DNA of 64,000 bases from Enterococcus wangshanyuanii (lineage in GTDB: Bacteria; Bacillota; Bacilli; Lactobacillales; Enterococcaceae). The translations under genes and the position numbers were made by a program. Positions 1 through 64,000 of this stretch are shown here, piece by piece; within the stretch, counting starts at the first letter, position 1, and each line of letters begins with the position of its first letter. The stretch lies in assembly GCF_002197645.1 (NCBI RefSeq), contig NZ_CP021874.1, forward strand, positions 3,162,001 through 3,226,000. Reading direction: 5' to 3'. The notes under the pieces were generated by a model. It made no database searches, was not told the DNA's origin, and was given only the letters and a program-made list of their open reading frames with translations.

Positions 1-678
1 ATCATGTTGAGCTTGATGAACCGTTCAACACTTGATAGTAGCTTACCGTTATGGGAAGTCTTGCTGTTGAAAGTCTTCTTTTTCATCGTTATTTTCGCAG
101 CAAGTAAATGGCTAGTTCCATGGCTGCTGAATTTAAGTGAAAAACTAGTTGCGATCGAAGCTGTATCAGCTATTTCCTTAGTAGTCTGTCTAGGTTTTGC
201 CTATTTTGCTGAAATGCTTGATATGGGGGCAATCATCGGTGCTTTTTTTGCAGGTGTAGCGATTGCTCAGACAGATTATCGTAAACGAGTAGACGAAAAG
301 CTGGAAACGATTGGTTATGCAGTATTTATTCCGATGTTTTTTGTGTCGATCGGGTTGAATATGACGTTTGCCGGCATGTCAAAACATTTCTTATTTATCA
401 TTATTTTGACCATTGCAGCTGTACTGTCAAAATTATTAGGTGGCGCTTTAGGGGCAAGGTTAACTGGTTTTAAAGGAATCTCGACGATGATTATTGGTTC
501 GGGGATGGTTTCTAGAGGAGAGATGGCATTGATTATAGCTCAAGTTGGTTTAACATCAAGCTTTCTTTCGGAAGAGTATTATTCATCGGTGATCATTGTG
601 GTGATTGCTACCACGATCATCGCTCCATTGCTGTTAAAGGCAACGATCATGAAACAAAATAAACAAATGATCGCTTAA
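1..678 (+). CDS. Cation/proton antiporter (CPA2, NapA-like), 3' part
   Basis: The frame is open from the first base, so the 5' end lies outside the window; the ATG at 4 is internal. The visible 225 residues are very hydrophobic, with about six membrane segments. They contain the GAFFAGVAIAQ stretch followed by a charged loop, then the FFVSIGLNM segment, which are typical of the second half of CPA2 Na+/H+ exchangers such as Enterococcus hirae NapA. The expected role is Na+ or K+ extrusion in exchange for protons across the cytoplasmic membrane. The family is secure; the transported ion is inferred. Confidence 0.85.
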   Translation: MMLSLMNRSTLDSSLPLWEVLLLKVFFFIVIFAASKWLVPWLLNLSEKLVAIEAVSAISLVVCLGFAYFAEMLDMGAIIGAFFAGVAIAQTDYRKRVDEKLETIGYAVFIPMFFVSIGLNMTFAGMSKHFLFIIILTIAAVLSKLLGGALGARLTGFKGISTMIIGSGMVSRGEMALIIAQVGLTSSFLSEEYYSSVIIVVIATTIIAPLLLKATIMKQNKQMIA

Positions 679-761
679 AAGACGAGGATGGGACAGAAAA
701 GTTCCGCTCTGGAAAATAAGAGGGAATTACTTCTGCTTCCCCGGTTTATTCGTTTTAAAAA

Positions 762-805
762 GGACTGTGTCGTAACTTGTAGAGTTACGACACAGTCCCG
801 TTTTT
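762..805. terminator. Bidirectional intrinsic terminator with repeat family member
   Basis: A perfect 16-bp stem (762-777 with 783-798) has a 5-base loop. It is flanked by T-runs in both directions, so it can end both the antiporter and the convergent peptide transporter. The 75 bases to its left carry a cGGTTTATTC block that recurs before hairpins near 5.9, 19.0 and 46.9 kb. Confidence 0.9.
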
Positions 806-809
806 ATTT

Positions 810-2279
810 TTAACGGACGGAGCCCATCAATTTTTTGATTGGATTTTTGCAGAGCATGAGGATCACACCTGCAATCACAGCGACAATTCCGACGATCCCG
901 AAATAAGCAGACTCGGTTTGTGGTGTGTAAAAGCGAGCAATTTGAGCATTGATCGCTTGTGAGGCTGCATCAGCTAAAAGCCAAATGGCAACCGTTTGTG
1001 ATTCGAAGGCTTTCGGCGCTAATTTTGTTGTGATCGATAGGCCAACAGGGGAAATACACATTTCTCCTACGATCATGATGAAGAAACTAAAGAATAGCCA
1101 TAAAGGACTGACACGTCCTTCGGTTCCATATAATAGGCCTGGAAGCATCAATAGGACAAAAGAAAGACCAGCGAACACCAAACCTAGTGAGAATTTCACT
1201 ACGGTCGAAGGTTGTCTTTTACCCAAACGAGTCCATAAAGCAACAAAAATCGGTGTCAACACAACAACGAAAATTGGATTCAGTGATTGGAACCAGCTTG
1301 GAGCAATTGAAAACCCGAACAAGGTATCGTGTGTTCGTTCATTTGCGAATAAAGCTAAGATCGAAGAGCCTTGTTCTTCCAGTGACCAGAAAACGATACC
1401 GGCTAAGAATAATGGAATGTAGCCTAACACACGTGGTTTTTCTTCATCAGTCACATCTTTTGATGTCAGCATTTTGATAAAGTAATAGGCTGGCAGTAAA
1501 ATCCCGATAATACTAACGATATTGATGAAAAAAGCGATCGTTAAACGACCTAAGATAAAAGCACTGCCGAAGATCAAAACAGCTACAACTAAAGCAATCA
1601 GGAAAGAACGCATGAATTTTTTGCGTTCTTCAGCATCCATCGGATTTGTTGGTGCTAAGCCAATGTTCGATAGAGATTTTTTCCCTTGGAAGTGGTATTG
1701 CAGTAAACCAAAGAACATCCCAAAAGCTGCGACAGAGAAACCGATATGATAATTATACGTTTGACCTAGTGTTCCAACGACAAACGGTGCAATCAACGCA
1801 CCAATATTGATGCCCATATAAAAAATCGAAAACCCAGCGTCCCGCCTTGTATCTGTTGTTGAGTAGAGATGACCGACCATACCGGAAACATTTGGTTTTA
1901 ACATCCCAGTTCCGATCACGATCAAAAGGATCGATAGAAATAATGCGGCAACCCCAAAAGGCGTCGCTAATACAATGTGACCGACCATAATAAATAATCC
2001 GCCAAAGAAAACCGTTTTTCTAGCGCCTAAGACTCGGTCAGAAATCCATCCGCCAACGATACTGGACATAAACACAAGCGACCCATAAATCGACATGATT
2101 GCTAAGGCCATTTCTTTTGGTAAGCCGAGCCCGCCGTTTGCGACTGTGTCATAAATATAGTAGAGTAAAATTGCCCGCATGCCATAGTAACTAAATCTTT
2201 CCCACATCTCTGTAAAGAAAAGTGTTGATAGCCCTTTAGGTTGTCCTAGAAAAGATTTGTCTAGCTGCTGTTCATTCAT
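810..2279 (-). CDS. dtpT: Di-/tripeptide:proton symporter, POT family
   Basis: This is a POT/PTR2 family secondary transporter that imports di- and tripeptides with protons. The N-terminus has the family signature around FFTEMWERFSYYGMRAIL (residues about 21-38). Roughly 12-14 hydrophobic segments follow over 489 residues, close to the length of lactococcal DtpT. A TTG lies 15 bases upstream in frame, but it overlaps the ribosome binding site (GAGG), so the ATG at 2279 is chosen. The gene is monocistronic and convergent with the antiporter. Peptide uptake suits the amino-acid auxotrophies usual in lactic acid bacteria; exact substrates are inferred. Confidence 0.9.
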   Translation of the reverse strand: MNEQQLDKSFLGQPKGLSTLFFTEMWERFSYYGMRAILLYYIYDTVANGGLGLPKEMALAIMSIYGSLVFMSSIVGGWISDRVLGARKTVFFGGLFIMVGHIVLATPFGVAALFLSILLIVIGTGMLKPNVSGMVGHLYSTTDTRRDAGFSIFYMGINIGALIAPFVVGTLGQTYNYHIGFSVAAFGMFFGLLQYHFQGKKSLSNIGLAPTNPMDAEERKKFMRSFLIALVVAVLIFGSAFILGRLTIAFFINIVSIIGILLPAYYFIKMLTSKDVTDEEKPRVLGYIPLFLAGIVFWSLEEQGSSILALFANERTHDTLFGFSIAPSWFQSLNPIFVVVLTPIFVALWTRLGKRQPSTVVKFSLGLVFAGLSFVLLMLPGLLYGTEGRVSPLWLFFSFFIMIVGEMCISPVGLSITTKLAPKAFESQTVAIWLLADAASQAINAQIARFYTPQTESAYFGIVGIVAVIAGVILMLCKNPIKKLMGSVR

Positions 2280-2475
2280 AGAAAATAACCTCAATTCTTT
2301 TTAATATTCAGAAAATTTATTTAAGCTAGATTTTCTGAAAACTATCCACCCTACATTGTAAACCGTTACTCTTTTAATTTTCATAGATTTTCATGATTAA
2401 GCTATAAAAAAAATGTGTTCATATATCATTTTATTTTCATAATCTATCCTAAAAGATACCGAATAACCTAAATTA

Positions 2476-2874
2476 ATGCAAAAGAAAGAACGTGATCGAT
2501 TGAAAGAAATAACCAAAAAGCAACAAGAGTGGGCAGCTTTGAAATATTTGATTTTATCAAAATCACAAAATGACTATAAGGCGATTCGAAAATTAGTGTC
2601 TGGAAAAGAGTGGAATAAAGAAAAAGAAGCCTTGTTTCAATCGTACCTTCAGCATGCACTGAATCTGCCTGATGATAAAGGAAGTAAATTGAATGCTTAT
2701 CAGCATGTATGGGGCTATTTTAAAAAACAGGCGACAGTTGAGGAGCGAAAAAAATATAGACAATTGCTGGATGATTTTTCTTTAGAAGATGATCAGCTTT
2801 GGCTGTTTTTGAAAGAGATGATTCTAACCTATGATGCCCCTTATTTACGGAACTCAAAACTCTTTTTCCCATAG
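2476..2874 (+). CDS. DUF1722 (YbgA-like) protein
   Basis: This 132-residue soluble protein resembles DUF1722. The features are LKYLILSKSQNDYKAIRKLV near residues 23-42, the NAYQHVWGYFKKQ block near 75-87 and the terminal YLRNSKLFFP. In many bacteria this domain is fused to DUF523 or sits near photolyase genes; here it stands alone. No biochemical role is established, so none is assigned. The Shine-Dalgarno site before the ATG is weak, and a TTG at 2500 is an alternative start. Confidence in the family is fair. Confidence 0.75.
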   Translation: MQKKERDRLKEITKKQQEWAALKYLILSKSQNDYKAIRKLVSGKEWNKEKEALFQSYLQHALNLPDDKGSKLNAYQHVWGYFKKQATVEERKKYRQLLDDFSLEDDQLWLFLKEMILTYDAPYLRNSKLFFP

Positions 2875-2925
2875 AAAAAAGTGAAGATGAAATGTAATAT
2901 TACATATCCATCCTCACTTTTTTTA
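2875..2925. terminator. Bidirectional intrinsic terminator
   Basis: The stem GTGAAGATG (2881-2889) pairs with CATCCTCAC (2909-2917), with an internal ATGTAA/TTACAT extension. A-run and T-run flanks serve the convergent genes on either side. Confidence 0.85.
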
Positions 2926-4032
2926 CTATTCTCTTGAAATATAAGTACTGATCGGTTTTTGAAAATCCAGCCAATTCTGTGAATCGCTATTAAAATACTG
3001 AGCCAAGAGAAACCCTATATAAGGACCTGTTGTCAAACCAGAGGAACCTAAGCCGCTAGCGACAACTGCAGTTGGATCATCCAGCAGACAATTGAAAAAT
3101 GGAGCAAAATCTGAAGTATAAGCTCTGGTACCAATACGATAGGAAGATGCATGATCCTCAAAAAAGGTCTGAGAGGATAGAAAGGGCAATGATTTTTGTT
3201 TCAGCTGAATGAAGGCTTCTTCGGTTGGATTTAAATCAAAACCAGCGGTATTTTCATGTGTCGCGCCGATCAGGATTTTTCCATTTTCAAAAGGAATCAA
3301 GTCACTTTCACCATCCAACATAGCAACAGGCCAATTTCCACTATCTTTGTAGGGGGTCTCAAAGGACAGTAATTGTCCTTTTTGTGCTCGGATATCCGTT
3401 TTATAACCTAATGGAGCTAACAAAGCAGATAAGCCAGGACCTGCGCAAATAGCAATTGCATCAAAAGCTTCTGGCTGATCTGTTTTGTAAATCAGCCAGT
3501 GATCTCTCTTACGATCTATTTTGACTGAGCCGGTGTGTAAGGTGATGTTTTTGCGTGCTGCGTGCTGTCGCATGTTCTCTAGATAATTTGCCCCGTCTAG
3601 TTTGCCGCCGCCGGAAATCGAAAGAGCTGGAATTGCCTTTAGTAAAGGCAATTTTGCCGTGACTTCTGCAGCATCCAATAATTGAATCTCACCGATTTCC
3701 GGCGCCTCTTGTTTGCGTTCCTCTGCCAAGACTCTTAAGGACTCCAATTCTCCGTCTTTACGTAGGATCAATGTTCCTGATCGTTGATAAACCGAGAAAG
3801 GCAAAGAAAAGTCCTGAATCAATTTAGGATAAAAGGCAGCGCCATTTTTTGCTAAATGATACCATTTTTTGTTGCGCCGTTTTGACAACCAGGGAGAAAT
3901 GATTCCTGCACTGGCTTTCGTTGCTTGCCCTGTTGGATCGTCAAAAAGTGTGACATTATATTTTGTTAAATCAAGATAGTTGGCAAGGGTCAAACCGATG
4001 ATCCCGCCGCCGATAATCGCTAATTTTTTCAT
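2926..4032 (-). CDS. FAD-dependent amino-acid oxidase-type oxidoreductase (DAO family)
   Basis: The 368-residue protein opens with a Rossmann FAD site (IGGGIIGLTLANYL, residues 7-20). It ends with the DAO-family segment containing SGLGSSGLTTGPYIG. This is the glycine oxidase/DadA-like fold, which oxidises the C-N bond of an amino acid or secondary amine. A clear AAGGAG lies before the ATG at 4032. The gene is monocistronic. The substrate cannot be told from the sequence; enterococcal homologues are usually annotated only as FAD-binding oxidoreductases. Confidence 0.85.
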   Translation of the reverse strand: MKKLAIIGGGIIGLTLANYLDLTKYNVTLFDDPTGQATKASAGIISPWLSKRRNKKWYHLAKNGAAFYPKLIQDFSLPFSVYQRSGTLILRKDGELESLRVLAEERKQEAPEIGEIQLLDAAEVTAKLPLLKAIPALSISGGGKLDGANYLENMRQHAARKNITLHTGSVKIDRKRDHWLIYKTDQPEAFDAIAICAGPGLSALLAPLGYKTDIRAQKGQLLSFETPYKDSGNWPVAMLDGESDLIPFENGKILIGATHENTAGFDLNPTEEAFIQLKQKSLPFLSSQTFFEDHASSYRIGTRAYTSDFAPFFNCLLDDPTAVVASGLGSSGLTTGPYIGFLLAQYFNSDSQNWLDFQKPISTYISRE

Positions 4033-4280
4033 AATAGAACTCCTTCATAACATGAATAGACTATCTTATATTTTTATCTAAACTGACTTAAAAAGCAAGA
4101 TAAGTGAAAATCATGATACTTTTTCAGTCTAGTTTACATTATATCAGTTCAAGCCACCCTAAGAAATTTTTAATAGAACGGTTTTTTTGAAATTGAGATA
4201 AATGAGCAGATACCTATAAATTTGGTTTAAATAGGTTCATACTGAAAGAGAACAGAATGGAATAAAGGAGGAAATAGTAG

Positions 4281-5321
4281 ATGAAAGAGAATGATTTAAT
4301 TAAAGCAGTTGGCTTTTTTGAGGGGCTTCCAATCGAAGCGGATGATAGCTTTGTAGATAGTCGCACACCGATTCAGCCACTTGAGCCACATGATATCTTA
4401 GTGAAAGTCAAAGCCGTTTCCATAAACCCAGTGGATACGAAATTACGACAAAAGGCAAAAAAAGCAGAGTACCTAACGATATTAGGTTTTGATGCTGTCG
4501 GAGAAGTGGTTGAGGTTGGAAGTCGAGCGTCCGCATTTAAGGTTGGTGATCGAGTGTTTTATGCAGGCACGACGAAACGAGCAGGCAGTAATCAGGAATA
4601 CCAACGTGTGGACGAGCGAATCGCAGCATTAGCGCCAGACTCATTGAGTGATGCATCCGCAGCTGCTTTACCGTTGACTTCATTAACAGCCTATGAATTA
4701 CTCTTTGAAAAATTTGGGCTGATTCCGGAAGAAAATGCGAATCAAGGAAAAACGATTCTGGTAATCAACGGTGCAGGCGGTGTAGGATCGATTTTGACAC
4801 AGTTAGCAAAATGGGCGGGTATGACAGTCTATGCAACCGCAAGTCAGGCGAAATTTGACTGGTTAAAAGACCATGGAGTGGATCATCCTTTAAATTATCA
4901 TGAGGATCTTAAAGTAGAGTTAAACAAGATTGGAATCGAAACGATCGATTATGCAGCTGTCCTTTTTGATGTCCAGCCCTATTTTGAACTTTTGACAGAA
5001 CTAATTACTCCGTTTGGGCATCTTGGAACGATTGTTGAATTTGAAAAAACGCTTGATATTAGACGTTTGAAAAATAAATCGATCAGCTTCGACTGGGAAT
5101 ATATGTTTACCAAAACAGACACGGATTACCAAATCGAAAGTCAAGGGAAGATTCTTGCTAAGATCGCAGGCTTGATCGATCAAGGAGAGCTGACAACGAC
5201 TCTTTGGAAAACCTACGATAGTGGCATCAACGCAAATAATCTAAGAAAAGCAACAGCCGAAGTCGAATCGGGTCATACGCAAGGCAAAATAGTGATCAGC
5301 GGGGCGTTTAATGGAAATTAA
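4281..5321 (+). CDS. Zinc-binding-type alcohol dehydrogenase / quinone oxidoreductase (MDR)
   Basis: This 346-residue medium-chain dehydrogenase/reductase has an N-terminal GroES-like domain (SINPVDTK near 47-54, GFDAVGEVVEVG near 69-80). The NAD(P)-binding Rossmann loop GAGGVGS lies at 164-170. The catalytic zinc ligands of classical alcohol dehydrogenases are not evident, so an NADPH-dependent reductase of enones or quinones is more likely than an alcohol dehydrogenase. AAAGGAGG sits well before the ATG. The stop codon abuts the next gene, so the two are probably cotranscribed. Confidence 0.87.
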   Translation: MKENDLIKAVGFFEGLPIEADDSFVDSRTPIQPLEPHDILVKVKAVSINPVDTKLRQKAKKAEYLTILGFDAVGEVVEVGSRASAFKVGDRVFYAGTTKRAGSNQEYQRVDERIAALAPDSLSDASAAALPLTSLTAYELLFEKFGLIPEENANQGKTILVINGAGGVGSILTQLAKWAGMTVYATASQAKFDWLKDHGVDHPLNYHEDLKVELNKIGIETIDYAAVLFDVQPYFELLTELITPFGHLGTIVEFEKTLDIRRLKNKSISFDWEYMFTKTDTDYQIESQGKILAKIAGLIDQGELTTTLWKTYDSGINANNLRKATAEVESGHTQGKIVISGAFNGN

Positions 5322-5365
5322 TGGAGAACAAATGTGAGAAAATAGAACTAAAAGGAGATAGTTTG

Positions 5366-5857
5366 GTGAAAAAACTCTATATCAAACAAAAAGTATTTAG
5401 TCTAGGTGGTCATTTTTCGGTAAAAGATGAGAATCAGGAAGATCAATATATGATCGAAGGAAGTTTCCTATCGATTCCTAAAGTATTTACGATCAAGGAT
5501 CTGAATGATCAGGTGATTGGTACGATCACCAAAAAGATCTTTAGTTTCTTACCTAAATTTTTTATAGCCGTTGATGGGAAAGAAGAGATGGTGATTGAAA
5601 AGCAATTGACTTTTTTTAAAGCAAAATATCGAATTGAATCCGAACAGCTTGAAATTCAAGGTGATTGGTGGGATAAGCATTTTGAAATTTTACGAAATGG
5701 AGAGAGGATTGCAGCAGTCAATGAAAAATGGTTTACGTGGGGCGATACCTTTGAAGTTGAAATATATGAGCAGGCTCTTGAACATGCGATCATTTTAGTG
5801 GTCATTGCTATCGATTTTGTTAAACAGGAAGAAGCAGCAAGTTCCAGCTCCTCCTGA
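5366..5857 (+). CDS. LURP-one-related (Tubby C2-like, YxjI) protein
   Basis: This is a single-domain protein of 163 residues with the YxjI/LURP-one pattern: YIKQKVFSLGGHFSV at the start and a chain of beta-hairpins (SIPKVFTIKD, IGTITKKIFSF). Longer in-frame starts exist back to 5321, but AAAGGAGA at 5351-5358 is placed for the GTG at 5366 (or TTG at 5363). The product then begins VKKLYIKQ, as in homologues. The fold resembles Tubby/scramblase domains that bind membranes; the bacterial function is unknown. It ends in a run of Ser after EEAAS. Confidence 0.8.
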   Translation: MKKLYIKQKVFSLGGHFSVKDENQEDQYMIEGSFLSIPKVFTIKDLNDQVIGTITKKIFSFLPKFFIAVDGKEEMVIEKQLTFFKAKYRIESEQLEIQGDWWDKHFEILRNGERIAAVNEKWFTWGDTFEVEIYEQALEHAIILVVIAIDFVKQEEAASSSSS

Positions 5858-5932
5858 TAAATAGGAAAGAGGCTGAGACAAAAGTGTTTATTTCGGAAGG
5901 AGCTGCTTTTTTCTCGCCGTTTATTCATATTT

Positions 5933-5985
5933 AAAGAGCGAAACAAAACTGATTTTTAGTTTTGTCCCGCTCTTTTCTTTATGAA
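5933..5985. terminator. Bidirectional terminator, intergenic repeat copy B
   Basis: AAAGAGCG..AACAAAACT pairs with AGTTTTGT..CGCTCTTT around a short loop. It lies between convergent genes. It is preceded by a GAGGCTGAGAC block and a CGCCGTTTATTC block shared with other intergenic copies in this window. Confidence 0.85.
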
Positions 5986-5996
5986 TAAACAAAATA

Positions 5997-7955
5997 TTAT
6001 TTTTCTTGTCGTACTTTTTTTAGCCTTGCTAGCATAGTAACAATAGCAATCAGCGCTAAACCTAGCAATACCCATGAGGTGCTGGTTTGATCTCCCGTTG
6101 CTGGAAATGTTTTGCTAGTTGTACTCTTGTTTAGGACGTTTGTTGTATGTTGTGTTACTGCTGGATTATTTGCACCTTTTGTTGGTGTTTTTCCAGTTGG
6201 ATCAACAGGTTCTTTTGGTTCGGAAGGAGTTGGAGGGACAACTGGATCAAGTTTGCCTTCTTTTTTTGTATAAACATAAGTCACTACTTGATCTTCTTTG
6301 GTAAAGAGACCTGTTTCATTACCTCTCACTTCTTTGAAAGTAAAGCCCTCAATGGCTAGTTTTTCTGTAGTAAAGGTATCACCAACTGTTCCGGATAAGA
6401 TAAAATCATCCTGTATGGATGTATTGTCACTATCGACGTAATGAACGATCACGTGGCCCGTTTCCTCAACGATAGGATCAGGGATTTTTTTATAAACAAA
6501 CGTCACGACCTGCTCTTGGTCAGAGAAAACACCTGATGGATTCCCAATCGTATCAATTAAATCATATCCGGAAATTTCTGGACTGGAAATGTCAAAGGTT
6601 TCACTAACCAAACCATTCAATGTTTCGGTAGGAAGTAATTCGTTTCCGTTGTTATCTTGATAATGAACAGTTACAGGTTTACCATCTTCCAATACATTGA
6701 ACTGGTGAAGATAAGTTCCAGAAGAAATGGCATAAAAAGTGTAACCGTCCGGTTGAGCATAAGAACCAGCTGGGTTATTCAAACGTGCATTATATTCAAA
6801 ACTATGGATGCCGGTAAACTCGTCTGTGCTCACCCCTGTAATTGTAATGCCTTGATCGGTAATCTGTAAACGAGTTGAAGGCAGCTGTACACCATTAAAA
6901 TCAAAGTAAGTATTACTTGCAGAGCTTGATGTAGTAAATGGCGGAATAACGCCATCGAAATTTGTCATTCGGTTTGGCATCATTGAAAAAGGGATAAACA
7001 ATGTTTCTTTGTCTGCATCGTAATCCAGTGTTGAACGACCGATTGTTGTCGGCGGGTCATTTCTTCCAGTATTTTGACCGAAAGCAGCTAAGTCAGAAAG
7101 CACAGGGAAATCATTGATGACCGTAAAATCAGTGATTCCACAGAATTGAGCTGAAAGTGATGTTAAATTTGGTAGAACTTTTAATGGTTCAATGGTTGTG
7201 ATCGCCATATTTGAATCTAAATAGATCCGTTTTAGATTTGTTAATTGCGCAATTTTCGGTAAGACATCATTGTCGATACTTGTACTACCTAACGAAAGAT
7301 TTGTGATTCCCGGGCTATTACGTAAATCAGGGAAATTTGCGCTCGTTAAACTAGTTGTTTGAAGCGTTACATAGGTTAATGCGGTCAATTTTTCCAGTGG
7401 ACTAAAATCAGTAATCGCATTATTCGTATTGATATAAATCGTTGCTAAGTTTACAGCTGTTTCCAAGCCGGCAAGACTGCTCGTTTGGGCTGAGCTAACA
7501 GAAAGATAAGTTAGCTTATCCATATCTGCTTGTGTTAACTCGCTATCAGCTGCCAAACCTAAAGCTTTCAAAATATCTTGTTTTAAAAACGGATCCGCAA
7601 TGGTCACGGAATCAGCACTAAAAGTAGTAGCTGCCGCAGGAGCGTTTTCCTCTGATGAAATCGTTGTAGAGGCTGTTTCCGGTGAAATTGCAGACTCTTC
7701 CTCTTGGACAGGTATTGTTTCAGCAGGTTCTTCAGCGCTAGAAGCTTCGGTGAAGTCAGCAGTCGTTTCACTGCTAGCTTCTGTTGATTCTTCACTAGTT
7801 TGCGTTTGCATCGTTGCTGCTTGATCAGAATCTGTTGTAAAGTCTTCAGCAAAAACTAAAGTAGGTGTCAGGAGAGTTGGTGCTAAAAGTGAAAGCAGCA
7901 AAAATTTGTGTAGTGCCTTTTGCTTATGTTTTACATGTAAATCTGTTCTTTTCAT
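5997..7955 (-). CDS. Cell-wall-anchored LRR/MucBP protein (internalin-like)
   Basis: The 652-residue surface protein has a signal peptide ending near TLVFA. A Thr/Ser/Glu-rich stretch follows to about residue 115, then about five to six leucine-rich repeats (for example LTYLSVSS, LKRIYLDSN, NLTSLSAQ). After these come an Ig-like inter-repeat region and two MucBP repeats (VTVHYQDNNGNEL and VIVHYVDSDNTS). A Pro-rich spacer leads to the sorting signal FPATG, a hydrophobic helix and a basic tail. FPATG is an LPxTG variant. An in-frame ATG at 7970 overlaps the GGAGG site, so 7955 is the likely start. The role is probably adhesion, by analogy with internalins. Confidence 0.9.
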   Translation of the reverse strand: MKRTDLHVKHKQKALHKFLLLSLLAPTLLTPTLVFAEDFTTDSDQAATMQTQTSEESTEASSETTADFTEASSAEEPAETIPVQEEESAISPETASTTISSEENAPAAATTFSADSVTIADPFLKQDILKALGLAADSELTQADMDKLTYLSVSSAQTSSLAGLETAVNLATIYINTNNAITDFSPLEKLTALTYVTLQTTSLTSANFPDLRNSPGITNLSLGSTSIDNDVLPKIAQLTNLKRIYLDSNMAITTIEPLKVLPNLTSLSAQFCGITDFTVINDFPVLSDLAAFGQNTGRNDPPTTIGRSTLDYDADKETLFIPFSMMPNRMTNFDGVIPPFTTSSSASNTYFDFNGVQLPSTRLQITDQGITITGVSTDEFTGIHSFEYNARLNNPAGSYAQPDGYTFYAISSGTYLHQFNVLEDGKPVTVHYQDNNGNELLPTETLNGLVSETFDISSPEISGYDLIDTIGNPSGVFSDQEQVVTFVYKKIPDPIVEETGHVIVHYVDSDNTSIQDDFILSGTVGDTFTTEKLAIEGFTFKEVRGNETGLFTKEDQVVTYVYTKKEGKLDPVVPPTPSEPKEPVDPTGKTPTKGANNPAVTQHTTNVLNKSTTSKTFPATGDQTSTSWVLLGLALIAIVTMLARLKKVRQEK

Positions 7956-8235
7956 ATGTATTTCCTCCATGATTCATGATAAAGTGTGTGTGAACGACAA
8001 AAAGTGTCATCAAAGTATTTTATCATATTTATATAATAAAATTGTTTTTTATTTTTAAAATAAATAGAAAAATTATGATTTTTTGGTTATGAATGCCTGT
8101 GTAATTGGTTTTTGGCGTTTTCTAAAAGATTAAAAAAAGATAAAATTTTTATATTTTTTAAATTAATAGTGTTTGTAGACGAAAAGTAACAATTTGGTTT
8201 ATTTGGTCGTCTGGATTTAAAGTGAGGAGAAAACG

Positions 8236-9393
8236 ATGTCATTAAAACAAAAAATTATTATAGAAAGTCAGCGCTTAGGGATAGATAAAATCGGTTTTGC
8301 ATCTGCAGCTCCTTTTTATGAATTAGAAGACTCTTTGAAGGAACAACGGGAACGCGGCTTTAATTCCGGTTTTGAACATCAAGTGATCGAAGAGCGGGTC
8401 TATCCTGAAAAAACATTTGAAAATCCGAAAACGATCATTTCGATTGCTTTAGCTTATCCGACAAAAATCAGCGGGAAAGTTCCTAGAGATGAAAAACGGG
8501 GAATGTTTGCCAGAGCTTCGTGGGGGATCGATTATCATGATGTACTGAAAGATCGGTTAGCAAAGTTGATCGCGTTTATTCAGTCTCAAGCCGAAAAACT
8601 GGAAGAAGTCGAAAATTGGCGTTTTGCTCCTCAAGTCGATACGGGAGAACTGGTTGATGTAGCTGTCGCTCAAAGAGCTGGGCTTGGTTTTATCGGTCGA
8701 AATGGGTTGTTGATCACAGAAGAATTTGGTTCTTTTGTCTACCTTGGTGAAATCGTGACGAATATTGATTTTGAGGTCGATGAGCCGGTTCCGTTTGGCT
8801 GTGGTGATTGTACCCGCTGTGTTACAGCATGTCCGACGCAGGCTTTGTTGGGTAATGGCAGCATGAACGCCAAGAAGTGTTTGTCTTATCAAACACAGAC
8901 AAAAGATATGATGCCGGAAGAATACCGTAAAAAAATGCATAATGTCATCTACGGCTGTGATATTTGTCAGCTGGTGTGCCCTTATAATCGAGGGAAAGAC
9001 TTTCATTTTCATGAAGAAATGGAGCCTGAAGTTGATGTGGTGTATCCTAAGTTAAAACCAATGCTGAATCTATCCAACAAAGAATTCAAAGAAACCTTCG
9101 GGCATCTTTCAGGATCATGGCGGGGAAAGAAGCCTCTGCAGCGTAATGCGCTGATTGCTTTAGCAAATTTAGGCGACCGCAGTGCGTTGCCGGAAATCAT
9201 GAGGTGTGCCAAAGAAGATGTACGTCCGGTCATTCGAGGAACAGCAGTCTGGGCGATTGGAAGATTGGGGAATAAAGAAGCTGAAAAATGGTTGGCCGTT
9301 TTACATGAGTTATTAGAGAAAGAGCCGGAAGAGATCGTTATTCTTGAAATAAACAAGGCAGTCGAACAGTTGGAACAAACTCTCAATAAATGA
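8236..9393 (+). CDS. queG: Epoxyqueuosine reductase
   Basis: QueG performs the last step of queuosine synthesis, reducing epoxyqueuosine in tRNA wobble position 34 with cobalamin and two [4Fe-4S] clusters. The 385-residue protein has both ferredoxin-like cluster motifs: [16 protein letters not shown] near residues 193-208 and [11 protein letters not shown] near 238-248. A HEAT-like C-terminal region ([20 protein letters not shown]) is as expected. A good GAGGAG precedes the ATG. The next gene begins 25 bases downstream, forming a two-gene operon. Confidence 0.96.
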
Positions 9394-9418
9394 ATAGAAC
9401 GTGAGAAAGGAACACACT

Positions 9419-10057
9419 ATGAATGATCAAAAGACTTATCAAGAAACTCGAGCGCAGACGATCAGCAAAAAACTGACCCGTAGAAATTTTGGTGTGTCGA
9501 TCTGTCAAACCTTAGCGGAGGCAAAAGAACAGGCATTGTCTATGATTCAAGAAGATAAAACCGTTGCTTTTGGCGGTTCACAAACCTTAGGCGAAGTCGG
9601 CATCATCGATGCGTTGTATCTAAGAGCGCAGCCGATCATCGATCGTGATTTAGCTAAGGATCTTGAAGAACGTCACCAACTGATGAAGCAATCATTACTA
9701 GCTGATTATTATCTGACGAGTATCAATGGAATCAGTGAAGAGGGTATATTAGTGAATATCGATAACATTGGCAATCGAGTAGCCGCCCTGACCTATGGAC
9801 CAGATCAGGTGATTGCCTTTGTAGGGATCAATAAACTATATGGCAATCTGAATACAACCATTGACATGGTTCGAAAACGAACGGCGCCATTGAATTCATT
9901 TCGCTTAGGCTTACAAACGACACCGTGTATTAAAACTGGGAGTTGTGGTGACTGTCTAAAAGAAGAATGTATCTGTAATATTATTTCGCTGACTCGGCGT
10001 TCCGCGCTTGCCGATCGCATCCACATCCTTTTGATTTTAGAAGAAGCAGGATTTTAA
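9419..10057 (+). CDS. LUD-domain protein (LutC/YkgG-like)
   Basis: The 212-residue protein has the LUD/DUF162 fold: VAFGGSQTLGEVGI near residue 48, YLTSINGISEEG and VAFVGINKLYGN. It ends with a Cys-rich tail (CIKTGSCGDC..CICN). LutC-type proteins belong to lactate oxidation complexes, but no lutA or lutB is adjacent here, so a stand-alone role remains open. An in-frame GTG at 9401 lies before the GAAAGGA site, so ATG 9419 is used. Confidence 0.85.
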   Translation: MNDQKTYQETRAQTISKKLTRRNFGVSICQTLAEAKEQALSMIQEDKTVAFGGSQTLGEVGIIDALYLRAQPIIDRDLAKDLEERHQLMKQSLLADYYLTSINGISEEGILVNIDNIGNRVAALTYGPDQVIAFVGINKLYGNLNTTIDMVRKRTAPLNSFRLGLQTTPCIKTGSCGDCLKEECICNIISLTRRSALADRIHILLILEEAGF

Positions 10058-10064
10058 GAGAATA

Positions 10065-10127
10065 AAAAACTGGAATAAAAGCATAGAACTCCGAATAGCA
10101 TGGAGCTGCTTTTTTCCAGTTTTTTTA
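10065..10127. terminator. Bidirectional intrinsic terminator
   Basis: AAAAAACTGGAA pairs with TTCCAGTTTTTT, with an internal AAAGCA/TGCTTTT and CTCC/GGAG extension. It separates the queG operon from the convergent ABC exporter genes. Confidence 0.85.
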
Positions 10128-10131
10128 AGAA

Positions 10132-11916
10132 TTACGTTTCCTGAAATTGACTATTATATAAGGAAGCATACAGTGAAGGCTGTGCAAGTAGTTCTGTGTG
10201 TGTGCCTTTTTCTACAATATCGCCGTCTTTCATCACTAGGATCAAATCGGCCTTTTCAATTGTTGACAGACGATGGGCGATGACGAAACTGGTTCTGTTG
10301 TTCGTGACTTCATCCATTGCTTTTTGGATATGCGCTTCTGTTCGTGTATCCACACTGGAAGTTGCTTCATCTAAGATAACCACTGGAGGGTTCGCTAAAA
10401 TGATTCTGGCGATCGTCAAAAGCTGTTGCTGCCCTTGAGACAGTGAGCCGTTTTCGCTAGAAATAATTGAATCGTATCCGTTAGGTAAAGTACGAATAAA
10501 ATGATCACATTGCGCAATCTTTGCAGCTTCGATGATTTCTTCTCGAGATGCATCCATACGACCGTAGGCAATATTATCTGCAACAGTCCCCTCAAACAGC
10601 CAAGTATTTTGTAAAACCATGCCGAACAAAGCCCGCAAATTTCCTCGTGAAAGATCGGTGATATCCACATCATCAAAAGTGATCCGTCCGCCGTTCAATT
10701 CGTAAAAACGCATCAATAGATTGACTAAAGTCGTCTTGCCGGCACCTGTTGGACCAACGATTGCAATCATTTGTTTTGGCTTGACAGAAAAATCAACTTG
10801 GTTCATCAAGATTTTTTCCTCAGAATAACCAAACTTTACGTGTTCAAAAGCAATTTTTCCTGTAGGTTTTTCAATTCGTTTCAATACAGCCTTTTCAGGA
10901 ACATCTTCTTTCGCATCGAGGATTTCAAAGATTCGATCGATCGCAGCAAGAGCTGCCTGGATCGAGTTGATCACATAAGAAGCGGTGGAGATCGGCTCAG
11001 ATATTTGATTGATATATTGTAAGTAAGCTTGAAGCAGACCGATAGTGATCGTTCCTTGTAAGACTAAAAAGGCGCCGAAGATTCCGCTGACGATAAATGC
11101 CAGCTGATTGATCAAACGAATCGCCGGATAGATCGCAAAATTCATAAACTGAGCATTTAAAAAGGCGTTGTAATGATTTTGATTAGTCTCTAAAATGACC
11201 TGTTTGGCTTGCTCTTGCTGATTGAACGTTTTAGTCACCAGATTTCCAGATAAAAATTCTTCCGTTTGATTGTTTAAAATACCTAGCTCTGTTTGACTTT
11301 TTTCTGCTAAAATTTTGTTTTTATTGGCAATTTTTCCGGTCAAGTAAGAACTGCCTGCAATCAGTACAACGACGATCAACGTTAATTTTACATCAATATA
11401 AAACAACATGACTCCAGCAAAAACAATCGTTGAAATCGAGGTGAAAAATTGGTTGATCCCTGTCAGAAGTACTTGTGACAGCTGATTTAGACTGGTTGTC
11501 GTTCTGCTCAAAATATCGCCAACCTGATGCTGATCAAAAAAGGACATCGGCAAAGCTTTAAATTTCTTAGCGACTTCTTTTCTCACGCGTAAGGTGATTT
11601 TTTCACTTAAAGAAGCCATCACACGTTCTTGGATAAAGGATGTGAGACTGCTGAAGAGCGAAAAGACGATCAAGATCAAAACGGGTACCAGCAATGCTTC
11701 CTTTACTTGAGCAAAGGTGATTTGACCGATTCCGTATGTGCTGATCAATTTGAGTAAATCATCGATCGCAATCCCCATGATGAAAGGCATCGCGATCACT
11801 AAAGCATTTCCGATCATGCTGCAGACGATCAAGCCGAAAAATATCGGCCGCTCTTTGCTGATCAACTGAAAGAATCGTTTGAATGTTTGCTTATTTACTT
11901 TTTCCATAGTTTCCAT
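10132..11916 (-). CDS. Heterodimeric ABC multidrug exporter, catalytic half
   Basis: The 594-residue half-transporter has six membrane helices in the first ~320 residues. The ATPase domain carries Walker A GPTGAGKTT, Q-loop LQNTWLF, signature SLSQGQQ and Walker B VVILDEATS with the catalytic Glu intact. AAGGAG precedes the ATG at a good distance. It is the second gene of an operon, 18 bases after its partner. The arrangement of two half-transporters next to a MerR gene resembles the chlorhexidine-responsive EfrEF/ChlR system of E. faecalis, but orthology is not proven here. Probable role: export of cationic or hydrophobic drugs. Confidence 0.9.
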   Translation of the reverse strand: METMEKVNKQTFKRFFQLISKERPIFFGLIVCSMIGNALVIAMPFIMGIAIDDLLKLISTYGIGQITFAQVKEALLVPVLILIVFSLFSSLTSFIQERVMASLSEKITLRVRKEVAKKFKALPMSFFDQHQVGDILSRTTTSLNQLSQVLLTGINQFFTSISTIVFAGVMLFYIDVKLTLIVVVLIAGSSYLTGKIANKNKILAEKSQTELGILNNQTEEFLSGNLVTKTFNQQEQAKQVILETNQNHYNAFLNAQFMNFAIYPAIRLINQLAFIVSGIFGAFLVLQGTITIGLLQAYLQYINQISEPISTASYVINSIQAALAAIDRIFEILDAKEDVPEKAVLKRIEKPTGKIAFEHVKFGYSEEKILMNQVDFSVKPKQMIAIVGPTGAGKTTLVNLLMRFYELNGGRITFDDVDITDLSRGNLRALFGMVLQNTWLFEGTVADNIAYGRMDASREEIIEAAKIAQCDHFIRTLPNGYDSIISSENGSLSQGQQQLLTIARIILANPPVVILDEATSSVDTRTEAHIQKAMDEVTNNRTSFVIAHRLSTIEKADLILVMKDGDIVEKGTHTELLAQPSLYASLYNSQFQET

Positions 11917-11934
11917 GGGAAGGACTCCTTTCCT

Positions 11935-13659
11935 TTATAATCCCTGTGAACGGGCAAACTCTTGATAGGTTTGGTTGCTCGACAATAATTCTGTATGTGT
12001 TCCTTGACCAACGATTTTTCCTTCATCTAAAACGATGATCGTATCTGCCTGTTGGATCGTACTTAAGCGCTGCGCTACGATCAGTAATGTTTTATCTGAC
12101 ATTTCTTCTTTTAAGGCTTTTCTTAAGGCAGCATCCGTTTTATAGTCCAATGCTGAGAAGCTGTCGTCAAAAATATAAATATCAGCAGGTTTGATCAACG
12201 CCCGAGCAATACACAATCGCTGTCTTTGCCCACCAGAAAAGTTCGTTCCACCTTGAGCAACAAATGAATCGTAGCCATCTGGTAGACTTGAAACGTAGTC
12301 GTAAAGCTGTGCTATTTTTGCTGCATAATCCATTTCCTGAACGGTTGCATCAGGTTGTCCCATCGCTAAATTACTCTTGATCGTTCCGCTGAATAAGAAA
12401 GCCTTTTGAGGAACATAGCTGATTCTAGAACGCAACTCTTCTTGAGATAATGAGCGAATATCGATCCCATCGAATAAAATTTTCCCCTGCGTCACATCAC
12501 TTAGCCTCAATAATAATTTAGCTACAGTACTTTTCCCAGAGCCGGTACCGCCAACGATCGCCGTTGTTTTTCCTCTAGGGATAGTGAAATGGATATCTTC
12601 TAAAACAGGTTCATCTGCTTGTTCATAGTTGAATGTCACGTGCTCCACCTTGATCAAATCTGTACCTGTGTGTTCTTTTTCTTCGATGATTTGCGGTTGC
12701 TTTTTATCACGAATCTCTTCTTTGGTGTTCAAGATTTCTTCGATTCGTTTAACAGATGCAAAAGAACGAGGCATCATGACTAAAACCATGGCAGCGATCA
12801 TCAAGTAAGCAAGTGTTAATAAAGCATATTCGACGACAGCTGAGACCGTTCCGATTTGAAGCGTTCCGACTGCGACTAAATGTCCGCCGAACCAAAGGAT
12901 CGAAGAAAAAACGACGCCCATCAATAAAAAGGCGATCGGCGTGATAAAAGAAAAAATCCGGTTGACTCGAATCATACCTTCAGCATATTCTGAAAAACGT
13001 TTATTTGTCCGTTCTTCTTCATAGTCTTGATTATTGAACGCTCGAATCATGTTGATACCTGTAAAAAATTCCCGTAAAGTAACGATCACCTGATCCATCT
13101 TTGGCTGGATCGCTAGAGAAAGCGGAGTCCCTTTTTTCATCAATAAGTAGACGATCAAAGCGAATACTAAAATCGCAACTAAGGGCACAAGCGCTAAAGT
13201 TTCTGAATAAGTGAATGTCATATATAAAGAAAAGACAGCAATGATCGGTGCAGGTAAAATCAATTGTAAAAACAATACGATCATTTGCTGGATATTATCT
13301 ATATCGTTTGTCATTCTGGTCAGTAAAGAGCCTGTTCCCACTTTATCCGCATCTTTTATTGAAAAAGCTTGAACCTTATCAAAAAATAACGTCCGAATTT
13401 CAAAGCCGAACTTTGCCGCAACTTTAGCTGAAAGATAACTTCCTAAAATAGCAGCTAGGGCACCAAAAATGGCCATCATCAGCATTTGGATACCGATCGA
13501 CTTGATGGTTTGTTCATTTCCGCTGGTGATCCCGACGTCGATCAAGCGAGCGACTAGTAACGGTACACCTAATGTCCCGATGATTTGCAGACACAAGAAA
13601 AATACGGTCGCAGCAATCAATTTGACATTTTTCTTCATAAAAAATTGAATGATGTTCAT
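11935..13659 (-). CDS. Heterodimeric ABC multidrug exporter, degenerate-site half
   Basis: The 574-residue half-transporter is the first gene of the exporter pair. The membrane part covers residues about 15-300. The ATPase has Walker A GGTGSGKST and signature NFSGGQRQ, but Walker B reads IYIFDDSFS, with Asp where the catalytic Glu belongs. This is the usual asymmetry of heterodimeric exporters (LmrCD, BmrCD, TM287/288), where one nucleotide site does not hydrolyse. The longer frame to 13722 runs through the operator, while AAGGAGG lies correctly before ATG 13659. Transcription is predicted from the MerR-type promoter at 13692-13722. Confidence 0.9.
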   Translation of the reverse strand: MNIIQFFMKKNVKLIAATVFFLCLQIIGTLGVPLLVARLIDVGITSGNEQTIKSIGIQMLMMAIFGALAAILGSYLSAKVAAKFGFEIRTLFFDKVQAFSIKDADKVGTGSLLTRMTNDIDNIQQMIVLFLQLILPAPIIAVFSLYMTFTYSETLALVPLVAILVFALIVYLLMKKGTPLSLAIQPKMDQVIVTLREFFTGINMIRAFNNQDYEEERTNKRFSEYAEGMIRVNRIFSFITPIAFLLMGVVFSSILWFGGHLVAVGTLQIGTVSAVVEYALLTLAYLMIAAMVLVMMPRSFASVKRIEEILNTKEEIRDKKQPQIIEEKEHTGTDLIKVEHVTFNYEQADEPVLEDIHFTIPRGKTTAIVGGTGSGKSTVAKLLLRLSDVTQGKILFDGIDIRSLSQEELRSRISYVPQKAFLFSGTIKSNLAMGQPDATVQEMDYAAKIAQLYDYVSSLPDGYDSFVAQGGTNFSGGQRQRLCIARALIKPADIYIFDDSFSALDYKTDAALRKALKEEMSDKTLLIVAQRLSTIQQADTIIVLDEGKIVGQGTHTELLSSNQTYQEFARSQGL

Positions 13660-13691
13660 TGTAATTTCCTCCTTTTCATCAATCCTAAACG

Positions 13692-13739
13692 ATTCTACAC
13701 CTTCAAGTAACTTGAATGTCAATGCTTTTTAGTTATAAT
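13692..13739. promoter_or_regulatory. MerR-type divergent promoter/operator
   Basis: On the minus strand, TTGACA (13722-13717) and TAGAAT (13697-13692) are separated by exactly 19 bases. The spacer holds the inverted repeat TTCAAGT-a-ACTTGAA (13702-13716). Overlong 19-20-bp spacers with the operator inside are the hallmark of promoters activated by MerR proteins through DNA untwisting. On the plus strand, TATAAT (13734-13739) with TTGAAT at 13712 gives an overlapping promoter for the regulator gene, suggesting autoregulation. Confidence 0.88.
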
Positions 13740-13760
13740 AAAAAGAAAGAAGGTGAGCAG

Positions 13761-14525
13761 ATGGATAAAGAAAAATTACTGACAGTTGGACAAGTCGCTG
13801 AAATCATGAAAATCCCCAAATCCAAGATTCGCTATTGGGACGATATGAATCTGTTGACCTCATCAAGGAATACAGAAAATGGGTATCGGATGTTTGATAT
13901 GGAAGACTTATTGACGATCAGTGATATTGATTTTTACCGAAGATTAGATATTCCTATCAATAAAATGACAAACTTGTATCGAAAATCACCAGAAGAATTG
14001 TGGTCGATTTTAGATGAAACACAAGAACGAGTTGCATCCGAACTTGCTGAATTAGAGAAACGGTATCAAGGAATCAAGCGTAGAAAGAGCCAGTTAGTGC
14101 AATTGATCGAGTTAAAAGATAATGAGCTGAGTGATGGCGAACTGGATGTGAAGCGGATCATTGCGATCGATTTAAAAGATCCGAATGAATTACAAACATA
14201 TATCGAAGACCCTTCAAGCTTAGTTGTTTATATCGATTCCCAACATGAAGCGGACATTATTTATGGTTTTGCTGCTAAAGAAGGTGAATTTATGGAGGAA
14301 CCGAAAATTTGGCAGAGTGAACCGAAGCAAACAGCTAACTACAAACAATTTTTATTGACCATCCGTTCTGAAGAGCCGACAGTCAATAATTTTCACTCGA
14401 TCAAACAAAAATTGATCGAACAAGGGTTTCGAACAGGGAGAGCGATCGGACGGTATATCATGACTGCAGAAGATGAAGAAGGTTTTTACACAGATTATTA
14501 CAAAGCATGGGTCGAAGTGATGTAG
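13761..14525 (+). CDS. MerR-family transcriptional regulator
   Basis: The 254-residue protein has an N-terminal winged helix (LTVGQVAEIMKIPKSKIRYWDD, residues 6-27, then ENGYRMF), a coiled-coil dimerisation helix (about 90-125) and a C-terminal effector domain that may be GyrI-like. Such regulators bind hydrophobic cations and activate exporter genes. It is divergent from the ABC pair and probably controls it through the 19-bp-spacer promoter. GGTGAGCAG precedes ATG 13761; the in-frame ATG at 13716 lies in the operator. It resembles ChlR in context. Confidence 0.9.
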   Translation: MDKEKLLTVGQVAEIMKIPKSKIRYWDDMNLLTSSRNTENGYRMFDMEDLLTISDIDFYRRLDIPINKMTNLYRKSPEELWSILDETQERVASELAELEKRYQGIKRRKSQLVQLIELKDNELSDGELDVKRIIAIDLKDPNELQTYIEDPSSLVVYIDSQHEADIIYGFAAKEGEFMEEPKIWQSEPKQTANYKQFLLTIRSEEPTVNNFHSIKQKLIEQGFRTGRAIGRYIMTAEDEEGFYTDYYKAWVEVM

Positions 14526-14603
14526 CTAGGCTAAGGCAGAAAAGTCGATAAAGAGAAGCCAAGGTGTTATGATGTAGCCAAATAAAAAAAGGGTGAAACA
14601 AAA

Positions 14604-14936
14604 ATGGAAAAACTACAAACGATTCAAGAAGTAACAACATTTATCAATGAAAACCATCTCGCATTTTTATACGTTTCACAAGATAATTGTTCGGTATGTC
14701 ACGCACTTAGGCCTAAACTGAGTGAGCTTTTAAAGAACTATCCTGCAATTGAATTACGAGAAGTAGAAGCAGATAAAGTAAAGGAAATATCAGCTGAATA
14801 TTTAGTCTTTTCAGCACCGGCATTGCTCTTTTTTGTAGAAGGGAAAGAATACTTGCGTGATGGCAGGTTTGTTCAGTTTAAAAAATTGGAAGCTGCTTTA
14901 GAAAAAGTTTACACATTTGAAGAGAGTTTACTTTAA
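14604..14936 (+). CDS. Thioredoxin-like protein with CxxC motif
   Basis: A 110-residue thioredoxin fold. The active-site motif is C29-S-V-C32 after LYVSQDN. The cis-proline segment is SAPALLFF, and the strand-helix order is complete. The motif differs from CGPC of canonical thioredoxin, so redox partner and potential may differ. There is no signal peptide, so it acts in the cytoplasm. The gene is single and followed by a strong terminator. Confidence 0.88.
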   Translation: MEKLQTIQEVTTFINENHLAFLYVSQDNCSVCHALRPKLSELLKNYPAIELREVEADKVKEISAEYLVFSAPALLFFVEGKEYLRDGRFVQFKKLEAALEKVYTFEESLL

Positions 14937-14959
14937 GCATAACCAGCAAAGATAGCATT

Positions 14960-15008
14960 AGCGTTCAATTGATTTCAATAAATTGAAATCAAGAGGCGCT
15001 TTTTTTAT
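14960..15008 (+). terminator. Intrinsic terminator
   Basis: A perfect 10-bp stem TTGATTTCAA/TTGAAATCAA has a 4-base loop, enclosed by AGCG/CGCT arms and followed by seven T. Confidence 0.9.
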
Positions 15009-15022
15009 TAAAAAAGGATAAA

Positions 15023-16399
15023 ATGGAACAGAACATAGTTGAAAGAATGGAGAAACAGGGGATGAAAAAGACAATTGCCGCTCTAGTAGCATGCATTTTA
15101 GTAATAGTAGGAGCAGTCATCTATTCAATTGCGGGGCAAAAAGAGCAGGAAGAGACATTATACAACAAATCTGAAGTCGAATTTTGGGTGTTGAGTGATC
15201 CTCACTATTTAGATAAGAGCTTAACAGATTCAGGTTCAGCTTTCGAAAAAATCAAACTAACAGCTGCCGGCAAAGAGCTGGATTATCAAAAAGAAAGCTG
15301 GCAGGCATTTGTCGCAACCGCCATTCAGAAAAAACCAGATATGATCATTATTACAGGGGATCTAACGTTAAATGGTGAAAAAATCAGTGCAGAAAAATTA
15401 GCCGATTTTCTAACACAATTAAAAGCTGCAGGAATCGATGTTTATGTGATTCCAGGAAATCATGATATCAATGATGGCTGGGCCAGAAAATTTGTTGGAG
15501 AAAAGCAAGAAAGAGCAAAATCGATCACAACGGCTGATTTTAAAGAAATCTTTGCCGATTTTGGCTATCAAAATGCGACAGATCATGATAAACAGTCACT
15601 TAGCTATTCTGTAGCAGTCAATCAAAATTATGATTTCCTTTTTCTAGATTCAAATATTTATCCAGAAGACACTGAACCGCAAACAAGACCAGCAACAGGT
15701 GGTACGATCAAAGGAACAACCATGGCATGGGCTAAAGAGCAATTGGAAAAATCAAAACAAGCGCAGAAAAAGACGTTGGTTTTCATGCATCACAATATCT
15801 ATGCTCATAATGAGATGCTGTCCAACGGTTTTGTGATCAACAATGCAGACGAATTTAACCAAATATTAGCTGACTATCAGGTTCCAGTTGTATTCTCAGG
15901 TCATATTCACGCACAGGATATCATGACAAAGACGATCAACGATCATGAATTAACAGAAATCGCCTCAAGTTCTTTTTCGATCACGCCACAGGGATATGGA
16001 GTTGTGCAGCTAAAGGGAGACCGCTTAGACTATCAAAAAGCCAGCAATGATGTAGATGCTTGGGCAAAAGAAACGAAAAATAAGATCCCGGAAGTTCAGA
16101 ATTACTCAGCGTATCTTGAAACTCTTTTTATGGAAGATGGCAAAAAATTGGGCTATAGCCAGTTATTGAATGCTGGCTTGACCGATGATCAAGAACTTGA
16201 TACTGCCGCAGAATTTATTGGGCGTATGAATGTCCGCTTTTTCTCAGGCAATGATTTTTGTACAGATGAAGAAGCAGCAAAAATCAAAGAGGAACAAGGC
16301 TACCAAATCATCGAAAAGCATAGTAAATTTCTAAAAGAATATATTGATTCGATCATACAAGATAATAACCAAGAGGATAATCATTACACGAATAAATAA
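15023..16399 (+). CDS. Membrane-anchored calcineurin-like metallophosphoesterase
   Basis: The protein has a single N-terminal hydrophobic anchor (about residues 16-38) followed by an extracellular phosphoesterase domain. All dimetal-site motifs are present: D59-P-H61, GDLTLNGE, GNHD, HHN and GHIHAQ. Homologues are surface-exposed or secreted phosphodiesterases of unknown substrate in Firmicutes. The ATG at 15023 has AAAGGA close by. A second ATG at 15062 also has a ribosome-binding-like GGAG and would give MKKTIAAL, a more typical signal start. The family call is safe; the start is uncertain. Confidence 0.86.
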   Translation: MEQNIVERMEKQGMKKTIAALVACILVIVGAVIYSIAGQKEQEETLYNKSEVEFWVLSDPHYLDKSLTDSGSAFEKIKLTAAGKELDYQKESWQAFVATAIQKKPDMIIITGDLTLNGEKISAEKLADFLTQLKAAGIDVYVIPGNHDINDGWARKFVGEKQERAKSITTADFKEIFADFGYQNATDHDKQSLSYSVAVNQNYDFLFLDSNIYPEDTEPQTRPATGGTIKGTTMAWAKEQLEKSKQAQKKTLVFMHHNIYAHNEMLSNGFVINNADEFNQILADYQVPVVFSGHIHAQDIMTKTINDHELTEIASSSFSITPQGYGVVQLKGDRLDYQKASNDVDAWAKETKNKIPEVQNYSAYLETLFMEDGKKLGYSQLLNAGLTDDQELDTAAEFIGRMNVRFFSGNDFCTDEEAAKIKEEQGYQIIEKHSKFLKEYIDSIIQDNNQEDNHYTNK

Positions 16400-16413
16400 A
16401 TGAACCCATTATA

Positions 16414-16449
16414 AGGCCTATTTTCTATACGAATATAGGTCTTTTTTTA
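16414..16449 (+). terminator. Intrinsic terminator (weak stem)
   Basis: AGGCCTAT pairs with ATAGGTCT (one G-T wobble), followed by a T-run, downstream of the phosphoesterase gene. Confidence 0.65.
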
Positions 16450-16646
16450 TGCGTTGATAAAATTTATTCAGACTAATAAAAGGAATGGGAACGATGCTGA
16501 AAATTGTATTAGCTGATTATTATAGGATTATGTAGGACTAACTAACACTTATGTATGTTTCTAGAAATTATCCTATAGAAAAAGTCATGAAAATATTTTT
16601 ATTATTATGATATAATTAATTTATCACCTATTTTCAGGAGGATAGA

Positions 16647-17051
16647 ATGAACAAGCGAATTGCTGTAATAGTTGGAATTATTGCTCTAGTATTTATTGGA
16701 TTTGGAGGGATATTATATATGAATAAGCGAGCGGAGGAAGAAAGTATATTAAAAAAAACGCATATTTATGAATCAGAAAAAATGGCAGTATTAGCGATGA
16801 AAAATACTTTTTCAGAAATTAAGTCAATAGAATTTTTAGAGACTATTTATAATAGTACAACTGATTCTTATAATATGATTGTTAAAATGACTGACATTGA
16901 AGGAGAATCTGTAGAATTTAGTATTGGATTTATGGATAAAGATTCAGAATTACAAGATTATGGAATAGAAAATAGAAATATTCAAAAAGAAGGAAAAACA
17001 GAAAATAAAGTTCTTGTTATATATTCTAACAGTATTGAGGGAGAGATTTAG
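16647..17051 (+). CDS. Membrane-anchored small protein, candidate lipase-toxin immunity
   Basis: The 134-residue protein has one N-terminal transmembrane helix (residues about 5-24) and an extracytoplasmic domain of one helix followed by beta-strands (IKSIEFLETIYNS, YNMIVKMTDIEGESVEFSIGF). This layout looks like the cystatin-like immunity lipoproteins found with type VII lipase toxins in staphylococci (TilA), although there is no lipobox Cys. CAGGAGG precedes the ATG. The stop lies 4 bases before the toxin gene, so the two are translationally close. The immunity role is inferred from position and topology, not from a recognised family. Confidence 0.6.
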   Translation: MNKRIAVIVGIIALVFIGFGGILYMNKRAEEESILKKTHIYESEKMAVLAMKNTFSEIKSIEFLETIYNSTTDSYNMIVKMTDIEGESVEFSIGFMDKDSELQDYGIENRNIQKEGKTENKVLVIYSNSIEGEI

Positions 17052-17054
17052 GTT

Positions 17055-18296
17055 TTGAATACAGAAAATTCGTATAATAGATTGAGTGACAGGGTGTATT
17101 GGTTAGATCCAAAACATGAGAAGTATGATCCAACTATGAAAAAAGGAGCTATTAGAAAGTTAGCAGGAATTGAGTACGAAATTCTCGAAACTAAAAATGA
17201 ACCTAAAAACGGCATGCAAGCCATGGCCGTCGCCCCAATCGTTAACGGTAAAGCAGACACCTCACAAGTAGTGATCGCTTATGCTGGAACGAATTCATCG
17301 GATAAAGCAGATATAGCAACAGATATACAAACAGTTGGTAGAGGAAGCGAAACACTTGATAGACTAGGATATATTGTCGAAGCACAGTCTGTCACAGCTC
17401 AGCGCTTCGCAGATACGATTAGAAATCAGTACCCATTTGCATCAATTACAACGACTGGACATTCTTTAGGAGAAAGTTTAGCCTTTTTTATTGCTGCGGA
17501 AAACAAGTGGATGAATGTGGGGTTCAATGGTCCTTATGCAGGAAGCATGATGTCTAAAGATGGAAAAAAATGGGCAGAAGATAACCCAGGTCTGTTTTAT
17601 AATTACCGAAATAAGAAAGATGCTATCGGTGGTCTTCGAGTGACTGGTCGGGATTTTGCAATTATTATCGATATGGAAAAAGATGGAAAGCTGGCTGATC
17701 GATTTGGCGGCGCGTACCATAGTCTTGCAACATGGCAGTTTGATAAAAAAACTGGACGATTGTTGATTCCAGACAATGCGTTCAATGTGAAAGCAATCAA
17801 AAAAAGAGCCGGAAATGATAAACAACAGCTACTGGGGATTCTTAATAGTACAAAAGCCTGGATGAAAGCCTTACGAGACAAATTAAAGAAAAGTGGCGGT
17901 GGTTTATCAGTCAATGAAACGATTGTCTTAGACAATAGTGAAGCTCTTCTTGTACTGAATGCGCAAATGAGTACAGTTCATGCGACATTTTTGGAAGTAG
18001 AAAGTTTTCTTCGTCGTCAAACAGAAAAAGCAGAACAATCTTGGCAAACTTCGTTAAATGCAGGTAGAACCTTAGGGCCGGATTTAAGTGAACCAGAAGT
18101 ACAAGATGCACTTGAATCTATGGGCGTCAGTAAATCAATTATTTCCGATCAACCTAAAGAGAGAAATGAATCGAAAATTGCTAAATGTAAAGAAATCGCA
18201 AGCAGTTGTGATTCCCTCAAATCAGAAATTCTTGGAAGTATTGAAAAACTATTATCGATCGATCAACAATTAGCGAAACAATTTCAACCGGAATAA
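17055..18296 (+). CDS. Type VII secretion lipase toxin, reverse domain order (TslA-like)
   Basis: The 413-residue protein has an N-terminal alpha/beta-hydrolase lipase domain: VVIAYAGTN (oxyanion region, ~72-80), the nucleophile elbow G135-H-S137-L-G139, and likely Asp/His in the following 100 residues. Residues from about 250 are helical and LXG-like (LLVLNAQMSTVHATFLEVESFL). There is no signal peptide. Toxin-first, targeting-domain-last order is that of S. aureus TslA, a lipase exported by the type VII system with two small helical partners. The start is TTG with GGGAGA upstream; the next Met is too far in. No ESX machinery genes lie in the window. Confidence 0.75.
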   Translation: MNTENSYNRLSDRVYWLDPKHEKYDPTMKKGAIRKLAGIEYEILETKNEPKNGMQAMAVAPIVNGKADTSQVVIAYAGTNSSDKADIATDIQTVGRGSETLDRLGYIVEAQSVTAQRFADTIRNQYPFASITTTGHSLGESLAFFIAAENKWMNVGFNGPYAGSMMSKDGKKWAEDNPGLFYNYRNKKDAIGGLRVTGRDFAIIIDMEKDGKLADRFGGAYHSLATWQFDKKTGRLLIPDNAFNVKAIKKRAGNDKQQLLGILNSTKAWMKALRDKLKKSGGGLSVNETIVLDNSEALLVLNAQMSTVHATFLEVESFLRRQTEKAEQSWQTSLNAGRTLGPDLSEPEVQDALESMGVSKSIISDQPKERNESKIAKCKEIASSCDSLKSEILGSIEKLLSIDQQLAKQFQPE

Positions 18297-18317
18297 CTAT
18301 AAAGGAACAGGTTAAGA

Positions 18318-18626
18318 ATGGATAAAGAAGAAGAACTAAAGCTGGAATATACGAAAGAATTACGTATATGTGAGGAAAAAGAAGAGCAGTTAGCTTGGAG
18401 CAAAGCAAAAATATTTCAGGAAATCGATGACTATATCCAAGAGACGGAGTATTGGGCGGGACGTCTTCCTTTTGGACGTGAAGCGATATCTGAAGCATAT
18501 CGTAACTTCCAACATGAATCGTCAGAATTAGAAGATCATTTTCATCTGGCAAAAAGAAAATTAATGAATGAAATGGATGCGTTAGAACAGAACTATAAAA
18601 AGGAACTATACAATTTAGAAAATTAA
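18318..18626 (+). CDS. DUF3958-like small helical type VII accessory protein
   Basis: The 102-residue, almost wholly alpha-helical, highly charged protein is of the type that follows LXG or lipase toxins (DUF3958; Lap2-like partner of TslA). A central W (YWAGRLPFGREAISEAY, residues ~46-62) interrupts two coiled-coil helices, as in WXG100-type hairpins. The gene starts 21 bases after the lipase gene. Expected role: binding the helical C-terminus of the lipase to form the export signal. The family call rests on length, helical pattern and neighbourhood. Confidence 0.7.
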   Translation: MDKEEELKLEYTKELRICEEKEEQLAWSKAKIFQEIDDYIQETEYWAGRLPFGREAISEAYRNFQHESSELEDHFHLAKRKLMNEMDALEQNYKKELYNLEN

Positions 18627-18645
18627 AAGGAGTATTTTAGAAGAT

Positions 18646-18913
18646 ATGGCAGAGATACTTACAGATGATATTCTTGATGAAGCTGGAATGAAAGAGCTTA
18701 GAAAAGCGCGACAAAAAAATAATATTCGTTCTTTTGTAGGAACGGCGGCACTTTTGGAGCACACATCAAGAGAACAAGGATACATACATAAACGAATTGA
18801 AAAGCTCTTTAGAGAGTTTATCAAGTAACTTAGGCGACTCTTTACAAGGACAAGCAGGAAAAAAAGTAAAAGCAGCTTTAAAACAACAGAGTGCGAAAAT
18901 TCAATCAATATAG
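18646..18913 (+). pseudogene. Frameshifted DUF3130/WXG-like accessory protein gene
   Basis: Translation from ATG 18646 gives 60 residues, ending at a TAA at 18826. Another frame continues with a convincing protein: YINELKSSLESL, then LGDSLQGQAGKKVKAALKQQ, to TAG at 18911-18913. The frames meet at TACATACATA (18781-18790). Removing one 4-base unit (CATA) joins them into a single protein of about 88 residues, the normal size for WXG-like helical hairpins and for the Lap1/DUF3130 partners of type VII toxins. The lesion could be a true slipped-strand mutation, phase variation at a short repeat, or a sequence error. Confidence 0.75.
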
Positions 18914-19225
18914 AGAAATGAATATCAGCTTAAATGGATGCAAGAGTAAGAGCTATGCAGGTCATTTTTTGAAGATGAATCAAGAGTAGAAGGGTGAGAC
19001 TTCCGAAGGGGCTGCCTCTTTCTCACAGTTTATTCGGGTGTAGAGTGCAGACAGAACTAATTTTTAGTTTTATCTGCACTCTTTTAAGTATAGAAAATTA
19101 AAAAAGTCATGATAGCCTTTCCTTATCATACCTCGAGATTAACTATTATCAGTTTCTCCGGTTTTGTACTATCATAGTAAGACAAAGCATAAAAAGTAAG
19201 TGAACAAGAAAGGGAGCGGGAAAAA
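18914..19225. other. Intergenic region with repeat copy C and terminator
   Basis: No gene is seen. Positions 18990-19040 carry a GGTGAGAC...GGGGCTGC...CAGTTTATTC block related to the other intergenic repeats. A hairpin follows with stem AGAGTGCAGA/TCTGCACTCT (19042-19083) and T-run. Near 19167-19179 there is a short palindrome TACTA-TCA-TAGTA ahead of the next gene. Confidence 0.7.
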
Positions 19226-19603
19226 ATGCAATTAGTATCAGGAGAAAAAGGGTTTGAGCTAGTACATGAAAGTGGGAACTGGCTGATGAAAAAAGATCTT
19301 GGTTTTTCACCAGTTGAAATGTTGGTCGCATCGATCGGTGGATGCGGTGCGTATGTCTACGAAAAAATTTTAACAAACTCTACCATAGATTTTACGATCA
19401 AGTCAGTAGATATTTCCTATGAACGTGCGGAAGATAAACCTGCAAAGCCATTGAGTCAGGTAACGATCCTTTTTACGATCCAAGTACCAGAAGAAGCCCA
19501 AGGGAAAGCCGAACGTGCTTTAAAATTAATTGGGAAAAACTGTCCTGTGATGCAGTCTCTAGATCCAGCGATCGAAGTTATAGAGAGAGTTCAATTCGTT
19601 TAA
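19226..19603 (+). CDS. OsmC/Ohr family protein
   Basis: The 125-residue OsmC-fold protein has the segment GFSPVEMLVASIGGCGAYV (residues 26-44) and the second conserved Cys in NCPVMQSL near 110. OsmC proteins are thiol-dependent peroxidases acting on organic hydroperoxides, with the two Cys as redox pair. Here Cys at the GGCG and NCPV positions fits. GGGAGCGGG precedes the ATG. It is a single gene upstream of an oligopeptide-binding lipoprotein. Confidence 0.88.
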   Translation: MQLVSGEKGFELVHESGNWLMKKDLGFSPVEMLVASIGGCGAYVYEKILTNSTIDFTIKSVDISYERAEDKPAKPLSQVTILFTIQVPEEAQGKAERALKLIGKNCPVMQSLDPAIEVIERVQFV

Positions 19604-19643
19604 TCAAATAAGCTTTTTTTGAGAAAGAGAAAGTAGGAAGCAA

Positions 19644-21284
19644 ATGAAAAAGTTTTTTATTATCAGTTCAATCATCACAGGAATCTTTTTGACAGGATGC
19701 TCAACGACTGATCAATCAACAAACAATGAAAAAGAGAAGGCAATCGTTCGTTTTACTGAACCAGCAGAGCTTTTGACTCTTGATACGACACAAGAAGAAG
19801 ATTTCACTAGCTTCAATGCACAGAATCAGGTATTGGAAGGACTGTACCAATTAAATGATAAAGATGAAGCGATTCCAGCGGTTGCTGAAAAGCTTCCAGA
19901 AATCAGTGAAGATAAACAAACCTATACGATCAATCTCAGAAAAGATGCGAAATGGTCAAACGGCGAAGCGGTGACAGCTAATGATTTCCTTTATGCATGG
20001 AGACGTGCAGTGACGCCTGAAACGGCCCCCTCCTATGCTAGTCTGTTTGTTTCAACGATCAAAAATGCTGATGACATTTATCAAGGGAAAGTAAAACCTG
20101 AAGAATTAGGCGTAGAAGCGCCAGATGACTATACATTAGTTGTTCATTTGATCAAGCCGATACCTTACTTTACCTCGTTACTGACCTTTGAAACATTTTT
20201 CCCGATCAATCAAGCCTTTGCTGAAAAACAAGGGAGTAATTATGGGACATCTAGTCAAACGACATTATATAATGGACCATTTACTTTAGAAGGCTGGGAG
20301 CAAAATTCCGATACATGGCAGTATGTCAAAAACCCGGAGTACTGGGATAAAAAGAATGTCCAAGTCGATGAAATCCAGACAACGGTTGTTAAATCGACAA
20401 GTACAGCAGTCAATTTATATCAAACAGATGAACTTGATCGTGTCGTTTTAGATGGTGAGTTTTCAAAGCAGTATAAAAATGATCCTGACTTCCAAAATCA
20501 AAATGATACAAAAATGGGCTACCTTCGTTTTAATCAAGGAAAAGACAAGCCGCTTAACAATGCTCAGTTGAGAAAAGCCATTTCATTAGCGATCGATCGT
20601 AAAACCTTTGTTGAGAATGTTTTAGGAGACGGCTCGATCGCAGCAACTGGATTTGTTCCGCAAAATTTTGTCCAAAATCCTACAACAGGTGAAGATTTCC
20701 GTGAAGAAAGTGGCGTACAGCAGACATTTGATAAAGAAGCGGCACGGGAAGCACTTGATCTTGCCAAGAAAGAGCTGAATCAATCAGAATTTACATTGGT
20801 TTATTTAGCAAAAGATACGGATAGTGAGAAAAAAACGGCAGAATATTTAGCAAGCCAAGTTGCTGAAGTTTTACCTGAAGTTAAATTTGAAATCACGACT
20901 TTACCAAGCAATAATTTACAGGAACGCTATTTATCTGGCGATTATGACATCGCTTTTGGTCAATGGATGCCAGACTTTAAAGATGCGATCACATTTTTAG
21001 ATATGTTTACATCAATGTCTGGTCTAAATCATGTGAATTATAAGAGTGAAGAATATGATCGACTGATTGAAGCAGCGGTAGCGACCGATGCTGCAGATGA
21101 GGAAAAGAGATGGTCTGATTTATTGGAAGCGGAGCATGTTTTATTAGGAAAAGATTATGTTATCGCACCGATCTATCAGCAGCAAACAGCTTTGTTACAA
21201 AAGAAAACGATCAGTGGTGTTGTAAAACATAGCTTTGGATCACCCTATAGTTTTAAGTATATCCGTGTAGATAAAACAGAATAG
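19644..21284 (+). CDS. Oligopeptide ABC transporter substrate-binding lipoprotein (OppA-like)
   Basis: This is a 546-residue SBP_bac_5 family protein. The signal peptide ends in the lipobox LTGC with the lipidated Cys at 19. Mature-protein hallmarks are ENQ-like ASFNAQNQVLEGLY, WSNGEAVTANDFLYAWRR (residues ~110-127) and the long C-terminal lobe ending in SFKYIRVDKTE. It binds peptides outside the cell for an Opp permease that is not encoded nearby, so it is an orphan binding protein. Enterococci carry several such paralogues, some binding sex pheromones; which class this is cannot be told. Confidence 0.9.
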   Translation: MKKFFIISSIITGIFLTGCSTTDQSTNNEKEKAIVRFTEPAELLTLDTTQEEDFTSFNAQNQVLEGLYQLNDKDEAIPAVAEKLPEISEDKQTYTINLRKDAKWSNGEAVTANDFLYAWRRAVTPETAPSYASLFVSTIKNADDIYQGKVKPEELGVEAPDDYTLVVHLIKPIPYFTSLLTFETFFPINQAFAEKQGSNYGTSSQTTLYNGPFTLEGWEQNSDTWQYVKNPEYWDKKNVQVDEIQTTVVKSTSTAVNLYQTDELDRVVLDGEFSKQYKNDPDFQNQNDTKMGYLRFNQGKDKPLNNAQLRKAISLAIDRKTFVENVLGDGSIAATGFVPQNFVQNPTTGEDFREESGVQQTFDKEAAREALDLAKKELNQSEFTLVYLAKDTDSEKKTAEYLASQVAEVLPEVKFEITTLPSNNLQERYLSGDYDIAFGQWMPDFKDAITFLDMFTSMSGLNHVNYKSEEYDRLIEAAVATDAADEEKRWSDLLEAEHVLLGKDYVIAPIYQQQTALLQKKTISGVVKHSFGSPYSFKYIRVDKTE

Positions 21285-21295
21285 TATAGTAGAAA

Positions 21296-21342
21296 AAATA
21301 TAGAAGAAAGTATGAAATATGCTTTCTCCTATATTTTTTATT
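21296..21342 (+). terminator. Intrinsic terminator
   Basis: AATATAG.AGAAAG pairs with CTTTCT.CTATATT, followed by a T-run, after the oppA-like gene. Confidence 0.8.
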
Positions 21343-21348
21343 TTTCTC

Positions 21349-21410
21349 TTGACATATGACTGACCGTTCATGTATTATGTATTTATGATATATGAACGAT
21401 TGCTCATGTG
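21349..21410 (+). promoter_or_regulatory. Metal-responsive promoter with two ATGA-N8-TCAT operators
   Basis: TTGACA (21349-21354) and TATTAT (21373-21378) form the promoter. One operator, ATGA-N8-TCAT, occupies the spacer (21356-21371). A second copy lies downstream of the -10 (21392-21407). The imperfect dyads resemble ArsR/SmtB-family (CzrA/CadC type) operators, which would block polymerase until metal is bound. No ArsR gene is adjacent, so the repressor is encoded elsewhere. Confidence 0.75.
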
Positions 21411-21462
21411 AAAAACTAAGTGTATCTTTTCAGAAAATAATCAATTAAGGAGGATGACTACA

Positions 21463-23394
21463 ATGGAAACAACTCATGCACAAAAATGCTCAGGAGAACA
21501 AGGACACACACATGATCATGGCCATAATCATAGTCATGGCAAATCACCCGTTATTTTATTCTTTACAGGTTTGGTATTATTTATTGTTGCTTTTTTTACA
21601 AATGAAGGTTCTTTGATCCAACATATTCTTTTTATCAGTGCTACATTCCTATCGGGCTATCACATTATTTTGGAAGGAATCGTAGAAACAGTAGAGCAGT
21701 CTAAAGCCAAAAGAAAATTTGCACCAAATGTTCACATTTTGATGACTTTAGCAGCTTTTGGTGCGATCATCATCGGAAGCTATGAAGAAGCAGCACTGTT
21801 GATCTTGATTTTTGCGGCTGCCCATTTTCTTGAGGAATATGCTGAAGGGCGCAGTAAAAGAGAAATCACTAATTTATTGAAAATGAATCCAACGGAAGCT
21901 CGCTTGATCCAACCTGACGGAAGTGTCAAAACAGTGGACGTTTCTCAATTAAAAATCGGTGACAAACTTCAAGTCTTGAATGGCGATCAAATCCCGACAG
22001 ATGGTCGTATTTTAACTGGAGCTACGTCTATCGATGAATCATCGATCAATGGAGAAAGTATCCCTAGAGAAAAATCAGTCGGAGACGAAGTATTTGGCAG
22101 CACGATCAATGGTAATGGAACGTTTACAATGGAGGTCACAAAAGACAGCAGCGACACGGTCTTTGCTAAAATCGTTCAATTGGTGAATCAATCTCAATCC
22201 AATTTGTCTAAAACAGCAACAAAAATCCAACAGTTAGAACCATATTATGTGACGATCGTATTGATTTTAGTGCCACTTTTTATTGCGGCAGGCCCGTTCA
22301 TTTTCAATTGGTCATGGAATGATAGCTTCTATCGTGGAATGGTTTTTCTAATTTCTGCTTCTCCATGTGCTTTGGCAGCAAGTGCGGTACCTGCAACTTT
22401 GTCAGGAATCTCCAACTTAGCTAAAAGAGGCGTTCTATTTAAAGGCGGTTCTTATCTAGCTAACCTTGCAACGATCAAATCTGTCGCATTTGATAAAACC
22501 GGAACATTGACACAAGGAAAACCAGTTGTGACTGATTTTTACTTTTTAACTGAAACAAATGAACAAGAATATATCGATATCATTGTTGCTATGGAAAAAA
22601 CAGCCAATCATCCTTTAGCCAATGCAATATTAGCGAAGTTTACTCCTGTTGGAAAATTAGAGTTAACAGTTGAAAATGAGCTTGGAAAAGGCTTGGTTAC
22701 TGTCTTTGACGGAGCAACTTATCAGCTTGGAAAACCCGAGATCTTTGTGAATACGAACAAACAAATCATTGAACACAGTGAGCAATACGCCAAAGAAGGA
22801 AAAACAGTTGTCTATTTTGCGAAAAATCAAGAAGTCATCGGTTTGATTGCGATGATGGATGTCCCAAATGAACATGCTAAACCAGTCATCAGTTATTTGA
22901 AAGCACAAGGCATCCATACCACAATGATTACAGGTGATGCAGAGTTGACAGGACAAGCAGTTGGGCGCCAAATCGGGATCGATGAAGTTGTGGGAAATGT
23001 CTTACCGGAAAATAAAGCAGCGATCGTTCAAGAGCAACAAGAACGCTATGGCAGTGTTGCGATGCTTGGAGATGGTGTGAATGATGCCCCAGCTTTAGTG
23101 ACAGCAGATATCGGTGTTGCAATGGGAGATGGAACGGATATTGCAATCGATGTTGCTGATGCAGTATTGATGCAAAATGACTTAACAAAATTTAGTTATG
23201 CTCATGCCACAGCTAAACGCTTGGACCGTATCATTTGGCAGAATATTATCTTTTCTATGTTTATTGTCGTATTATTGATTACATTGAATATATTTGGAAA
23301 AATGGATATCACGATCGGAGTGATCGCCCATGAAGGGAGCACATTGCTAGTAATACTGAATGGGTTACGTTTATTGATCCCAACAAAAATATAA
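21463..23394 (+). CDS. P1B-4-type heavy-metal-translocating ATPase
   Basis: The 643-residue pump has a His-rich N-terminus (HTHDHGHNHSHG) in place of an HMA domain. The ion-binding motif is S300-P-C302, the phosphorylated Asp lies in D344KTGT, the hinge is GDGVNDAP, and a late helix carries HEGSTLLVILNGLRLL. SPC together with HEGST marks subgroup P1B-4, whose members (CoaT, PfeT/ZosA, FrvA) export Co2+ or Fe2+. AGGAGG is 9 bases before ATG 21463; the ATG at 21454 overlaps it. The metal is inferred as Co/Fe/Zn. Confidence 0.9.
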   Translation: METTHAQKCSGEQGHTHDHGHNHSHGKSPVILFFTGLVLFIVAFFTNEGSLIQHILFISATFLSGYHIILEGIVETVEQSKAKRKFAPNVHILMTLAAFGAIIIGSYEEAALLILIFAAAHFLEEYAEGRSKREITNLLKMNPTEARLIQPDGSVKTVDVSQLKIGDKLQVLNGDQIPTDGRILTGATSIDESSINGESIPREKSVGDEVFGSTINGNGTFTMEVTKDSSDTVFAKIVQLVNQSQSNLSKTATKIQQLEPYYVTIVLILVPLFIAAGPFIFNWSWNDSFYRGMVFLISASPCALAASAVPATLSGISNLAKRGVLFKGGSYLANLATIKSVAFDKTGTLTQGKPVVTDFYFLTETNEQEYIDIIVAMEKTANHPLANAILAKFTPVGKLELTVENELGKGLVTVFDGATYQLGKPEIFVNTNKQIIEHSEQYAKEGKTVVYFAKNQEVIGLIAMMDVPNEHAKPVISYLKAQGIHTTMITGDAELTGQAVGRQIGIDEVVGNVLPENKAAIVQEQQERYGSVAMLGDGVNDAPALVTADIGVAMGDGTDIAIDVADAVLMQNDLTKFSYAHATAKRLDRIIWQNIIFSMFIVVLLITLNIFGKMDITIGVIAHEGSTLLVILNGLRLLIPTKI

Positions 23395-23442
23395 CGGGTT
23401 TGAGATGAAATTGGAATAGAAGTGTTCGTCCATTTATGAAGA

Positions 23443-23487
23443 GACTGAATTGTAACTTTTTAAGTTATAATTCAGTCTTATTTTTTT
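23443..23487 (+). terminator. Intrinsic terminator
   Basis: GACTGAATTGTAACT pairs with AGTTATAATTCAGTC (one wobble) with a T4-5 loop, followed by a T-run. The preceding bases (CCATTTATGAAGAGACTG) resemble the other intergenic repeat copies. Confidence 0.88.
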
Positions 23488-23592
23488 GATGCCCTAATAA
23501 CATAATCGGAAAAGCAATATGTGAGATAGAAAATAGAAAGGTAGCTACAATAGAAGATAATGGAAATAAATTAAAGATAGGGGTGCTCTTTT

Positions 23593-25107
23593 ATGGAACG
23601 GAATTTGGTCAGTGTGTTAGAAGAGAATACGGAATTGAAATTGAACCTGCTAGCAATTATGAGAGATGAAAATGTCTGGATGATCGGTGATGAGTTGGCA
23701 GCGAAACTAGATGTACCTACTAAGCGAGTTCATACGCTAATAAGTAGTCTATTACAAGATCTAATGGATTTTAATTCTGATGCTATCCAGCTCACAACAC
23801 TGAAAGGAAGAGGGAGCTATTTACAGATAGATGATCCGGAGCAATATGTGAAGCTGCGTCAATCTATTATAGAAAACTCTATCATTTTTCAAATTATTTT
23901 AGCAGTTGCTATTGATAAAGAAGTGACTTTAGGCCAATTGTCTATGAATAATTTTGTAAGTGAATCTTCAATTAGGAATCGAATCAAGGCTGTAAATCAG
24001 TTAACAAAATCAATTGGAGTAAAAATAGTAAGTCGTAAAAATCATTACCGATTTCAGGGAGAAGAAGCACAAATAAGGGTGATGCTCAATACGATCTTTT
24101 GGCGTCTCTATAGAGGGGCAGAATGGCCGTTTAGAAATGTGAATCAAAAAAAATTGTTTAAATTATTAGCTAGTATCAGCGGTGAAATCAATCTGTCGTT
24201 TAAATCGCTCACACTATATCAAGTAGGCTACTTATTTGCGATCAATTATAATCGAGCACGTCAGGGACATGACATAACAATAAAATCAAACTGGCAGCCT
24301 TATCTATTTTTATGTGAACAGATTGATCATGAGACGAATATTTATCAGCTATTTTTAGATAATTATGGCTTATCTAAATCAGAAACCAATTTCTTTTTGC
24401 TAGAAGTACTTGCTAGAAGTAAAATCTATACGCATTCGGATAAGCGAAAAATACTTAATTTAGTAAATTTAAAAAATACACCTGCTTATACAGCTTGTGA
24501 ACAATCATTGAAAAAATATGAAGAAAAATTTGGCATGTTATCAAAAACAGAAGAACGGCTCTTTTTTGAATATACGTATCCTTGTCATGTTTACGCTGAA
24601 TTGTTCTTGGATATTGTTTACACCAGCTCAGGCTATCGGATGTATCAGCGGACGGAAAACTATTTTCCAATTCTAAAAAGCAAAATGAAAGAGATTCTAT
24701 CTGAATTATATGAAGAAACTGGGCTCAGCTTATTCTTGAATGAGCACTATTTAATCGATAAATATATCCTGATATTCTCTTTCTTCAAGTCAGCAGTCTG
24801 CTATGAAAAAGAATTTATTATTTATATAGAAACTGATTTATCAGAAATGATGGAACAAAAGTTAATTAACCAAATTGAAGCTAATTTCAAAATATTTTTC
24901 AATATAAAAATCTATACAAGTTTGAACAAGCTGAAAAAAGAACGAAAAGAGTTCGATATCATTATTTCAACCTGTGTTTCTCCAACCTTCAGAATTTATA
25001 CTGATCGAGCCCAATATTTCTTAGTTCATCCAATATTAACAAGAAGAGATATTCGGATGATATCGGATTACTTGCATATGTCTTTGCCTGGAGGAGTGAA
25101 CCAATAG
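23593..25107 (+). CDS. Mga-like transcriptional regulator
   Basis: The 504-residue protein has two N-terminal helix-turn-helix regions (WMIGDELAAKLDVPTKRVHTLI near 29-50; VSESSIRNRIKAVNQL near 118-133). A long PRD-like/EIIB-like region follows, ending with a segment like INQIEANFKIFFNIKIYTSL. This is the layout of Mga/AtxA virulence regulators. It lies just left of integrase cassette 1 and reads towards it. Targets are not evident; the cassette and WxL locus to its right are candidates by position only. Confidence 0.75.
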   Translation: MERNLVSVLEENTELKLNLLAIMRDENVWMIGDELAAKLDVPTKRVHTLISSLLQDLMDFNSDAIQLTTLKGRGSYLQIDDPEQYVKLRQSIIENSIIFQIILAVAIDKEVTLGQLSMNNFVSESSIRNRIKAVNQLTKSIGVKIVSRKNHYRFQGEEAQIRVMLNTIFWRLYRGAEWPFRNVNQKKLFKLLASISGEINLSFKSLTLYQVGYLFAINYNRARQGHDITIKSNWQPYLFLCEQIDHETNIYQLFLDNYGLSKSETNFFLLEVLARSKIYTHSDKRKILNLVNLKNTPAYTACEQSLKKYEEKFGMLSKTEERLFFEYTYPCHVYAELFLDIVYTSSGYRMYQRTENYFPILKSKMKEILSELYEETGLSLFLNEHYLIDKYILIFSFFKSAVCYEKEFIIYIETDLSEMMEQKLINQIEANFKIFFNIKIYTSLNKLKKERKEFDIIISTCVSPTFRIYTDRAQYFLVHPILTRRDIRMISDYLHMSLPGGVNQ

Positions 25108-25235
25108 GATTTGATCAGGAAGAACGTCAGAATGGATAACGACTGTGCTTATTTTTTTATTATGGATTTCTTTAGGGAAAAGAGATTATTTTGCATTAAA
25201 AAAATATTTTTATCATTTTTTTATAAAAAATGTTT

Positions 25236-25267
25236 AAAAAAGGGGACTGATAGCTCCTTTTTTTTGG
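25236..25267 (+). terminator. Intrinsic terminator after the Mga-like gene
   Basis: AAAGGGG pairs with CTCCTTT across a short loop, followed by nine T. It isolates the Mga-like gene from cassette 1. Confidence 0.75.
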
Positions 25268-25318
25268 TCCAAATTATTTTAGAAATAGTATAAGATAATG
25301 ATAGTAAAAGAAAAACAC

Positions 25319-25343
25319 TTCTCGTTCTATGGAGGAACGGGAA
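25319..25343 (+). repeat. Cassette 1 left inverted crossover-like site
   Basis: Left arm 25319-25327, spacer TATGGAG 25328-25334, right arm 25335-25343. The arms are themselves an imperfect palindrome, as expected for two recombinase monomers binding head to head. Confidence 0.8.
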
Positions 25344-25546
25344 ATGTTGTTGGTGAAAAATTAAAATAATATTTTTTTCGAAGATTCTCTTTTTATTTAT
25401 AATCGCAATCCTAAATTTATAATTATTAATATCTCAAAAAAGATAAAATTTTGGTAGCAAAATCATTATAACTCATTTTTAAAAGGAAAACTTATCAATT
25501 TTTTTGATTATATTTAAAAAAATTGAGAAAAAATTGTTTAATTTTA

Positions 25547-25565
25547 GCCGTCAATATAGCCGTCA
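25547..25565 (+). repeat. Cassette 1 left arm-type direct repeats (GCCGTCA x2)
   Basis: GCCGTCA occurs at 25547-25553 and 25559-25565, a 12-bp period, 28 bases before the integrase ATG. The integrase has a Tn916-Int-like N-terminal domain that in relatives binds such arm repeats; binding here is inferred. Confidence 0.7.
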
Positions 25566-25592
25566 ATAATTTTGTAGAGAGGAAGATCAGCT

Positions 25593-26693
25593 ATGGCTAG
25601 AAAGGGAGAAAATATATATAAAAGAAAAGATGGACGATGGGAGGGACGATATATAAAAGGTCGCCGAGCAGATGGTTCAATCTATTATGGTTACATCTAT
25701 GCTAATAACTATAAAGAAGTTAAAAAGAAATTGGTCATCAAAAAAGCTAGTATATTCTCAAATACCAATACCACCGAGCGATTTTATGGAACGGTCAACA
25801 ATTGGCTAGATTATTGGTTGGAATCAGTAGCTGTCTTCAATGTAAAACCTAGTACCTTCGATAGCTATAAGAGTAAAATCGATTGCCATATTCGCCCGGC
25901 TCTTGGAGATATCCATTTAAGCGAGCTAACATCCACTAAAATCGAAAACTTCATAAATAGTACAAAAGAAAAAATCTCAATTAATTCACTGCATGCTGTT
26001 TTCAGAGTTTTAAAAACCGCACTGAAGTATGCAGAAAAGCTTAACTTTGTTCAAAGGTCCTTATATGAGAATATCCAGTTACCTAAAGTTAAAAAACCGA
26101 AGATCGTTACTATTACAAGAACTGAGCATAAACGCTTAGTAAAGGAAGCAAAAAAATCACCAGAAGGATTATCTGTTCTTCTTTCTTTAGAAACAGGGAT
26201 GAGAATTGGAGAAATTTCAGGATTAAAATGGAAAGATATCGATTTTGAGAATCAAACAATTTCAGTTCAAAGAACATTGCAACGAGTGGGAACTCTTTCA
26301 GAGGGAAAATTCAGGACGCATATTATAGAAGAAAAACCAAAATCAGAGACATCAGAACGGATCATTCCGCTTTCCACAGCATTAGTTAAACGTCTACAAA
26401 GAGCAAAAAATCAAAGTAAAAGTGTTTATGTAATCTCTAAGGGAGAAAAATTTGTTGAGCCTCGTACGATTCGTTATCAATTCAAACGGTTACTGGAATC
26501 ATTAAAATTACCAAAATGTTCTTTCCACGCCTTACGACATTCATTTGCGACTCGTTGTTTAGAAAAAGGTGTAAATATAGCAGTTATCAGTTCCTTGATG
26601 GGACACGCTTCTACAAAAATGACATTAGATATCTACACAAATTCGAATCTGAATGAAGAACGTTTAGCAGTTGAATCAGTCACCTGTGTGTAG
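25593..26693 (+). CDS. Tyrosine recombinase/integrase 1
   Basis: The 366-residue phage-type integrase has an N-terminal AP2-like arm-binding domain (GENIYKRKDGRWEGRYIKGR, residues 4-23), a SAM-like core-binding domain (about 65-165) and a catalytic domain. Catalytic residues fit: Arg in LETGMRIGEISGL, His-x-x-Arg in FHALRHSFATR, His in MGHASTKM and Tyr in LDIYTN. It is paralogous to the integrase at 61.5 kb across its whole length. No excisionase or phage genes are adjacent. Position between inverted crossover-like sites suggests an invertase rather than a phage integrase. GAGAGGAAG precedes the ATG. Confidence 0.92.
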   Translation: MARKGENIYKRKDGRWEGRYIKGRRADGSIYYGYIYANNYKEVKKKLVIKKASIFSNTNTTERFYGTVNNWLDYWLESVAVFNVKPSTFDSYKSKIDCHIRPALGDIHLSELTSTKIENFINSTKEKISINSLHAVFRVLKTALKYAEKLNFVQRSLYENIQLPKVKKPKIVTITRTEHKRLVKEAKKSPEGLSVLLSLETGMRIGEISGLKWKDIDFENQTISVQRTLQRVGTLSEGKFRTHIIEEKPKSETSERIIPLSTALVKRLQRAKNQSKSVYVISKGEKFVEPRTIRYQFKRLLESLKLPKCSFHALRHSFATRCLEKGVNIAVISSLMGHASTKMTLDIYTNSNLNEERLAVESVTCV

Positions 26694-26711
26694 TATAAAA
26701 ATTTCAAATTC

Positions 26712-26730
26712 GCCGTCACAATCGCCGTCA
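26712..26730 (+). repeat. Cassette 1 right arm-type direct repeats (GCCGTCA x2)
   Basis: GCCGTCA occurs at 26712-26718 and 26724-26730, again with a 12-bp period, 18 bases after the integrase stop. It is in the same orientation as the left pair. Confidence 0.7.
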
Positions 26731-26773
26731 CCTAAATAAATAAGCCTTGCTATATCAATCTTTTTATGAGGAT

Positions 26774-26798
26774 CTCTTGTTCCTCCATAGAACGAGAA
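26774..26798 (-). repeat. Cassette 1 right inverted crossover-like site
   Basis: Left arm 26774-26782, spacer CTCCATA 26783-26789, right arm 26790-26798. Read on the minus strand it begins with the same 20 bases as the left site. It lies 190 bases before the WxL-locus regulator. Between them, GCAAACAGAC occurs twice (26903-26912, 26921-26930) with an 18-bp period. Confidence 0.8.
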
Positions 26799-26987
26799 TA
26801 GAAAAAAATTAAGATAAGAAAAAAATGTAACTTTAGCTTGAGTTAAATTTTACAATAAAAAATAAAGAATCACTATTTTATTGCTCGTTTTATTGAGGAA
26901 TAGCAAACAGACGGTTGTAAGCAAACAGACATAAAAGTAGCCCTTTAGATTTACTGTTTGGAATGTCAAAAATCAAGGAGGAAAAAA

Positions 26988-27689
26988 ATGTTTAACATAG
27001 CACTAGTCAATCATAAAAAGATTGGTGATTCGCGATACATAGAGGTTTTGAAGGAAAAGCAATGTGATGTGCATTACTTAGAGTCTGATGAACTAGATCA
27101 AAGAATAAATACTATGGATGCGGTGATTATTAAGGAGTCTTCTTTAGAAGAAATTGGTGAAACATGCGAGCTGATCATTAAGATTAGAAGTTTGACCGAT
27201 CGTTTCATTTGGATTCTTTCAGAAGCTTCTACAAAAATCAATCGAATCGTCTATTTACAATTAGGCTCTGACGGAACATTTGATGATCAGGTCGATCCTG
27301 ATGAATTTGGTATCTACGTAGGGACGACATTGGAGAGAAGAACAAAAAGGGTTGAACCTGTAAAAGAAGTAGAGCCGCAAGCTAACAAAATCGAAGAATT
27401 AGCACCTATCGAACTTGTACCTAACAACTTTTCTGTCAATGTGGAAAAGAAAGGTGAAGTCAGCTTGACTAAATTGGAATTTCAGGCAATGGAGATTTTA
27501 GTTAGACGCCAAGGAGATGCCGTTTCTTATGAAGAAATGTATCAGGCGATTTGGGGAGATGAAAAAGGTGATCGCAAGTATCGCATTTCTAATCTAGTCT
27601 TCCATCTTAGAAAAAAACTTGGGGACGATCCATTTAAACCTAAGTATATCCGAACTGTTCGCTCAAGAGGTTACATGTTGTCTATGTAA
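26988..27689 (+). CDS. Winged-helix regulator of the WxL locus (orphan OmpR-like)
   Basis: The 233-residue protein has a C-terminal OmpR/PhoB winged helix (VSLTKLEFQAMEILVRR ... RKYRISNLVFHLRKKLGDD ... YIRTVRSRGYML, about 140-233). The N-terminal 115 residues look like a degenerate receiver: strand-helix order is present, but the DAVIIKE strand lacks the phosphoacceptor Asp. No kinase gene is near. It is the first gene after cassette 1 and precedes the surface operon, so it is the probable local activator. AAGGAGG precedes ATG 26988; a TTG 30 bases upstream is ignored. Confidence 0.83.
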   Translation: MFNIALVNHKKIGDSRYIEVLKEKQCDVHYLESDELDQRINTMDAVIIKESSLEEIGETCELIIKIRSLTDRFIWILSEASTKINRIVYLQLGSDGTFDDQVDPDEFGIYVGTTLERRTKRVEPVKEVEPQANKIEELAPIELVPNNFSVNVEKKGEVSLTKLEFQAMEILVRRQGDAVSYEEMYQAIWGDEKGDRKYRISNLVFHLRKKLGDDPFKPKYIRTVRSRGYMLSM

Positions 27690-27814
27690 GGGGTCCTCTC
27701 AATTAAATCAGTTTTCTCTTTTTTGATCAAATGGCTAGCGTAGCATTAGGTCAAAAAATTGAAATATATTGTGTGTTTCTTAGCACAACGATTTTTGAGG
27801 AAAGGAGGAAAATA

Positions 27815-30800
27815 ATGAAAATAAAACACAGAGGTTTCTATGTTGGATTACTTGTACTGCTTGTTACGGTTGTAGGGTATGTGTCGTTTAGAGACGTAAG
27901 TCCATTGCGTGCGGCATCAGACAATTATTCATTAGAGCATGGGGATATTTCCAGTGATAACGAAAAACTACTTCCAGTCAAATTAACGATCAATAATCCG
28001 AAGGATGAGGAGCTGACATTCAAAGCGACCGATTTAGATACTATCTCTTACGAGGACTTCGTAGAAGGGCAAACAAAAAACGATTTATCTACTATTGAAG
28101 TAGTCGATTTTTCGGATGATTCATTTACGATTAAAACAAAAGCATCTAAAGAGCCGCTGATCGTTCAATTCTTTGTTCGAACATTTGCAGGAAATAAAGC
28201 AAAAACTGGACAAGTTTCACTGGCAAATGAGTCTGGTGAAGTAGCGAAACTTTCGCTAGATTTACCAAGTATTCCAGAAGAAAAAGTTGTGGAACAAAAT
28301 TATGTTGCTCCAAGGGCACTTTCATCATTGGATGTCTCAACATTTGCAGCACCGGTGAATGAAAAGGTCGTTACACTTTGGGCTGATTTTGTTACAGCGT
28401 TAGCGGACCCAACAGTCGATAAAATCACTATTGCGGCAAATATGTCAGCTGCAACGAACCCTTCACTTGCTGCACGTTCATCATTAGAAATCGATGGGCA
28501 AGGCTACGAGATTGATTTTACAGCTACAACTGGACGTTCAATCACGATGGCTCAAGGAAGTGCTACAGGAAGTATACTGACTGTGAAAAATTTCAAGTAT
28601 ACAGGTAATAATGGGACAGCTATTTTCGATGCAAGTGCAACAAATAGTAACAACTGGACTGTGAATTTTGAAAATATTACAACTTTGTCTGGTAGTTCTC
28701 GAGCATTGATCACAGCAGCAAATAGTGTGGTTACGATCAATGGAACAAATGTACTAAGCATTGTTCGTTCAACGAATATGATCACTGCGAAGGAAGTATA
28801 TATTCAAGGGACCGAAGCACAAAGAGCATCGGTTACGATCAATGATGGTTCAAACTTTGTTAACTCAACAATCGCAAATGGGAAGTTCCTAATTGAAAAT
28901 GCTGATCTAACTGTTGAGAAAGTTTCGGGTCTATTTAATGTGACGGGTGCAACTACGCAATTTGATATTAGAAACTCAACGATTACAGCTGATACGATTG
29001 CTAACTTTATTTATGGAACATCTATAAATACAACGATTAGTAATAGTAAGATTGATATTCCAACAAATATTTCTGGGAATTTCCATCGAAATAATGCAAC
29101 AAATTCATCATTAGTAATCAATGAAAAGTCAGATATCAATTTGACTAGTACAACAACCAGCGACATTATCGATGCATCTGGTGTCATGAGTTTCATTGTA
29201 GATGACTCCACATTTAATGCGAATAGTGTCGGACAAGTATTTAGTAATTCAGCTGCTGGTACAGATATGATTGTTCAAAATAAAGCTCAATTTACTGCGT
29301 ATAGTCGCTCAAACAATGTTTTGAGATCAAGTGCACAAGTAGATATCACTGTAAAAGATGAAGGAACGAAGCTTGAAGTATCTGGAAATTCAACTCAGAC
29401 AGCTGATAACGGGGGTATCATCTCGATTGCGGCAGCAAACTCAACGCTAAATGTAGAGAATAAAGCGTATTTCAAAATCCATTCTTTAGAGCCAGGGAGT
29501 GCAACACCCGCAGTCATGATTCAAAGTAGCGGAGGGAGCTTTAATGCTAGTGGTCAGTCGATTCTTGACATGAATTCGGAAGGTCAAAGTAATGCTTATG
29601 CTGCTACCGTACGTTTTAGGCTTGAAGGAAACATGTCATTTAATGTTTCTGGAGAATCTCAAATCAATATCAATAAATCTGCTGGAGGAGCTCCTGGAAT
29701 TCGGATGTTTGGTGGAAATAATAATATATTAGTCTCTGGAAACTCCGACTTCACCGTTCACAACAAAGGAACTGGGACACCTCAAGCACCAGGTGCTGAT
29801 AATAGAGGACAAGGAATTATCTTCTATGAATCAAGTGCTTCTAATCCTCATAGTTTTACATTGACGGATCCTGGAAGCCGAGTGAAAATCTTAGCTGATA
29901 ACGGTGCCGGAATCGATACATGGCGTCCGAACACAGTATCTGCGACTGAAGGAACTTATTTTGAAGTGATCGGGAATACTTCAAGTGGTGCGATCTTTAA
30001 TACCTATGGTAGTAGAGATTTAACATTTATTCTTGATAAGCCGATGTATTATGATTTCAAAAATAATGGTGCCGGAAAAGCATTGATGTCTCCTGGATCA
30101 TCATCTACGTTCCAGTCAATTCACTCAGATGTCTCTTTATGGGTACCTAAAACTGGACAAGCAAACAATGGGAATGATGGCAATCCGTTTAGATCATGGA
30201 CATTAGTGGATTATAGTTTGAAAGGTACAAATATGCTTTTCGATACGTCAAGTGATCCTACGTTCAATACTGGAACAGACTCATTCGGGAGTAACGGGAT
30301 CAATCGTTTCTCACGGATGTCAGGGAATAATGCGAATCCAATCGTAGATGAAATTCGTACACCGACGAATGCAGATAAATTTATTTTTGGGCATGTCAGT
30401 ATCCCAGAAGGTAAAGATGGGTTCCGTGATGCTTGGACAGATGAAGTACATGTTGAGTTAGAAGTACAGCTTCCTAATGAAACGACTAAGCATAAAATTT
30501 ATGGAACAACTGTTCAAGATGGCGATACGGGTAAATACAGTATTCATGGTGAAGAAGCGCGAGCTGGTATCTTTAAAGCGGATATGTCTTCACTGCTTCC
30601 AGCTGGCGAAACATTTATTCCAACGGGAACTAAGGTAAATGTCGTTCGTGCTTGGCGTGGTTCAAGTGATGTGCCCGCTGCTGATGATACGACAGTGCAT
30701 ATTGGGACACCTGCTGATGTCGTTCATGGAGATTTATGGTTTACAGATACAGTGACTAGTTTAGACGTTACACCGCCAACTCAGGCAGTCGTATCTACAG

Positions 30801-32122
30801 ATATCAATAATGCGGCCAAACAAATCAAAGGAACCAGTGATGAAGATGGCGCGAAAGTTTTTGTGAAAGTCAATGGTGAATGGTTGAAAGATTCAGCTGG
30901 AAATGCAGTGACAACCACTGTAGTCGGCGGTAACTGGACAATTGATTTACCAAGCTATATCGATAAAACGGCCCAAGTGGAAGTTTATCTAAAAGACACA
31001 ACAGAAATTACGCCATTACCATCGTTTGTACTTCCGCGGACTTACACAACGGAACCGGATGGCGTTGCTGGTAACTTGAATGAAGTTGCTACAACGTATG
31101 ATAGCTATACAGGTTATCATGATGCACTTAAAGGTACGACAGATGATCGTTTCGATCCTGCAACATTGAATACGGTAGCTGATGTTATCCCAGATGCACC
31201 TAAATTGGTCAAAGGGGTGGAATCTAGCGGTGGAAATACGACTTCTGTTGGTGATATCCTGACGTACTCATTGCTTGTTTCAAATACCAAAGCTGATTCT
31301 TACGATTGGACGAATGTTGAAATATCTGATGTCTTAGCTGAAGGCTTAAAATTTGATCCTACTAAACATAAAGTAACGATCGACAATGTCGAAGTAGGTA
31401 CTGATAAGTATAACTACAACGAAACAACACGTACATTAACGATTAAAGTAGGAGATCTAAGTAAACCAGAACCAAAATCAGAGACAGATCCAACATTGGT
31501 TTCAAAAGAAGTAAGAGTGACATTCCAAGTAACGGTTGAGCAAAGCGCAGTTGATAAAGATTTGGAGAATATAGCAACTGCTACAGGTGGTTCGCCTCAG
31601 GAAGATCCATTTATAGTTGGACCTGTTGATCCAAATGCAACACATGTTCCAATTGATGTAACGTCCAATAAAATTGGGTTGCCTGGTGGACCGGCTTTCG
31701 GTATCTTGTCATTTGTCTCAGCGCCAACAGCTTTAGATTTTGGTGTTAAAACAGAAAGCTTGAACGGCAACACGGTCGCAACCAACCCAGATCTGGTTGG
31801 TGATCCATTAGTCGTTTCTGATAACCGTGGAAACTTACAAAAATGGACGATGACAGCAACATTGCTGACACCTTTATCAAATGGCGATGCGATTTTCCCT
31901 GATGCACTTCATTACGTGAATGGTGAATCAGATGAAATCATCACTGGTTTAGCAAAACCGATCTTCACTCATACGAATGAAGAAGTTGGCGATTATAACA
32001 TCAGTGAAGAGGAATGGGTGAAAAAAGACAACGGCTTTAAGATTGAATTAGCACCGGGTGCTGTCAATAAACTTGGTAAATATCAAGCGACGATTCAATT
32101 CTCCTTGTCAGATACACCATAA
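27815..32122 (+). CDS. Large secreted beta-helix adhesin with variant WxL domain
   Basis: The 1435-residue protein has a signal peptide to about residue 34. After a beta-rich N-region, residues ~140-900 are a repetitive Asn/Ser/Thr-rich right-handed beta-helix-like tract (many VNIENT-type turns; SGNSDFTVHNKG and similar). Then come a bacterial Ig-like module (IKGTSDEDGAKVFVKVNGEW), a DUF11 module (VGDILTYSLLVSNTK) and a C-terminal WxL-like domain. The WxL motifs are divergent: WTMTATL instead of WTLTA, and IQFSLSDTP instead of LTWTLTDTP. It probably binds peptidoglycan non-covalently and acts as an adhesin. A start at 27731 is possible, but AAAGGAGG marks ATG 27815. Confidence 0.85.
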   Translation: MKIKHRGFYVGLLVLLVTVVGYVSFRDVSPLRAASDNYSLEHGDISSDNEKLLPVKLTINNPKDEELTFKATDLDTISYEDFVEGQTKNDLSTIEVVDFSDDSFTIKTKASKEPLIVQFFVRTFAGNKAKTGQVSLANESGEVAKLSLDLPSIPEEKVVEQNYVAPRALSSLDVSTFAAPVNEKVVTLWADFVTALADPTVDKITIAANMSAATNPSLAARSSLEIDGQGYEIDFTATTGRSITMAQGSATGSILTVKNFKYTGNNGTAIFDASATNSNNWTVNFENITTLSGSSRALITAANSVVTINGTNVLSIVRSTNMITAKEVYIQGTEAQRASVTINDGSNFVNSTIANGKFLIENADLTVEKVSGLFNVTGATTQFDIRNSTITADTIANFIYGTSINTTISNSKIDIPTNISGNFHRNNATNSSLVINEKSDINLTSTTTSDIIDASGVMSFIVDDSTFNANSVGQVFSNSAAGTDMIVQNKAQFTAYSRSNNVLRSSAQVDITVKDEGTKLEVSGNSTQTADNGGIISIAAANSTLNVENKAYFKIHSLEPGSATPAVMIQSSGGSFNASGQSILDMNSEGQSNAYAATVRFRLEGNMSFNVSGESQININKSAGGAPGIRMFGGNNNILVSGNSDFTVHNKGTGTPQAPGADNRGQGIIFYESSASNPHSFTLTDPGSRVKILADNGAGIDTWRPNTVSATEGTYFEVIGNTSSGAIFNTYGSRDLTFILDKPMYYDFKNNGAGKALMSPGSSSTFQSIHSDVSLWVPKTGQANNGNDGNPFRSWTLVDYSLKGTNMLFDTSSDPTFNTGTDSFGSNGINRFSRMSGNNANPIVDEIRTPTNADKFIFGHVSIPEGKDGFRDAWTDEVHVELEVQLPNETTKHKIYGTTVQDGDTGKYSIHGEEARAGIFKADMSSLLPAGETFIPTGTKVNVVRAWRGSSDVPAADDTTVHIGTPADVVHGDLWFTDTVTSLDVTPPTQAVVSTDINNAAKQIKGTSDEDGAKVFVKVNGEWLKDSAGNAVTTTVVGGNWTIDLPSYIDKTAQVEVYLKDTTEITPLPSFVLPRTYTTEPDGVAGNLNEVATTYDSYTGYHDALKGTTDDRFDPATLNTVADVIPDAPKLVKGVESSGGNTTSVGDILTYSLLVSNTKADSYDWTNVEISDVLAEGLKFDPTKHKVTIDNVEVGTDKYNYNETTRTLTIKVGDLSKPEPKSETDPTLVSKEVRVTFQVTVEQSAVDKDLENIATATGGSPQEDPFIVGPVDPNATHVPIDVTSNKIGLPGGPAFGILSFVSAPTALDFGVKTESLNGNTVATNPDLVGDPLVVSDNRGNLQKWTMTATLLTPLSNGDAIFPDALHYVNGESDEIITGLAKPIFTHTNEEVGDYNISEEEWVKKDNGFKIELAPGAVNKLGKYQATIQFSLSDTP

Positions 32123-32142
32123 AAATGGAGGAATAACGAGTG

Positions 32143-32490
32143 ATGAAAAAATTAAATTATCTGGTTTTGTTCTCCATTGCATGTGTATCACTTTTTATCA
32201 TTCGACCAATTAGCGTACAAGCTGAAGGGGAAGGCAATGGCGGCGGGATTCAGACAAATGGTGAAATCGGGTTCTATGAGGAAACAAAACCGACAACAGA
32301 GCCAACGACAGAACCGACAACCTCTGATTCAACGCCTAAGATCACAAAACCAGTCGGCAAGTATCCTTCAACTGGAGAGCTAGTGAAGAAAAGTTTATCG
32401 ATCAGTGGTGCAGCGATAGTCATTATTGCAGCGATCGCCTTTTTCTGGAAACGGAAAAAAGACAACGATGAACAGAAAGAAGGGAGTTAA
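32143..32490 (+). CDS. Small sortase-anchored protein of the WxL locus
   Basis: This protein of about 115 residues has a signal peptide (MKKLNYLVLFSIACVSL ... VQAE), a Gly/Glu linker, a PTTEPTTEPTT spacer, the sorting motif YPSTGE, a hydrophobic helix and a basic tail. Such tiny LPxTG-type proteins are standard members of WxL clusters and may tether the complex to peptidoglycan. The motif has Tyr for Leu. Both GTG 32140 and ATG 32143 suit GGAGG at 32127. Confidence 0.85.
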   Translation: MKKLNYLVLFSIACVSLFIIRPISVQAEGEGNGGGIQTNGEIGFYEETKPTTEPTTEPTTSDSTPKITKPVGKYPSTGELVKKSLSISGAAIVIIAAIAFFWKRKKDNDEQKEGS

Positions 32491-32493
32491 GGA

Positions 32494-33294
32494 ATGAAAA
32501 AGAAACGAATCTATTCAGCCTTGCTACTTCTTTCGTTAGGACTCACCGCAATATCTCCAAGCTATTCATATGCAGTAGAGGATACTACAGAAGGAAATGC
32601 AGCGATTGATTTAACTGAGATTCCTGATGAACAAGGCGTTCGTGATCCGGAAAATCCGGGAACGATCGTAGATCCTGGACCAAGTCCAAGTACAGAAGGA
32701 CGTTTACGGATCGATTTTGTTCCTCAATTGAATTTTGGTCAATATGCAATTACAGACAAAGATATGACGTATCCAGTAAACGCACAACTATTTAAAGACG
32801 GCACAAAGCCAAGAGGAAATTTTGTACAAGTTTCTGATTATCGCGGCGGCCAGCAAGGTTGGACATTACAAGTGCGTCAAGAATCACAATTTAGAAATGA
32901 AACAGCAAAAAATCCAGAACTAAACGGTGCGGTGATTTCTTTCGATAAATCATGGGTCAATTCGACACGTGATCAAAGTGAAGCGCCGATTGTCTCTAAA
33001 GAGATCATCAGACTGAGCAACATCGGAGAAACCTATAATTTGGCAGATGCCAAAAAAGGCACCGGCTTTGGAACTTGGAGCATTTCATTCGGCGCATCTG
33101 CTGACAATAAAAACAGCATTGCGTCAACGTTAAGTCCGCGTTTACTAAAGGACGAACCTGTACTGGATGCAGCATTTGGCAATCAGCAAGTGTATGAAAA
33201 CAGCGCAGTCACATTAAGTATACCGGGAGCCACAAAACGTGATCCGGTACCCTATTCAACGGTGCTAACTTGGATTATAGCCGAGTTACCATAA
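32494..33294 (+). CDS. WxL-domain surface protein
   Basis: The 266-residue secreted protein consists of a signal peptide (to SYSYA) and one WxL domain. The first motif is GWTLQV near residue 128 and the second YSTVLTWIIAELP at the C-terminus. The aromatic-rich SKEIIRL and FGTWSISFG strands are typical. It attaches non-covalently to the cell wall. The gene starts 3 bases after the small sortase substrate and overlaps the translational unit of that gene. Confidence 0.92.
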   Translation: MKKKRIYSALLLLSLGLTAISPSYSYAVEDTTEGNAAIDLTEIPDEQGVRDPENPGTIVDPGPSPSTEGRLRIDFVPQLNFGQYAITDKDMTYPVNAQLFKDGTKPRGNFVQVSDYRGGQQGWTLQVRQESQFRNETAKNPELNGAVISFDKSWVNSTRDQSEAPIVSKEIIRLSNIGETYNLADAKKGTGFGTWSISFGASADNKNSIASTLSPRLLKDEPVLDAAFGNQQVYENSAVTLSIPGATKRDPVPYSTVLTWIIAELP

Positions 33295-33328
33295 ATGCAA
33301 CACAAACAAAACCTAGGAGGAAACACAC

Positions 33329-34093
33329 ATGAAATTAACACACAAATTATGCGGAGCTGCATTATTAACAGCAGTAGGATTCGCAGTAGCAGTACCAAGT
33401 GCAACACAAGCCTTAGAAGGAACTAAAAACGGAACTGCAGATATCGAGTTCACAAAAAATACTTCTGAAGATACAACAATGACTGACCCAACTGGTACTC
33501 GTCCAATCGATACTGGTAGTGAAATCGACCCAACTCACGTTGACGAATTTGGGATCATCGCTGTAACTCCATTAGACTTCAAAGCTCACGCTGCAGTAGT
33601 AGGCGCGCAACAATATGAAGCTGCACCTCACGTAGCAAACAAAGGAAATGCTGATGAGTACAACGTAGAAAACTATGTAGCGATCAAAGACGTTCGTTCA
33701 ACAGTAGACCACACATACAAATTATCAGCAGCATTAACTAAACAATTTACTGCAACTGTTGATGGAACAGATGTAACTTTAGCTGGTGCAACATTGACTT
33801 ACAAAAACATCGATGTAGCAGCTACACTTAACCCAGATCTACAACCAGCTGACGATAAAAAAGTATTTGGTGACGGAACTGGCGTACAAACAATCTCTGA
33901 AACAAGTGGTTCATTACCAGTTTACACAAACACAGATGCAAACGGTGGTAAAGGTCGTTATGAAGTAACATTTGGTGACGATGAAAAAGGTACAGACGGC
34001 AACTCTGTAGTAATCGATATCCCAGCATCTGTTGACGTTCGTACTGCAGCATACAATGCGACAGTAACTTGGACATTATCAGACACATTATAA
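33329..34093 (+). CDS. WxL-domain surface protein, probably the abundant subunit
   Basis: The 254-residue secreted protein has a signal peptide ending near TQALE and a single WxL domain. The first motif is TYKLSAAL (Tyr replacing Trp); the second is VTWTLSDTL at the C-terminus. Its codon use is visibly more biased than that of its neighbours (nearly uniform GCA/GCT, ACA, GTA, AAC, GAC), which points to high expression. AGGAGG lies in an ideal position. A strong hairpin follows and may limit read-through to the downstream genes. Confidence 0.92.
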   Translation: MKLTHKLCGAALLTAVGFAVAVPSATQALEGTKNGTADIEFTKNTSEDTTMTDPTGTRPIDTGSEIDPTHVDEFGIIAVTPLDFKAHAAVVGAQQYEAAPHVANKGNADEYNVENYVAIKDVRSTVDHTYKLSAALTKQFTATVDGTDVTLAGATLTYKNIDVAATLNPDLQPADDKKVFGDGTGVQTISETSGSLPVYTNTDANGGKGRYEVTFGDDEKGTDGNSVVIDIPASVDVRTAAYNATVTWTLSDTL

Positions 34094-34133
34094 AAAACAG
34101 TTTAACCGCTGTGATTAATATGTAGAAACAGGC

Positions 34134-34165
34134 TCACCGGCGTAAAGCCGGTGACTTGTTTTAAC
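34134..34165 (+). terminator. Hairpin, likely partial terminator inside the WxL operon
   Basis: TCACCGGC (34134-34141) pairs with GCCGGTGA (34147-34154) around GTAAA, with a partly complementary AAACA/TTGTTTT lower stem. The T-tract is poor, so partial termination or 3'-end protection of the upstream WxL mRNA is more likely than a full stop. Confidence 0.7.
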
Positions 34166-34192
34166 ATAAAGAGGAAGGGATTTATAACATTC

Positions 34193-35293
34193 ATGAAAAA
34201 AAGACTAATCACTTACTTAGCACTACTCACATACATAGTTTTCGGATTGGGCGTCTCTGTGGATGTATTTGCCGATGAAACCAATAAGACAGCAGATCAA
34301 CAAGCAGCAGATCTTGGGTTAGGGTTTACCTATAAAGTAGTGAAGCCTGAAAATCAACGAAGTAGTGTTGGCTACTTTGACTTACGAATGAATGCAGGGC
34401 AGAAACAAACTGCAGTTATCGAATTAGCAAATGGCTCTGATGAAGAAATCACCATCGGAGTTTCACTGAATGGTGCAAAGACGAACGGAAATGGTGTCAT
34501 CGAATATGGCCCGTCAGCGATTGAAAAAGATAAATCATTAAAATATGATTTTGTGGATATCGTCACTGGACCTAAAGAAGTGGTCATTCCACCAAAAACA
34601 ATGGTTCCTTTAAACTTGGAGATTGCCATGCCGGCCTCTGATTTTGATGGCTTTATCTCTGGCGGAATTCAATTGAAGCAACAGACAAAAGAAGACAAAG
34701 AAGCCAAGAAAAAAACTGGGATCACGAACGAATATGCTTACTTAGTTGGAATGCTATTAAGCGAAAATGATAATGTAGTTGAACCAAATCTTGAATTAAA
34801 TAAAGTGTATGCTGGATTAGCAAATTATCGTAATGCCGTATTTGTTAATTTTTCAAATGTTCAGCCAGCGTATCTTGAAAATATGACCGTAGATGTGCAA
34901 GTCATGAAAAAAGATTCAGAAGAAGTCTTGTATGATACCAAAAAAGCAGGCATGCGGATGGCGCCAAACAGCTTGATCGATTTTCCTGTTGAAATGAATG
35001 GAGATCGCATGGAAGCGGGCGATTACAAAGCCCATATTTTAGTTACAGCGGATGATAAAAAATGGGAATGGACAGAAGATTTCACGATCACAGATGAAGA
35101 AGCCGATAAATTTAATGGGCAAGATGTGTCATTAACACAAGAACGTGGAATTGACTGGAAATTGATTGCAATGATCGTTGGTGGAATCATAGCTGTTGTA
35201 GTAGTTATTTTCATTATTGTGCGTTCAATTCAAAAGAAAAAAACGAAAAGCAAGAAGAAAAAGGGCAATAGAAAGAAACCAGCTGCAAGATAA
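34193..35293 (+). CDS. DUF916/DUF3324 WxL-interacting protein
   Basis: The 366-residue protein has a signal peptide (to DVFA), a DUF916 domain (LGFTYKVVKPENQRSSVGYF near 38-57), a DUF3324 domain (from about 180, NLELNKVYAGLANYRNAV) and a C-terminal transmembrane helix followed by a Lys-rich cytoplasmic tail. These membrane proteins are the constant partner of WxL proteins and have been proposed to bind both WxL proteins and host ligands. ATG 34193 is chosen because it begins a clean signal peptide; GAGGAAGGG lies rather far upstream. Confidence 0.9.
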   Translation: MKKRLITYLALLTYIVFGLGVSVDVFADETNKTADQQAADLGLGFTYKVVKPENQRSSVGYFDLRMNAGQKQTAVIELANGSDEEITIGVSLNGAKTNGNGVIEYGPSAIEKDKSLKYDFVDIVTGPKEVVIPPKTMVPLNLEIAMPASDFDGFISGGIQLKQQTKEDKEAKKKTGITNEYAYLVGMLLSENDNVVEPNLELNKVYAGLANYRNAVFVNFSNVQPAYLENMTVDVQVMKKDSEEVLYDTKKAGMRMAPNSLIDFPVEMNGDRMEAGDYKAHILVTADDKKWEWTEDFTITDEEADKFNGQDVSLTQERGIDWKLIAMIVGGIIAVVVVIFIIVRSIQKKKTKSKKKKGNRKKPAAR

Positions 35294-35317
35294 AGAAACG
35301 AAAGGGGATAGAAACCT

Positions 35318-35983
35318 ATGAGCATATTGGATATGTCATTTATCGGTCTATTATCCAGCGCTATCCTCTTTTTCATTTTTGGTGTGGCGTTGTTTTTCTT
35401 TAGAATTTCTACCAACAAACAGTGGAAACAAATAAAAGTACGCCGAGTTAAAAATAAAAAGAAGCGGAAAAAACTTCAGCGCATACGCAAACAGCTAGAA
35501 CAAAAGAAAAAACGTCAATTGATTTGGGCGATCACTTGTTTTGTTCTGTTTCTGATGACCGCTGGTGGTGCAGGGTATTCTAGGTATTATCAATTAACAA
35601 ATTTAACAGCGGAAGATGCTGAAGCTGTAGCGAAATCCTACTATCTAGTGGGGGAAATGAAAAAACAAATCACGGCTGTAGATAATGGTGCAAGTCCAGA
35701 AAAGACAGTGAAAAATTTACGTGACTTAAGTGCACAATTAGCAAGTGCCAGTGTTAAACCAGCTTCTCAGGGAATGTCAGTTGAAGGACAAAAATTACTG
35801 AATCGACATCTATCATTGACACGTCAGCTAGCTGTGAATATTAGTAATCAAAATCAAGAAGCGATGGCAGATTCTAGTATCAGAGAAACGTATTTAAAAG
35901 ACATAGAAAAAGTAACTGCAAGTGAACAGAAGGTCTTCAAGCACTTCAAAGTAAATGAATCAGCTTTGCAGCAGAAGAAATAA
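35318..35983 (+). CDS. Two-helix membrane protein of the WxL locus, unknown function
   Basis: The 221-residue protein has a hydrophobic helix at residues ~9-29, a strongly basic cytoplasmic loop (KVRRVKNKKKRKKLQRIRK and on), a second helix at ~70-88 and an outside helical domain ending in QQKK. I do not recognise a family. AAAGGGG precedes the ATG. It lies between DUF916 and the signal peptidase pair with short gaps, so it is probably part of the same assembly or export function. Confidence 0.75.
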   Translation: MSILDMSFIGLLSSAILFFIFGVALFFFRISTNKQWKQIKVRRVKNKKKRKKLQRIRKQLEQKKKRQLIWAITCFVLFLMTAGGAGYSRYYQLTNLTAEDAEAVAKSYYLVGEMKKQITAVDNGASPEKTVKNLRDLSAQLASASVKPASQGMSVEGQKLLNRHLSLTRQLAVNISNQNQEAMADSSIRETYLKDIEKVTASEQKVFKHFKVNESALQQKK

Positions 35984-36001
35984 TTGTTGAGAGGTGAGGG
36001 T

Positions 36002-36805
36002 ATGACTAGTTTAAAACAGCCTGTAAAGCGGCCGAAAAAGAAACGCTCTTCCTCTCAAAATAAGGTGAAAACCAAAGAAGAATACATAAGAAACAACAGA
36101 GCAGAGAAGAAGCTAGTAGCTGAAAAGAAACTAAAAAAAGTTGCTGATCCGGCGGCAAAGAAAAAGCGACCGCGTAAAAATAATAGGCCGAAAACAGCTA
36201 ATTCTGTAAGAAAAAAACAGCAGCTGAAAAAAAAGAAGATCCAACAACAACGGTGCAAAAGACAACAACTAAAACTACTGTTAAAACAGCTAGTACTGAC
36301 CGTCGGAATCAGTCTGGTTCTATTTTCCACCATCATCTACTTCACTATTCGCACACCTAAAATGGAAGGCTATGCGATGACCACGACATTGACCAATAAT
36401 GATCGTGTGCTGGTCAGCAAGGTGAGCGAGCTAAAACGCTTCAAAATGGTTTATTTTAAACATCCTCAGACAAAAGAAAAAACGATACGACGAATCATCG
36501 GAATGCCTGGGGAGGAATTGTATTATAAAAATGATCAACTGTACATCAATAATAAACTAATCCCAGAACGTTTTCTTGAAAAAGCAGTAGCAGAAGCAAA
36601 GCAGTCTGGTTTTTTACTGACCCAAGATTTTAGCTTGAAGCAAACAACAAATGCGGAACGTATTCCAGAAGACAAATTTTTTGTGATGGGAGATAATCGT
36701 CAATTTTCTTCTGATAGTCGTGATTACGGGCTGATCGATAAAAAAGATATCATTGGAATCGTTGAATTGAGAGTTTTTCCGATACATGCAGCAGCACATT
36801 TTTGA
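36002..36805 (+). CDS. Catalytically inactive signal peptidase I-like protein
   Basis: The 267-residue protein has a very basic N-terminal region of 90 residues, one membrane helix (~93-115) and a signal peptidase I domain (RIIGMPGEELYYKNDQ; FFVMGDNRQFSSDSRDYG). The catalytic Ser of the family G-x-SM box is replaced: EGYAM, Ala125. The general-base Lys of the YVKR box is replaced by Arg163 (TIRRIIG). Loss of both dyad residues means it cannot cleave by the known mechanism, as in staphylococcal SpsA. The upstream TTG 35984 is ignored because GGTGAGGG sits before ATG 36002. It overlaps the next frame by 4 bases if that gene starts early. Confidence 0.88.
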   Translation: MTSLKQPVKRPKKKRSSSQNKVKTKEEYIRNNRAEKKLVAEKKLKKVADPAAKKKRPRKNNRPKTANSVRKKQQLKKKKIQQQRCKRQQLKLLLKQLVLTVGISLVLFSTIIYFTIRTPKMEGYAMTTTLTNNDRVLVSKVSELKRFKMVYFKHPQTKEKTIRRIIGMPGEELYYKNDQLYINNKLIPERFLEKAVAEAKQSGFLLTQDFSLKQTTNAERIPEDKFFVMGDNRQFSSDSRDYGLIDKKDIIGIVELRVFPIHAAAHF

Positions 36806-36852
36806 TTGATATGTTTGATTGCTTTAAAAAGGATAAGGAAAGAGCGAACAAA

Positions 36853-37512
36853 ATGACTAAACAACACAGAGATAAGATGGCCGTTTCAAAAAAGAAACGA
36901 GGCAAAAAAAAATCAGTAGCAACAGATCAAAACATGGAAGACTATCGAAGATTGAAATATAAACTCAAGCTGATGAAGAATATCCTCATGGCCTGTATAG
37001 TTCTAGTTTGTATTTTCTTTTTGATTACTTTAAAGACCCATCGAGTTAGCGGTGTGTCTATGGCTCCAACTTTTGCGAATAAAGATAGAATCGTTGTGAC
37101 GAAAGGTAAAACACCGTCTCGTTTGGATATCGTTACTTTTTCACCGAAAGATAAACCAAAGGATTCTTATGTAAAAAGAGTCGTTGGCCTGCCGGGAGAT
37201 ACGATCTGGCTTGAAGAAAATAAACTATTCATTAATCATCAGATAAAAGAGGGGACAAAAGCCCCTGTCAGTAATACAGATAAGCGTGCAATCGATTTAC
37301 CAGATGGTACGATCAAGATCAATGTTTCTGTTGATGTGATGAATCAGTTAGCAGGATTAACTAAAATCCCCAAGAACCATTATTTTTTGCTTGGCGATAA
37401 TCGCAACCATTCGACAGATAGCCGAATGATGGGATTGATCGAGGAGAATCAAATCGAAGGCGTCGTTTCATTTAGATATTATCCGTTGAATAAATTTGGA
37501 TTTGTGAGATAA
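36853..37512 (+). CDS. Signal peptidase I (active-site intact)
   Basis: The 219-residue protein has a basic N-terminal tail, one membrane helix (~42-60) and the full catalytic set: Ser69 in SGVSMAPTF and Lys108 in SYVKRVVGLPGD, plus GDNRNHSTDSR. It is expected to cleave Sec signal peptides outside the membrane. It follows its inactive paralogue directly, suggesting a dedicated pair for the WxL locus products. Starts upstream (TTG 36802, ATG 36811) lack ribosome binding sites; ATG 36853 has AAGGAAAG somewhat upstream. Confidence 0.88.
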   Translation: MTKQHRDKMAVSKKKRGKKKSVATDQNMEDYRRLKYKLKLMKNILMACIVLVCIFFLITLKTHRVSGVSMAPTFANKDRIVVTKGKTPSRLDIVTFSPKDKPKDSYVKRVVGLPGDTIWLEENKLFINHQIKEGTKAPVSNTDKRAIDLPDGTIKINVSVDVMNQLAGLTKIPKNHYFLLGDNRNHSTDSRMMGLIEENQIEGVVSFRYYPLNKFGFVR

Positions 37513-37537
37513 AATAAACAACTTAAGCGAGGGAAAT

Positions 37538-40147
37538 ATGAAGAAGACAGTAAAAAAATGGATACAGGAAAATGGCGTATATCTTTTGTTAAGTATCTTA
37601 TTGCCAATGCTGCTGATGGCTTTGGGTTATTTTTTGATAGGAATTTATCCTGGTAGTGAACGAACAGTCATGGCAAGCGATAGCTTTAGTCAGTATTCGA
37701 ATTTTCATGCCAGTTTTAATAATGTTCTACATGGAAAGCAAAATATTTTTTATACATGGTATGGCTCATTAGGGCTAAACTATTGGGCTTTTTCAGCCTA
37801 TTATTTAAATGGGCTTTTTACGCCGCTGGTTTTCTTTTTTGATAATCAGGCGATGCCGGAAGCGTTATATTTTATTACATTGGTTAAGTTTGGTGCAATG
37901 GGGGCAGCTTTTTGGGTCTTTTCAACTCAAACCTTCAAGCTGTCTAAATGGCTTCATGTATCTTTTAGTGTAGCGTATGCGTTGATGGCTTATACGACTG
38001 CTTATTCAGAGGTGATAATGTGGCTGGATGCATTTGTTTATTTACCATTGATTATTTTGGGTATTCATCGAGTCATGGATCAAAGAAAGCCCCTGCTGTT
38101 ATTCGTTAGTTACTTATTATTGTTTCTTTCAAATTTTTACATGGCCTTTATGATCGGTGTTTTTAGTTTCATGTATTATTGTGTCCGTGTTCTGACCGAT
38201 TATCAGCGCTATAAAAAGAGTTTTATCCCTTACTTAGTTCCTTCATTTTTAGCAGGCGGAGCTTCGATGATCACGATTTTGCCAACGGTGCTGGATTTAA
38301 AAAACAACGGAGAAGGCTTGAGTGATTTCAGTCAATTTTGGCAACCGGATACAGGTGCATGGGATTTAGTGACTAAATCGATGACTGGTGTTTATGATAC
38401 GAGTAAGTTTGGCAGTGCCCCTTTTGTTTATATTGGATTGCTGCCGTTGATTTTCTGCTTATTTTATTTCTTAGATAAGAAAATCGCGTTGCGTAATAAA
38501 ATTTTATACGGTAGTCTGTTTCTTATTTTGATTGCTAGTGTTTATATTGCAAATTTGAATTTATTTTGGCACGGGTTACATGCACCAAATATGTTTTTAT
38601 ACCGTTTTAGTTTCCTTTTTTCTTTTTTGATCATATTGCTTGCCGGATATAGTATTGAACAAATTGAAAAATCTGATGTAGAAAAAATCCTCAATAGTAT
38701 TCTCTTGTTATTAGCGGTCTTTTTAGTTGCTTACTTCTTTGCGAATAAACAGCGGTACGATTATATTCAGCCAATGTCATTTATTGTTACGATTGTGCTG
38801 TTGGCGTTGTATCTGATTTTATTACTTGTATATAAAGAAGGAAAGTTAAAAAGGATAGTACCGATCATACTGGCTGTACTTATGATCGCAGAGGCAGGCT
38901 TCAATACAAAGGTCATGCTTGAAGGGATCAAAGAGGATTGGGGCTATGCTGGACGTAGGATCTATAATGGACAGTATGAGGATATCCAATCGTTAGTGGA
39001 AAAAACGAAGCAAGAGAATGACGATTTTTATCGCATGGAAAATTTGGATGCTGTTTCACGGAATGATAGTTTTAATTATGGCTACAGCGGAGTGACTATG
39101 TTTTCTTCAATCAGAAATCGTCATTCATCCAGCTATCTTAATAATCTTGGCTTTCGCTCTACAGGAAGTAATTTAAATATCGCGTATGAAAATAATACGC
39201 TGATCATGGACTCACTCTTAGGAATCAAATACAACCTTTCTAAGCAAGATGATCTTAATAAATATGGCTTTGATAAGATCTCCAGCAAAGGTGAATATAG
39301 CTTATATGAGAATAAAAATACACTTCCATTAGGCGTGCTTACAGACAAAGAAATTTATGAACCCGATGCAGTAAGTAATCAAACAGAATTGATCAAACAT
39401 CTTTCTGGGATGGAAGAGGACTTGTTTAGTTTTGGAAATGTAAAAGAAGATACATTAGAAAATCTTGTTTTAGAATCTAGCGACGACAGCTTACTGTATG
39501 CAAAAGAAAATGTCACAGAACTTTCTTCGATCACATGGACAGTTGAAGTTCCAGCTAAAACACAAGCGTATTTAAGCTTAGTCGCAGCAGATCAAAGTAT
39601 GATGGCAAAAACAGACGTGATCCTTGAAGTAAATGGAACGACAAGAAAAAGCAGTATCTTAGAATCAGGTCAATACTATGATCTTGGTTACTATCAAGAG
39701 GCGAAAACAATAAAAGTTAAAGCGAGCTTTGATTCTTCCAAAGCCCAAATCAGTCTTTATCAACCTGATATTGCGCTCTTAAATGTTGACCGCTTTGAAT
39801 CTTCATTAGAGAAAATTAAAGAAAAAGGCGTAGGTTTTGATATTAGTGGTCGTAAAGCAAGTGCACAGGTTGACTTAACAGAAGACCAAGTGATTTGGAC
39901 GACCATTCCATATGATAAAGGCTGGAGAGCTTATGTAGATGGTGAAAAAGTTGAGATTCCTACATTTAAGGAAGCATTTTTAACATTACCAGTTGCAAAA
40001 GGTGCACACACAATAGAGTTTGTCTTTTTGCCGCAAGGATTTGTTGTGGGAGCCAGTCTATTTATTTTCTGTATAGGGACATTTTTACTGTATTTAGTTT
40101 GGCTTAAAAAACAGGCTAACAAAATAGATAGGAGAATCAATGAATGA
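37538..40147 (+). CDS. YfhO-family membrane protein (GT-C-type)
   Basis: The 869-residue protein has about 12-13 transmembrane helices in the first 450 residues. The conserved loop DSFSQYSNFHASFNNVL (residues ~48-64) and the SLGLNYWAFSAYY segment follow it. A large outside C-terminal domain and a last helix near 845 complete it. YfhO-type proteins are GT-C-fold enzymes, with B. subtilis and Listeria members implicated in glycosylating lipoteichoic or wall polymers from lipid-linked sugars. In this locus it may modify the surface proteins or their wall partner; that is inference. Its stop overlaps the next ATG. Confidence 0.87.
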   Translation: MKKTVKKWIQENGVYLLLSILLPMLLMALGYFLIGIYPGSERTVMASDSFSQYSNFHASFNNVLHGKQNIFYTWYGSLGLNYWAFSAYYLNGLFTPLVFFFDNQAMPEALYFITLVKFGAMGAAFWVFSTQTFKLSKWLHVSFSVAYALMAYTTAYSEVIMWLDAFVYLPLIILGIHRVMDQRKPLLLFVSYLLLFLSNFYMAFMIGVFSFMYYCVRVLTDYQRYKKSFIPYLVPSFLAGGASMITILPTVLDLKNNGEGLSDFSQFWQPDTGAWDLVTKSMTGVYDTSKFGSAPFVYIGLLPLIFCLFYFLDKKIALRNKILYGSLFLILIASVYIANLNLFWHGLHAPNMFLYRFSFLFSFLIILLAGYSIEQIEKSDVEKILNSILLLLAVFLVAYFFANKQRYDYIQPMSFIVTIVLLALYLILLLVYKEGKLKRIVPIILAVLMIAEAGFNTKVMLEGIKEDWGYAGRRIYNGQYEDIQSLVEKTKQENDDFYRMENLDAVSRNDSFNYGYSGVTMFSSIRNRHSSSYLNNLGFRSTGSNLNIAYENNTLIMDSLLGIKYNLSKQDDLNKYGFDKISSKGEYSLYENKNTLPLGVLTDKEIYEPDAVSNQTELIKHLSGMEEDLFSFGNVKEDTLENLVLESSDDSLLYAKENVTELSSITWTVEVPAKTQAYLSLVAADQSMMAKTDVILEVNGTTRKSSILESGQYYDLGYYQEAKTIKVKASFDSSKAQISLYQPDIALLNVDRFESSLEKIKEKGVGFDISGRKASAQVDLTEDQVIWTTIPYDKGWRAYVDGEKVEIPTFKEAFLTLPVAKGAHTIEFVFLPQGFVVGASLFIFCIGTFLLYLVWLKKQANKIDRRINE

Positions 40148-41121
40148 GAACTAAAATGATCTTACTCCTCGGTCTACTGCTGACACTTACAGGCTGTTCG
40201 GCTAAATTATCAGAGGAGCAACAAACATTTTCAGATCAAGGGATTACGTATTCGATCCAGTTACCTTCTTCGTGGGAAAAAGAAACAGATTCAAAAGAAA
40301 ACTATGGTCAAAGTGCGGTATTTGCTGCAAAAGATAAAAAAAGCAACTCCGTGATGTTTATCAGTACAACAAGAAAAGATACATTGGATTTAAATGATTT
40401 TGGAAACAAAACCCGTAAGCAATTAGCCGCAACGTATCGTTACGAGGATGTTGAAGATGTCTATATGAAGGAATTTCAGTTAAAAGATTTTCCCGCGTAT
40501 AAATATACTGTATTTACTCGATTTAAAGAAAAAGACGTCTGGGCTCATCTTTATTACATTGAAACCAAAACGGGCTTTGTTCAGTTGGTTTATTATTCAG
40601 CGGATGACAGTAATTATGAAGCTCGTTCAAAAATCATCGATCAATCAGCTCGATCACTACAAGAAACAAAAGTCGATCAATCGTATCAGGATCAGGCCAA
40701 AGAAGATACTGCAACAACTTCAGATAGTAATAGCGTTACTGTAAAAAATGCTGAGGTATCTTTTGAAATCAAAGGATTTAGAAAAGTAGCAGGCCAAAAT
40801 GGAAAAACACTATTAGCTATCCGTTATGAAGTAGTAAACCTAGCTGAAGAAAAAATGACAGCCGATTCTTTAAAAACAGTGATCGACGTGAAGCAAAAAG
40901 AGGAACAACTAACAGAGACTTCACTGCCGGAAAATGAAAAAAATTCAGCTTTAGGATTATTGGAGCAACATCAACAGGATCTAGTGGAAAAAGATCAAAC
41001 TGTAGAAGCTGTATTGGTTTATGAATTGAAAAAAACAACGGGTGATGTCGTCTTGAATTTCAATACAAAGAAATTCCCTGAACAAGATCCGGTTATTTTA
41101 GATCTAGACCTACTAAAATAA
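40144..41121 (+). CDS. Lipoprotein with PsbP-like and DUF5067-like regions
   Basis: The 325-residue lipoprotein has the lipobox LTGC at 16-19. The N-terminal half (ITYSIQLPSSWEKETD ... YYIETKTGFVQLVYYSAD) looks like a PsbP/Mog1-type fold. The C-terminal half (VSFEIKGFRKVAGQNGKTLLAIRYEVVN) resembles DUF5067, an Ig-like extracellular domain. Its ATG overlaps the yfhO-like stop (ATGA), so translation is coupled. Function is unknown; a surface-assembly factor is plausible from the context. Confidence 0.78.
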   Translation: MRTKMILLLGLLLTLTGCSAKLSEEQQTFSDQGITYSIQLPSSWEKETDSKENYGQSAVFAAKDKKSNSVMFISTTRKDTLDLNDFGNKTRKQLAATYRYEDVEDVYMKEFQLKDFPAYKYTVFTRFKEKDVWAHLYYIETKTGFVQLVYYSADDSNYEARSKIIDQSARSLQETKVDQSYQDQAKEDTATTSDSNSVTVKNAEVSFEIKGFRKVAGQNGKTLLAIRYEVVNLAEEKMTADSLKTVIDVKQKEEQLTETSLPENEKNSALGLLEQHQQDLVEKDQTVEAVLVYELKKTTGDVVLNFNTKKFPEQDPVILDLDLLK

Positions 41122-41153
41122 CTGACTATTTATTAGAAAAGGGAGAATAATCA

Positions 41154-41888
41154 ATGAACAGAAAAATAGCACTCCTGATTTTAGCCTGTGTATTCTCAGT
41201 CGCTGGGTGTAAAAAAGAAGAACAAGTATCGATAAATAAGGCAGATCAAGCAGTTAGTTGGCAAAAAAAGCAGGAAAAAAGCTTCGGGAAATTTGATTAT
41301 CTTGATATAAGTGAAAAAGAAGCACAAAAAATAATGAAAGAAAAATTTGCAATTTCCCTGCCGGAACTATATACGTCCGCACTTCCGATTTTAACTGAGA
41401 CTTTGCAAACACAAGAAAATGTCAAAGAAGAACCGGTTTATACAGTTGTCGCGACAGGTAATACATTAGTGATGAATGGGACTTATTCTTACAAGAACAA
41501 ACAAGATGGCAAGTACTATTCTTATGCAACCATTGAAATGACCTATGAATTTGATGCTCAAAAGCAAATAACCTGGTTGAGCTCTCAAGACATCATGATT
41601 TTTAACTACCCTGAACAAGGTAAGGTGTATCTCAATGATCCGATGGAAGCTCTTGAAAAACTTGCAGTATTAACTAAAATAGAGGATCTTGATGAAAAAA
41701 TAACTACGTTCAAGAAGAACATAGACCAGCCGACGGATGAAATAAAAGGGAAAAAACTCAAACTTGAAAATACACTGAAACAAGCTGAAAAAGATCATAC
41801 AGTAGCAAGAAATATTGGGATGGATTTTAGTGAAAATGGCACGTTAAGTCTGATACGAATCTTTGTAAAGGACTATACTCAAAAATGA
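41154..41888 (+). CDS. Putative lipoprotein, unknown function
   Basis: The 244-residue protein has a short signal peptide and lipobox VAGC (lipidated Cys near 19) followed by KKEEQ. The rest is soluble, with alternating helices and strands (YSYATIEMTYEFDAQKQITWLSSQDIMIF). No family is recognised. AGGGAG precedes the ATG. It is the last gene of the WxL-locus transcription unit; a terminator follows at 42031. Confidence 0.75.
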   Translation: MNRKIALLILACVFSVAGCKKEEQVSINKADQAVSWQKKQEKSFGKFDYLDISEKEAQKIMKEKFAISLPELYTSALPILTETLQTQENVKEEPVYTVVATGNTLVMNGTYSYKNKQDGKYYSYATIEMTYEFDAQKQITWLSSQDIMIFNYPEQGKVYLNDPMEALEKLAVLTKIEDLDEKITTFKKNIDQPTDEIKGKKLKLENTLKQAEKDHTVARNIGMDFSENGTLSLIRIFVKDYTQK

Positions 41889-42030
41889 TCATAAATATGA
41901 TTTTTTTGTGAAAAAATTGAGTAGAAATGTTTTTTTACGTCACCTCATTTTTATGTCAAAATTTAAATTAATAACAAATAAAGATCTTTTTTTAGCAATG
42001 GAAGTGGACGGGGCGGGAAAATTAAGATTT

Positions 42031-42076
42031 AAAAGGGATGGTTTTTTGTATAGATAAGAAACTGTCCCTTTTTTTG
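42031..42076 (+). terminator. Intrinsic terminator of the WxL operon
   Basis: A 13-bp stem with two G-T wobbles, AAAGGGATGGTTT with AAACTGTCCCTTT, is followed by seven T. Confidence 0.82.
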
Positions 42077-42341
42077 TTTTTATTTTTTGAAGAGAAAGAA
42101 AGTCTAATCGTTATAACAATATTCACCTCTCTGTATAGGGAAGAAAATGACAAGTAAAGCAACTTATTGTTAATTTTTTGAAAGTTGCATCAATACATTT
42201 CTTTTTTTTGATCGATTATATGATTTAAAGTCAAAATGATAAAAAAACAAGAATTTCGACAGTTATTATATTATATTTTTTTCAAAGGAATTATTTGTGA
42301 AAAATAGTAATGGAAAAATAAGAATAAAGCCTCAATTCGGT

Positions 42342-42370
42342 TTGTTTGTTTGCAAGTTATCTGATAAAAT
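42342..42370 (+). promoter_or_regulatory. Predicted extended -10 promoter
   Basis: TTGTTT, 17-base spacer, TAAAAT with a TGA extension. It drives the Asp-rich protein, glucosaminidase and coiled-coil gene set, with a leader of about 265 bases. Confidence 0.6.
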
Positions 42371-42638
42371 AGAGGAAGGTAGGTAGATTTTTTATAGGTA
42401 AAATGGCGAATAGACTAATCAACATATGTTTGATTAGCAGACCTATGAGGAGAATAAGTAAAGAGTGCACATATGATTTGAATCAAAAGTAAATTTGGTT
42501 ATTTTTATAAAATTGAAAACTACCGCACTGTCGTTATATTACATATATAGACAACCCACATAATTTACTTAGACGTTTGACGTTACAAAATAAAAATAAT
42601 CAAAAGAAATAGTCCCATTTTTAGGAGGAAGTGAGCAT

Positions 42639-43787
42639 ATGCTAAAAATTTTTGGTAAAGGTAAAAAAAGAAAAAAATACGAAGATTACGATGAATATGA
42701 TGATGAAGAGTACGATGACGAAGATTACGATGATGATGACTATGATGACGACGAAGATTATGATGATGATGACTATGATGACGACGAAGATTATGATGAT
42801 GATGACTACGATGACGATGACGACGACGAAGATTATGATGATGATGACTACGATGACGACGAAGATTACGATGATGACGACTACGATGACGATGAAGATT
42901 ATGATGATGACGATGACGACGAACCACGCTCATTATTCTCTTTAAAGAAGAAAAAAGCAACACCGGTACCACCAGCGCCTAGAAAAGCTAAACCAACAAA
43001 AAAACGACCACCTGTTAATGAAGTGATCGATGACGAAGAGTTGGAAGAGCTTCAAGAAGAAAATCTACAGCTTCAAAATGAACTTCGTGAATTGAAAGCT
43101 GAGTTGCGTAAGAGTAAGAGAGAGAATACGCAATTACAAAGTGAAGTTGAATCTGCTCAGCAAGTAAATGAGTCATTGGAAAATGAATTATCAATGGTTC
43201 AAGCTGTGCCAAAAGATTATGATGCGCGTATGGCTGAATTGGAACAAGTAAAAAGTAAATACAACAGCTTGTTACGTGAAAGCAACCGCCAAATTGACGA
43301 GAACGATTTAAACCGTAAAAAAGCAGAGCGTTTTGCAAATAAAGTTCGCCAGTATGAGCAGGAATTATTAGCGAAACAAGAAGAAATCGATAAGCTTTCA
43401 GAAGATCGTATTGTGATCATGGCTTCTGACACTCCAACTGATTCAGCGACCTATGAAGAATTGGCGAAAGTTCGTCAAGAACTAGAAGCAACGAAACGTC
43501 AACTAGCTCAAAAAACGATCGATGTTGATAACCAACTATCAAAAGAAGATATTGGTGAAGTGTTACTTGAAGCGAAAAAACAGGCCAAAGAGATCATTAA
43601 TCAGGCAAATCAAAGAGCACAAATGATCAATGAAGAAACTAAGCGAAAAGCTGGCGTTTTAAAACGTTTGGAACGTGCAGAGCAAGAATACCAAAACTAT
43701 TACAAACGTATTAAAGATGTGAAAGAAGAATCAGAACAAGCCTTCAATCAAATCATCAATTTAGTCAAAGAAGATCCATACCAATAA
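42639..43787 (+). CDS. Coiled-coil protein with Asp/Tyr-rich repeat tract and DivIVA-like tail
   Basis: The 382-residue protein has three parts. A short basic start (MLKIFGKGKKRKK) may touch membrane lipids. Residues ~14-94 are almost only Asp, Glu and Tyr in DYDDDDYDDDE-type repeats. After a Pro/Lys linker, residues ~130-370 are coiled coil (LEELQEENLQLQNELRELK). The end, IGEVLLEAKKQAKEIINQA, resembles the C-terminal helices of DivIVA/GpsB-type scaffolds. There is no signal peptide. AGGAGG precedes the ATG. Cotranscription with a glucosaminidase suggests a division or wall-growth scaffold; that is inferred. Confidence 0.75.
   Translation: MLKIFGKGKKRKKYEDYDEYDDEEYDDEDYDDDDYDDDEDYDDDDYDDDEDYDDDDYDDDDDDEDYDDDDYDDDEDYDDDDYDDDEDYDDDDDDEPRSLFSLKKKKATPVPPAPRKAKPTKKRPPVNEVIDDEELEELQEENLQLQNELRELKAELRKSKRENTQLQSEVESAQQVNESLENELSMVQAVPKDYDARMAELEQVKSKYNSLLRESNRQIDENDLNRKKAERFANKVRQYEQELLAKQEEIDKLSEDRIVIMASDTPTDSATYEELAKVRQELEATKRQLAQKTIDVDNQLSKEDIGEVLLEAKKQAKEIINQANQRAQMINEETKRKAGVLKRLERAEQEYQNYYKRIKDVKEESEQAFNQIINLVKEDPYQ
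42684..42921 (+). repeat. GAY-rich trinucleotide tandem repeat inside a gene
   Basis: Nearly pure GAT/GAC/GAA/TAT codons encode the Asp/Tyr tract. Units of about 30-33 bases are repeated with near identity, so copy number can change by in-frame slippage or recombination. Confidence 0.85.
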
Positions 43788-43805
43788 GAAAAGAGAGGAC
43801 ACAAA

Positions 43806-45629
43806 ATGAAAAAAAGAAATCTAAACAGTAAAAAAATGCGCGTGTTAAGTGTTGGGTTGCTTACTTCGACTGCTGTCCTTTCTGTTAATGATGTTCAACC
43901 AATTGTTGCTAAAGAATCAGAAGATCATGTAACTGCAGGATCGGAAGAACAAGAAGACGTAGCAATTTTATCTTCAACGAGTGAATATGAACCAACAGAA
44001 AGTACAGTAGAAGGAATCGCAACAAGTTCTTCTACACAAGAAAGCAGTAGTGAGTCAACGGACGAAACGATAGAAGAAAGTACAACAGACTCATCTACAA
44101 CAGACGAAACAAGTTCAAGTTCAACACAAGAGACAACCGATGAGACAAGTACGCCAGATACAAGCGATACAACAACTAGTACTACTAGCTCAACATCAAG
44201 CACTAGTTCCAGTAACAGCTCGACTTCAAGTACTAGTTCAAGTACAAGTTCAAGTACAACAAGCTCAACTACTACTCCGTCGAAACCAAAACCAAAACCG
44301 CAGCCAAGTAAACCAAAACCGGCTCCGAAACCAAGTACACCAACACCAGTACAGCCGCAGCAGCCGATCCAAGGACCGCAGCAGCCAATTACTACGTCGC
44401 CAACGAATAATGTTTCAATAGGCAGTACAACGACAGGTGCAAGCCCAGCTGGATCAAATCAGGTATTCCATATCAGTCCTAATTTGACAACTAAAAGTTT
44501 TGTCAAAGTGATCGGTGAAGATGCTCGTCAGATTGCTGGCGAAAACAATGTGTATGCTTCAGTCATGATCGCACAGGCCATTTTGGAAAGTGCATCTGGG
44601 AACAGTGCATTGGCTTCAGCTCCGAATTATAATTTATTTGGGATCAAAGGTAGTTATAAAGGGCAAAGTGCAAACTTTCTGACAAGTGAAGATGACGGTT
44701 CTGGTAGTATGTTTACGATTCGTTCAGACTTCAGAAAGTACCCATCTTACAAAGAATCGTTAGAAGATTACGTGAAGCTGATCAGAGGCGGCACTGATTT
44801 CAATAACTCTTTTTATAGTGGTACTTGGAAAACGAATACGAAATCATATAAAGACGCAACGAAATTTCTGACAGGGCGTTATGCAACAGATACAAGCTAT
44901 AACGCAAAACTAAATGGTTTGATCGATGCGTATGATCTGACCCAATACGATACATTAAAAGATAACAAGAAAACGAAAAAAGCGAAGAAGATTTCATTAA
45001 ATACTTCTTTTGAAAAATTGGAAAAACAAAATGATAAAGCTGATCAAAATATCGAGTACATAACGCATATCGTAGAAAAAGGAGAGTCTCTGAAGTCAAT
45101 CAGTGAACTTTACAATATTTCTACTTTAGCGATCCTTGATAAAAATCAATTGGATCGACGTATGTTGTTTATCGGCCAAAAGTTAAGTATTCCAAAACAA
45201 GAAGAAAAAACAACTGTTGTAGTCAAAGAAGATGCTGTAGATCGTTCATTAGATATGGTGCAAAAATTATCTACTGCTTTTGCAGATAAAGAGACGACCC
45301 AATCATCAGAGAAAAAAGTAGCCAAATCAACAAAAACAGCGACTACTAAAGAGACCACAACAAAAGAAACTACTAAAAAAGAAAAAAATGCGACAAAAGA
45401 AACAGCAGATAGTTCAGTGAAAAAAGATACGAAAGATTATCAAGTAAGTGCAACACGTAAGAAGACGAAAGAAACCTATGAAGTGAAAAAAGGAGACACG
45501 TTAGCAAGTATCTCTAAAAAAACAGGTGTTTCTGTCTGGTCATTAAAAGAGTGGAATGACTTAGACCAATACTTCTTGACGGAAGGACAACAACTTATTT
45601 TGACCCCTATCTATGATCTTCAATCGTAA
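43806..45629 (+). CDS. Secreted GH73 N-acetylglucosaminidase with two LysM domains
   Basis: The 607-residue autolysin-like enzyme has a signal peptide to about VAKES and a 150-residue Ser/Thr-rich stretch, probably glycosylated or disordered. A Pro/Lys linker leads to a GH73 domain (~230-380; AQAILESASGNSALASAPNYNLFGIKG holds the catalytic Glu region). Two LysM modules bind peptidoglycan (ITHIVEKGESLKSISELY; TYEVKKGDTLASISKKTG), separated by a Thr/Lys-rich spacer. It cleaves glycan strands during cell separation. It resembles E. faecalis AtlA in order of parts but has two LysM instead of six. Confidence 0.92.
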   Translation: MKKRNLNSKKMRVLSVGLLTSTAVLSVNDVQPIVAKESEDHVTAGSEEQEDVAILSSTSEYEPTESTVEGIATSSSTQESSSESTDETIEESTTDSSTTDETSSSSTQETTDETSTPDTSDTTTSTTSSTSSTSSSNSSTSSTSSSTSSSTTSSTTTPSKPKPKPQPSKPKPAPKPSTPTPVQPQQPIQGPQQPITTSPTNNVSIGSTTTGASPAGSNQVFHISPNLTTKSFVKVIGEDARQIAGENNVYASVMIAQAILESASGNSALASAPNYNLFGIKGSYKGQSANFLTSEDDGSGSMFTIRSDFRKYPSYKESLEDYVKLIRGGTDFNNSFYSGTWKTNTKSYKDATKFLTGRYATDTSYNAKLNGLIDAYDLTQYDTLKDNKKTKKAKKISLNTSFEKLEKQNDKADQNIEYITHIVEKGESLKSISELYNISTLAILDKNQLDRRMLFIGQKLSIPKQEEKTTVVVKEDAVDRSLDMVQKLSTAFADKETTQSSEKKVAKSTKTATTKETTTKETTKKEKNATKETADSSVKKDTKDYQVSATRKKTKETYEVKKGDTLASISKKTGVSVWSLKEWNDLDQYFLTEGQQLILTPIYDLQS

Positions 45630-45653
45630 AAATTAAGAAAGGAGAATGGCTCA

Positions 45654-46895
45654 ATGAATGATTTTTTTGATGTTTTTTTCCATCAACAGGCAATCCCATT
45701 CACTACTGGGACCGTTCTCTATCAAAAAGATAGTACGGAAGAAATAGTTGATGCATGTGAAGCGTTTTATGAAGATCGCACAGGAGAATTATTTACTTTT
45801 CGAGAAAATGATGAAATTTCTCGAAAAGTTTCTTCTCTGCCGCTTAAAAAGCATGTGGAGATCCAATTTTTTCAAGCAGAATTGAATTGGGATGTCTTAT
45901 TAGAAGAACTGGAAGAACTATTCCCGCAGTTTGTTTGGACAAAACTTGTAGAAGAAGTTGAGGGTGCATTTAGTACATATTATTGTGAATTTATTCCGGT
46001 ATCTTTAGAAACACAAGAGGAAGATCCTGTATCATTCAGTGTATCGACTAGTTTAGAGCAGATGGGCTTTACCAAAAGTCAGTCTGTCAGTAGTATTTTA
46101 GAGGCAAAGTTTCTTTCTATTTTTCAAGAAGAAGAAGGCGAACCTATTTCGGGAGAACCCCTGAGTTTTCCAGTAGAAGTGACGATAACTGAGTCAACAA
46201 AGGAAAAAGAGGAGCGTTCATCGTCTGAGGAAGAACCAATACTTGAAAGTATCGAAGAGAGCGAAACATTTTTTGATATAACTCCTGTGGAAGAAACGGA
46301 TTCGTCGGTTCCTGCTCGTTCAGATGAAAGTGAAGTTTTATTTTTAAAAGAAAGTCTGAAACGAGAAAAAGCGTCAAAGGAACGCGTGCGGGTAGCAAAA
46401 GAAAAATTGGAGTACGAGCTGCTCGCCATAGAAAACAGTTTACTCGTTAGCGGATTAAAACGATTCAAAAAGCATCAAAAGTCATCGATCGATGAAGAAG
46501 ACTGGTACAAGCCAGTTCGCATTGATTTGATTCAATACGACGATCTTTATAAAAAGGCGAAATTTATTGAACAGTCTTGGCGCTTGAATCGTCAATTAGT
46601 GACGATCACCGAAAAAATGACAGTAACAAAAGACCAATGGATCTATGAGCGTGCTCGAATCGAAAAGATCAAAAACAGTGTTTCTGAAATGGATCTACAA
46701 TCTATGATGGAGCAATGCCATTTGATCAACGAGAGAGTAAAAATCAGACCTGGATTTTTATTTTTTAAACCAAGAGTAAAGTTATATCAAATCGATTATG
46801 AACAACTAGAAAAAATCAGTGCTTTTTTTGATATTATCCAAACTGAGAATCGTTTATTAGAATCTGTTATTGAACAAAAAGAATTTGAAGCATAA
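45654..46895 (+). CDS. Acidic coiled-coil protein, unknown function
   Basis: The 413-residue cytoplasmic protein has no signal peptide or membrane segment. Residues 1-125 form a compact domain rich in aromatics (FFDVFFHQQAIPF). A disordered Glu/Ser-rich stretch (~130-225) leads to a helical C-terminal half (KESLKREKASKERVRVAKEKLEYELLAIENSL and on). AAAGGAG precedes the ATG. It is third in the operon with the Asp-rich scaffold and the GH73 enzyme; no family is recognised. Confidence 0.7.
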   Translation: MNDFFDVFFHQQAIPFTTGTVLYQKDSTEEIVDACEAFYEDRTGELFTFRENDEISRKVSSLPLKKHVEIQFFQAELNWDVLLEELEELFPQFVWTKLVEEVEGAFSTYYCEFIPVSLETQEEDPVSFSVSTSLEQMGFTKSQSVSSILEAKFLSIFQEEEGEPISGEPLSFPVEVTITESTKEKEERSSSEEEPILESIEESETFFDITPVEETDSSVPARSDESEVLFLKESLKREKASKERVRVAKEKLEYELLAIENSLLVSGLKRFKKHQKSSIDEEDWYKPVRIDLIQYDDLYKKAKFIEQSWRLNRQLVTITEKMTVTKDQWIYERARIEKIKNSVSEMDLQSMMEQCHLINERVKIRPGFLFFKPRVKLYQIDYEQLEKISAFFDIIQTENRLLESVIEQKEFEA

Positions 46896-46934
46896 AGAAT
46901 CTGGCTTTTAGCTACCGTTTATTAAAAATTAGAG

Positions 46935-46974
46935 ACCGAGACAAAACTATTTTTTAGTTTTGTCTCGGTTTTTT
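46935..46974. terminator. Intrinsic terminator, intergenic repeat copy D
   Basis: A perfect 14-bp stem ACCGAGACAAAACT/AGTTTTGTCTCGGT with a 7-base loop and T-run. It is preceded by CTACCGTTTATTAAAAATTAG, with the CCGTTTATT core shared with the copies near 0.7, 5.9 and 19.0 kb. Confidence 0.9.
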
Positions 46975-47324
46975 GAGTGCTAAATAAACATGTCCCCCGT
47001 TTAAAAAATGAAAAAAACGTCAAAAAGAAGCTGGAATTCAAGAGGAAATTCTGTAATATTTCCAAATTTTTGTAATATAAGCCAATAATTTGAAAAGAAA
47101 AACGATAAAATTTCAGAAAAAATCATGATCTTTTTCATTGAGATGCTGAAACGAAAATCCAGTACGAACAGGTGTTTTACTCAGCTTTTTTTACAAACTG
47201 TTACGCAAAGCCAATACTCGTAACGAATTGTCATTGCTTTTTCACCTATGAAATATTTTTAGATGTTAAAGTATGCAAAGTCGATAAACAAACGACAAAA
47301 TATTTTTCACAAAGGAGAAACAAC
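46975..47324. other. Intergenic leader of the Apf-like gene
   Basis: No open gene with a ribosome binding site is seen, although an in-frame extension of the next gene reaches 47172. TGTAATAT occurs twice (47052, 47071), 19 bases apart. The long AT-rich leader is typical of highly expressed wall-hydrolase genes, but I cannot assign a riboswitch or regulator. Confidence 0.5.
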
Positions 47325-47900
47325 ATGAAATCACTTAAAACGATTTTATTAGCAACAACTTTGACTGCAGGACTTGGCTTTTTTATGGGAACGACTGACG
47401 CACACGCTGATAGCTTATATACAGTAAAAACTGGAGATACATTATCTACGATCTCTCAACAATTCAGTGGTGACAATAGTTTAATTGATTTAATCGCAAA
47501 AGATAATAAAATTACAAACATAAATATGATTTTTGAAGGAGAAGAATTGGTAATCCGTACAGCTGAAGAAGCTGGCAAGGATGCAACGCCAGTTCAAGCA
47601 ACAGCAGCACCAGTACAAGAAGCAGCTGTGCAAGCTGAACCCGCAGCACCAGCTCAAGAAGCAACGACAGCGCCAGCAACAACTTCTTCTGCGAAAGAAT
47701 GGATCGCGCAAAAAGAATCAAGTGGTTCATATGCTGCGACAAACGGTAGATATATCGGCAGATATCAATTAGATGCTTCTTATCTAAATGGCGATTATTC
47801 TGAGGCAAACCAAGAACGTGTCGCTGACAGCTATGTTGCTGGACGCTATGGCTCATGGGAAGCAGCACAAGCTTTCTGGATGGCTAACGGCTGGTATTAA
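47325..47900 (+). CDS. Secreted LysM protein with Apf/transglycosylase-like C-terminus
   Basis: The 191-residue protein has a signal peptide to about AHA, one LysM (LYTVKTGDTLSTISQQF, ~31-47) and an Ala/Pro/Gln-rich linker. The C-terminal domain is like lactobacillar aggregation-promoting factors (EWIAQKESSGSYAATNGRYIG ... YGSWEAAQAFWMANGWY); its ESSGSY holds the putative catalytic Glu. It probably acts on peptidoglycan. AAAGGAG precedes ATG 47325; the upstream open frame has no site. Confidence 0.9.
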   Translation: MKSLKTILLATTLTAGLGFFMGTTDAHADSLYTVKTGDTLSTISQQFSGDNSLIDLIAKDNKITNINMIFEGEELVIRTAEEAGKDATPVQATAAPVQEAAVQAEPAAPAQEATTAPATTSSAKEWIAQKESSGSYAATNGRYIGRYQLDASYLNGDYSEANQERVADSYVAGRYGSWEAAQAFWMANGWY

Positions 47901-48000
47901 GCAGATTAAAAAGTAACGTGTAGAAAAAGGAAGCAGAAGTAGATTCATTCATTGAGAATAACAGAGCTTACTTCTATTCCAACTATATATTTAAATTTAA

Positions 48001-48047
48001 GGTGTAAAACGAAGGTATAAAGATACTTTTGTTTTACCCTTTTTTTG
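48001..48047 (+). terminator. Intrinsic terminator
   Basis: GGTGTAAAACGAAGGTAT pairs with ATACTTTTGTTTTACCC around AAAG, followed by seven T. Confidence 0.9.
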
Positions 48048-48160
48048 TACAGAGAAGTTCATAAGCGACTTTTTTTCTAGTTATAAGTATAATTTAATTA
48101 GATCGATTCCCTCCTTTTCCGACAAAGGTTATCTAATTATGAATGAGAGGATGTAGTGAA

Positions 48161-48373
48161 ATGCCAAAATTTTATAAAAATGTAAAGACAGGTGCTGTGA
48201 TCACAGCGGAAGAATATCAAGAAAAGATCATGACCAATATGACTGAGACAAGTTCAGATCTAGGAACAATGGGAATGGGTTCCTATAGTAATTTTGTGAA
48301 TGATGTATTTGAAGGAGAATTGGATAATTATAGTGAGTATGTTCCTTATGATCCAGAAGAAGAGAAGCAATAA
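48161..48373 (+). CDS. Small acidic protein, unknown function
   Basis: The 70-residue protein MPKFYKNVKTGAV... begins with a short basic region and ends with an acidic tail (YVPYDPEEEKQ). GAGAGGA lies before ATG 48161; the in-frame ATG at 48143 overlaps that site. It shares an operon with the LssY_C-like gene 29 bases on. No family is recognised, but coding is supported by the ribosome binding site and a normal codon pattern. Confidence 0.65.
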   Translation: MPKFYKNVKTGAVITAEEYQEKIMTNMTETSSDLGTMGMGSYSNFVNDVFEGELDNYSEYVPYDPEEEKQ

Positions 48374-48402
48374 GAAGTTGAAATCGGGAAAGGAGGGAGC
48401 TG

Positions 48403-49191
48403 ATGAAAAAACAAACTCTTTTCAATAGCGCATTTAGATTGATTCGTTTCATTTTTATTGTGATTAGCGGTAGTTTGATTTATCAAGTATTATTTTCTGA
48501 AATTTTAACAAAAAAGACCCATATTTTTGCGTATATTCTTTTATGGTTATTTAGTTCATACCTAATTTTGCCTTTTATCAATAAGCTGATGACCGGCCGG
48601 TATCTTCCCAATTATTTTATTGGTCGTTCCAGAACTAGTGATGGTCTGCTAGGAGATCCAGTCAATCTTGCCTTTATCGGAAGTAAAGCAGAATTAGAGC
48701 AATTATTTATTGATAGCGGCTGGACTGTTGCCGAAAAATTATCATTGCAGTCAAGTGTAAAAATGATTTTAGCAAGTGTATTAGGGAAGTCCTATCCTAG
48801 TGCTCCTGTTAGTTCCCTATTTCTATTTGACAAACGCCAGGATATAGCTTTTGAAAAGCAAATCGAAAATAATCCACGAAGAAGACATCATGTCCGTTTT
48901 TGGCAAACACCAGAAAACTGGTATTTACCTGGAGGCAGACAAGCAGATTGGTTAGGAGCTGCAACCTATGATAAAAAAGTGGGACTTTCTTTTTTTACTG
49001 GTCAGGTTACGCATAAAATCAACTCAGATGTCGATAAGGAACGTGATTTTGTCTTGGATACGTTTGAAAAACCGAAACAACCTGTTTCTATTGAACTCGT
49101 TGAACATTTTACCACAAGTTATCATGGGAGAAATGGCGGCGGAGATGAAATATTCACAGATGGGGCATTACCTTTTATTAAAATGAAATAG
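48403..49191 (+). CDS. Membrane protein with LssY C-terminal-like domain
   Basis: The 262-residue protein has two N-terminal membrane helices (~13-32 and 40-60). A domain resembling LssY_C follows (GDPVNLAFIGSKAELEQLFIDSGWTVAE; WLGAATYDKKVGLSFF; VTHKINSDVDKERDFV). In other bacteria this domain follows PAP2 phosphatase or stands alone; its function is unknown. AAGGAGGGAG precedes the ATG. Confidence 0.8.
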   Translation: MKKQTLFNSAFRLIRFIFIVISGSLIYQVLFSEILTKKTHIFAYILLWLFSSYLILPFINKLMTGRYLPNYFIGRSRTSDGLLGDPVNLAFIGSKAELEQLFIDSGWTVAEKLSLQSSVKMILASVLGKSYPSAPVSSLFLFDKRQDIAFEKQIENNPRRRHHVRFWQTPENWYLPGGRQADWLGAATYDKKVGLSFFTGQVTHKINSDVDKERDFVLDTFEKPKQPVSIELVEHFTTSYHGRNGGGDEIFTDGALPFIKMK

Positions 49192-49246
49192 TGGTGATAG
49201 AGGCGGACTTTTTTCTAAGTTCCACTTCTATCACCACTATTTTTTA
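49188..49246. terminator. Bidirectional intrinsic terminator
   Basis: ATAGTGGTGATAGA.G.GGA pairs with TCCACTTCTATCACCACTAT. T-runs on both strands serve the convergent genes; its left arm overlaps the stop codon of the LssY_C-like gene. Confidence 0.88.
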
Positions 49247-49870
49247 GGCTTCCTGTTTAGTAAAGTTTATTTCATAAGCTTTTTTGGTAAATGAGATGAC
49301 TCCAGATAATAAGAATAAGCTAATGATCGTTCCTTCTCTAACAAAAATCGGTAAATGATAAAACAGAGAGAGTGCTAGAGAAATAGAGACGGAAATAATA
49401 TCGACGCCATATCGAAATCTAGAGAATGGAGCACCTGACATCTCAGATAGACGAATACAGACACTTTCGATCGGAAACGGCAGAATATTTAAAGAAATGA
49501 CCATTCCTGTAGCGGAACCAGCAATCACGGTTCCAAGGACAAAGATTAATAGTTTCAAGAGATAATTATCAAGCTGCAATCCTCCGAAAACATTGTAAGA
49601 AAAGAAATTGATGATATTCCCCAAACATAAAATGGAGATAAACATTAAAGCATATTTCAAGGGTTCTTTCTTTTTACTCAATAAAATGTATGCTAGTAAA
49701 AATAGACTATTGAATAAAAAAGTGACTGTTCCGACTTTGATATTGCTGATAGAGGATACAGCTACATTAAGTGAATTGAAGCTGCTGACACCGATATCTG
49801 CTTTCAACGTTAAACTGATCCCAACCCCGCTAAGCGCATAAAATAGAATAGATGATAGAATTTTTTTCAT
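49244..49870 (-). CDS. YczE/YitT-type membrane protein
   Basis: The 208-residue protein has five to six membrane helices. The GVGISLTLKADIGVSSFNSL start and the ISLNILPFPIESVCIRL segment are characteristic of the YczE/YyaS group of small integral membrane proteins. The role is unknown; some members neighbour regulators. AGGAGGG lies 4-5 bases before the ATG. It is divergent from the Crp-family gene with only 92 bases between, so shared control is likely. Confidence 0.8.
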   Translation of the reverse strand: MKKILSSILFYALSGVGISLTLKADIGVSSFNSLNVAVSSISNIKVGTVTFLFNSLFLLAYILLSKKKEPLKYALMFISILCLGNIINFFSYNVFGGLQLDNYLLKLLIFVLGTVIAGSATGMVISLNILPFPIESVCIRLSEMSGAPFSRFRYGVDIISVSISLALSLFYHLPIFVREGTIISLFLLSGVISFTKKAYEINFTKQEA

Positions 49871-49962
49871 GATACCCTCCTGTAATTATTGAACATTATA
49901 ATAGTAATTTAATCGATAATGCTTCATAATAATAGGAGATATCTCACATTTTAGGAGGGCTT

Positions 49963-50634
49963 ATGAAAATATATCCATTAAATCAATTAGAAATGCTAAC
50001 TAAAAAAGACGCACAAGTGATCTTTGAAGAATTTCCAAAGCAAAGCTTAAAAGCAGCAAGTATTTTTGTCTATGAAAAGAATGAATATATCGTTCGATTT
50101 GATAAACCAGTCGAACAACTCTTTTTTATGATAGAAGGTCGGGCTAAAATTTATAAAATCCACGAAAATGGAAAGCGATCACTGCTTCAATTTTTGACAA
50201 CTGGAGATTTCATTGGGGAATTGTCTCTTTTGGAAGTAGAGGATCAGGTTAAAGATGTTCAGACGATCGATCAGTGTATTTGTTTAGCGTTACCGTATCA
50301 TAAAGTTAAACAAGAGTTGTTGGATGATAATCACTTTCTAAAAACGATCGCTAAATATTTGGGAAAAAAGGTTTTATTACGGGTGGAACATTTTTCGAAT
50401 AATCAAAACTATGAATTAAAGCATCGCTTGGCAGCGTACATGCTGCAAACAGAAGTGGCAGGAAGTTATCAGGAAAAACATACAGAGACTGCGGAGTTTC
50501 TAGGAGTCAGTTATCGTCACTTGATCTATACATTCAATGAATTTCAACAATTAGGCTTGATAAAAAAGCAGGGTAAAAAATATAATCTAAATAGAACTAA
50601 ATTAAAAGAATTAGCACTTGATTTAAGTATCTGA
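49963..50634 (+). CDS. Crp/Fnr-family transcriptional regulator
   Basis: The 223-residue protein has a cyclic-nucleotide-binding-like beta-barrel (about 20-130; LLQFLTTGDFIGELSLLE) and a C-terminal winged helix (ETAEFLGVSYRHLIYTFNEF, ~176-195). There is no Fnr-type Cys cluster. It is most like YeiL-type regulators. It is probably autoregulated and controls the divergent YczE-like gene. AGGAGGG precedes the ATG. Confidence 0.85.
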   Translation: MKIYPLNQLEMLTKKDAQVIFEEFPKQSLKAASIFVYEKNEYIVRFDKPVEQLFFMIEGRAKIYKIHENGKRSLLQFLTTGDFIGELSLLEVEDQVKDVQTIDQCICLALPYHKVKQELLDDNHFLKTIAKYLGKKVLLRVEHFSNNQNYELKHRLAAYMLQTEVAGSYQEKHTETAEFLGVSYRHLIYTFNEFQQLGLIKKQGKKYNLNRTKLKELALDLSI

Positions 50635-50825
50635 CGGAAAAATATATAGTTAATAAAAAAATATAATTTGAAAAGTATATCATTCGCATTTATTGGAAAA
50701 TTGATTTATTCTTTTAGTGACTGAATAGTAAAGGAGATGGATAGCTGGCTACGGAATGGATGCAGGGATGAGAACTTCATAAAGAGTATTACCAGGTATG
50801 AAAAACATTAAAAGAGGTGGAAAGT

Positions 50826-53111
50826 TTGAAAAAGGTGTTTAGAAAAAATGTAAACGTTTTATCGGTGCTTGTTCTTATTGCTTCTAGTTTGGTGTTATCT
50901 TTATCAGGAATTGCTTCAGCAAAGGTCGTACAAGCGGCAGAATCTCCCAAATATCGTAACGTCATGTATTATGGCGATTGGTCGATTTGGGGAGGCGAAG
51001 AGAATTTTTATCCCAAGGACATTCCAGCAGATCAACTGACTCATTTGAACTTTGCGTTTTTAGATTTTGATGGGAATGGAAATTTGAAATTTACTGATAA
51101 GGATGCTGCTGTTGGCGCACCTGTTGGTCAAGATGGCGTGCAATGGAATAGTGCAAGCTCGGGAATTTTGAATGCTATACAAGATGTTCGTGCAAAAAAT
51201 CCGAACTTAAAAATCGGTGTATCGATTGGCGGTTGGTCTAAATCAGGAGACTTTTCTGATGTAGCAGCAAACCCAACGATTCGTGCAAATTTTGTAAATA
51301 ATATTACCAATTTTATCAAATATACGAATATGGACTTTGTTGATTTGGACTGGGAGTATCCTGCTTCAGTTCGTGAACCGGATAAAGTAGATAATACAAA
51401 TGACGAAGGAACGCCTCATGCGAAACCGGCAGACAAGCAAAATTTCATCACATTGTTACAGGATATTCGTACAGCGATCGATAAACAAGGAAAAGATTTA
51501 GGGAAAACCTATGAATTATCCGTTGCTTTACCAGCTGCTCAAAATACGCTAAAAAATGGGGTTGATGTAGCGCAATTATTCAATGTAGTCGATTTTGCAA
51601 ATGTAATGACGTATGATATGAATGGTGCCTGGACGCCAAATAGTGCCCATCATACGGCTTTATACGGTAATCCGGCTGATCCTAATTATGCTAGTGGTTT
51701 TTCTGTAGACCAAACAGTAAAATATCTTCAGACAAATGGTGCTCCTTCAAGCAAAATCGTTATCGGAGCAGCCTTTTATACACGCGGCTGGAATAAAGTA
51801 GCAGCGGGAACTGATGTACAGCATCCTGGGTTGTTCCAAGCAGCAGAAAAAAATAATAAAGATGCAGATTTATCACCAACGTATGGGGCAAATAATAAAA
51901 ACCCATTAAAATCTGGTGACGGTGGACGCGCTGGGGGTGTTTGGCCATATCGAAACATTGCTGATTTGAAAGTTAAATCTCCAGACCTGAAAGAATACTG
52001 GGATGATGTCGCTAAAGCGCCGTATATGTATAGCCAAACAACCGGAGAATTTTATACCTACGATAATACTCGTTCTATTGGGTATAAAGCGGAGTATGTT
52101 AAAAATAATCAGCTGGGTGGTGTGATTTCATGGATGCAATCACAAGATAAAACAACTGATACAACAAAACGTGATGAGCTGACAAAAGCAATCAAGGCAG
52201 GATTATTTGGCGCCACAGCATTACCTGCAAACAAAACCGTTTATGCTGATTTGAATGTCAAAGCAACGATTGCGCCGTATAGTGAAAATGGTGTTGGTTA
52301 CGAAATAACGATCAAAAACAATGAAAGCGCAGGAGAAACAGGCGATGTGTTAACTGCTGTGGAAGCGGCATTTGAAACAGTAAAATTACCTAAACTGTAT
52401 ATTCCAGTCAATACCGCAGAAACGTTGACTGCTGGCGACTATAAAGCTGGGACAGTGACAACCGCCAATGGTTTTGTAGTCGTTGATCTATCTTCTGTTT
52501 ATGATGCACAGCAAATACCGCAAGGTGCTAGTTACACATTCCGATTAAAATCAAGTGCAGCGACAACGGATGTAAATCGCATCAGCAGTATTGAGTTATC
52601 ACAACGAATTGCTAAAAATGGTGCGGAATTAAGTCGCCAAACCATTTACGGTGGCGGCGGAGTGATTCCAGATCCGTCAGATACAACACCGCCAACTGTT
52701 CCGGGAAATCTTACAGCTGGAACGATCACAGAGACAGCTGCAACATTGACATGGACAGCATCCACAGATAATGTGAAATTGGCAGGGTATAAAATTTATC
52801 GTGATGGTGTATTAGTCGGAACAGTTTCTGATACAACGTATACTGATACAACACTAAAAGCAAATACAACCTACTCATATACGGTCAAAGCTTACGATGC
52901 TGCTGGAAATCTCTCAGCAGATAGTAATGCAGTTAGCGTGAAAACCAAAGAAAGTACGACGCCTCCAGTATCGAATACCTGGGATACATCAAAAGCATAT
53001 AATGGTGGAGAAATCGTGACATATCAAGGAAAGACTTACAAAGCAAAATGGTGGACACAAGGAAATGTTCCTGGGACAGAAGAATGGGGACCTTGGGAAT
53101 TGATTGGATAA
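50826..53111 (+). CDS. Secreted multidomain GH18 chitinase
   Basis: The 761-residue enzyme has a signal peptide to about VQAA and a GH18 TIM barrel (~42-460) with SIGGWS and the catalytic motif D170-F-V-D-L-D-W-E177, Glu177 being the proton donor. A beta-sandwich region (~475-615) is followed by a fibronectin type III module (TVPGNLTAGTITETAATLTW) and a C-terminal CBM5/12 chitin-binding module (YNGGEIVTYQGKTYKAKWW). It hydrolyses chitin or GlcNAc-containing glycans outside the cell. A GTG at 50817 lies within the GAGGTGG site, so TTG 50826 is the likely start. Confidence 0.92.
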   Translation: MKKVFRKNVNVLSVLVLIASSLVLSLSGIASAKVVQAAESPKYRNVMYYGDWSIWGGEENFYPKDIPADQLTHLNFAFLDFDGNGNLKFTDKDAAVGAPVGQDGVQWNSASSGILNAIQDVRAKNPNLKIGVSIGGWSKSGDFSDVAANPTIRANFVNNITNFIKYTNMDFVDLDWEYPASVREPDKVDNTNDEGTPHAKPADKQNFITLLQDIRTAIDKQGKDLGKTYELSVALPAAQNTLKNGVDVAQLFNVVDFANVMTYDMNGAWTPNSAHHTALYGNPADPNYASGFSVDQTVKYLQTNGAPSSKIVIGAAFYTRGWNKVAAGTDVQHPGLFQAAEKNNKDADLSPTYGANNKNPLKSGDGGRAGGVWPYRNIADLKVKSPDLKEYWDDVAKAPYMYSQTTGEFYTYDNTRSIGYKAEYVKNNQLGGVISWMQSQDKTTDTTKRDELTKAIKAGLFGATALPANKTVYADLNVKATIAPYSENGVGYEITIKNNESAGETGDVLTAVEAAFETVKLPKLYIPVNTAETLTAGDYKAGTVTTANGFVVVDLSSVYDAQQIPQGASYTFRLKSSAATTDVNRISSIELSQRIAKNGAELSRQTIYGGGGVIPDPSDTTPPTVPGNLTAGTITETAATLTWTASTDNVKLAGYKIYRDGVLVGTVSDTTYTDTTLKANTTYSYTVKAYDAAGNLSADSNAVSVKTKESTTPPVSNTWDTSKAYNGGEIVTYQGKTYKAKWWTQGNVPGTEEWGPWELIG

Positions 53112-53114
53112 AAT

Positions 53115-53158
53115 AAAAAGCATGCTAAAACGGATTGTTCGTTTTAGCATGCTTTTTT
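53115..53158. terminator. Bidirectional intrinsic terminator
   Basis: A perfect 18-bp stem AAAAAGCATGCTAAAACG/CGTTTTAGCATGCTTTTT has a 7-base loop, between convergent genes. Confidence 0.93.
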
Positions 53159-53167
53159 TATTATTGT

Positions 53168-53770
53168 TTATTCAGGTGGAGTATCTAGATAACCATGGAT
53201 AAAATCAGTGTATTTTTCTACAATTTTTTGTCCTTTTTCCATCAGTACATAGATTCCCGGATCGATCATATTTGTAATATAATCTTTAGAAAACTCTTTT
53301 TTTATTTTGGTGATAGCTTGCTTCTTGTCTGAACAGATTGTTAAGCCATTTTCCTCCAGCACATCATTTAGTTGAGTCAGTGACCAAAATTCAAGAACAG
53401 AGGGCTCATTCAAAATATCTAGATAGTCCGAAAATAGTAATTGATTGGTTGTCTCCGCAGGATCGATCCCAAAGTCCATTTCAAAAAAATCTGGAAAATC
53501 AGTAAACGTAGAATCCTTCTCGTTGACCCAATCCAGTAGTAAGACCTCACCAGGCAACAACCCATCTTCATTACGGATCATATGTTCTTTAGGAACAATT
53601 TTAGCGGACCCATTTGCAATTTCCTCCAACCATGCATCTACATCACGATCAGCAGACATTACTGGAAATTCTGGATATGTTTCATAAATGGCAGCGATTC
53701 TAGCCGCTTCTTTGTCTAAATCAATTGTTTCCTTCGGTGTTTCACGTTTAAAAAAATCAAATAAAGCCAT
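53168..53770 (-). CDS. SAP-like domain protein, unknown function
   Basis: The 200-residue soluble acidic protein starts MALFDFFKRETPKE. A segment near residues 128-150 (LTQLNDVLEENGLTICSDKK) has the helix-extension-helix pattern of SAP domains, which bind DNA or RNA in other proteins. AGGAGG precedes the ATG. No other family is recognised, and no neighbouring gene indicates its role. Confidence 0.65.
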   Translation of the reverse strand: MALFDFFKRETPKETIDLDKEAARIAAIYETYPEFPVMSADRDVDAWLEEIANGSAKIVPKEHMIRNEDGLLPGEVLLLDWVNEKDSTFTDFPDFFEMDFGIDPAETTNQLLFSDYLDILNEPSVLEFWSLTQLNDVLEENGLTICSDKKQAITKIKKEFSKDYITNMIDPGIYVLMEKGQKIVEKYTDFIHGYLDTPPE

Positions 53771-53820
53771 AGGTCCTCCTTAATTTAAAAGCGGAACAAA
53801 TCGTCCAATCCTGTAGAAAA

Positions 53821-53878
53821 TTAGGAAATTACCATTGAGACGCTTTTTGTCTCACTGGTAATTTGTCTATTTTCCTAA
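53821..53878 (-). terminator. Nested hairpin, probable terminator of the RpiR gene
   Basis: Three nested stems are visible: TTAGGAAA/TTTCCTAA, AAATTACCA/TGGTAATTT and GAGAC/GTCTC. It lies downstream of the minus-strand RpiR gene and upstream of the SAP-like gene. The following T-tract is short. Confidence 0.7.
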
Positions 53879-53972
53879 GGATTGATTTGTGCAGCTGGAT
53901 AACATAAATAATCAACACTTTCATACGAAAGTCTTGTACTGTTCAACATTCCTTCTCATCATTCACTGTCTT

Positions 53973-54764
53973 TCACTGATACAAACTAGCATACCGCCGA
54001 ACCAGATAATCCAAGTAAAACATCAAAGGATAATTCCCGATCCGTACATAGTTTGTTGTGGTCACATTAACAGATAAATCAAATAAATAGGTCAATGTAT
54101 TTTGTGTATGTTGTGTTAAGAGAATCGATTTTGCTGGACTATCACTGATTCTTCTCATAAGATCACTGCTTTTATTTAGCAAAGAGCCGTAAGAAGAAAT
54201 CACGATCACGACAGAAGTTTCTTTTAGGTCTGCAACAAGTGACTGTTGTGTTTCTTCTGTTTCGCCTACAAAGACCAGCTTTTGACTAAGTAAAAACGAA
54301 GTTTGTAATTCTTTGGCTAACTCTAGCGTTGAGCTATAGCCGATCAACACAACTTCTTCGGCTTGTTGAATATCTTCTAAAATGTGATCGACTTCCTCGA
54401 TATCTATTGTTTGAAGAACATCATTGATTGCTGTATTTATTTCTTTTCCATAAGAAATCAGATACTCTTTAGGATCATTTTTTAGATCGATCAACTCTTG
54501 TTCTTTCATTCTTAGTCCGTTATGCTTTTTCATCATGCTCAATGATGCTAGGGAGTCACGTAATACAGCAAAATTGGTAATACCAAAATGACGGCAAAAC
54601 CGTGTCAATGTTGCTGGTGAAACGAAGCAGCGTTCAGCGATTTCAGTGATCGTCAATGTTTGGATTTCTTTTGAATGGTTCAGTAGATAGATGATGATTC
54701 GGGCATAGGTTGTATCACGTTTATTTGTATTTAAAAAATGCAGGAAATCAAGTAGATCGAGCAT
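53973..54764 (-). CDS. RpiR/MurR-family transcriptional regulator
   Basis: The 263-residue protein has an N-terminal HTH_6 domain (ITEIAERCFVSPATLTRFCRHFG, ~39-61) and a C-terminal SIS domain (VVLIGYSSTLELAKELQTSF) that binds phosphosugars. It is divergent from a 6-phospho-beta-glucosidase gene and probably senses a phosphorylated beta-glucoside or product. AAGGAG precedes the ATG; a TTG one codon earlier is also possible. A perfect inverted repeat in the intergenic region is its likely operator. Confidence 0.88.
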   Translation of the reverse strand: MLDLLDFLHFLNTNKRDTTYARIIIYLLNHSKEIQTLTITEIAERCFVSPATLTRFCRHFGITNFAVLRDSLASLSMMKKHNGLRMKEQELIDLKNDPKEYLISYGKEINTAINDVLQTIDIEEVDHILEDIQQAEEVVLIGYSSTLELAKELQTSFLLSQKLVFVGETEETQQSLVADLKETSVVIVISSYGSLLNKSSDLMRRISDSPAKSILLTQHTQNTLTYLFDLSVNVTTTNYVRIGNYPLMFYLDYLVRRYASLYQ

Positions 54765-54789
54765 CAACGAAAACTCCTTTTCTATAACT

Positions 54790-54811
54790 CATTTTCACGA
54801 TCATGAAAATG
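54790..54811. promoter_or_regulatory. Predicted RpiR-type operator
   Basis: A perfect inverted repeat CATTTTCA-N6-TGAAAATG lies between the divergent regulator and beta-glucosidase genes. Another TGAAAAT half-site lies about 20 bases to the right. Confidence 0.65.
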
Positions 54812-54910
54812 AATCGAAATAATGAAAATAGCCAGTGCAACAAAAAAATAATTTTGTCTGTTCTCATGCTAAGATAGGTTTGTTACAACTATTATACACT
54901 AAATCAATGA

Positions 54911-56377
<1,467 letters not shown>

Positions 56378-56402
56378 TTAAACCAGACTCGAATTGATTC
56401 CA

Positions 56403-56439
56403 TGAAAGCGTTGCAAATTCTATGAAGATGCATTATACT
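56403..56439 (+). promoter_or_regulatory. Promoter with overlapping cre-like site
   Basis: TTGCAA (56411-56416), 17-base spacer and TATACT (56434-56439) drive the antiterminator-PTS genes. TGAAAGCGTTGCAA (56403-56416) matches the CcpA cre consensus at 12 of 14 positions and covers the -35, which suggests glucose repression. Confidence 0.75.
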
Positions 56440-56485
56440 AGAGGCAAGAAAAAAAACTGATAATGACGAGGCAGTCATTTTATAG

Positions 56486-56562
56486 AGTATGTTACTGAAT
56501 AATGCAGGCAGAACTCAAATTACCTAGGAATGTCCTTTCCCGGGTAATTTGAGTTTTTTTTC
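56486..56562 (+). promoter_or_regulatory. RAT antiterminator and overlapping terminator
   Basis: A ribonucleic antiterminator sequence with GTTACTG and AATGCAGGCA (about 56491-56510) overlaps the left arm of an intrinsic terminator (AACTCAAATTACC 56512-56524 with GGTAATTTGAGTT 56543-56555, then eight T). This is the standard BglG/LicT target: bound regulator stabilises the RAT hairpin and prevents termination. Confidence 0.9.
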
Positions 56563-56579
56563 TGGAAAGGAGTAAGAAA

Positions 56580-57431
56580 GTGAAAGTAAGTCAAATTTTA
56601 AATAACAATGTTGCGATCGTAAGCAGAGGAGATAATGAGGTCATCGTTTATGCCAAAGGATTGGCATTTCGAAAAAAAGTTGGTCAAGTCATTCATGAAA
56701 ATGAGATCGAGAAGACCTATGTCTTGGATTCTAATGATATGCTTGAGCATTTCAGCTATTTATTAGCCCACTCGGATGCTAGCCATATTACCCTAGTGAA
56801 TCAAATCATTGCTTACGGAGAAGAAAAACTAAATGAAAAGTCAAATGATTATCTAAGTTTGACCTTACTGGATCACATTGAATTTGCATTGAAGCGTGCA
56901 GCCAAAGGACAATTTATTCGCAGCCCATTGACTTGGGAAGTAAAGAAATTTTATCCGCAGCATTTTGAGATCGGAATGTATGCTCTTGATTTGATCAATG
57001 AACAATTTCAAGTGGCATTTCCAGAAGATGAAGCCGTATCGATCGCCCTTCATTTCGTTAATTTGCAGGAGGATAAGAATAATTTGGACGAAACGATTCG
57101 TTCGATGGAAAGTTTAAGAGATATTCTATCGATCATTCAATATCATTTTCAGATCAAATTAGATGAAGGCTCGCTGAACTATATGAGACTAATGACGCAT
57201 TTGCAATACTTTATTCAACGACTTCTTACGAAAAGCAATCATGAAGAAAGCGACACGATTTTAAATGAACAAATCAAATCATTATACAAAGAATCGTTTG
57301 AATGTGTGCAAAAAATCAGAGTCTATGTTCAACAAAAATATGCCTGTGATCTGACGATCGATGAAGAAACCTATCTTATGCTGCATATCCATCGCGTAAC
57401 GCATCGGAGTCAAAGAGAGAGGACAGAATAA
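56580..57431 (+). CDS. BglG/LicT-family transcriptional antiterminator
   Basis: The 283-residue protein has an N-terminal RNA-binding CAT domain (residues 1-55, MKVSQILNNNVAIV) and two PTS regulation domains (about 65-170 and 172-280) with the expected His residues (YLLAHSDASH, LHFVN, LMLHIHRV). The start is GTG with AAAGGAG upstream. It is preceded by its own RAT/terminator, so it is autoregulated, and its gene abuts the PTS gene. When beta-glucosides are present and P~HPr is available it should allow read-through. Confidence 0.93.
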   Translation: MKVSQILNNNVAIVSRGDNEVIVYAKGLAFRKKVGQVIHENEIEKTYVLDSNDMLEHFSYLLAHSDASHITLVNQIIAYGEEKLNEKSNDYLSLTLLDHIEFALKRAAKGQFIRSPLTWEVKKFYPQHFEIGMYALDLINEQFQVAFPEDEAVSIALHFVNLQEDKNNLDETIRSMESLRDILSIIQYHFQIKLDEGSLNYMRLMTHLQYFIQRLLTKSNHEESDTILNEQIKSLYKESFECVQKIRVYVQQKYACDLTIDEETYLMLHIHRVTHRSQRERTE

Positions 57432-57432
57432 A

Positions 57433-59289
57433 ATGAAGTATCAAACATTTAATGAAGACATTATCAGACTTGTAGGCGGAAAAGACAATATTCAAGCAGT
57501 CGTACATTGTATGACGCGTTTACGTTTTACTTTAAAAGATCGTTCGAAAGCTCAAACAGAGGAGCTAAAAAAGTTAGGTGGAGTAATCGATGTTGTATCG
57601 AACAACGTGGCTTATCAAATCATCATCGGCACTCATGTCAACGAAGTACATGCCGAGCTGATCAGTATGCTGGGATTATCCCCTGTTACAGATGACGAAA
57701 AAGGAACTGATGCCAAGAAAAATCCTTTAAAAGCTGTTATGGATCTTTTATCGGAGACAATGACTCCTGTGATCGAACCGATCATTGCATCGGGTTTATT
57801 AGCTGGTTTTCTATCATTGTTTTCAATCACAGGACTGATTTCAGCAGATAGCCCAACTTATCAATTGTTAGATTCGATCCGTTCTGCAGTATTTTTCTTT
57901 TTACCGATTTTTATCGCTATGTCTTGTGCAAAACGCTTGAAAGCGAGCCCTTACTTAGCTGTGGCATTAGCTGCAGTACTTGTTTCAAGTTCGATCAATG
58001 ATGTGGCAGGGTTGAGTATTTTTGGAATCAAGTTACCACAAATGGTCTATGCGAACTCGTTTATCCCGATTATTTTAGCGGTTTGGTTTATGGGACGATT
58101 GACAGTTCTTTTAAATAAATATGTCCCTAAATTTTTACAATATTTTTTAAATCCTTTATTGATCATGGTGATCTGTTTACCTGTAACGCTGTTGATTTTT
58201 GGACCGATCGGGATTTGGATCGGTGATGGCATCGGCTGGTTCTTTGAAGTGTTGCACAATACTTTCGGCAGTTGGATCGTTGTGATGCTGTATGCCGCGT
58301 TACAACCATTTTTGATCATGCTGGGGGCAGGCAATTTCATGATGCCGCTTGCGTTGAATTTTGTAAATAAAATGGGCTATGATCCAATTTTCTTAGCAGC
58401 AGCTACGATCTCTGATATTGCTGTTTCTGGTGCTATGTTAGGTTATTTCTTAAGAGCTAAAGATGCTAAGCAAAAACAATTATTCGGAACAGTTAGTTTT
58501 AGTGCGTTGATGGGCGTGACAGAGCCAGCAATTTATGGCGCATTTATTAAGTTTAGAAGACCTTTTATCGCTGTCATGATCGGCGGTGGGTTAGGTGGTT
58601 TGTTTGCCGGACTGATGAAGGTAAAAACCTATTCGATCGTTTGGGGCTTGATGGGGCTGCCGTCATATGCGGATAATCAAGATATATCGAATTTAGTTTT
58701 CATGATCATTAGTGTCGTGATCGGTTTTGTGGGAGCTGCGATCGCTGCGTTTGTTTTAGGAATTCCGCAAGAAGAGAAGGGCACTGAAAAGACAACGGAA
58801 ACAGAGGTTGCGACGGGAACAGTAACGAATCTAAAAAAAGTACCATTGGGGAATGTTGTTGAAGGTGAAGTTGTTCCTTTAGCAGAGATTAATGATCAAG
58901 CATTTTCTACTGGTGCATTAGGTAAAGGATTGGGGATCATTCCTGCAAATAATCAAATCGTAGCGCCGATCGATGGTGAGATTTCTGCTGTATTCCCAAC
59001 AAAACACGCTATTGGACTTAAAACGCAAGAAGGAATAGAAGTCTTGATTCATATTGGGATCGATACTGTTGAGCTTGATGGTCAATATTTTGATACAATT
59101 GTGAAACAAGGTGACATTGTTAAGGCGGGACAATTATTAGCGACAGTTGATTTTTCTGGGATCAAAGATGCTGGTTATGATCCAACAGTTATTGTAGTGG
59201 TCACAAATACAGTAGAGTATTTAGATGTGATACCGACGGTTCAAGAGAATATGTTGGATGACGGAGCTTGTTTAACAGTTATTTTATAG
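57433..59289 (+). CDS. Beta-glucoside PTS transporter EIIBCA
   Basis: The 618-residue fused permease has EIIB (residues 1-85, phosphorylated Cys26 in VVHCMTRLRF), EIIC (about 100-450, ten hydrophobic segments, GVTEPAIYG) and EIIA (about 480-618, phosphorylated His in LIHIGIDTVEL). It imports and phosphorylates beta-glucosides such as arbutin, salicin or cellobiose-type sugars. It follows the antiterminator gene by one base and lies before a second phospho-beta-glucosidase. Confidence 0.94.
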   Translation: MKYQTFNEDIIRLVGGKDNIQAVVHCMTRLRFTLKDRSKAQTEELKKLGGVIDVVSNNVAYQIIIGTHVNEVHAELISMLGLSPVTDDEKGTDAKKNPLKAVMDLLSETMTPVIEPIIASGLLAGFLSLFSITGLISADSPTYQLLDSIRSAVFFFLPIFIAMSCAKRLKASPYLAVALAAVLVSSSINDVAGLSIFGIKLPQMVYANSFIPIILAVWFMGRLTVLLNKYVPKFLQYFLNPLLIMVICLPVTLLIFGPIGIWIGDGIGWFFEVLHNTFGSWIVVMLYAALQPFLIMLGAGNFMMPLALNFVNKMGYDPIFLAAATISDIAVSGAMLGYFLRAKDAKQKQLFGTVSFSALMGVTEPAIYGAFIKFRRPFIAVMIGGGLGGLFAGLMKVKTYSIVWGLMGLPSYADNQDISNLVFMIISVVIGFVGAAIAAFVLGIPQEEKGTEKTTETEVATGTVTNLKKVPLGNVVEGEVVPLAEINDQAFSTGALGKGLGIIPANNQIVAPIDGEISAVFPTKHAIGLKTQEGIEVLIHIGIDTVELDGQYFDTIVKQGDIVKAGQLLATVDFSGIKDAGYDPTVIVVVTNTVEYLDVIPTVQENMLDDGACLTVIL

Positions 59290-59315
59290 ATTTAATGAAG
59301 ATGGGAAGTTTTTGA

Positions 59316-60737
<1,422 letters not shown>

Positions 60738-60747
60738 GATAAAGAAT

Positions 60748-60796
60748 AAAAATAGACACTTTCACTGATTCAATCAGTAAAAGTGTCTATTTTTAT
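60748..60796 (+). terminator. Intrinsic terminator of the beta-glucoside operon
   Basis: AAAAATAGACACTTT pairs with AAAGTGTCTATTTTT, with an inner ACTG/CAGT stem. Confidence 0.92.
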
Positions 60797-61107
60797 CCAG
60801 TTGTATGTCGGTAGTATTTGTTTTTTTGTAAAAAATAAAATGGAAAGATAGTTAAGAATACGGTACCATAAAAATGACGACACATAAAAATTGGAAAGTA
60901 TTAAAATTGCGTATTTATAAAATAGGGAGAGTGATAGAAAAAAATAGTTGGTATAAGCGAGTCTATAAAGTTATTGATATAGTTGTAAAAAAGATGGAAT
61001 ATACTCTAAACAAGGGGAGTAATTTAATTATCTGCTAAAGAATAGAAAAGACATGAAAAAGGGAAAGAATAATAAATTAAAGTAGGTGAGATTTTTAAAG
61101 TAAAAAT

Positions 61108-61132
61108 TTCTTGTTCTTTGTAGGAACAAGAA
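61108..61132 (+). repeat. Cassette 2 left inverted crossover-like site
   Basis: Arms 61108-61116 and 61124-61132 are perfect inverted repeats; the spacer TTTGTAG is 61117-61123. Confidence 0.8.
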
Positions 61133-61201
61133 ATGGAAATTAAAATTTGATGAATAAAAAATGTTGGTTTTAGAAACAGCTTTATTCATTCAACACCTAG
61201 T

Positions 61202-61231
61202 ATTGTACTATTTAAGTATAGATACTGTCAA
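61202..61231 (-). promoter_or_regulatory. Strong promoter facing out of cassette 2 (leftward)
   Basis: On the minus strand TTGACA (61231-61226), 18-base spacer, TACAAT (61207-61202). In the orientation given it points at the left site and the end of the beta-glucoside operon, where no gene follows on that strand. After inversion it would read across the right site into the surface-protein gene. Confidence 0.75.
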
Positions 61232-61453
61232 TAGGTATTGCTGTAATTGGTTTTATAAAAATAGTCTTGATCTTTTATGTTATTAAAAAAACGTTCATAA
61301 TGTTATTCTGCGACTCATATAGAATAATGAAAATATGCATCTATTTGCATTTTGACGACTTATGAATGAAAAATTCTCCCCTGAAAAATTGGGAATGTGT
61401 ATAGATAGCTTTAAGAATACCGCTAAATTAAGGTTTAGTTAATGTTTTTCAAA

Positions 61454-61472
61454 GCCGTCAAATGCGCCGTCA
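61454..61472 (+). repeat. Cassette 2 left arm-type direct repeats (GCCGTCA x2)
   Basis: GCCGTCA at 61454-61460 and 61466-61472, 12-bp period, 30 bases before the integrase ATG, mirroring cassette 1. Confidence 0.7.
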
Positions 61473-61502
61473 CGAATTGGAAAATGAAAGAGGGATTTTA
61501 GA

Positions 61503-62594
61503 ATGGCTAAAAGAGGGGAAAATATATATAAAAGAAAAGATGGACGCTGGGAAGGAAGATATATTAAAGAAAGAAAGGTCGATGGGAAAATCCGCTATGG
61601 ATATATTTATTCTAGAAAATATGTAGATGTTAAAAAAAAGTTAATGCTCATAAAAGCTGAAACTTTAAAGTCTGATATCTTGCAAATCACATATGATGGT
61701 ACATTAGGTGATTGGCTGAAGTTTTGGCTAGAAACTATTGTAAAGCCTAGGGTTAAACTAAGTACGTACAATGGCTATAAGAGCAAAGTACAATTACACA
61801 TCTTACCCAAGTTAGGAACAATTCTTCTGCGAGAGTTGCTACCTGCTGATATTGATCAATGGTTATTACAACTAAATACACAACTTTCTTCGAGTTCTGT
61901 GCATGCTGTCCACAGAGTATTGAAAAATGCTCTAACTCAAGCTCTGAAACAGGAAATAATAAGTAAAAATCCAACACTCATGATTGAGTTGCCTAAGTTA
62001 GAAAAGCAAAGAGTCAAGGCTTTTTCAAAGCAACAACAGAAAATGATCAAAGCGGCAATAGTAAAAGAAGAAAGATACCTACCTATCCTTATTGCGCTAG
62101 AAACAGGAATGCGTATTGGTGAAATCAGTGCACTACAATGGACGGATATTAATTTTTCTGAAAAGACGATCCATATTCAACGAACGTTGCAACGTTTGCA
62201 AATTGGTGTAGGAAAAACGGCTTTAGTTGAAGGAACACCAAAAACTTTTCAATCAGAAAGGATTTTACCACTATCAAACCAACTGAAAGAATACTTAATA
62301 GAAGTGAAAAAGACATCACATAGTCCATATGTTGTTGGCATAAAAGATTCATGTACTGAACCAAGGACGATTACTTATCGCTTCAAAAAGTTACAAGAGG
62401 AACTTCAAATTACTCCTTTGCCATTCCATTCCTTGCGTCATACTTTTGCTACCCGGTGTTTGGAACTAGGAGTAAACATTGCTACGATAAGTTCAATACT
62501 TGGACATACCTCTACAAAAATGACTTTGGATGTCTATACGAGCTCATTTATGCAAGATGAGCGTAAAGCTATGGAAAAAATAGCAGCAATTTAA
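61503..62594 (+). CDS. Tyrosine recombinase/integrase 2
   Basis: The 363-residue integrase is paralogous to the one at 25.6 kb. The N-terminal arm-binding domain starts GENIYKRKDGRWEGRYIKER. The core-binding domain is at about 65-165. The catalytic domain has Arg in LETGMRIGEISAL, His-x-x-Arg in FHSLRHTFATR, His in LGHTSTKM and Tyr in LDVYTS. It lies alone between inverted crossover-like sites, with no excisionase or phage gene. GAGGGATTTTAG precedes the ATG. Divergence of the two integrases outside the motifs suggests separate specialisation for their own sites. Confidence 0.92.
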   Translation: MAKRGENIYKRKDGRWEGRYIKERKVDGKIRYGYIYSRKYVDVKKKLMLIKAETLKSDILQITYDGTLGDWLKFWLETIVKPRVKLSTYNGYKSKVQLHILPKLGTILLRELLPADIDQWLLQLNTQLSSSSVHAVHRVLKNALTQALKQEIISKNPTLMIELPKLEKQRVKAFSKQQQKMIKAAIVKEERYLPILIALETGMRIGEISALQWTDINFSEKTIHIQRTLQRLQIGVGKTALVEGTPKTFQSERILPLSNQLKEYLIEVKKTSHSPYVVGIKDSCTEPRTITYRFKKLQEELQITPLPFHSLRHTFATRCLELGVNIATISSILGHTSTKMTLDVYTSSFMQDERKAMEKIAAI

Positions 62595-62602
62595 TGAATA
62601 AT

Positions 62603-62652
62603 AAATGTTGAGGACACCTCTAATCCAGGTACATTCTCAACATTTTTTTGTT
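62603..62652 (+). terminator. Terminator of integrase 2, inside cassette 2
   Basis: AAATGTTGAG (62603-62612) pairs with CTCAACATTT (62636-62645), then a T-run. It stops integrase transcripts before the right site, so integrase read-through should not reach the surface gene in this orientation. Confidence 0.85.
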
Positions 62653-62669
62653 CTAAGCGTTATTTTATA

Positions 62670-62688
62670 CCCGTCAACTAAGCCGTCA
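62670..62688 (+). repeat. Cassette 2 right arm-type direct repeats
   Basis: CCCGTCA at 62670-62676 and GCCGTCA at 62682-62688, 12-bp period, in the same orientation as the left pair. Confidence 0.68.
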
Positions 62689-62729
62689 TGGATTGAATAA
62701 AGCACAAAGAGCAAGCTAAAAAAACTTCT

Positions 62730-62754
62730 TTCTTGTTCCTACAAAAAAGAAGAA
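62730..62754 (-). repeat. Cassette 2 right inverted crossover-like site
   Basis: Left arm 62730-62738, spacer CTACAAA 62739-62745, right arm 62746-62754. It lies 143 bases before the surface-protein ATG. Between 62755 and 62897 I see -10-like TATTAT but no matching -35. Confidence 0.8.
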
Positions 62755-62897
62755 ATGAAAAACGAACTGGATACGTCCTGATCTATTTATGTTCTGTACT
62801 TTATTATATGGATTTTTTTGGTCGTGTCCATTATTTTACTTTGAGTGGATACTAATTGATTTTGGTATTTAAAAAAATATTTTGGAGGTATTGGTTA

Positions 62898-64000
62898 ATG
62901 AAGAGCAACAAGAATTTCAGAAAAGACGATTTAAGTCCTGAAAGCAACACAAAAAAAATCTACAAGATGTACAAGAGAAAAAAACAATGGGTAGTAGCAC
63001 CGGTTGTATTAGGATTATTACTTAATGCATTGAGTCCAGCTGCAGCTTTAGCTGTAACTGATTCAGAGCAGACGGATGCTGTGACAGCACAAGCAAGAGC
63101 TGTGGATAATGAGCTTTTAGAATTAATTGAACAGGCAACTACAAATATCAATGCATTAGTTTCACTAACTTCAGAAGCAAAAGCAACGTATGTAGCAGCA
63201 GTGCAGGAATCAGATACGAAAGAAAAAGTTGAAGAACAGTTATTGAACGCATATAAAGAAGATGTTGCAGAAGCTTTAAAAGCTGTAGACACTTTTTATG
63301 TTAGTAAAATTGATGGTCTAACTTCATTATCGACAGACCAAAAAGAAGCTGCCAAAAATGCTATTAGTGCAGCGTTAGCATTTGACTCATTAAAAAATGC
63401 TTTCAATGCAATGAGTGATTCAACAACATACAGTACTTTTAAAGCAGCATTTGATAAACAACTAGCTAAAAACAAAGAAGCTGCTGATATTTTGGTAAAA
63501 GAGAATGTCGAACTAGATGCTGCACTTGCAGATCTTCCAAAATATAAAGCAGAGCAAAAAGCTGTGATCAATGGCTTGAGTCAATTCCAAGAAATTGAAA
63601 AGCAAAATCTTTATATAGAAATTGACAAAGCCGCAGATAAAAGTGCGATTGATGGGATTATAACTGATGCAAAAGCTGAAAATAAAACAAGATTAGCAAC
63701 TGCGGTGGCAGCTAAGGTGGCTGAATTGAAAGTTGAAACAGCTAAACTAGCTGAGTTGAATTCATCAAAACAAACTGAACTTAATGCAAAAATCGATGAA
63801 GTAGCAGGATCCAATGACGATGCTGCATTAGCTAAATTAAATACTTTAGCGGGCGAGATTGAACAAGCGATTGCAGAAGCAACGGCGAATGATGAATTAG
63901 CTAAATTGAATGCAGCAAAATCTGAACTTAAAGCTAAAATTGCAAATGATAAAGCGGAAAACCAACAGATTACAGATGCCGATGTAAGTGCATTTAATAG
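62898..64000 (+). CDS. Large surface protein with GA-like helical modules, 5' part
   Basis: The frame is open from ATG 62898 to the end of the window (367 codons), so the 3' end is missing. The long signal peptide has a KxYKxGKxW-type motif (KMYKRKKQW, with Lys for Gly) and a hydrophobic core to about AALA. It then shows at least three three-helix modules similar to GA albumin-binding modules (NINALVSLTSEAKATYV; KIDGLTSLSTDQKEAAK; VINGLSQFQEIEKQNL). After these, Ala/Lys/Glu-rich helical repeats (KLAELNSSKQTELNAKI) continue to the end. It is probably wall-anchored at its unseen C-terminus. GGAGG lies before the ATG. Its promoter is probably supplied by cassette 2. Confidence 0.85.
   Translation, partial: MKSNKNFRKDDLSPESNTKKIYKMYKRKKQWVVAPVVLGLLLNALSPAAALAVTDSEQTDAVTAQARAVDNELLELIEQATTNINALVSLTSEAKATYVAAVQESDTKEKVEEQLLNAYKEDVAEALKAVDTFYVSKIDGLTSLSTDQKEAAKNAISAALAFDSLKNAFNAMSDSTTYSTFKAAFDKQLAKNKEAADILVKENVELDAALADLPKYKAEQKAVINGLSQFQEIEKQNLYIEIDKAADKSAIDGIITDAKAENKTRLATAVAAKVAELKVETAKLAELNSSKQTELNAKIDEVAGSNDDAALAKLNTLAGEIEQAIAEATANDELAKLNAAKSELKAKIANDKAENQQITDADVSAFN

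Follow-up and report, generated by a model that had tools for sequence, protein, structure and literature searches.

A putative self-encoded invertible promoter element before a surface-protein gene of Enterococcus wangshanyuanii and the family of integrase cassettes to which it belongs

Introduction

What does a single tyrosine integrase gene do when it lies between inverted sites, directly in front of the gene for a large surface protein? The question was raised by one locus of Enterococcus wangshanyuanii (contig NZ_CP021874.1), found in a window of 64,000 nucleotides, the window being the whole stretch of DNA that was analysed. A first-pass annotation had read this locus, referred to here as cassette 2, as a minimal module for phase variation whose recombinase travels along with the DNA that it flips. 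Our analysis of the sites, the integrase and their relatives indicates that cassette 2 is probably a self-encoded invertible promoter element.

Results

Layout of cassette 2

The features of the locus are as follows.

60746-60796, no strand: near-perfect hairpin (inverted repeat I2) behind a beta-glucosidase-like gene, terminator-like on the minus strand
61108-61132, no strand: left core site, TTCTTGTTC-TTTGTAG-GAACAAGAA, with perfect 9-bp arms
61202-61231, minus strand: outward sigma-70-like promoter, TTGACA-18-TACAAT, divergent from the integrase and facing away from the surface gene
61454-61472, plus strand: left arm-type pair, GCCGTCA twice, 12 bp apart
61503-62594, plus strand: tyrosine integrase, 363 aa, with R204, K247, H309, R312, H335 and Y345
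62600-62655, plus strand: hairpin and T-run 3' of the integrase, a possible terminator (inverted repeat I8)
62670-62688, plus strand: right arm-type pair, in the orientation of the left pair, 12 bp apart
62730-62754, no strand: right core site, reading TTCTTCTTT-TTTGTAG-GAACAAGAA when reverse-complemented
62898-64000, plus strand: target, the start of a 1098-aa surface protein with a KxYKxGKxW signal, GA modules and ChW repeats, running past the window

The inverted 25-bp sites that had been reported around the integrase gene were located at exactly these positions. The two cores matched at 23 of 25 positions, and both carried the asymmetric 7-bp spacer TTTGTAG in opposite orientation, as the first-pass annotation had described. 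Their inner half-sites were identical and the outer arm of the right core (TTCTTCTTT) differed from the left outer arm at two positions, which agrees with the earlier description of perfect 9-bp arms on the left, one of them kept on the right. No non-overlapping open reading frame (ORF) of at least 60 aa besides the integrase was found in the segment, consistent with the reported lack of phage and conjugation genes, and the sites ended at 62754, directly before the start of the surface-protein gene at 62898, again as claimed. Beyond that earlier description, the analysis added the arm-type repeats, the outward promoter and the membership of cassette 2 in a large cassette family.

The CCGTCA repeat pairs inside both ends of cassette 2 all pointed one way. 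Cassette 2 is thus not a bare core-site system, and the arm-type repeats give it the look of a phage or ICE integrase system. In the present orientation the outward promoter would read into the hairpin at 60746-60796. The hairpin and T-run at 62600-62655 were found as an inverted repeat and were not called by the terminator scan. When the window was searched for the site pattern with up to three mismatches, four matches were obtained, compared with a mean of 0.06 in shuffled sequences, and two of the four were the ends of a second cassette.

25319-26798, plus strand: cassette 1, with cores at 25319-25343 and 26774-26798 and its integrase from 25593
25547-25565 and 26712-26730: arms of cassette 1

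Behind cassette 1 lay the gene of a winged-helix regulator (at 26988) and, after it, WxL genes.

A family of cassettes in the genus

The genome itself carried eight integrases at least 43% identical to that of cassette 2 (cassette 2 included and one locus present twice) and nine distant ones. Seven of the eight, corresponding to six loci, were flanked by inverted sites, each with arms and a spacer of its own. All 22 genomes searched within the genus carried 6-13 family integrases (E 1e-60), 194 copies altogether with the one own locus counted twice. The tested set of 108 comprised the eight own copies and 100 of the 186 copies in other genomes, these 100 coming from 17 genomes (18 in total with the own one) and being picked from the matches listed and mostly from the less broken assemblies. 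Inverted 25-mers agreeing at 21 or more of 25 positions within 700 bp were present in 84 of the 108, compared with 12 among 1500 mismatched pairs of family loci; chance inverted repeats were rejected on this comparison. Direct 25-mers at the same threshold occurred in 25 of the 108, which was expected because the core arms are palindromic. The counts on 84 elements given below leave out the 24 copies without paired sites at this threshold (15 of a fixed lineage and nine others), and, like all family counts here, they pool related elements that are not independent. Three of the nine other siteless copies (L207, L256 and L261) had arm repeats on both sides.

Two of the nine distant integrases of the own genome (L009 and L010) served as a control; their best inverted pairs reached 18 and 19 of 25, and no CCGTCA was found within 400 bp of either. 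A copy on an E. gilvus plasmid also had no paired sites (19 of 25). In a wider scan, paired inverted sites were found at 59 of the 80 best loci, Clostridia included. Of 246 genomes sampled from the order, 15 gave a match at E 1e-70, and nine of these were Enterococcus. Among 33 viral loci 20 were tested, of which three were too short, and sites were present in three of the remaining 17.

Spacers and arm repeats

The left and right spacers of the 84 elements agreed at 588 of 588 positions, whereas the core arms differed at 85 of 1512, and this contrast was unchanged when the sites were centred on the palindrome alone. Since the elements had been picked by overall similarity of the 25-mers, it is the contrast between spacers and arms that counts and not the low total of differences. 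Fifteen genomes had at least two tested elements, and within each of them the spacers were distinct from one another, the one exception being the own locus that was assembled twice. The motif CCGTCA occurred on the left side of 83 elements and on the right side of 80, and 79 of the 84 had it at both ends, compared with 0.010 (left) and 0.017 (right) per element in shuffled sequences. Of the four orthologs of cassette 2, L172, L182 and L228 had the left core of the window, and L246 had the spacer TTTGAAG. The right outer arm was identical in the window and all four orthologs, and it differed from the left outer arm. A tendency of the target-side outer arm to avoid a hairpin in the ON transcript was not significant across the 84 elements (lower in 20, higher in 10, equal in 54; p=0.06).

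Promoter and target genes

An outward promoter with a score of at least 9.5 was found at the integrase-5' end in 75 of the 84 elements, compared with 12 on the opposite strand of the same segment and two at the right end; the mean score was 9.74, against 8.70 in shuffled sequences. The outward promoter of cassette 2, a consensus match, was conserved in L172 and L182, the two orthologs aligned, and it is flanked by inverted sites as in an inverton. Promoter-like matches within 60700-62960 were not in excess (seven, against 10.4 in shuffles), so that what supports this promoter is where it lies, how it is conserved and the statistics of the family. Cassette 2 in the window is predicted, from its letters, to be OFF, because the minus-strand promoter at 61231-61202 is directed away from the surface gene. 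The stretch between the right core and the target showed no promoter enrichment (8.60, against 8.63 in shuffles; n=73 of 84), and 16 of these 73 target leaders held a promoter match of their own scoring at least 9.5. A separate promoter-like match (11 of 12 positions; 62830-62803, minus strand) lay between cassette 2 and the surface gene and pointed away from the gene.

The surface-protein target was present in five of the 22 genomes, the same five that carried cassette 2. Just beyond the integrase-3' end, a gene reading away from the element was found in 81 of the 84, and in 69 of the 84 a winged-helix regulator stood there; the regulator that was scanned contained a Trans_reg_C domain. The regulator was on the 5' side in three elements, which were flipped, and another gene was on the 3' side in 12, including that of the window. 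In 30 of the 84 a gene reading away was also found within 500 bp on the 5' side, so that the promoter may serve either side in some elements. A WxL or WxL-interacting gene was found on the target side of at least 33 of the 84 elements and on the other side of none; the 33 are a lower bound since most of the fetched loci reached only about 4 kb. Three small proteins encoded behind two of the genome's own cassettes were scanned with Pfam, and all three had a WxL or WxL-interacting domain.

Several further loci were seen. On E. raffinosus plasmid pCX012922 a cassette (L274; sites matching at 22 of 25) stood before a helix-turn-helix gene and secA2, secY2 and asp1. Plasmid LR962555.1, recorded as E. 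faecalis and typed as mobilizable, carried a cassette (L278) with sites matching at 24 of 25. In a Lachnospiraceae MAG an element (L052) lay between two genes that were similar by eye and both read away from it, an arrangement in which one promoter could alternate between both genes. The clostridial elements L037 and L054 adjoined helicase-like genes (by Pfam for L037, by eye for L054); these genes lay beyond the integrase 3' end in one element and beyond the 5' end in the other.

Inversion of family members

The plainest evidence for inversion came from a paralog that was present in both states within one assembly. The ends of the chromosome contig overlapped directly by about 40 kb at about 99.9% identity, and within the overlap the cassette L017/L018 was reversed between its 25-bp sites. 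The breakpoints fell within the core sites, which in this cassette differed by three mismatches. The overlap is most simply read as an untrimmed circular chromosome. An end overlap that differs by one flipped cassette may explain why the contig was not closed. It might be argued that the two orientations reflect a real duplication or an assembly error instead of a mixed population, as the genome sequence is an assembly. This explanation, which is compatible with a switch in any case, appears improbable: directly overlapping ends of a circular chromosome account for the overlap most simply, and even in a duplicated stretch the flip must have come after the duplication, with its breakpoints in the core sites.

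Flips were also found between species. Flanks were swapped with a change of strand between L192 and L200, and between L206, L212, L253 and L259 on the one hand and L222 on the other. DNA alignment revealed that only the element was reversed in the pairs compared in this way (L192/L200, L206/L222 and L212/L222). In total, 13 of 221 flank-sharing pairs were flagged as swapped, and since all 13 involved L018, L200 or L222 they come down to three flipped loci. The expectation of the first-pass annotation that inverted sites would lead to inversion and not excision was thus borne out for relatives of cassette 2, by the flipped paralog L017/L018 and by two loci flipped between species. Within E. raffinosus, no flip was seen among four megaplasmid records, which shared one orientation at the secA2 locus; a fifth record matched only 42% of the query.

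For cassette 2 itself a single orientation was observed. The inverted allele of 61108-62754 that the first-pass annotation had suggested looking for in related assemblies did not turn up; the four orthologs had the orientation of the window, so that both states were observed for the same-genome paralog and not for cassette 2, whose own inversion we infer. The single orientation, together with the changed outer arm that the window shares with all four orthologs, keeps a rival explanation alive, namely that cassette 2 descends from an active family but has itself become locked, perhaps through decay of one outer half-site. We regard this as unlikely, though worth keeping in view. The integrase, spacer, arms and promoter were conserved, and L017/L018 flipped despite three mismatches between its sites. 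Moreover, the gene on the 3' side in 81 of the 84 elements shows that the orientation of cassette 2 is the usual one in the family and is not by itself a sign of locking.

Integrase protein

The frame of the cassette 2 integrase was open, all six catalytic positions were present, and the protein matched PF00589 (Phage_integrase). The catalytic R-K-H-R-H-Y set was kept in 108 of 108 family integrases, which identifies them as tyrosine recombinases; with its PF00589 match the integrase does not belong to the Hin-type serine recombinases. It was not of the FimB/FimE type either, scoring 24.5 bits with NCBIfam NF007371, which we take to be the FimB/FimE-like model, against a curated cut-off of 222.

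The integrase also matched phage integrase families (phrog_1, the match starting at residue 8), and the solved chains that scored best against it were the Int proteins 6emy, 6en0 and 6emz, which are presumably the Tn1549 integrase. Both matches would fit a prophage remnant or a minimal integrative element in which the terminal sites were left behind by integration and have no role in switching. We consider such a remnant highly improbable. The sites are inverted and not direct, 81 of the 84 elements were no longer than 1.7 kb, and 82 of the 84 had no complete ORF of at least 60 aa outside the integrase. The paralog in both orientations within one assembly and the regular placement of outward-reading genes and regulators beyond the 3' end also argue against it. 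A prophage or ICE remnant was rejected on the inverted sites, the usual absence of another ORF and the two orientations of the paralog. Mobile integrases of the IntTn916 type are carried by phages, ICEs or transposons that have direct attachment sites; cassette 2 does not show this layout, since its sites are inverted and no other non-overlapping ORF of at least 60 aa was found in it.

In 195 pairs of paralogs from the same genome, the first 40 residues were 74% identical, compared with 39% for residues 65-165 (core-binding) and 55% for residues 170-350 (catalytic). Taken together with the spacers and arms, this pattern agrees with an arm motif that is shared and core sites that are private. 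The N-terminus may be an arm-binding domain, a candidacy suggested by its conservation, by the arm repeats and by the phrog_1 match from residue 8. No arm-domain match was found in Pfam among 24 family members, and a PDB sequence search with the integrase N-terminus gave no credible match.

A fixed lineage without sites

Fifteen family copies, one per genome in 15 of the 18 genomes, had no paired cores (best 18-20 of 25), and 14 of the 15 were without CCGTCA within 400 bp. All catalytic residues were kept. The copies were 86% identical to one another and formed one clade inside the family (100/100). An upstream gene was common to them, and the same GTPase gene, presumably ychF judging from the N-terminus of its product, lay downstream in 13 of the 15. 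The member of the own genome is the following.

2451102-2452196 of the own genome: fixed-lineage member L013, with relatives such as L173 and L189 (14 in all)

These integrases may work on different sites or serve some other function.

Discussion

The following mechanism is proposed for cassette 2. Its own integrase would bind the repeats inside both ends as arm sites and would recombine the inverted cores across the 7-bp spacer, so that the 1.6-kb segment flips with the integrase gene included. In the present orientation the promoter at the integrase 5' end would point left into the hairpin (OFF); after inversion it would lie about 0.24 kb upstream of the start codon of the surface protein and read into the gene (ON), so that promoter orientation would set the expression of the surface gene. 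All DNA expected to be bound by the integrase, except the two outer half-sites, sits inside the segment. Since the bound DNA would move with the segment, both states would be nearly the same substrate, and a separate directionality (excision) factor would not be needed. The earlier claim of a phase-variation module with a travelling recombinase is supported by the flipped paralog, the flips between species and the outward promoter in most of the elements.

For the family as a whole, the results point, with somewhat less confidence than for cassette 2, to a genus-wide class of switches built from phage/ICE-type integrases with arm sites. Its 6-13 copies per genome would mostly be mutually insulated ON/OFF modules with private 7-bp spacers and an arm motif in common, and each would govern a different surface operon. 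With the arms and inner half-sites inside, the two states would be equivalent and no directionality factor would be required. One lineage would have lost its sites once and become fixed at one chromosomal place, possibly with a role in trans or one other than recombination. If this is true, several independent self-contained switches may set surface display, and the cells of one clone may differ in their combinations of surface proteins. The private spacers with one arm motif would also provide a natural test of the control of direction by arm sites, and a kit of orthogonal inversion tools.

Small inversions have been described as nearly absent from Bacilli, with a single signature among 22 samples (18 unique species), in the passage of PMC5903667 that deals with them. 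Against this stand the 22 of 22 genomes with 6-13 integrases and the 84 of 108 tested copies in switch-like cassettes. Among open-licence papers no description of a system of the cassette type was found. A survey of invertons in a single gut community linked tyrosine integrases to invertons of Clostridia (an excerpt of PMC11892184), and these may or may not belong to the cassette family.

Among the known systems, cassette 2 resembles Hin in that the recombinase and an outward promoter, which the Hin segment carries as well, lie within the invertible segment. According to passages of the respective papers, the Hin gene is inside its invertible segment (PMC5903667) and Hin is a serine recombinase (PMC8987985). 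The cassettes differ from Hin in their tyrosine integrase, their arm-type repeats, their several copies per genome and their private spacers. With RecV of C. difficile, FimB/FimE and Rin of bifidophages they share a tyrosine recombinase, inverted sites and mostly surface functions. The Fim recombinase genes lie outside their switch. RecV acts on several switches, as stated in part of PMC5903667, and neither Rin (in the portion of PMC6109161 that describes it) nor Rci (likewise in PMC8138268) has an arm-type domain.

PsrA/CreX of Streptococcus pneumoniae, from the same order, is also a tyrosine recombinase that makes DNA inversions; unlike the cassettes, it rearranges hsdS genes, as far as the excerpts describing it go. 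The PsrA/CreX recombinase is not known to be carried together with an outward promoter. The phage and ICE integrases of the IntTn916 subgroup are similar in their Int proteins as the best-scoring solved chains, in the extra N-terminal part and in the arm-type repeats, but the cassette integrase would invert its own segment and not integrate. In a section of PMC8138268, an arm-binding domain is said to predict strongly that an integrase belongs to a mobile phage or ICE. If the N-terminus of the cassette integrases is such a domain, the cassettes would run counter to the rule drawn there that an arm-binding integrase marks a mobile element, and switches of this kind may be misread as prophage integrases.
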